Source: a virus. Taken from it: a stretch of DNA of 23,141 bases. The stretch is taken from positions 1 through 23,141 of IMG/VR virus record IMGVR_UViG_3300042540_000870. One strand, given 5' to 3'. The notes below the pieces were generated by a model that had not been told where the DNA came from, made no database searches, and saw only the letters and a list, made by a program, of their open reading frames with translations. Below, piece after piece: positions 1-23,141 of this stretch (the first letter of the stretch is position 1; each line of letters starts with the position of its first letter). Position numbers and translations under genes: made by a program.

Positions 1-247
1 CCTCAATGCCAAACTGATTGACTATATCAGTGCCATTGAAGCCTTTGTAGGTGTCTACGTAGGCTTCAATAGTGTAAGAGTTTGTAAAATTTGTAGCAAG
101 ATCTTCGCCGAACAGTCTGTCTAGATTTACGTATTGTCTGGGAACATAGATAATGTCACGACCCGTACCCTTGATTATCTCAATGGTAACATCTTCAACT
201 AAGTTTTGAGCTCCGGTGTCATCACCTAGATACGGGTTTATTGCCAT
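1..247 (-). CDS. 14: gp14-like neck protein (3' end beyond window)
   Basis: This is the N-terminal 82 codons of a T4 gp14-type neck protein, which helps seal the head portal and join head to tail. It starts at the ATG at 247-245, one base after the gp13 stop, and is open to the window edge. The visible part reads MAINPYLGDDTGAQNLVEDV, followed by TIEIIKGTGRDIIYVPRQ, an LFGED motif and a YTIEAYVDTYKGF segment. The order 'LVEDxxIExIKxxGxDxxYxPR ... GED ... IExY' is the pattern I know from gp14 neck proteins of T4-like phages. Its position directly after a gp13-like gene in the same operon supports the call. The 3' part lies outside the window, so total length is unknown. Confidence 0.75.
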   Translation of the reverse strand, partial: MAINPYLGDDTGAQNLVEDVTIEIIKGTGRDIIYVPRQYVNLDRLFGEDLATNFTNSYTIEAYVDTYKGFNGTDIVNQFGIE

Positions 248-248
248 G

Positions 249-1049
249 TTAGCCTATTTGCATGTCTGGGATGGGTTCGTACATCTTAGTTATACTGTCT
301 TCTATTTCCTGTATTTCTCTCAGAGCGTCCTGCATAAGTGCCGGGGCATTCAATTGAGCACCACCTGGCAATGGTACATTTGCAAACTTCATTAAGTTTT
401 GTGCCCACTGTTTTTTAAGCATTGCGATGTAATATCTTTTAAGAATTCGATCTTTCCAAATTTTAGGATATTGGTTAACGTCAATAGCCACATAAGTTTC
501 CAACAGAATATAATTTCCCGCTTTAAGTCTGTCTTTGCCCATTTCTAAAAACAATCTTGCAGTTGCTTTTGAGAACGTGTAAGAGCAAGGATATGCAAAT
601 GTATATTCAATAGTTTGAATGTAGCTTCTGGCCATTTCATAGTTAGCCAATGCACCATATGGTGCCAGACCTTGGTTAAAGAAAATACCAAAAAAGTCTT
701 GCATGGATAACTGATATCGCAAATCAAAAATGTAATCTCCGACTGTAGAACTGATTGGATAGACCTTACTGACTGTCATTATATCAGTGCCGTTCGGCCA
801 TCCACCAGTGGCTCCGAGAGCATCACCAATAGTATCTGTGTCAATATACTGTTTATCAATGTCAGATTGTTGGACTTTATACGAAAACAAAGCCCGGTGG
901 GCAAAATCAAAATGTCTTTCCATTAAAAAATTTAAGCAATCTGTCAGGCGGTCGTCTGCTTGGGTAGCGCCTACGTTTACCGTAACAACAGGCTCACCTA
1001 GGGCACCCTTGCAATATGCTATAAATTCTTGTTTATTTGTTGGTTCCAT
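249..1049 (-). CDS. 13: gp13-like neck protein
   Basis: This 266-residue protein resembles the T4-superfamily gp13 neck protein, which forms part of the collar above the portal. T4 gp13 is somewhat longer (about 309 aa). The C-terminal third carries a block I associate with gp13 of marine T4-like phages: around residues 205-245 it reads 'KRYYIAMLKKQWAQNLMKF' and then 'VPLPGGAQLNAPALMQDAL'. The N-terminus (KQEFIAYCKGALGEPVVTVN followed by DDRLTDCLNFLMERH) also fits that family. The ATG follows a CTAAATA late-promoter-like motif by only nine bases. There is no clear Shine-Dalgarno sequence. The gene is followed after one base by gp14, as expected for the pair. Confidence 0.7.
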   Translation of the reverse strand: MEPTNKQEFIAYCKGALGEPVVTVNVGATQADDRLTDCLNFLMERHFDFAHRALFSYKVQQSDIDKQYIDTDTIGDALGATGGWPNGTDIMTVSKVYPISSTVGDYIFDLRYQLSMQDFFGIFFNQGLAPYGALANYEMARSYIQTIEYTFAYPCSYTFSKATARLFLEMGKDRLKAGNYILLETYVAIDVNQYPKIWKDRILKRYYIAMLKKQWAQNLMKFANVPLPGGAQLNAPALMQDALREIQEIEDSITKMYEPIPDMQIG

Positions 1050-1057
1050 TTCAAAAA

Positions 1058-1525
1058 TTATTTAGAGTTCTCACTCCGAGCAATTTTTGAAATTTTGTCA
1101 AATACTTCATATTCTGCTTGTGACGGATTGGGATTTGATACTTTGATTTGTTGCAATTTTAATATGTCGTAAACTTCAATTTGGCTTTTGCGACCTTTTT
1201 CGCTTACTTCTTTAGGCGAAGCGGGAGTATAATTTGAAAATCCAGGCATCTCTAATGGGCAAGTAAGTCTAGGATAGTCTAGCTTAGAGTACACATTGCC
1301 GTTTAATGTTAATTGAGTAAATGGCGTATCACCACACCCACAGGCTCCACAATAATGACTATCAAAATTTTTACTTTTTAATAAGTGTGGACATGGAGCT
1401 ATCTCTTCGTTGCCAAAACAAGAAAGTCCTCTTAATTGTTTTCCTTGTGTGCTAACTTTATTGTTGGCGAATCCACGGGAAGCCAAAGACATAGCCAATG
1501 ATAAACATTTTTCTATAAAATTCAT
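1058..1525 (-). CDS. Cysteine-rich putative metal-binding protein
   Basis: This is a 155-residue protein of unknown function inside the baseplate/neck operon. I chose the ATG at 1525 because it forms an ATGA overlap with the stop of the upstream gene, the usual coupling in this operon; an in-frame ATG 33 bases upstream is less likely. Seven cysteines are visible at residues 7, 36, 45, 59, 62, 64 and 89. They are arranged as SCFG, APCPHL, YCGACGCGD and LTCPLEMPGFSNY. The CxxCxC cluster with flanking cysteines looks like a zinc or iron-sulfur site. The C-terminus is charged and possibly helical. I do not recognise a named family; a similar Cys-rich protein may be common among aquatic T4-like phages. 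Its location suggests a virion-assembly role, but that is inference. Confidence 0.65.
   Translation of the reverse strand: MNFIEKCLSLAMSLASRGFANNKVSTQGKQLRGLSCFGNEEIAPCPHLLKSKNFDSHYCGACGCGDTPFTQLTLNGNVYSKLDYPRLTCPLEMPGFSNYTPASPKEVSEKGRKSQIEVYDILKLQQIKVSNPNPSQAEYEVFDKISKIARSENSK
1059..1065 (-). promoter_or_regulatory. CTAAATA late-promoter-like motif before gp13
   Basis: CTAAATA reads on the minus strand at 1065-1059 and overlaps the stop codon of the upstream Cys-rich gene. It is followed by ATTTTTGAA and then the gp13 ATG. The motif resembles the T4 late promoter TATAAATA and recurs before other structural genes here. If transcription starts about 6 bases downstream, the leader would be only a few bases long. 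Confidence 0.5.
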
Positions 1526-2133
1526 ACAATGAATGTTACGTTGAATGAAAACGGACATGCTAAATCCTTAACCAATTGTTGGTAAGAAGCAGAAAGCGCG
1601 GTGTCCGTTTCAATCAATATGCTTGCAGCACTGGTAGTGGTTACCGCTACAGTGTCCATAGCAAACATTGTCTTAATAAAATACTCAATGCCTTCCGGAG
1701 TTCCACGTATTCTACGATAATCTTTATCGTGACAAAGCATAAACCTTCTAAAGTTTTCAACTAACTCTGGGTATTCGTTCAAGTCTAGTTGTTGTGAAAA
1801 TACATCATCGGCATATGGTTGCAAAAAGTCTGAATTGACAAGAGCAATATCTCGAAAATCTTCAAGATAAAATCCAAGCCCATATCCGTCCTCATAATCA
1901 AAAAGCCATCTATAATAGAATATAAAAAAATCTATTACTGGAGCCGAGTCCGGATTTTGCTCATAGAGATCTTGAATCCATTCTGGAAATTGTGTTTTAA
2001 TGTTTATAGCATCACCATTCCAGTTTTTTTCTGGAATGTTTTGTTCTCTCAGATATGCAAACGCTTTACGTACAAAAGTATCAATTCCTGTTTGTACTGA
2101 GTCTGGGGTATTTGCATTAAAAAAGGTAAGCAT
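1522..2133 (-). CDS. Putative baseplate wedge protein, gpI/gp7-like
   Basis: This 203-residue protein starts at an ATG immediately after the gp6 stop codon (TAAATG). A GGAG Shine-Dalgarno sequence lies within the end of gp6. The motif RRIRGTPEGIEYFIKTMF at about residues 140-157 matches the 'R..GT..GI.YF...F' signature seen in P2 gpI-type and gp7-type proteins that sit next to the gp6/gpJ wedge protein. The preceding segment is rich in aromatic and acidic residues (residues 66-95). T4 gp7 is far larger (over 1000 aa), so this would be a minimal wedge component. In many contractile systems gpJ/gp6 is followed by gpI, and that is the arrangement here. The call rests on one short motif plus gene order. 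Confidence 0.45.
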   Translation of the reverse strand: MLTFFNANTPDSVQTGIDTFVRKAFAYLREQNIPEKNWNGDAINIKTQFPEWIQDLYEQNPDSAPVIDFFIFYYRWLFDYEDGYGLGFYLEDFRDIALVNSDFLQPYADDVFSQQLDLNEYPELVENFRRFMLCHDKDYRRIRGTPEGIEYFIKTMFAMDTVAVTTTSAASILIETDTALSASYQQLVKDLACPFSFNVTFIV

Positions 2134-3222
2134 TTATGCTCCGTAAGTCAAAGAGATACCAGCCATTTTTCTGGTAGCCAAGTATGATGTAATGAGCTGA
2201 TTTTGAACCGTAGGATTATTTAATGTTGATACATAAATTTTAATCTGTCCAGCAGCTGGGCTTGAAACTTGAATATCAGTTTTTGTTACAGATATGCCGT
2301 TTTCCAACAAGAAAGTATAGGTAGCATCAACATAATCAGTTTCAGTGACTAGGCGATCATTGGTTGATGTTACGTATGGGACGTATGTTTTAAGATAATC
2401 TTTAGACACACTATTACGACCACCTGATGGCGTAGTATGGCTTACAATTGTCACCCCATTATAATCTCTGGCTCCTGTAATTTGAGCAGAGTTTGCCATT
2501 GTTCCAGAGGATTCTATTGCTTCTATGGTCACTGCGGGATCTGGAACTTCAGCACCAGCTATGTTTGTTGTTACGTAATAAACATTAGGACCATTAAGAA
2601 CCGTAAATATTTTTGATCCAGAAGAATTAGAAAAACGATCCACTCTGGTCCAGTAATCGTCTGTCAGGGCTGAGGTTTTGGTTGAAAAGCGAACTGCAGT
2701 AGGATCGTAAGCCAAAGGTAATTCTAAAACCAAAGACTGGCTGTCAAAATTATTAAAGGCAGCTATATTTTTTCCAGCCACCATTTCAACAGTAATAGTA
2801 TTTGAACCAGTTACTGGCACTTCTTCTAAATTATAAAACAAACAAGGTGATCCATTTGTCTGTACTGCAGTAAATGCGCTAAAAATTGGTATTGCAGCTG
2901 CTCCTGCATTTTGTATAGACACCAAGCTTCTTGCAGACACTGAGTCTCCAACAAACCCTCCACGGAGATTTAAATCCAACAGCAATGCTCTTTTGGTAGT
3001 AGCTGTAACCGGAAAAGAATTTGTTAACACAGAATGAAGGTAGTATCCATTATATGCAGTGTTAGCTGAAAGAATGTCAATAAAAAGATTAATAGCAGAT
3101 GCAGAATTATCAAAGTCGTATGATTGAAATTGTGGATATTTCTGTAAGAAAGTCACTAAATTATTTCTTATAGATGTATAATCTAGTTTACCAACATTCA
3201 ATGTAGTATAATCGTAGCTCAT
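2134..3222 (-). CDS. 6: gp6-like baseplate wedge protein (short, baseplate J family)
   Basis: This 362-residue protein is related to T4 gp6, the wedge protein whose dimers form the inner baseplate ring. The N-terminal 60-100 residues show the typical gp6/gpJ start: LDYTSIRNNLVTFLQKYPQF, then YDFDNSASAINLFIDILSAN, then TAYNGYYLHSVLTNSFPVTA. It then has a beta-rich middle and a C-terminus of the type seen in baseplate J proteins (DYVDATYTFLLENGISVTKT, and a closing LITSYLATRKMAGISLTYG). T4 gp6 is about 660 aa, so this version is roughly half length. Its ATG overlaps the gp25 stop as ATGA. gp25, gp6 and a gpI-like gene in that order are the conserved wedge cassette of contractile tails. Confidence 0.75.
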   Translation of the reverse strand: MSYDYTTLNVGKLDYTSIRNNLVTFLQKYPQFQSYDFDNSASAINLFIDILSANTAYNGYYLHSVLTNSFPVTATTKRALLLDLNLRGGFVGDSVSARSLVSIQNAGAAAIPIFSAFTAVQTNGSPCLFYNLEEVPVTGSNTITVEMVAGKNIAAFNNFDSQSLVLELPLAYDPTAVRFSTKTSALTDDYWTRVDRFSNSSGSKIFTVLNGPNVYYVTTNIAGAEVPDPAVTIEAIESSGTMANSAQITGARDYNGVTIVSHTTPSGGRNSVSKDYLKTYVPYVTSTNDRLVTETDYVDATYTFLLENGISVTKTDIQVSSPAAGQIKIYVSTLNNPTVQNQLITSYLATRKMAGISLTYGA

Positions 3223-3599
3223 GGTTTGTACTTTATAAGAGTTACTGTGTTGTTTGGAATATTAAAAGATTTAGTTTTATAATCAAAGGTCACAGTAATT
3301 GTAATTTCTGCCCCAGAATATTGAATTGAAGATTTGATGTTATAAATTCCACTTATTAAATAAGACAAAGAACTATAAATTCTGTTATTATACAAAGTTC
3401 TTGTAAAATTATTAGCTATAGATTGCGTATCAAAATCTACACCTACAACAGGAGCGAATGGTCGTTCGATCTTATTTGATAATACTATATTTTGAATTTG
3501 TTGTGCAATCGAAGCCATACCAGCAACCAATGCGATATCTTTTTCCTCACTGGATGTGGCTACAGGTAATAATAAAATAGAAAAATCTACTTTGTCCAT
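3219..3599 (-). CDS. 25: gp25-like baseplate wedge protein
   Basis: This 126-residue protein belongs to the gp25/GpW family, which forms the wedge core with gp6 and nucleates the tail sheath. The family signature is visible at residues 31-56: IAQQIQNIVLSNKIERPFAP followed by VVGVDF. This corresponds to 'I..SI..LL.T..GER...P.FG'. Length matches T4 gp25 (about 132 aa). It is the first gene after a CTAAATA motif, only seven bases from its ATG, with a weak AGGA just upstream. It overlaps gp6 by ATGA. Confidence 0.8.
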   Translation of the reverse strand: MDKVDFSILLLPVATSSEEKDIALVAGMASIAQQIQNIVLSNKIERPFAPVVGVDFDTQSIANNFTRTLYNNRIYSSLSYLISGIYNIKSSIQYSGAEITITVTFDYKTKSFNIPNNTVTLIKYKP

Positions 3600-3606
3600 T
3601 TCCTAT

Positions 3607-3613
3607 TATTTAG
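3607..3613 (-). promoter_or_regulatory. CTAAATA late-promoter-like motif before gp25
   Basis: CTAAATA on the minus strand overlaps the stop codon (TAA) of the upstream hub-like gene. It is followed by ATAGGAA and the gp25 ATG. Seven bases from motif to start codon would leave almost no leader if the transcript starts where T4 late RNAs do. Confidence 0.5.
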
Positions 3614-4440
3614 GGTCTAGGTAATGGTGAACGAGTTGACCTGTATGGCTTGGCTGGGCTATATGGAGGATAAAAACGACCACGGGTCAATTTACTTAGA
3701 GACAAAATAGTCGTATGTCCGCCATCGTTTTTAATAACATTTTTTGCTCTTAGGACATAATAGTAACCAGTTTTGATACTTTCCGATGGCGCAGTTTCGG
3801 TCAGAGTTGTCAATCCAGTTGCATTGTTGGCCTTAAGATATACTATATCGCCTGGTCTTTGTGCTAAATCTCCACCAACTGTAATTTCAACAAGATCACC
3901 TACTGATTCTGTAAATTCTTGACGACGTATTGGAGTTTTTATATGCGTATCCCAGAACGTAGAAGAACTGAGTCTATACCGAAGATAAGTTTCATACATA
4001 TCACCAACAAGGGGACAGTTATAACTAAAAGAAGCATACGGATCGGTCCAGAAGCAACCAAGCCAAGCTGTGTTTCCGAATTTCTGTTCAACTAAACGAG
4101 CTTCTCTGTCTGGGTTATCAAATATTAAAGTAAATCCGCCTGCGGTTCCAGCTGACCCAAACCCAGAACTTCCACTATTACCGCAAATAGTAACACCAGA
4201 AGTATTCCCAACAAGACCAAAGGTACTTGTGATGGAATATGTATTGCCTACCCCTAAAGCCATAGCTATAGCTTTAATCTCTGGATATTGATCATAGCAG
4301 TCTTCCAATGAATCGGGTGCGGGTCGTTGACCTGTTGTGACCTTTGAATTAGCACACAGATATTCTGGGCGATTAGCAATAGCATTGCCATCTTGTATTT
4401 TTAATACGTTTGTACCAAGGATTGTAATTCTTTTAGGCAT
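3610..4440 (-). CDS. Putative baseplate hub-associated protein
   Basis: This 276-residue protein overlaps the end of the gp27-like gene by eight bases (ATGCCTAA), which implies coupled translation. It has a Gly/Ser-rich stretch near residues 85-105. The C-terminal domain, about residues 165-260, reads GDLVEITVGGDLAQRPGDIV, then GYYYVLRAKNVIKNDGGHTT and ILSLSKLTRGRFY. This 'GD.V ... sG.Y.V...H......T.L.L.R' arrangement looks like the last beta domain of gp27/hub-type proteins. The tail is rich in Pro and Arg. My inference is that it supplies a domain of the central hub that other phages encode in the same chain as gp27. No enzymatic motif is visible, and this is not the gp5 lysozyme. Confidence 0.45.
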   Translation of the reverse strand: MPKRITILGTNVLKIQDGNAIANRPEYLCANSKVTTGQRPAPDSLEDCYDQYPEIKAIAMALGVGNTYSITSTFGLVGNTSGVTICGNSGSSGFGSAGTAGGFTLIFDNPDREARLVEQKFGNTAWLGCFWTDPYASFSYNCPLVGDMYETYLRYRLSSSTFWDTHIKTPIRRQEFTESVGDLVEITVGGDLAQRPGDIVYLKANNATGLTTLTETAPSESIKTGYYYVLRAKNVIKNDGGHTTILSLSKLTRGRFYPPYSPAKPYRSTRSPLPRP

Positions 4441-6790
4441 TGCAACTTCCGTCTACGGCGTTTTCTACAGCAAAATAATAAACATATTCATTGTCAAGAT
4501 TGGGGGCGGGGGTAGCAGCTCCCATATCTCTTAGATTTTTTATAGGAATTTTATACATTTTAACAATGTGATTGGCGCTTCCTGACAAATTATCTTCTGT
4601 GTAAAAAGTTCCAGTAAATCCTACAGGTTTTACAGAAAAAGATCCAATAGATTCAATATTATTGATATTATATCCTGGTCCTCGGTAAGGGGAAACTGGA
4701 GCACTACCGTCGTAAAAGGCGTTCATGCGTTCGTTCAGATTCACAGCCCAAGTTTCAATACCAGTAAATCCTTTATTTATAGAAAGACTCTGAATATCTT
4801 GCGTGGAAGGTGATCCAGTAGAACCTATACACTGACTTGCAGTCCATCCTTGGAACATATTGTGGTTTGATGCATCTATTGGAATGTTTGCTGTGTTTCC
4901 TCCTGTAAATCCAGCTATGTATGGACCCGGCTGTAGCATTTTCCAAGAATAAAGCCATGCATTAGCAAGAGGATATATAGCGGGTTCTCCATTGTCTTTA
5001 AATAATTGACGTTTATCTTGAATAAATCCGGTAATTTTAGCAAAGAACCAATCTTCTTTAGGTGCTAGATCAGTTCCAATGCAACACAAAACGTTTGCAA
5101 CAAAGTTTTCTTTTTCTGTTTTTTCCAATAGTACGCGGCGTTCATTGTCGTAAAACGACTTTTCCTTCATCGCTTCGTACTTGGCTGCTAAAACTTTATT
5201 TAAGCTAACCTGTGCCAGTAGGTTGTCAATTAAAAGGTCAGAAACGTCTGATGAATTTTCTCCACCAGAAGTAGAATTTAATATCTCAGATATTTCTTCG
5301 TAAAAATCTTTCTTTGTCACTACTACTGTAGACCCACTCAATCCTCGTTCAATATTCGGGTGAGTTGTTGTCATGTCATACTGAAACTGCCACATATATG
5401 GATTATCATTGAAAGCATACAATGGAGTTTGAGGTAAAGTCGGGTTGTAAGAGTCCCGCAATCCTAGAGGAGTAGTTTCAATATTGTTTAAAATATTTTC
5501 GTAAGATGCAGTAGCATCTACGCTATTTATTTTAAATCTAGTATCATTATAATCTTTGCTGTATCCAAAAAAACCTTTATCTGGCAAATGATACAAATTT
5601 GAATCTTCTATAGCTGAAACTCGTCGCGAATATGTCAACCCAGGGGAATCATTTATAGTATAAGATGTAACAGTACTGAGTGTAGTATTAGCACTTTCAC
5701 TTAAGAACGGAGACATTAAGCGTTCTATATCTGAGGTAGACCCTGCTGGCACTCCCTCGGTATCTTCCATATAGATTGGGCTACTACGAATATAGTAGTA
5801 ATTTTTATCATGAATAGTATATGCTGGGTTTGTTACCATTACATATATTTTTTTGCAAAGTCGTTCTTGTCCTTCAATTACTAAACTTCGCTCTACGTCC
5901 GCGGAATCGTATATTGCATATGCTTGAATATGTCCGGGGTCGGTATTTTCTTTATCAAAACTAAAATCGTCAGCTAACAAATCAGTTTGTAAATCAAAAA
6001 ACTTATAATTTAAACAATTTGTAAAATCTGTCCAGAACATATAATACGGACGATCAAATTCATCTGTAGCATAGGTAAAAAGATAATTTAAATACGTAAT
6101 AATATTAGTTTGAAATTGTTCTCGTCGCATGGCATCCGAGATGCGAGGACGAAATAAAACATAGTTTGTCGGTTCAGCTATATTTTTTATAAAAAGATTA
6201 ACACCACATCCGTTTAAACTAACTTCACCACCTTCACTGTCTGTGATGGTAAACTCCGGAGGTGTAAAAACTTTTTTCTTTGCGTACGTTTTTATAATAT
6301 GTTCTGGAGTAGTGACAAAGGGATATTGAATTCCCCAAACAGGAAAAGCTTCCCCTACAGGCTCCAGCTCACCAGTTTCTGCATTTAATTCATAATCTTG
6401 TCGTTCATCATAAAATGAAACATATTGAGATTCGTAGTAAAGTTTATTTGTAAAATTAATAGCAACGAACGCTTGATCTATTTCTGATGCCATGTTGTTG
6501 ACATAGGTTACAGAAGTAATATACCAAGTAAATTTTTCATTATTGTTTAACGCTACTTTAATTTTTTTAATTTCACGTTGCGCGATATAAGAGACAATAT
6601 CACCAGTGTCTCTTACTATTAAACTTCCAACTGGGAAAATGTTATTGGTGCTTTCTTCCAATTCCATTCTTTCAAATTGACAAAAAGTATTAATTGTTAA
6701 TAATTCAATACCATCGGCATCACTGGAGTCATCAGTATTACCAAAAAATAATTTTATTGAAGTAAACGGAGTTGAAATTGGATTTTGCAT
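4433..6790 (-). CDS. Putative gp27-like baseplate hub protein
   Basis: This is a 785-residue structural protein. Its first 80-130 residues resemble the first beta-barrel of gp27/VgrG-type hub proteins: a segment FERMELEESTNNIFPVGSLI, then VRDTGDIVSYIAQREIKKIK, then a strand pair ending KFTWYITSVTYV. This corresponds to the 'E....... G...I.D..G.l......E.I.i' pattern of hub proteins. The rest is a long, aromatic-rich region without a motif I can name. A Ser/Gly stretch lies near residues 500-515. Between the gp53-like gene and the gp25/gp6 cassette, a central hub protein is the expected role. It is about twice the length of T4 gp27 (about 391 aa), so it may have absorbed extra wedge or spike functions. 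The ATG is one base after the gp53-like stop. Confidence 0.5.
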   Translation of the reverse strand: MQNPISTPFTSIKLFFGNTDDSSDADGIELLTINTFCQFERMELEESTNNIFPVGSLIVRDTGDIVSYIAQREIKKIKVALNNNEKFTWYITSVTYVNNMASEIDQAFVAINFTNKLYYESQYVSFYDERQDYELNAETGELEPVGEAFPVWGIQYPFVTTPEHIIKTYAKKKVFTPPEFTITDSEGGEVSLNGCGVNLFIKNIAEPTNYVLFRPRISDAMRREQFQTNIITYLNYLFTYATDEFDRPYYMFWTDFTNCLNYKFFDLQTDLLADDFSFDKENTDPGHIQAYAIYDSADVERSLVIEGQERLCKKIYVMVTNPAYTIHDKNYYYIRSSPIYMEDTEGVPAGSTSDIERLMSPFLSESANTTLSTVTSYTINDSPGLTYSRRVSAIEDSNLYHLPDKGFFGYSKDYNDTRFKINSVDATASYENILNNIETTPLGLRDSYNPTLPQTPLYAFNDNPYMWQFQYDMTTTHPNIERGLSGSTVVVTKKDFYEEISEILNSTSGGENSSDVSDLLIDNLLAQVSLNKVLAAKYEAMKEKSFYDNERRVLLEKTEKENFVANVLCCIGTDLAPKEDWFFAKITGFIQDKRQLFKDNGEPAIYPLANAWLYSWKMLQPGPYIAGFTGGNTANIPIDASNHNMFQGWTASQCIGSTGSPSTQDIQSLSINKGFTGIETWAVNLNERMNAFYDGSAPVSPYRGPGYNINNIESIGSFSVKPVGFTGTFYTEDNLSGSANHIVKMYKIPIKNLRDMGAATPAPNLDNEYVYYFAVENAVDGSCNA

Positions 6791-6791
6791 A

Positions 6792-7697
6792 TTAAATCAA
6801 CTTATTTAAAATACGACCGAACGCTGCCTGTTGTATATAGACAACTTGTGACTGTTCTTGGTATTCTGCTTGCTGGTACTGTTTGACAGGAATAGTGTTA
6901 TAAGTTTGATTATAATCTAAGCTGGCCGAGGCGTTTGGAGCATCTTCTTCAAGAACTGTAAAGGGTGTATCGTTGAATGCGGCAATCTGTGCATAATATG
7001 AAGTTTTAGATTTAGTAGTTTTTTCTATGGCCTCAACCGGGGATTCCGTAAATTTGTAAGTTTTTAAATTAACTGTCAAAGCTGTCGTTGTAGTATATGG
7101 GTTGATTACTAATCCATACTGTCCATTAGTTTTTCTTAATACATAAAAATTGTAACCCAACGAAACTATATCCGGATTTGCTAGATCTTGAGCTCCAGTA
7201 TCGCCTCCTGGTTTTAGGTTGGGAGTAATTTTTGCTTTTTTTGTATCTGAATAAGCTTTTTGAACGTGCCAGATGTCTGGATCTGTTGGAAAAATAGATT
7301 CTGCTGCGGTAACACCCGGAGAATAAGTATTCAACCAAGGAATAATAATATCCCCTTCTTTTAAATTTAAAAAAGTCTCTGGATTATTTTTAGTTCCAGA
7401 AAAACGCAAAACGGCTGATGAATAGATGCTGTTTCGGTCTTGGTAGGCACTTGGCTCTTCCGGTATCACTTCCCACGGATTAATTTGTTCATTGGCAAAC
7501 ATCAAAGCCCAAAAGTCTTCAGCATTTTGATATAATTCTAAACTTAATCCACCAATTTCATCAGCTTTATATGATGTTGCTGGAGTTGCAGAATAATCTG
7601 ATGGATCTGCATCATATGCATATGAAATATCTACTAAAGTTTTATTTTTTCCTTCAATAGTTGATGTATAATTTGGAAATTTTTGAAAATAACTCAT
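6792..7697 (-). CDS. 53: gp53-like baseplate wedge protein
   Basis: This 301-residue protein has the gp53 signature near its N-terminus. Around residues 50-85 it reads GLSLELYQNAEDFWALMFAN followed by EQINPWEVIPEEPSAYQ. It matches the gp53 pattern 'Y.....YWv.l..N...dP......' that precedes a long beta-rich tail. A segment around residues 108-122, LNLKEGDIIIPWLN, recalls the LysM-like end seen in many gp53 homologues. T4 gp53 is about 196 aa, so this one is longer. gp53 joins neighbouring wedges in the baseplate. Its ATG overlaps the preceding stop (ATGA), and the hub gene follows after one base. Confidence 0.6.
   Translation of the reverse strand: MSYFQKFPNYTSTIEGKNKTLVDISYAYDADPSDYSATPATSYKADEIGGLSLELYQNAEDFWALMFANEQINPWEVIPEEPSAYQDRNSIYSSAVLRFSGTKNNPETFLNLKEGDIIIPWLNTYSPGVTAAESIFPTDPDIWHVQKAYSDTKKAKITPNLKPGGDTGAQDLANPDIVSLGYNFYVLRKTNGQYGLVINPYTTTTALTVNLKTYKFTESPVEAIEKTTKSKTSYYAQIAAFNDTPFTVLEEDAPNASASLDYNQTYNTIPVKQYQQAEYQEQSQVVYIQQAAFGRILNKLI
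6803..6809 (-). promoter_or_regulatory. TTAAATA possible late promoter before the hub gene
   Basis: TTAAATA reads on the minus strand inside the 3' end of the gp53-like gene, with twelve bases to the hub-protein ATG. It is a one-base variant of the CTAAATA motif and has the same spacing range. In AT-rich DNA a seven-base AT match is weak evidence. Confidence 0.25.
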
Positions 7698-8494
7698 CCT
7701 ACTGCGGCTCCTAATGCAGATACTTCTGACTTGGACAACAATACTCCATCTTGGAAGGCTGGAGCAAAGGTTCCGGTTTCAAATTCTGTAAATGTTACGG
7801 TAAGCAAAGTAATAACAGCTCTTGCGTTTTTGAATACCTTCAATACTGGATCTGCGGGGTCTCCTTTATCAACTTGTAGACTTGAAAGGACACACGGCAG
7901 TGGATCACCTAACCAGCTATTAGTAAGATACGCTGCACCTACGTCACCATTAGAAAATGCGTCAATAATCCAAAGATTTTGAGGAAATGTTCTTTCGGGT
8001 AACTCGGGGACAACTTTTGGATAAGAATAGTTTTTAAAGCTATTGACAATTTGGTCAACTGCCTCAGACTCTGCGGGGTTCTTTGGCACAAACAAATATT
8101 TAAATGAAAAGTTACGGCGTGCTTCGCTCGTCATAGTTGCTTCAGTTATATTGCTAAAACGACGGTATGTATCCGTCGTAAAGGCTGCTTCATAAAAAGC
8201 AGCAGCCGGGGCCGAGAGCCTTTCTAGAAACAAATCATCACCACCGCTGGTATTTTTTAATCCCGCCATACTCGCTACGGGACCGACAGGATTGGCTCCG
8301 CTAGCAAATTCATGCTCCAAGCGCATCTTAGGCTCACTGGTGAAGGGTAGCCATATTTCTAGCAAAGGATTATCACGAATATACTGCCTGGTTCTGTTTT
8401 TATTGATTACAGAATACTCAGCGCACTTAAATATACACCAAAAAGGTATTTCGTTTGAATAAGGTTGTTGTGGGTATACTAAGGGATCTGGCAT
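7694..8494 (-). CDS. gp48/gp54-like baseplate tail-tube cap protein
   Basis: This 266-residue protein is the first gene of the minus-strand baseplate operon. At residues 128-158 it reads NFSFKYLFVPKNPAESEAVD then QIVNSFKNYSYP. This is the 'f.F..v.kn..Ea..v..Ii..fk....P' helix-containing segment typical of tube-fold baseplate proteins gp48 and gp54, and also gp19. These proteins cap the hub and start tail-tube polymerisation. T4 gp48 is about 364 aa. I cannot decide between gp48 and gp54 from the sequence alone. Its start lies 19 bases after a CTAAATA motif, with a poor AAAGAA Shine-Dalgarno sequence. Confidence 0.5.
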   Translation of the reverse strand: MPDPLVYPQQPYSNEIPFWCIFKCAEYSVINKNRTRQYIRDNPLLEIWLPFTSEPKMRLEHEFASGANPVGPVASMAGLKNTSGGDDLFLERLSAPAAAFYEAAFTTDTYRRFSNITEATMTSEARRNFSFKYLFVPKNPAESEAVDQIVNSFKNYSYPKVVPELPERTFPQNLWIIDAFSNGDVGAAYLTNSWLGDPLPCVLSSLQVDKGDPADPVLKVFKNARAVITLLTVTFTEFETGTFAPAFQDGVLLSKSEVSALGAAVG

Positions 8495-8513
8495 TTATTG
8501 TTCTTTCAAAAAT

Positions 8514-8520
8514 TATTTAG
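8514..8520 (-). promoter_or_regulatory. CTAAATA late-promoter-like motif, minus strand, baseplate operon
   Basis: CTAAATA at 8520-8514 reads into the minus-strand operon starting with the gp48/54-like gene. It is followed by ATTTTTGAAAG, the same downstream bases as the gp13 motif. It lies only twelve bases from a divergent copy at 8533-8539. Confidence 0.6.
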
Positions 8521-8532
8521 CATGCTCTTTAC

Positions 8533-8539
8533 CTAAATA
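8533..8539 (+). promoter_or_regulatory. CTAAATA late-promoter-like motif, plus strand, before gp4
   Basis: CTAAATA followed by TTTTTTGAAA and the gp4 ATG ten bases later. Together with 8514-8520 it forms a back-to-back divergent pair covering 26 bases. This is consistent with promoters that need no -35 element. Confidence 0.6.
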
Positions 8540-8549
8540 TTTTTTGAAA

Positions 8550-8969
8550 ATGGCATATAAAACTAGATTCACTCCAAAGAATAGACACAAATATGTCGGT
8601 ACAAAGACCGAATTGCTATGTCGTTCACTTTGGGAGCGACGTGTTTGTAAATTTTTAGATGAAAGTATAAGTGTTACAAAATGGTCTTTTGAGGAAATTG
8701 AAATCCCATATGTACACCCAATTGACAAAAAAGTTCACCGATATATTCCAGATTTCTTGGTTCAGACTGAACGTAATAATAAAAAAAAGAGTATTTTAGT
8801 TGAAGTTAAACCCAAAAAACAAGTAAAGTTAAAAGAATCCGCATCAAAGCGAGATCAAATTGTTTTTCAGATTAACAAAGCTAAATGGACTGCGGCTCAA
8901 AAATTCTGTGAAAAACATGATATTGAATTCAAAATTTTAACAGAAGAGGAAATATTTCATGGCAGTTAA
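8550..8969 (+). CDS. 4: gp4-like head completion nuclease
   Basis: This 139-residue protein is a homologue of T4 gp4, the head completion protein with a TnsA-like endonuclease fold. It begins with the typical MAYKTRFTPKNRHKY block. It then shows ELLCRSLWERRVCKFLD and FEEIEIPYVHPIDKKVHRY, all hallmarks of the family. A PD-(D/E)xK catalytic set is visible: Asp68 in IPDF, and Glu85 and Lys87 in LVEVKPKK. Glu29 in the SLWER helix is a possible additional ligand. Length equals T4 gp4 (about 150 aa). I start at the ATG at 8550, where the conserved MAYK begins; a TTG six bases upstream is in frame but less likely. It overlaps the next gene by 11 bases. Confidence 0.85.
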   Translation: MAYKTRFTPKNRHKYVGTKTELLCRSLWERRVCKFLDESISVTKWSFEEIEIPYVHPIDKKVHRYIPDFLVQTERNNKKKSILVEVKPKKQVKLKESASKRDQIVFQINKAKWTAAQKFCEKHDIEFKILTEEEIFHGS

Positions 8970-9564
8970 TATGTCAATTGCTTCGCTAAAAGATAAAATT
9001 TCAGCTGCGGGTGGCTTACAACGAAATAACAGATTTTATGTATCGTTCAACGGCCCCGTAGCTCCATTTGCAGATGAAAATGGATCAGAACTGTCTACAG
9101 ATAGGACACCAAAAAATTATATTGCCGAAACTGTATTATTCCCCAGCGTTACAATGACCACTCAAGCAGATGGTCTTGCTGGCCCCGGTTTAGGTCGTAC
9201 TAGTCCCCGCGGATTATATTACAAAGATGGGCTGCTAATGACTTTTCCTGTTTTTGGAAACTGGAAACTTGTAGAAGGTATTGAAACTTGGATTAAAAGT
9301 TTATATTACCAAAATTCAGGTTCACCACAAGTATGGATAACCGAATACTACGACACACCACAAAATTTAGATCTATCGATTAAAAACTCTTCATTGGCGG
9401 TCAATGTTTTAGATTTAAATGGAGATGTTAAAGCGGTGTACAATTTTACTGAAGTATTTCCTGTAGAAATTGTTCCCTTACAACTATCAACTATGACCAC
9501 AAATGAATATCTTAAATTAACAGTTAGATTTGCTTTTAGAAACTATACATTAGAAATACGATAA
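8959..9564 (+). CDS. Tail-tube-fold protein (gp19/gp54-like)
   Basis: This 201-residue protein has the layout of T4-type tail tube proteins. An N-terminal helix (SIASLKDKISAAGGLQRNNR) leads into a first strand FYVSFNG. A YIAETVLFPSVTMTTQ segment corresponds to 'C....LPG..i.t'. A GLYYKDGLLMTFPVFGNWKL segment and a C-terminal VFPVEIVPLQLSTMTTNEYL, then KLTVRFAFRNYTLEI, match the 'P..i..l.l......n.i..f.vtf.y..w' ending. gp19 itself usually lies beside the sheath gene gp18, which is absent. Here, next to gp4 and the gp26-family gene, a tube initiator (gp54) or minor tube protein is as likely. GAGG at 8946-8949 supports the chosen ATG. A second in-frame ATG lies 12 bases downstream. Confidence 0.6.
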   Translation: MAVNMSIASLKDKISAAGGLQRNNRFYVSFNGPVAPFADENGSELSTDRTPKNYIAETVLFPSVTMTTQADGLAGPGLGRTSPRGLYYKDGLLMTFPVFGNWKLVEGIETWIKSLYYQNSGSPQVWITEYYDTPQNLDLSIKNSSLAVNVLDLNGDVKAVYNFTEVFPVEIVPLQLSTMTTNEYLKLTVRFAFRNYTLEIR

Positions 9565-9568
9565 AATT

Positions 9569-10240
9569 ATGATAGATGAAATTTTAAATAAATTGCGTGG
9601 ACTTGAGCCGGAGTATAAAGTAACTCTTCCCAACAGCAAAAAAGAAGTTACATACACTCCATTTAAAATGAAAGATCAAAAAACACTATCTTTGATCGCT
9701 GAAGAAAAAAGCATAGGCTCTATAGTTAAAAACCTATGTGAACTTCTTCGGTCATGTTCTTCAGAAAAAAAACCAGAGCTGTTGCACATTTCTGATTTTG
9801 AGTATTTGTTTCTTCAAATAAGAGGAAAAAGCGTTGAAGAAAAAATAGATTTAATCATTGAAGATAATAAAAAGATTTCTTTTGCTTTAAAAATTGATGA
9901 TATAAAATTTGAACCCGGAATAGTATCAAAAAATCTTGTTGTTGTGGATAATATTATTTTAGAATTAAAACAACCTACAGTGATGGATTATATTTCTGTA
10001 GATTCTCTTGACGAGAACTTGTTGTTTACCAGAATAGTTAAAACTATAACAATAGACAAACATCGTTATGACCTTTCTATTCTAAAAACTCAAGACATTC
10101 AAAAAATCTTGGATGAAGTTTACCTAAAACACTCAAACCCTTTAAAAGAGTTCTTAAAGTCTGGTCCAAAATTAACCTATGCGGTTGTGACTGAAGATAA
10201 AACAATTACAATAGAGGGCTTTTTACGTTTTTTTATCTAA
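9569..10240 (+). CDS. 26: gp26-family baseplate/tail assembly protein
   Basis: This 223-residue protein matches the T4 baseplate assembly family that includes gp26 and gp51. The start IDEILNKLRGLEPEYKV is followed by TLPNSKKEVTYTPFKMKDQK, then TLSLIAEEKSIGSIVKNLCE and LLRSC. The pattern 'LPs.gk.v.yrpf.vke.k.l..A.e......i......ii..C' is the core of that family. T4 gp26 is about 208 aa. These proteins act in assembling the central hub and are comparable to tail-assembly chaperones. There is no Shine-Dalgarno sequence before the ATG, which lies four bases after the previous stop. Its last codons contain a T7 run in the phase of a -1 slippery heptamer, leading into the next ORF. Confidence 0.75.
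   Translation: MIDEILNKLRGLEPEYKVTLPNSKKEVTYTPFKMKDQKTLSLIAEEKSIGSIVKNLCELLRSCSSEKKPELLHISDFEYLFLQIRGKSVEEKIDLIIEDNKKISFALKIDDIKFEPGIVSKNLVVVDNIILELKQPTVMDYISVDSLDENLLFTRIVKTITIDKHRYDLSILKTQDIQKILDEVYLKHSNPLKEFLKSGPKLTYAVVTEDKTITIEGFLRFFI
10228..10234 (+). other. Candidate -1 ribosomal frameshift site (T TTT TTT)
   Basis: The gp26-family gene ends CGT TTT TTT ATC TAA. Seven consecutive T (10228-10234) lie in the X XXY YYZ phase required for -1 slippage. After slipping, reading continues TAT CTA AGT GTG AAG without a stop into the 63-residue ORF. This gives a 288-residue fusion (222 codons plus 66). No strong downstream stem-loop is visible; the following sequence is AT-rich. Confidence 0.55.
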
Positions 10241-10242
10241 GT

Positions 10243-10434
10243 GTGAAGTATTTTAATTTAATAGAATATTATAAAACATTATTTGTTTTGACTAATACAA
10301 AACGTTTGAGTCTTTTTGAAATTCAAGAGATGTATCCTTGGGAATATGAAATTTATATTCAAATGCTGAATGAACATCTGGAACTAGAAAATCAAATGAA
10401 ACAAGATACCTTAAATAGGGAACGACTGCAATGA
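10243..10434 (+). CDS. Small acidic ORF, probable frameshift extension of the gp26-family protein
   Basis: This is a 63-residue ORF from a GTG two bases after the gp26-family stop, with no Shine-Dalgarno sequence. It is rich in aromatic and acidic residues: IEYYKTLFVLTNTKRLSLFE, then IQEMYPWEYEIYIQMLNEHL, then ELENQMKQ. A 'PWEYEIYIQMLxEHLE' helix after a short linker is typical of the second part of tail-assembly chaperones, as in lambda T domains and many phage gp15-type proteins. The frame is -1 relative to the preceding gene and open across the junction. I therefore think it is translated mainly as a C-terminal extension through the T7 slip. Independent GTG initiation, perhaps by reinitiation, is the alternative. 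It overlaps the next gene as ATGA. Confidence 0.6.
   Translation: MKYFNLIEYYKTLFVLTNTKRLSLFEIQEMYPWEYEIYIQMLNEHLELENQMKQDTLNRERLQ
10411..10417 (+). promoter_or_regulatory. TTAAATA possible late promoter
   Basis: TTAAATA followed by GGGAACGACTGCA and the ATG at 10431. It is a variant of the CTAAATA motif at a similar distance from a start codon. It is weak evidence alone. Confidence 0.25.
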
Positions 10435-11039
10435 CCAATAAAGATTCAATGCTTGGAAACAAACGACCTGTACCCGACGCTAGTCCAAATGCATCGGCGC
10501 GCATGGGTGGACTGTCTGTTGCTCCGACATCTAGAATTGAATCTCCGAAGCCGCAAGAAGTCAAACTCATGCAGTTACTTCCACAACTAGCAAAAAAACC
10601 AGAAAATCAAAGTCAACCAACCGTAGGTGTTTTACCAAAACTTTTAACTCAAGAGACACCTAAGTTTACTGAAATGTTAAAGCCTGACATTTCTGCGTCA
10701 GTTGAAGCTAAAGTATCTCCGATGAATGTTAAAATTGCTCCTCAAGAAAATATTCAGCCAGAAGCAATAACCATTGCTGAATCTATACTTCAGAAAGAAA
10801 ATATAAAAAAAGCACTGGATACAAATATTCAAAAATCCAAAGAAGAGCAAATGTCTAGACAAACAATCAATAAACTTCAACCAGCCTTTCAGCGTATTGA
10901 AGAAATTTTGTCTTACCAAGGTCAATTAAACAAAGCTAAAATGGATTTTAACAGCGAACATTACACAGTGGCGGCAAGCCAATCTTTGTTTAACCTCACG
11001 GCTAATCAAATTGGCAATATGCCAACTTGGAGGCAATAA
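10431..11039 (+). CDS. Low-complexity phage protein, function unknown
   Basis: This is a 202-residue protein without a recognised family. The N-terminal half is rich in Pro, Ser, Lys and Gln and probably disordered (NKRPVPDASPNASARMGGLS). From about residue 105 it becomes helical and charged (AITIAESILQKENIKKALDT, then NIQKSKEEQMSRQTINKLQP). It ends with a segment rich in Asn, Gln and Ala (VAASQSLFNLTANQIGNMP). It follows the gp26/chaperone pair, the place where a tape measure or hub component might sit, but it is far too short to be a full-length tape measure. Its ATG overlaps the previous stop (ATGA), and GGGA upstream may serve as a weak ribosome binding site. Its stop abuts a hairpin at 11043-11060. 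Confidence 0.6.
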   Translation: MTNKDSMLGNKRPVPDASPNASARMGGLSVAPTSRIESPKPQEVKLMQLLPQLAKKPENQSQPTVGVLPKLLTQETPKFTEMLKPDISASVEAKVSPMNVKIAPQENIQPEAITIAESILQKENIKKALDTNIQKSKEEQMSRQTINKLQPAFQRIEEILSYQGQLNKAKMDFNSEHYTVAASQSLFNLTANQIGNMPTWRQ

Positions 11040-11060
11040 AAAAGCCCCCTTTCGGGGGCT
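11038..11060 (-). terminator. Intrinsic terminator downstream of gp32
   Basis: A perfect 7-bp stem AGCCCCC/GGGGGCT (11043-11049 and 11054-11060) with a TTTC loop. On the minus strand it is followed by six T, so it is a standard intrinsic terminator for gp32, just past its stop. On the plus strand no T-tract follows, so termination of the plus-strand gene ending at 11039 would be weaker. Confidence 0.85.
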
Positions 11061-11063
11061 CCT

Positions 11064-11924
11064 TCAATCCTGCTTATTCTTAAGCGTCTTGAAGTAATCC
11101 AGCGTATCCATGTCTTCGGCAGGGACCTGACTCACTGTAGAGTCATCCTCTACAGTGCGCTCAGAGGCTTCGTCAAACTGCTCGCGAATGTCTTCGCCAA
11201 CGGTCTTCTTGAACCGCTCCTTTAGCTCGTCATAAGACTTAAAGTTAGACGGATGCAGAAACTCCTGCAACTTGTACTGCTTCTTCCACAGCGCTTCAAG
11301 CTTCTTGTCGTCACCGCCCATAAGAGGAGCGGGGGCAGCAAACTCGCTACGGTCGTAGTTGACGTAACCACCAACATTGCGAATCTTCAGCTTAAAGTCA
11401 GCACCCTCCCAGAAATTAAAGGGATCGGTCGGGGTCTCGTCCTTGAACTCAGGGCTCATCAGAGACTGAACTTTTTCAAAGATCTTGGTGCCGTACTTAA
11501 AGAGAAACACTCGGCCCTCATTCTCTGAGTTGGAGGGATCACTGACAACAAGAATGTTGCTAATGTAGTTTAGCTTGCGCTTACGCTCACGGGCAATATT
11601 CTTGTCCTCTTCCATGCCACTGTTCCAAAGTTCAGTGTTGGCTTCACAGACAGGGCACTTCTCTCCAAGGCTAGTGCGGCAGTTCTCAATGAGCCAACCA
11701 CCCTTGCCTCGGAAGGCATGCGTGTACATCTTGATAAAGGGAACCTCTTCGCCCTCGGTGGGGGGAAGAAAACGAATGACGGCGTAGCCGTTCTTAGATG
11801 CATCAATACCGGGCTTCCAGAACCGATCATCCTTGTAGCTTTCCTTGCTATTAAGACTCTCCAGCTTCTTGCTGAGATCCTCAACCGAATTCTTGCTACG
11901 CTTCTTAAAATCTGCAAAACTCAT
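11064..11924 (-). CDS. 32: gp32 single-stranded DNA-binding protein
   Basis: This 286-residue protein is a clear homologue of T4 gp32, which coats single-stranded DNA during replication, recombination and repair. The N-terminal basic/helical segment (FADFKKRSKNSVEDLSKKLE) corresponds to the cooperativity domain. The OB-fold core carries WKPGIDASKNGYAVIRFLPP. A zinc site is visible as His69, Cys82, Cys90 and Cys93 (YTHAF ... ENCRT ... KCPVCE), matching the T4 His-Cys-Cys-Cys arrangement. KRKLNYISNILVVSDPSNSE, then NEGRVFLFKYGTKIF, also match. The acidic tail (VEDDSTVSQVPAEDMDTLDY) is the protein-interaction end. Length is close to T4 gp32 (301 aa). GC content is visibly higher than the surrounding genes. 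It has its own sigma70-type promoter, a structured leader and a terminator. AAAGG lies seven bases before the ATG. Confidence 0.95.
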   Translation of the reverse strand: MSFADFKKRSKNSVEDLSKKLESLNSKESYKDDRFWKPGIDASKNGYAVIRFLPPTEGEEVPFIKMYTHAFRGKGGWLIENCRTSLGEKCPVCEANTELWNSGMEEDKNIARERKRKLNYISNILVVSDPSNSENEGRVFLFKYGTKIFEKVQSLMSPEFKDETPTDPFNFWEGADFKLKIRNVGGYVNYDRSEFAAPAPLMGGDDKKLEALWKKQYKLQEFLHPSNFKSYDELKERFKKTVGEDIREQFDEASERTVEDDSTVSQVPAEDMDTLDYFKTLKNKQD

Positions 11925-11940
11925 GTGTAACCTTTCTTTC

Positions 11941-11987
11941 TCCGGGATCTACCCGGACCTAAAAATTATCAGAGGACATTCCCTGAT
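11941..11987 (-). promoter_or_regulatory. Structured gp32 mRNA leader (two hairpins)
   Basis: On the minus strand, the predicted start at 11987 begins directly with a hairpin: ATCAGGG, a 6-base loop AATGTC, then CTCTGAT (7 pairs, one G-U; 11987-11968). After an AT-rich single-stranded stretch (AATTTTTAGG) comes a perfect 6-bp stem TCCGGG/CCCGGA with loop TAGAT (11957-11941). The ribosome binding site and ATG follow. T4 gp32 is known to repress its own translation through a structured leader next to an unstructured AU-rich region. This leader could serve the same purpose, which is inference. Confidence 0.55.
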
Positions 11988-11993
11988 ATGCTT

Positions 11994-12021
11994 ATTCTAC
12001 CATATTTATGGTGGGTGTCAA
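11994..12021 (-). promoter_or_regulatory. sigma70-type promoter of gp32
   Basis: TTGACA (12021-12016), a 16-base spacer and TAGAAT (11999-11994) read toward gp32; the predicted start is about 11987. The -35 box overlaps the TGA stop codon of gp33. The spacer also contains ATAAATA (12009-12003), which could act as a late promoter for the same gene. Confidence 0.7.
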
Positions 12022-12260
12022 TCATCAATAGGGAGCTTTTTCTTTTTTGGAACTTTTAAAAGATGCTTTTCTTTTGCTTCCTCTTGAATTTTTTCAATAA
12101 TAGGCTTTGTTAAAAGTTTTCCAGCAGCGGCTGGCTCAATATTCATTTCTTCAGCTAATTCAATTATACAATCCATATAAGACAATTTTGTTGTTTGGAC
12201 TCGTTTCATGACATTGGCTGAAAAGGCTAATTTTGCTTTTTCATCTAGATACATAACCAT
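12018..12260 (-). CDS. 33: gp33-like late transcription co-activator
   Basis: This is an 80-residue protein resembling gp33 of T4-like phages, which binds host RNA polymerase and links it to the sliding clamp for late transcription. The pattern FSANVMKRVQTTKLSYMDCI, then IELAEEMNIEPAAAGKLLTK, PIIEKIQEEAKEKHLL and a final KKLPIDD matches the cyanophage-type gp33 layout: '.. v..k..sYmdaii...e...ie.e...kll...i.ekl..Ea...nll......LP'. Cyanophage-type gp33 is about 80-90 aa; T4 gp33 is 112 aa. It lies next to gp32, as genes 32 and 33 are close in T4. Two in-frame ATGs are possible, at 12260 and 12254. The promoter placement favours a leaderless start at 12254 (MYLDEK). If 12260 were used, no ribosome binding site is visible. 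Confidence 0.7.
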   Translation of the reverse strand: MVMYLDEKAKLAFSANVMKRVQTTKLSYMDCIIELAEEMNIEPAAAGKLLTKPIIEKIQEEAKEKHLLKVPKKKKLPIDD

Positions 12261-12288
12261 ATTATAGCATACTTTAAAAATTTATCAA
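12261..12288 (-). promoter_or_regulatory. sigma70-type promoter of gp33
   Basis: TTGATA (12288-12283), a 16-base spacer and a perfect TATAAT (12266-12261) read toward gp33. Seven bases downstream of the -10 box is 12254, the A of an in-frame ATG, so the mRNA may be leaderless. Confidence 0.75.
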
Positions 12289-12301
12289 TACTTACCACAG
12301 T

Positions 12302-12308
12302 CTAAATA
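12302..12308 (+). promoter_or_regulatory. CTAAATA late-promoter-like motif before the 306-residue protein
   Basis: CTAAATA followed by TCTCAGACTCGGAGTATAA and the ATG at 12328. GGAG at 12319-12322 is a good Shine-Dalgarno sequence five bases from the start. It is back-to-back with the gp33 promoter. Confidence 0.6.
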
Positions 12309-12327
12309 TCTCAGACTCGGAGTATAA

Positions 12328-13248
12328 ATGGCAAACAACCTTATTATTAATATTGCTGGAGGAAATACCGCTAACATCGCTACAAATGATGTAGCTGGAG
12401 CTCAGTATCAAGTTTTCAAAATGGCATATGGCAACACTGGAAGCGCGACCTTGGTCACTTCCAGCACACCATTTCCTGTAACTTTGTCATCAGGTGTCAC
12501 TGCCAATATTGTTAATTTTACTAATCCAGTCATTGTGGTCGGTAATAGCGCCGGAGACGCGGTCTTCGTTCAAGGCACCGTAAATATCCAAGGTGTCAGC
12601 GGAGCTCCCCTAGCGGTCACTGGGGGCATTCCTCGCAGTTATACAACAGACAGCATTGCTGTATATGGCTACAATGGAAATTCTTTTATTCAAGCAACTT
12701 TAGTTGGATCCGGTGGAGCTGCGATTGGAATGTCTGGTAGCGCCATCCGAGTATCCGTCCAAGATATTACAGTTACTGCCAGCATCAATCCTGTAATTTA
12801 CATTCAAAATTATGGATCTACCTCTGCCATTCGGGTTGAAGGAAATTCTGGTGGATATCCTGTAAACGTCGGAGTGTGTGGTACAGTCAATATTTACGAT
12901 ACCAATATTACCAATGGCTTAACTGCGATCTATGGTGAAATCGTAGATCTTAATAATAATCTAAGCACCATTGGAATTTCTAGACCCACAACCTTCATCT
13001 CTGGCAGAATGACCGCCACTACTGGCGTCACTTTCATGTATGGCGCTGGCTATACTACTGGAAACGGAGTTCAAGTAAAGGCATCTTCAGCCAACACAGA
13101 CATCGTCTACATCAACTCAGATGGAATAGCGACAGTGGGATATGAACTAGACCCCGGCGAAAATATATTCATCGACGTTATCAACATCAATACAATTTAC
13201 GTTAGAGCAAAATCTTCTTCCCAGATAATTTCATACTTGGCTAGCTAA
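12328..13248 (+). CDS. Beta-rich virion protein (fibre/decoration-like)
   Basis: This 306-residue protein is dominated by short Gly, Ser, Thr, Val and Ile-rich strands, for example GNTANIATNDVAG, VIVVGNSAGDAVFVQGTVNI and VEGNSGGYPVNVGVCGTVNI. The recurring 'V.G...G.PV.V.GTVNI' unit, seen near residues 75-95 and 175-195, suggests a beta-helix or repeated beta-sandwich, common in phage fibres and capsid decorations. The C-terminal 60 residues (GNGVQVKASSANTDIVYINS, GYELDPGENIFIDV, INTIYVRAKSSSQIISYLA) look like a small jelly-roll seen at the end of phage surface proteins. It is led by a late motif and a good ribosome binding site, so I infer a virion surface protein. No named family can be assigned. 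Confidence 0.6.
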   Translation: MANNLIINIAGGNTANIATNDVAGAQYQVFKMAYGNTGSATLVTSSTPFPVTLSSGVTANIVNFTNPVIVVGNSAGDAVFVQGTVNIQGVSGAPLAVTGGIPRSYTTDSIAVYGYNGNSFIQATLVGSGGAAIGMSGSAIRVSVQDITVTASINPVIYIQNYGSTSAIRVEGNSGGYPVNVGVCGTVNIYDTNITNGLTAIYGEIVDLNNNLSTIGISRPTTFISGRMTATTGVTFMYGAGYTTGNGVQVKASSANTDIVYINSDGIATVGYELDPGENIFIDVININTIYVRAKSSSQIISYLAS

Positions 13249-14570
13249 TGAGCAGTAGTGCGTTAATAAATGTAAAATCGACACAGGCATTTACTTTGGA
13301 GTTTTTGGGTGGCACAGCCAGCCCATGCTACTCCAAAGGCTTGCTTGAATCGTCGCCTGCCATTTATTTTACTGGAAATAGTATGTTCTTTGATTATTCA
13401 CAGAGCAAAATTTCTGGAGATCTTAGATTTTTAAAATTATTCTTTGATGGTTTAAATGTAGGAAATACATTAAATTTTTCTTCAGGCACATACGTAAATA
13501 TCGACACTGGTGCGTCAACCAGTTGGAACGGACAACTTACCCTTCAAGGTAAAACTGGAACATTTAATCAATTTTTATATTTTTCTGGTGTATCTGGAAT
13601 TAGTAGCTTAACTCAGTCTAATTACGATCCAAATCTTTTTACCAACCCAATACAGTTTAGCGCTACTTCTGGGGCTACTGCAAACCTTTTGTTATTTAAA
13701 AATCCCGGTTTGGATCCATTGAATTTTAATTATTTGGGTCTGTATGGCAGCGATTTAAACATCGAAGAGTATATTCAAGTCGATACAAGCACGTTGAATC
13801 AATACCGGATTCCAGTAAAAACTTCAATTAAACTAAATGATGGTTCCGAAGCCATCTATCTTTCTCCTAGCTCAACGATAGTAAATGAAAATCTTTTTTT
13901 CCAAAAAAGCTTAGTTTCCGTTTATCTACGTGGATCATTGACTCCAGACCAAATTAATTTTGATGAAACAATCAATGGAGTTATGAGAATTACTGCTGAT
14001 AGTCCGGGTCAGTTTAGCCTAACATTAGATAATCAAAACTTTCAACAATCTATTTTAACAAAATATTCGAACCCACCGACGACGGTGTACTACTACTGGT
14101 ATCCAAATTTATCACTTGGATCTTTTACCACAAATAACGTACTTCCGTATACGACAGAAAGTTACAGTTTCACTCGGATTTATCATTTAGTGTATAACAC
14201 TGTAGTCGAAACTGTGTTCGTATCATCTGCACTAAATGAAGTTCCTATCATTGCCACCACGGAAACTTATAATAATATTTTAATTGATGGAAGCCAAACT
14301 CAAACGCTACTCTTTAGCGTGAGCACTGTCAGTGATCCCAAAAATTTTAAAATTGATCTGTCCGATGCAAGGAATCTGGGAACGGACATTGATGTCTATC
14401 TAGACCCAGCTTGCTCTATTCCGCTGGAGAACAACTCCAGATTGATCGGGGTTCCCGGTAGAGATGGTGCAGCCTTTATATATTATGCAGACAGGGCCGA
14501 CACAATACAAAGCATATATATGCAGCTGACTAGAGAGAACACAAAAGTTCTTGAAATAATTATAGATTAA
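13248..14570 (+). CDS. Putative virion structural protein
   Basis: This 440-residue protein starts at an ATG overlapping the previous stop (TAATG), so the two are coupled. It is rich in Ser, Thr, Asn, Phe and Tyr, with alternating strand-like segments throughout: LKLFFDGLNVGNTLNFSSGT, GSDLNIEEYIQVDTSTLNQY, and a C-terminal LIGVPGRDGAAFIYYADRAD. There is no signal peptide, membrane segment or catalytic motif. Composition and linkage to the preceding beta-rich protein suggest a second component of the same appendage or decoration. The end overlaps the convergent gene by a TTAA that supplies both stop codons. Confidence 0.6.
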   Translation: MSSSALINVKSTQAFTLEFLGGTASPCYSKGLLESSPAIYFTGNSMFFDYSQSKISGDLRFLKLFFDGLNVGNTLNFSSGTYVNIDTGASTSWNGQLTLQGKTGTFNQFLYFSGVSGISSLTQSNYDPNLFTNPIQFSATSGATANLLLFKNPGLDPLNFNYLGLYGSDLNIEEYIQVDTSTLNQYRIPVKTSIKLNDGSEAIYLSPSSTIVNENLFFQKSLVSVYLRGSLTPDQINFDETINGVMRITADSPGQFSLTLDNQNFQQSILTKYSNPPTTVYYYWYPNLSLGSFTTNNVLPYTTESYSFTRIYHLVYNTVVETVFVSSALNEVPIIATTETYNNILIDGSQTQTLLFSVSTVSDPKNFKIDLSDARNLGTDIDVYLDPACSIPLENNSRLIGVPGRDGAAFIYYADRADTIQSIYMQLTRENTKVLEIIID

Positions 14571-14848
14571 AGTTCAACCCAAGTATAATTATTTCCATCA
14601 TAGAAATAAGTATAAAACTTACCATTTGTTGACCAAATTTGGCCAACTTTAGGATCAAGGGGAGGATTGTCTGAAATATAAATCTCAGACAATCCTCTGT
14701 ATTCCCAAGCTGATGCTTTTTCTATTGGAGACAAATACGTAGATTGCTTTGTTTCATAAATTTTTCCATGAAACAAAACAGTATCAGTTGGGCTATACAC
14801 ATTGTACGACCCATCTCCAAGTTTCTTTTTGTAAGTTCCTTTAAACAC
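14567..14848 (-). CDS. Small fibre-domain/carbohydrate-binding-like protein
   Basis: This 93-residue protein starts at a GTG, three bases after the upstream stop (TAATTTGTG), so reinitiation is likely. It contains two tandem aromatic motifs. The first, TDTVLFHGKIYETKQSTYLS followed later by AWEYRGL, resembles the 'Y..Gd.V.y.G..Y.......P......W' fold of small chitin-binding-like modules. The second, DNPPLDPKVGQIWSTNGKFY followed by TYFYDGNNYTWVEL, resembles the 'P....G.lW.....g.lyvyy.dg....Wv.' module common in phage tail fibres. I infer a small accessory that binds surface glycans or decorates the virion. A perfect 13-bp inverted repeat lies inside the coding sequence (14662-14697). Confidence 0.55.
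   Translation of the reverse strand: MFKGTYKKKLGDGSYNVYSPTDTVLFHGKIYETKQSTYLSPIEKASAWEYRGLSEIYISDNPPLDPKVGQIWSTNGKFYTYFYDGNNYTWVEL
14662..14697. repeat. Perfect 13-bp inverted repeat inside a coding region
   Basis: GAGGATTGTCTGA (14662-14674) and TCAGACAATCCTC (14685-14697) are exact reverse complements around a 10-base AT-rich loop. It encodes RGLSEIYISDNPP on the minus strand. It lies 92 bases past the stop of the convergent plus-strand gene, for which no other terminator is visible. There is no T-tract on either side. Confidence 0.9.
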
Positions 14849-14851
14849 AAA

Positions 14852-15157
14852 TTATTTATTTGTCTGGACTTCTCCATTTTCGTCTACTTTAATTACAGTA
14901 GACATGTCCGGGTTCATCCATTTTGTGTAATATTCAGCCATGTCATCCGCAACATCCAGTGCAAGCATTACGGCAGAAAATGGAAGCAACGATCCAGTAT
15001 CCACCTTTGTGTACGGTAGCCATGTTGCAAGACCAATTTTGTAATCTTTCATGTGAACTAATGTTGCTGGATTATTGATAATCCATCCATTGTCTACACG
15101 GCGAGCGGGGGCGATAACTTCTTCATTAGTATAAAGTTTAAAATATAAAAGTTCCAT
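14852..15157 (-). CDS. Sm-like (LSm-fold) phage protein, putative
   Basis: This 101-residue protein has the start of an Sm-like fold: LLYFKLYTNEEVIAPARRVD, then NGWIINNPATLVHMKD, then KIGLATWLPYTKVDTGSLLP, then FSAVMLALDVADDMAEYYTK. The pattern 'f.L.tgEevia.v......w.i.nP..iv.......l..w.p......i.i....v......p...l...Y' is one I associate with small proteins in T4-like aquatic phages predicted to be Sm-like. Sm folds bind RNA or oligomerise into rings; which applies here is unknown. GAGG lies six bases before the ATG. It sits between two structural-type genes and is probably cotranscribed with the CGC-motif gene. Confidence 0.55.
   Translation of the reverse strand: MELLYFKLYTNEEVIAPARRVDNGWIINNPATLVHMKDYKIGLATWLPYTKVDTGSLLPFSAVMLALDVADDMAEYYTKWMNPDMSTVIKVDENGEVQTNK
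14853..14859 (-). promoter_or_regulatory. ATAAATA possible late promoter
   Basis: ATAAATA on the minus strand overlaps the stop codon of the Sm-like gene and sits four bases before the GTG of the next gene. It is close to the T4 late consensus, but the leader would be absent, so coupling with upstream translation is as likely. Confidence 0.25.
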
Positions 15158-15164
15158 AGTTTCC

Positions 15165-15806
15165 TCAAATATAGTTAACAGTCTTTTTCATTTTAGAGCC
15201 ACACCCACAGCCATTGCTTGCAGGTCTAGGTGAAGCCGTCTGATTTGTTTGTGAATAATTATTATTAGAATGTCCAAGCTCATCTTGTTCTTTGTTGTGT
15301 GCTTGTTCGATAATGTTTCTTTTTACATTATCATAAAGATTTTCAAGACGCTCTTCTTCTAATTTTTGTTCTTGTAGACGTTGTTTGCGGTAGAAGCGAG
15401 TGCGAATGACCACTGCATCCTCGTAATCATGATCGTCAAACCAAATTTTAAAAATCGGAATGCTAAACCATTTATTAAATTTTTGTCTTCTTGCTTCACA
15501 ACCGCAGTTTCCGTTTGTTAATTTGATAATTAAAGATTTTAATCCAGTTTTTCTTGTAAAGAAATCAATCATATCACCTATACGCAGGGAATATGTTTTA
15601 ATTTCTATCTTTAATGTTCGATTCCATTCTAATTTTATTGCAAAAGGTCGGTAATAAAATAAATGTTTTTTACTTTCTTTTGCTGCCGTTACTAATTCTG
15701 GATTAGTAAAATCTAAATTAAAATTTAGTTCATTGGGTACGGAGAAGGTAGTATACCCATTAGAAGTCAAAGAATGATTCCCAACAAATGTATTATTATT
15801 AAACAC
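15165..15806 (-). CDS. CGC-motif phage protein, function unknown
   Basis: This 213-residue protein starts at a GTG, with an AAAGGTG Shine-Dalgarno sequence seven bases upstream. A block around residues 76-118 reads GDMIDFFTRKTGLKSLIIKL, then TNGNCGCEARRQKFNKWFSI. The 'GD.I....k.tG.k.....l....CGC..R...LN..f' pattern is one I recognise from many uncharacterised phage proteins. A charged coiled-coil-like stretch follows (RKQRLQEQKLEEERLENLYD). The end is Asn/Gln/Ser-rich and closes with a second Cys cluster, NGCGCGSKMKK. The paired CxC motifs suggest metal binding or disulfides. It is preceded by a CTAAATA motif, so late expression is likely. No function can be given. Confidence 0.6.
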   Translation of the reverse strand: MFNNNTFVGNHSLTSNGYTTFSVPNELNFNLDFTNPELVTAAKESKKHLFYYRPFAIKLEWNRTLKIEIKTYSLRIGDMIDFFTRKTGLKSLIIKLTNGNCGCEARRQKFNKWFSIPIFKIWFDDHDYEDAVVIRTRFYRKQRLQEQKLEEERLENLYDNVKRNIIEQAHNKEQDELGHSNNNYSQTNQTASPRPASNGCGCGSKMKKTVNYI

Positions 15807-15825
15807 TAATTCGCACCTTTCATGT

Positions 15826-15832
15826 TATTTAG
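15826..15832 (-). promoter_or_regulatory. CTAAATA late-promoter-like motif
   Basis: CTAAATA on the minus strand lies between the stop of the giant Cys-rich gene (15839) and the GTG at 15806. It is followed by ACATG, a strong AAAGGTG ribosome binding site and the start. Confidence 0.55.
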
Positions 15833-15838
15833 ATGACT

Positions 15839-18800
15839 TTAGTTATCGTAATATAAATCGCAACGAACATCTGATGTTTCTCCAATGATTTGAATTGGTA
15901 TAGTATCACTCGGGTCATCGAAGCACCTTGCTCTAAAATCTCCAACTTGTGTTCCCGCATCATCGCTAAAACCTTGGAATGCAATTGGAGCTCCAGTAAA
16001 TCCATAAGTTAAACCGGGACATTCCAGATTATATGTTGATGGAATTTCTTCGTAAACTCTATACCAAAGATATGGTGGAATTTCTGAAATATTATCTTCT
16101 GGTGGACCCGGCAAAGGTTCGTTTCCTGGATAGTAAAGTCCCGGGGAATCTATTCCTGTATTTCCAGCCAATTCGTAGAACATTCCAGATGGCAAAGCGC
16201 AACACCATCTACAATTTTCACATACACGTTCTCCGTTTGGGCACCCAAAAGATGAATTGGGGCAATTACCAACGCCAGTTGGATTTGCTGGACTGGTTGG
16301 TCCACACCAACACTCAGATGCACTCAACCCCGGAGGAATTCGCCCAGAATAATCTTTAAACGATGCCATTCCTTTTAGCCAATCATCGGTAGCAACAATA
16401 GACAAATACATATCTTTTTCATAATAATTTGCCGTTGCAGTTTCATTAAACGTGCCATTTGTTATGACTGGATCACCATAATTACAATTTTGTTTCTGTC
16501 CATATGCATGGACCCAGCCGCCGGGACCTATTAAATCATACGGACTGCGTGTCATACACCCACTTTGTGTTGCACACGGATCGTCACAAGGCTCTCCAGC
16601 ACATAGATTTGTTGAAGGGCAACTCAAATTTCTTTGTTTTGATTGGTTATAGTCGTCCTCTAGCGGTTTTAAATTGGGCCCACCGACATAAACTTTTGGA
16701 TATTTTAAAACATTTTCAACCGTATATGCATTTATCAAAGCATCCTTCGGGACCATTATTTCATTAAACAGTCTACTAGATGTCAATCCATAAACTTCAC
16801 CCTCTGTTGGTCTATCGTATCCAACGAAGGCTGGACGGTATGGTAGCGGTGCATCTTTTACTCCATAGTTTTGAGTAGTGGTGTTATAAGCATAGTAATA
16901 TTCTCTTCTAGCGTATAAAAATCCTGTAATATTAGTTTTAACAACACCACAGCATTCTCCTACATTTAATTGAAAATTTCCTCTACCGTTTAATTTACCA
17001 AAAGCCTTGGCTGATTGTATAAAGTAATCTTTATTTGAATTAAACCCGATTCTCCCGGTTATATAACCAAAACATCTTGTTCCAATGTATTGGGCATCTG
17101 CATCGCAACTTAATCTATATTGTTGTCTTGTATATGGAGGACATCCACATACATCATCTAAACATTGACATGACACGACATTATTTGTAAAATTTTCATA
17201 TTGATACGCATAGGGCGAAGGACTTCCATCGCCAATCCAACATATATCTCCGTTTGCATAACATCCACCAAAACTTCTATTTAATGCTACATTAGTATCT
17301 TGCAATGTCCCCGCTTGTGTTCCTATACCAAAATCTTCAGGCTTTAATCCGTCTTCATTGTCTATATTTCTTATTAACCCACAACCACCTCCCTTAGCAG
17401 GATCATATGAGTGTAGTGGGGTAGCTTGTTGATTTCTTTTCCACGAACCTCTCATCCAATAATACTGAGGTATTCCTGTATAAGAGCGATTTATATCACC
17501 TTTTCTGTAGTACACACTACAGGTGTCAGGCTTTGCTACTTGATTATCAATAAAATCCGTGCCCAACAAATGGCAAGGTCTTCCAAATAACCATTTTGTA
17601 ATTTCCCAACGACCTGGAACAGCTCTAAAAAATGCCTGTGATCTAAAATACTGCGGCAATGAATTGTAATCTTTAAACTGCCAAACTGCATGACCCGGTG
17701 AAAAGGAATCTCCATTCCACGTTTGTGCAACTAATCCAGCTGTGTATATTCCAGCTGCATTTCCATAAGTGGAAGTTATGTCCGTGTAATATTTTCCTTC
17801 CAGCCCTCCAGTTAAACCAAAATCATACAGACTATTTGTTTTACGTCCTTTTCTAACAAATATTTCTGTGCTGTTGGTGTATGCATTTTCTTTTTTATAT
17901 AATACTGTAACTGCATTTGGTCCAGCAACGATTTTTTTAATATTGCTGTAATTTTTTCCATAAGATCCTGTCAAGCCATTTATTGGAATGCCGGAAACAG
18001 ATTCGACCATTTCAGCATGACCCCAAATAACTAAACGATCAGTAGTTCCATCTTTTCTTGCCAAAATACTATAATCTGGGCCACCTTCTATAGCAAATAT
18101 TTTTTTACTTTGATACACTGTTTTGTTGGCTTCAGTGTAAACGAGGTAGGGAGTGTGGTCTGCATTTGTATCTGAAACAGAAGTATCTTTGCATCCATAA
18201 GTAAGACCTCCCAATGACCATTGATCTGCGTAAATTTCACCTGTTGGCAAGAAAACGTCTATAGCGTTAATTCCACTGTTGCCGCTAACATCCGTTTGTG
18301 TTGGACCCAAAACAGTTCCATCGGGTTTTACTTTAACATACTGACCCCATATTTTAATATTGTTATCATCAGACAACGCAATAGTATGGTAGTGTCCTGT
18401 GGCTACATCTGTAAACACTGGCGTATCAACGCGAATCGACCCAGCATTGCCTCCATCAAATACATAACCCTTTGTATCATTTTCATCGTTGATAAGAGAA
18501 TCTATTCCAATTTGGTAAAGATAACACCTAATGTCGCAGGGAGATGACTGATTTGATATTCTGTTACACTTAAATTCATTTATGTAAGTGACGCCTGGTA
18601 TATTGTTTATTCTTTGAGCGTCGTAAAGCCGTTCCCATTCTTCGTTTGTAAAATAACCGGGTTTTGGAAAGTTTTTATAAAAAGTTAAACTATTTGTTGC
18701 AACATTTAATTTTTCTGATGATGCTGATGTTGGTTGTTTTACTGCAGATGCCGTGGGGTATCCATATGAAGTTTGTTTATTTGAACCGTCAAGATTACTT

Positions 18801-21800
18801 GAATCCGGTGTCATGAAAAGAGCGCCATCAAATGTGATGGCTGCACTGTGGTTTACTCCCGAAGCAACATCTTTGTAAATAAAATAATTATTTTGTATTC
18901 TACCAACAGCTCCGGGAAGACCCAAAAATGGAATCCAACTTGGAACAAAATAATCAGAAATAAAATTATTTGATTGATAAAAAATACAATGGGGATTACT
19001 TCCCCATGCACGAATAGTATAAGCGCTCACAAATCCACTTTGGTTATTAAATTTTCCATAAAATGGTTGATAATTTGAATCACCGTTTTGTCGGAAGTAT
19101 CCAGAATTTGAAAACAAACTCCGCTGTTGGGCTGAGCCAAAAGCATCTCCCTCGGTAGGGCCCAAAACTCTTCCCTGATTGTAATCTACTAAGGCTACAG
19201 CACTAGAACCTTTAGAAGAAACTTTAAGTACTGTTCCATCACTCAAATTAGTAGAACTTGACACAGCTTGAAGTTCATCTGCGTAACTTAAGTGTGCAGG
19301 ATAGCAACCAAGTTTTGCTACACTGTTAATTACACTCTGTGCATCTGTTCCACAGAATCCGTTTGATTCGTGACCAAAAGCTTGAAGCTTACCAGAATTA
19401 GTTGTAGCAAACCAAGTTCTATCTCCACCATCCAAATTAAAAAACTCTAAAGGGTAATCATCTGGTGGAATGAGGTTCGGTGAGTATCCATAATCATTAC
19501 ATCCACCTTCTTCGCAGCCCCACGCTGTCAACCCTGATGTATCTGGTGTCGGATACAGTTTAACTCTCCGTGGAGCCCAGAACATCTGTCCAGGAGCTCT
19601 TTGATGTGACTGAGGTCTGATAAGTTGTTTTATATTTTTTGAACTAAAATATGGTTTAATGTTTTCCCATGTTTTTTCTGGCCCACACGCACCAGTCAAA
19701 GTATACAAAAAATCTATAAGATTTAAATATCCACTTTTTCCTCCAACCATGATATCATCCATGGAATCTCTGAATGTAACATCTATATCACCTGATGGAA
19801 GTTCTTCAACGGCAGTATTATCTAATATTTCAGAAAGTTCATCTGCAACGTCTGGGGCATGGTCTTTTACGCTTAAAATATTATATTTGATCATTTGTTT
19901 CAACCAAGTTGAAACAAAATTGTAATCATCAACATCCGATTTAAATATCAGTGGCTCGTTGTATCTGGTTTCTCCATTGCGAACTGTAATATTATAAAAA
20001 TATTTGTAAAACTGTTCTAAAAACTGTTCACCATCAAAATACTTACCATCAATTTTAATATCATATTTTTGCGACAAAACTTCCATCGCATATATGTCAG
20101 CATAAAAAATTGGAACTGTAGAAGATCCATATATTACACTTCGTGGGAAAGATTTCATGGTTTGAAAACGTAAAGCTTCCCGAGGATCGTATGTAAACTT
20201 AGTTGGAGCTACTATTCCACCGTAAGGACGTTCATATGGAAGAATAAGTAAACGAGCATGATTGAAGGTCGGTATAGGTGCTGGGCAAAAAAGAACTTTA
20301 CTGTGATAAGCCCAACATTCAAAGTGGTGATCAATGCCGACCAATCCTACTAATTTATGATATAACAGGTCTTTTTTATTGTAAGCTGTTTTAAACTTTA
20401 CAGAAGACCATTCCATGTTGCCAGCTTGATTTTTACCAGTTTGAATTATGGTGCTTTTGTATGTTGGTCCTAAAGTTTCATACTCGGAAGGAATTGCACT
20501 TCCATAATTAATAATATCATGTGCTGCTGTTGCAGTTCTATTTGAAATTCTGTTTAGATAAGGAGAAACTCCTCTACTAAAACAAGAAAACTGGTAATTG
20601 GGATTAAAAAAAGGAAAATCTGGATTAGGTGATGATGAAATAGTTGTATTACAATATGGACCAATAGTTTGTGGTGTTTTTCCAAATCCACTTGCTTTGG
20701 GCCAAGCTGCAGCATTTAATCTTTTTACTTCAAAGCTTGGGTCACAATCGCTACCACCAGAAACAGCAGAGTAGGAACGATAACATGTCATACAATTTGC
20801 TTCAGTTGTAGTCATTCTTGGCAAGAATGGATCTGAAGAAGGAAAGTAGCCTCCCATGTTTTCTCTTTGAGAAACATTAAATTGTTTTTTAACAGTATCT
20901 ACTAACCCACCGCTCAAATGTGGGTACGCAAAACACTGGCATGGAAAGTTTCCACGTTCTCTACAAATACAATTTAGACCCCGAGAACAAAGATCATTGT
21001 AATAGCTTTTTATGCAACTTGCATCTAGATCTGGACCATTGTTTCCTCCGTTGCTAGACTGATCCCGGACATCCCCGATCACCAGATCACATGCTCTATA
21101 TGCTTCATTGCCCTCTAAACCTGTTCGTTTCCATCCCTGTCCTTGCGTGACACTTGGATTATAATTAAAAATATATTCTGGGGGATACCAAACTAAAGAA
21201 CACTGTGAATATCTGTATACCAAGTATAATGGCAATGCTCCGGGAGCTCCTCCATTAAACAAACACATTTCACATTGTACATCCGGAGCTCCTCCACCGC
21301 CACCACCCGGCCCACCACCTCCACCACCACCACCGCCACCACCGCCACCATTCGGCCCGGGACCTACGTCCAGTGTAGTCAAAAGACCAATACTTGTATT
21401 TTGGTAACTATATTCATTTACATGGTCGCCAACAGACGATCTATAATTTGTTTTAATTGATGGATTTAATCCTTGTTTTAAATCTTCAATTTCATTTGCA
21501 CTTATAGTAGATCCAGTTAATCCTTTAAACAAAATATTAAGAGTTTCAGCCTGCGGTGGGTTAATATACCCTTTCCAAAAATTTACATTTTGAAATGTAG
21601 ATCCAATCGCATTGCCTAAGTTATCAGAATAAAATGGAGTACTTAAAACTTCTGTAACATTTTTAAATTGTCCATCAGTGTTTCCAAAATTTGGATCACA
21701 AAATTCAATACATTCTTCTCGGCAGTTTTCACAAAAATTAACATTTTTTCCATTGCAGTCTAGACCAACAGGTCGAATGTTTCTTATACAGTCAATATCA

Positions 21801-22045
21801 TAACCATTGTTTTCCAAACACTGTCTACATACACGATTTAAACTTAATTGATCTTTAAATCTTTGATTTGATTTTATTGGACTTAAGGTTTCAATTTTAT
21901 TTGTAGTCGTATATGTATTTGGATTTTCAGCTACATATAATTCTTTATTTGGAAAAATAAATTGTGATCTACTACCCTTGAATGGAGTAATAAATGTTTT
22001 ATTAAATTGTTTAAAAATACGAGGAATGAAAGAATCAGAAGACAT
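15839..22045 (-). CDS. Giant cysteine-rich protein with RCC1-like repeats
   Basis: This 2068-residue protein is by far the largest gene here. I count roughly 65 cysteines, many in CxxC/CxC groups. Near residues 73-120 they occur in CRQC, FCENCREECIEFC; near 330-365 in GLNCICRERGNFPCQCF; and near the C-terminus in VSCQCLDDVCGCPP and VCENCRWCC. A poly-Gly tract (13 Gly, Pro, 6 Gly) at residues 233-252 separates an N-terminal domain from the rest. Between about residues 865 and 1390 several RCC1-like units recur, such as DVATGHYHTIALSDDNNIKI-WG, DVASGVNHSAAITFDGAL and FAIEGGPDYSILARKDG; these suggest a beta-propeller. No enzyme motif or membrane segment is visible. By size, composition and location it is probably a virion adhesin or fibre. 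The ATG has AGG nine bases upstream and a TTAAATA motif. Confidence 0.7.
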   Translation of the reverse strand: MSSDSFIPRIFKQFNKTFITPFKGSRSQFIFPNKELYVAENPNTYTTTNKIETLSPIKSNQRFKDQLSLNRVCRQCLENNGYDIDCIRNIRPVGLDCNGKNVNFCENCREECIEFCDPNFGNTDGQFKNVTEVLSTPFYSDNLGNAIGSTFQNVNFWKGYINPPQAETLNILFKGLTGSTISANEIEDLKQGLNPSIKTNYRSSVGDHVNEYSYQNTSIGLLTTLDVGPGPNGGGGGGGGGGGGGPGGGGGGAPDVQCEMCLFNGGAPGALPLYLVYRYSQCSLVWYPPEYIFNYNPSVTQGQGWKRTGLEGNEAYRACDLVIGDVRDQSSNGGNNGPDLDASCIKSYYNDLCSRGLNCICRERGNFPCQCFAYPHLSGGLVDTVKKQFNVSQRENMGGYFPSSDPFLPRMTTTEANCMTCYRSYSAVSGGSDCDPSFEVKRLNAAAWPKASGFGKTPQTIGPYCNTTISSSPNPDFPFFNPNYQFSCFSRGVSPYLNRISNRTATAAHDIINYGSAIPSEYETLGPTYKSTIIQTGKNQAGNMEWSSVKFKTAYNKKDLLYHKLVGLVGIDHHFECWAYHSKVLFCPAPIPTFNHARLLILPYERPYGGIVAPTKFTYDPREALRFQTMKSFPRSVIYGSSTVPIFYADIYAMEVLSQKYDIKIDGKYFDGEQFLEQFYKYFYNITVRNGETRYNEPLIFKSDVDDYNFVSTWLKQMIKYNILSVKDHAPDVADELSEILDNTAVEELPSGDIDVTFRDSMDDIMVGGKSGYLNLIDFLYTLTGACGPEKTWENIKPYFSSKNIKQLIRPQSHQRAPGQMFWAPRRVKLYPTPDTSGLTAWGCEEGGCNDYGYSPNLIPPDDYPLEFFNLDGGDRTWFATTNSGKLQAFGHESNGFCGTDAQSVINSVAKLGCYPAHLSYADELQAVSSSTNLSDGTVLKVSSKGSSAVALVDYNQGRVLGPTEGDAFGSAQQRSLFSNSGYFRQNGDSNYQPFYGKFNNQSGFVSAYTIRAWGSNPHCIFYQSNNFISDYFVPSWIPFLGLPGAVGRIQNNYFIYKDVASGVNHSAAITFDGALFMTPDSSNLDGSNKQTSYGYPTASAVKQPTSASSEKLNVATNSLTFYKNFPKPGYFTNEEWERLYDAQRINNIPGVTYINEFKCNRISNQSSPCDIRCYLYQIGIDSLINDENDTKGYVFDGGNAGSIRVDTPVFTDVATGHYHTIALSDDNNIKIWGQYVKVKPDGTVLGPTQTDVSGNSGINAIDVFLPTGEIYADQWSLGGLTYGCKDTSVSDTNADHTPYLVYTEANKTVYQSKKIFAIEGGPDYSILARKDGTTDRLVIWGHAEMVESVSGIPINGLTGSYGKNYSNIKKIVAGPNAVTVLYKKENAYTNSTEIFVRKGRKTNSLYDFGLTGGLEGKYYTDITSTYGNAAGIYTAGLVAQTWNGDSFSPGHAVWQFKDYNSLPQYFRSQAFFRAVPGRWEITKWLFGRPCHLLGTDFIDNQVAKPDTCSVYYRKGDINRSYTGIPQYYWMRGSWKRNQQATPLHSYDPAKGGGCGLIRNIDNEDGLKPEDFGIGTQAGTLQDTNVALNRSFGGCYANGDICWIGDGSPSPYAYQYENFTNNVVSCQCLDDVCGCPPYTRQQYRLSCDADAQYIGTRCFGYITGRIGFNSNKDYFIQSAKAFGKLNGRGNFQLNVGECCGVVKTNITGFLYARREYYYAYNTTTQNYGVKDAPLPYRPAFVGYDRPTEGEVYGLTSSRLFNEIMVPKDALINAYTVENVLKYPKVYVGGPNLKPLEDDYNQSKQRNLSCPSTNLCAGEPCDDPCATQSGCMTRSPYDLIGPGGWVHAYGQKQNCNYGDPVITNGTFNETATANYYEKDMYLSIVATDDWLKGMASFKDYSGRIPPGLSASECWCGPTSPANPTGVGNCPNSSFGCPNGERVCENCRWCCALPSGMFYELAGNTGIDSPGLYYPGNEPLPGPPEDNISEIPPYLWYRVYEEIPSTYNLECPGLTYGFTGAPIAFQGFSDDAGTQVGDFRARCFDDPSDTIPIQIIGETSDVRCDLYYDN
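19894..19918. repeat. Perfect 11-bp inverted repeat, 3-base loop
   Basis: TTTGTTTCAAC and GTTGAAACAAA flank CAA within the giant Cys-rich gene. The stem would form in RNA of either strand. It encodes FVSTWLKQM, so it may simply reflect coding sequence. Confidence 0.8.
21290..21349. repeat. (GGN)n tract encoding poly-Gly
   Basis: Sixty bases of mostly CCA/CCG/CCT triplets on the plus strand, reading on the minus strand as 13 Gly codons, one Pro and six Gly codons. It is a GC-rich simple repeat in AT-rich DNA and a likely site for copy-number slippage and polymorphism. Confidence 0.9.
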
Positions 22046-22057
22046 TATATGTACCTA

Positions 22058-22064
22058 TATTTAA
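22058..22064 (-). promoter_or_regulatory. TTAAATA possible late promoter before the giant gene
   Basis: TTAAATA overlaps the TAA stop of the 134-residue Cys-rich gene and lies twelve bases before the ATG at 22045. It is the same variant and distance as the one before the hub gene. Confidence 0.3.
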
Positions 22065-22465
22065 CTACATGTTCCGCAAATATTACAACAACTCTCTGGC
22101 GTTGAACCCAAGTCACCTATTCTGTTTACTGCAGCGAATAGTGCTCCTTCACCACAAGTATTACTGCCTGAATTGTTTGGACAGTCCACACAATCGCGAG
22201 TAAGTGGGCAGCATTCGCATGCACTGAAAGAGTTGGGTGTGCAGCAACAATTGCATGGAATTTCATTTGTATTGGGTTGAATTCTCCAACCACGTTCACG
22301 ACTTCGTGTTCTTGACGTTGGTCGATTAATTTTTAAAGAAATCAAATCTCCCTGTGATACAGGAACGGCACTGTTCATAAGATCTCCAAAAATTGTAACA
22401 AATTGGTCTGTAAGCCAAATTTCACAACATGCACCTTCTGGGCAACAACATTTTCTTGTAAGCAT
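22061..22465 (-). CDS. Very cysteine-rich small protein
   Basis: This 134-residue protein has 19 cysteines (about 14 percent). They are grouped as KCCCPEGACCEIW at residues 5-17, PCNCCCTPNSFSACECCPL and DCVDCPN in the middle, and SCCNICGTCS at the end. A Cys-poor beta-like segment lies between (DQFVTIFGDLMNSAVPVSQG, then DLISLKINRP). There is no secretion signal. The arrangement resembles zinc-cluster or disulfide-stabilised knots, but I recognise no family. It starts 13 bases after a CTAAATA motif and is directly upstream of the giant Cys-rich gene. The shared cysteine bias suggests the two proteins work together or share a fold principle, which is inference. Confidence 0.65.
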   Translation of the reverse strand: MLTRKCCCPEGACCEIWLTDQFVTIFGDLMNSAVPVSQGDLISLKINRPTSRTRSRERGWRIQPNTNEIPCNCCCTPNSFSACECCPLTRDCVDCPNNSGSNTCGEGALFAAVNRIGDLGSTPESCCNICGTCS

Positions 22466-22478
22466 ATTTGATCCGTGA

Positions 22479-22485
22479 TATTTAG
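22479..22485 (-). promoter_or_regulatory. CTAAATA late-promoter-like motif before the Cys-rich pair
   Basis: CTAAATA on the minus strand, followed by TCACGGATCAAAT and the ATG at 22465. It lies just downstream of the hairpin that closes the winged-helix gene, so it begins a new transcription unit. Confidence 0.6.
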
Positions 22486-22498
22486 CTCAAATGAATAA

Positions 22499-22524
22499 CC
22501 CCCACCTAAATTTTTAGGTGGGGG
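22499..22524 (-). terminator. Strong hairpin after the winged-helix gene, probable terminator
   Basis: CCCCCACCTAAA (22499-22510) and TTTAGGTGGGGG (22513-22524) form a perfect 12-bp inverted repeat with a two-base centre. On the minus strand the stem is followed by TTATTC, only a weak U-tract. It separates the GC-rich winged-helix gene from the late Cys-rich operon. Confidence 0.6.
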
Positions 22525-22532
22525 CTTGAAAG

Positions 22533-22552
22533 GCTAAACATTAAAGTTTAGC
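22533..22552 (-). repeat. Small hairpin overlapping the winged-helix stop codon
   Basis: GCTAAAC and GTTTAGC are perfect 7-bp arms around ATTAAA. The distal arm includes the TAA stop at 22548-22550. It lies in tandem with the larger hairpin and may protect the 3' end of the transcript. Confidence 0.6.
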
Positions 22553-22781
22553 GGCGCGTGCTGCGCAGACGGTACCGAGACTGCCCATTACGGGTCTCCC
22601 GGACGACATCCATACGGTAACGGAGGCGTCCAAAGGCCTCCCGAAGATCGTGCATTGTGGCTCGGATATTGCTGACCTTAAACATTGACCGAGCCTGGCC
22701 GGGAGTCAGGGTACGACCCTGAGACATGTAATCAAAAACGCGCTGAATCTTAGACGGACGGGTATTCTTAGTAATTTGCAT
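22548..22781 (-). CDS. Small winged-helix DNA-binding protein
   Basis: This is a 77-residue, strongly basic protein. Layout suggests a winged helix-turn-helix: helix 1 SKIQRVFDYMSQG; a turn and recognition helix in LTPGQARSMFKVSNIRATMH followed by DLREAF; then a wing-like pair of strands YRMDVVRETRNGQSRYRLRS. GC content and codon choice (CGC, CGG, CTG) differ from the late genes and resemble gp32. It has a good sigma70 promoter, an 18-base leader with AGAAAGG, and hairpins at its 3' end, so it is a single-gene early or middle unit. I infer a phage transcription regulator or DNA-structuring protein. The specific target cannot be read from the sequence. Confidence 0.65.
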   Translation of the reverse strand: MQITKNTRPSKIQRVFDYMSQGRTLTPGQARSMFKVSNIRATMHDLREAFGRLRYRMDVVRETRNGQSRYRLRSTRR

Positions 22782-22805
22782 ATAAATTTAAACCTTTCTG
22801 CGTAT

Positions 22806-22833
22806 ATTGTACCACAAGTGTTTCTTTTGTCAA
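22806..22833 (-). promoter_or_regulatory. sigma70-type promoter of the winged-helix gene
   Basis: TTGACA (22833-22828), a 16-base spacer and TACAAT (22811-22806) read toward 22781; the predicted start is about 22799. The leader AGAAAGGTT resembles that just before gp32. Confidence 0.8.
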
Positions 22834-22878
22834 GCGTTTATGCCAAAATAATTTTTGACTTTTTTAGACTTTTTAAAG

Positions 22879-22885
22879 ATAAATA
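22879..22885 (+). promoter_or_regulatory. ATAAATA possible late promoter before the metalloprotease-like gene
   Basis: GATAAATATC lies 14 bases before the ATG at 22900 and matches the late consensus TATAAATA in seven of eight bases. A weak sigma70 alternative, TAGACT-17-TATACT (22865-22893), overlaps it. Confidence 0.4.
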
Positions 22886-22893
22886 TCTATACT

Positions 22894-22898
22894 GGAGG
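22894..22898 (+). promoter_or_regulatory. GGAGG ribosome binding site with unusual spacing
   Basis: A full GGAGG ends one base before the ATG at 22900, which is too close for normal initiation there. The in-frame TTG at 22906 is seven bases away and would be the better start by spacing. Confidence 0.5.
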
Positions 22899-22899
22899 T

Positions 22900-23141
22900 A
22901 TGAACTTGGACCCAAAGCATAGCCAGTTTATAAACCATGTTCGAAAACACCTCAAAATTTATAATGGAAAATTGATACTGGGAAGAGGCAAATCCATTAA
23001 TGTGGAGGGGAGCCGATGCTCGGGGTGCTTTGACGATAATGTAATTTGTATACGAGTTGCCATCAAAGCCCCAAATTTTTTAGATGTCCTCTTGCACGAA
23101 TATTGCCACTTTCTTCAATGGCTTCATAAATCAAAAATTTA
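22900..23141 (+). CDS. Putative HExxH zinc metalloprotease-like protein (3' end beyond window)
   Basis: The first 80 codons of a plus-strand gene run off the window end. The visible sequence includes HSQFINHVRKHLKIYNGKLI and LGRGKSINVEGSRCSGCF. It ends with FLDVLLHEYCHFLQW at about residues 60-74. HEYCH (residues 66-70) fits the HExxH zinc-binding and catalytic motif of small metallopeptidases, and the 'LLHEYCHFLQW' form is familiar from uncharacterised phage and giant-virus proteins. The start is either ATG 22900 or, by ribosome binding site spacing, TTG 22906. A third metal ligand would lie beyond the window, so activity cannot be judged. Confidence 0.55.
   Translation, partial: MNLDPKHSQFINHVRKHLKIYNGKLILGRGKSINVEGSRCSGCFDDNVICIRVAIKAPNFLDVLLHEYCHFLQWLHKSKI

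Follow-up and report, generated by a model that had tools for sequence, protein, structure and literature searches.

Two copies of CTAAATA lie back to back on opposite strands, in the short stretch between a leftward and a rightward unit of structural genes, and the arrangement encourages us to ask what kind of element is repeated here and where the messages that it would control begin. The window, as the whole stretch of viral DNA analysed is called here, is 23,141 nucleotides long. We consider it very probable that positions 8514-8539 are a bidirectional pair of T4-type late promoters, of a kind whose elements stand near start codons across a phage group.

Table 1. Features of the window on which the argument draws; spacings run from the end of the motif to the start codon.
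Feature	Position	Strand	Remarks
Leftward late promoter, -10 type CTAAATA	8514..8520	-	19 nt to ATG of 7694-8494
Spacer, 12 bp	8521..8532		Letters not conserved; 7-14 bp in relatives
Rightward late promoter, -10 type CTAAATA	8533..8539	+	10 nt to gp4 ATG
Tail-tube-cap (gp48/54-like) gene, first in leftward unit	7694..8494	-	phrog_230, E 3e-10
gp4 head-closure gene, first in rightward unit	8550..8969	+	phrog_218, E 7e-45
Predicted leftward transcription start	8508	-	Sixth base past motif, T4 numbering; leader about 14 nt
Predicted rightward transcription start	8545..8546	+	Leader about 4-5 nt ahead of ATG 8550
Late promoter CTAAATA	1059..1065	-	9 nt to ATG of head-tail adaptor gene 249-1049
Late promoter CTAAATA	3607..3613	-	7 nt to ATG of gp25-like baseplate wedge gene 3219-3599
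Late promoter CTAAATA	12302..12308	+	19 nt to ATG of 12328-13248; spacer with GGAG
Late promoter CTAAATA	15826..15832	-	19 nt to GTG of 15165-15806; spacer with AAGGTG
Late promoter CTAAATA	22479..22485	-	13 nt to ATG of Cys-rich ORF 22061-22465
Possible late promoter, ATAAATA	22879..22885	+	14 nt to ATG 22900; spacer with GGAGG
gp32 gene beside gp33	11064..11924	-	phrog_224
gp33 homolog (late-promoter co-activator)	12018..12260	-	phrog_254, E 7e-16

The back-to-back pair and its conservation

The initial annotation described the locus as TATTTAG, 12 bases and CTAAATA, and direct reading assigns these to 8514-8520, 8521-8532 and 8533-8539. The similar T-rich DNA ending in TTGAAA that it placed outward of each motif is seen on both sides (ATTTTTGAAA after the left motif, TTTTTTGAAA after the right motif), and the structural neighbours that it named, gp48/54-like and gp4, are borne out by family matches (table 1). 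The alignment of the window gp4 with a homolog begins at residue 1 of its N-terminus. As a candidate part of the motif the TTGAAA tail was rejected: ATTTTTGAA or TTTTTTGAA follows three of the seven window sites, and the tail is absent at gp4 of two relatives (G008 and G010). The TTGAAA-type tail is read as an AT-rich melting region plus leader.

CTAAATA occurs seven times in the window against 5.9 expected from shuffles, and since it is not over-represented its count was dropped as evidence. The placement of the copies is what is informative. All seven lie in the sense strand 7-19 nt upstream of a start codon, at distances of 7, 9, 10, 13, 19, 19 and 19 nt, one of the three 19-nt spacings being less certain because it depends on a GTG start (15806). 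Strand-specific positions no more than 25 nt upstream of a gene start make up 1.46% of the window, and if the copies are independent the chance of such a placement in seven out of seven is about 1e-13; the 26 gene starts used were picked from the ORF list, and that of the cut right-end gene was placed 6 nt too early. The possibility that the motif is found equally often inside genes, raised at the outset as a test, is thus contradicted, two of the seven copies merely overlapping the final bases of the upstream ORF. A family match was obtained for four of the seven motif-bearing genes, and all four are virion genes (gp4, tail cap, gp25-like and head-tail adaptor); the other three had no family match in the scan. 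One of these three, the Cys-rich ORF of 134 aa at 22061-22465 (minus strand), is preceded by a late promoter and gave no PHROG match, and lies just upstream of an ORF of 2068 aa (15839-22045, minus strand) that contains Cys-rich and Gly-rich stretches.

Related gp4 loci were found in 32 cases, and 31 of them could be read upstream, L039 being dropped as its match starts at the edge. Both motifs, as CTAAATA or ATAAATA, are kept in 29 of the 31 loci, and neither motif stands upstream of gp4 in the remaining two (L036 and L038). Because many of the 29 loci are near copies, the fairer number is the 11 distinct cores counted by eye among the window and its relatives, the window included; the relatives are partly redundant, the window is a fragment and gene starts were taken mechanically. 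Within these cores the gap is 7, 10, 12 or 14 bp and the spacer letters are unrelated, and both 7-mers persist. The arms carry C on both sides in nine cores and A on both sides in two (by eye); concerted switching of the two arms between A and C was considered and is not pressed, since mixed pairs occur elsewhere.

This variation bears on whether the two motifs could form one palindromic protein-binding site and not two promoters. TATTTAG-n-CTAAATA is indeed an inverted repeat, but gaps that at this one locus measure 7, 10, 12 or 14 bp, and 0-2 bp elsewhere, do not fit a dimer site of fixed dimensions, and single motifs stand before other genes, which makes the single-site reading extremely improbable. 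Two promoters facing away from each other are the preferred reading. In the window and 11 long relatives, 20 divergent pairs were counted within 25 bp against four convergent ones, and with HTVC008M added the counts become 21 and 4; T4, DSL-LC03, Aeh1, Syn9 and S-PM2 together have six divergent and eight convergent pairs.

Identity of the elements

We conclude that the elements are T4-type late promoters, presumably recognized by gp55. The late promoter of T4 is TATAAATA at -13 to -6, and that of Aeh1 was given by Nolan et al. as CTAAATA from -12 (PMC1524935); late promoters of cyanophages are described as NATAAATA, with the core ATAAATA (PMC2984593). The window pair has an element of the -10 type, and exact CTAAATA, the published Aeh1 variant, is present on both strands. 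The initial annotation saw good evidence for a T4-type late system, and this stands, supported by motif match, position, conservation and the gp33 and gp55 homologs. Its argument that such packing is only possible without a -35 element fails, since sigma-70 promoters with back-to-back starts 7-25 bp apart are described as common (PMC10268837). Therefore, compactness alone is not evidence for a T4-type system.

The evidence from placement extends to the relatives. In each of 13 records, 50-100% of the CTAAATA copies are followed by an ATG ORF within 30 nt, against 5-10% per record for permuted motifs. When the first base is varied (window and 12 relatives), 95/142 copies with C and 97/255 with A have an ATG ORF no more than 30 nt downstream, compared with 10/181 for GTAAATA and 35/406 for TTAAATA. 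There are local exceptions: ATAAATA is not enriched before starts in the window (1/5), G002 (1/7) or G004 (1/8), and TTAAATA is somewhat raised before starts in the window (4/15) and G001 (6/18). No -35 signal was detected in 198 distinct sites from 13 records, where no position between -57 and -13 carries more than 0.11 bit of information; at -4 there is a preference for T.

These results also weigh against a bidirectional promoter of the ordinary sigma-70 type of the host, in which elements are shared or overlap. Promoters of that type are common (PMC10268837), and the elements found here are TATAAT-like, but no sigma-70 pair was found at the motif positions, where two separate 7-mers stand 12 bp apart. 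In addition, the first-base specificity (C and A against G and T, the value for T in the window being 4/15), the lack of -35 information and a gap that varies from 7 to 14 bp at the gp4 locus are all at odds with it, and the sigma-70 reading is highly improbable.

The proteins expected of T4-type late transcription can be traced in part. A gp33 homolog is present in the window and in 16 of 17 relatives. gp55 was not seen in the 23-kb window; it was found in 4 of the 17 relatives, which are four of the five contigs of at least 60 kb, and the 13 relatives without a match are fragments, one of them of 64 kb. For gp45, PF02916 gave matches only below the cut-off, in three of eight records. The gp32 and gp33 genes of the window (11064-12260, minus strand) lie between two plus-strand units with late promoters, and no motif was found within 30 nt upstream of either gene.

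In the mechanism proposed for T4-type late promoters of this kind, each promoter would consist of one -10 type element, (C/A)TAAATA, read by an RNA polymerase whose sigma is a gp55-like phage protein; gp33 would be bound, and the replication clamp would act as activator. This polymerase complex would open the DNA at either 7-mer, presumably late in infection, and the left promoter would serve the tail-cap/baseplate genes and the right one gp4 and the tail-tube gene. With one predicted start at 8508 and the other at 8545, a distance of 37 bp, polymerases on the two sides would have overlapping footprints, and the promoters should fire in alternation. The base at -12 differs among these phages. 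It looks A-specific in T4, where 30/65 copies with A and 3/31 with C have an ATG ORF in the next 40 nt, and C-specific in Aeh1 (C 28/43, A 5/23); Syn9, DSL-LC03 and most window relatives use both. This preference might offer a way to approach the specificity of gp55.

Spacing to the start codon and the beginning of the message

The distance between motif and start codon was counted for each motif copy that is followed within 40 nt by an ATG, the first one opening at least 60 codons being taken. In the window and 11 relatives, 190 of 380 copies have such an ORF; the spacing is 5 in 41 copies and 6-10 in 61, which gives 102/190 at 5-10 with a spike at exactly 5. Spacing 5 occurs in 41/380 motif copies against 7/1689 control copies, and a spacing below 5 in only 1/380 (window clade); 175 of the 380 copies have no ATG ORF within 60 nt. 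In T4, Aeh1, Syn9, S-PM2 and DSL-LC03, 159 of 377 copies have an ATG ORF, 144 of these 159 at 15-40 nt, three at spacing 5 and two at 6-10. HTVC008M has 24 of 64 copies with an ATG ORF, 12 of them at spacing 5 and three at 6-10. Spacing 5 is intermediate or weak in Mosig (6/32), Melnitz (3/29) and P-SSM4 (2/32); G020 (3/40) and G022 (5/19) were both picked for holding a spacing-5 pair. In the window itself there is no case of exact spacing 5.

The same shift is visible in a single gene. Upstream of gp4 orthologs, 18-26 nt separate motif and start in Aeh1, P-SSM4, Syn9, S-PM2 and T4, and Mosig has about 40 nt; in the window, G005, G007 and G008 the distance is 9-11 nt, and in G010, G016, G011, G012 and HTVC008M it is 5 nt (rows for Melnitz, DSL-LC03 and G020, where the wrong Met was matched, are left out). 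Motif-bearing genes of the relatives include portal, tail tube, tape measure and wedge as well as non-virion genes. Twenty proteins behind short spacings were scanned (19 at 5-9, one at 7-8 without a match). Virion parts among them are portal, gp4, gp25-like wedges, tail cap, head-tail adaptor, tail tube, tape measure and gp2; a resolvase, regulators and a phosphoesterase are non-virion, and others have no match.

The register of the start is supported by evidence that makes no use of start codons. Among 93 sites with spacing 11-40, purines occupy the sixth base past the motif in 82%, more than at any other of the 11 positions compared, and the figure for 151 reference sites is 81%. T4 numbering makes this base +1, and at a spacing of 5 it consequently coincides with the A of the AUG. 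Many relatives have motifs that end at exactly this distance from the AUG, and there the mRNA would be leaderless. Among 518 copies from 14 records, the codon at spacing 5 that opens at least 100 aa is ATG in 56 cases and GTG or TTG in none. In the window, leaders of about 2-5 nt are predicted for gp4, the adaptor gene and the gp25-like gene, whose motifs lie 7-10 nt before the AUG, of 8 nt for 22061-22465 and of 14 nt for the other three genes; the rightward start is uncertain by about 1 nt because the predicted +1 is a T with a G directly after it. At four window genes the spacing remains 13-19 nt, and a Shine-Dalgarno-like core is present at two of these. The window is therefore predicted to be near-leaderless and not strictly leaderless, with leaders of about 2-14 nt, a closeness of start and codon on which the initial annotation does not remark.

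A Shine-Dalgarno core lies in the spacer of 59/73 starts at 15-40 nt and of 1/117 at 5-10 nt. The latter figure follows largely from the spacing, as there is no room at 5-6. Nor is absence of the core rare in these genomes, because only 139 of 354 long motif-less ORFs of the same records carry it before the first ATG (mechanical starts).

Could the motif be a translation signal, such as an upstream enhancer or a Kozak-like element, in mRNAs that start farther upstream? Its short and partly fixed distance from the AUG would suit such a signal. However, the motif also stands at 15-40 nt with a Shine-Dalgarno core in between (59/73), it equals the published late promoters of Aeh1 and, in the A form, of cyanophages, and the purine peak at the sixth base is independent of the start codon. 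The gp4 distances of 18-26 nt in T4, Syn9, S-PM2, P-SSM4 and Aeh1 against 5-11 nt in the window clade and HTVC008M point the same way, and we regard a translation signal as very unlikely.

A more serious alternative accepts late promoters and holds that the short-spaced genes use leadered mRNAs from upstream promoters, or start codons further in, with no leaderless translation. It is compatible with the late-promoter half of our explanation, and two of the seven window motifs do overlap the end of the gene before them. For 36 of the 117 genes at spacing 5-10 the five references contain a homolog; in 23 of the 36 the homolog's Met falls within one residue of the predicted start, and the other 13 alignments start further in or are uninformative. 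In HTVC008M only one of six spacing-5 genes with a homolog aligns from residue 1; the other five favour the alternative, and some starts of this phage could therefore lie further in, although the depositors' starts agree with seven of seven spacing-5 ATGs in the 6-20 kb part of the genome. Set against the alternative are the sharp spike at spacing 5 with nearly nothing below it, the AUG-only rule at that spacing, the 23 of 36 homologs that agree, and divergent genes only 25-26 bp apart, where a longer leader must start inside the opposite gene. We judge it unlikely. On the strength of motif and start-codon positions, many late messages of the phage group and of some ocean phages probably begin at, or a few letters from, the start codon.

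Distribution and comparison with known systems

The minimal form CAT-N5-TATTTAK-N-MTAAATA-N5-ATG was found in 50 viral contigs in a collection-wide scan, two of which were already in the comparison set; with spacers of 4 it occurs in six contigs, with spacers of 6 in eight and with a rotated motif in two. Ten long contigs out of the 50 were tested for gp55, and four have it. One of them, a jumbo-phage-sized contig of 369 kb, holds the minimal divergent promoter (L190) and a distant gp55. A test of T4-likeness by reference match gave 40/50 and also 12/16 for the controls, and it was set aside as it does not discriminate. In this most compact form, a control region of 25 bp is predicted from its sequence to be a complete bidirectional promoter for two leaderless mRNAs.

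In the gp32 tree the window clade comprises 13 records (support 88/99), and HTVC008M and Mosig group with Melnitz, Syn9 and P-SSM4 (99/97), apart from the window clade. It follows that short spacing either evolved repeatedly or disappeared in the cyanophages. It is likely that several T4-like lineages, namely the window clade, SAR11 pelagiphages and further uncultured phages, have made a large share of their late virion genes leaderless or near-leaderless through a gp55 promoter set exactly 5 nt, or slightly more, ahead of the AUG. If this is true, late expression in such cases would require no Shine-Dalgarno site, and translation initiation would shift to intact ribosomes. The architecture gives a testable start position for each gene, and it may explain why a survey of SAR11 myophages calls late-promoter prediction in pelagimyophages 'unsuccessful' (PMC7029224). 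Leaderless phage mRNA as such is already known, one paper describing the transcripts of phages as 'often leaderless' (PMC5312081). No report of leaderless T4-type late mRNAs appears among the open-access titles and abstracts listed, and transcript maps of T4-like cyanophages may exist in subscription journals; in PMC9004378, PMC7892664 and PMC11845039 the word 'leaderless' occurs only in a reference title. If confirmed, T4 late transcription, a classic model system, would include a branch whose promoters almost merge with the start codons, so that the starts of transcription and translation coincide, in phages of abundant bacteria.

The window and its relatives share with T4 (TATAAATA with gp55, gp33 and gp45) a promoter of the -10 type only and homologs of gp33 and, in 4 of the 17 relatives, of gp55, and T4 has a divergent pair of its own at gp26/gp51 with a gap of 7. 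The differences are that the -12 base is A in T4 and C or A here, and that T4 keeps its leaders (27/33 at 15-40 nt). Cyanophages S-PM2 and Syn9 (NATAAATA) resemble the window group in the core ATAAATA (PMC2984593), and in Syn9 and DSL-LC03 both the A and the C variants stand before ATG ORFs; however, cyanophage spacings are mostly 15-40 nt, with 5-10 in 1/28 (Syn9) and 1/33 (S-PM2). Aeh1 has the identical 7-mer CTAAATA and a back-to-back pair at the homologous gp4/gp48 junction, where TATTTAG abuts CTAAATA with zero gap. In Aeh1, however, 30 of 33 copies with an ATG ORF are at 15-40 nt, and gp4 is at 18 nt with AAGGAG, whereas the spacing is 7-19 nt in the window and often exactly 5 in its relatives.

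Outside the T4-like phages, bidirectional sigma-70 promoters are similar in that divergent starts arise from a very short stretch. Their -10 elements overlap reciprocally and their starts are mostly 18 bp apart (PMC10268837), whereas here two separate elements with gaps of 1-14 bp would give starts 26-39 bp apart. The other leaderless phage mRNAs mentioned in PMC5312081 are not tied to a T4-type late promoter, and the leaders of AR9 are 26-491 nt long.

HTVC008M, whose host is SAR11, has the spike at spacing 5 (12 of the 24 copies with an ATG ORF) and a divergent gp2/gp4 pair with a gap of 2, both of whose messages are predicted to be leaderless. The annotation places its gp2 and gp4 on opposite strands with 26 bp between them (L127:18392-19440), and the intergenic stretch consists of two late elements, a 2-bp gap, 5-nt spacers and nothing else. 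In the same phage, Curli-type CsgF/CsgG genes (L127:7562-8887) lie behind a predicted leaderless late promoter. HTVC008M differs from the window clade in belonging to a separate lineage in the gp32 tree.
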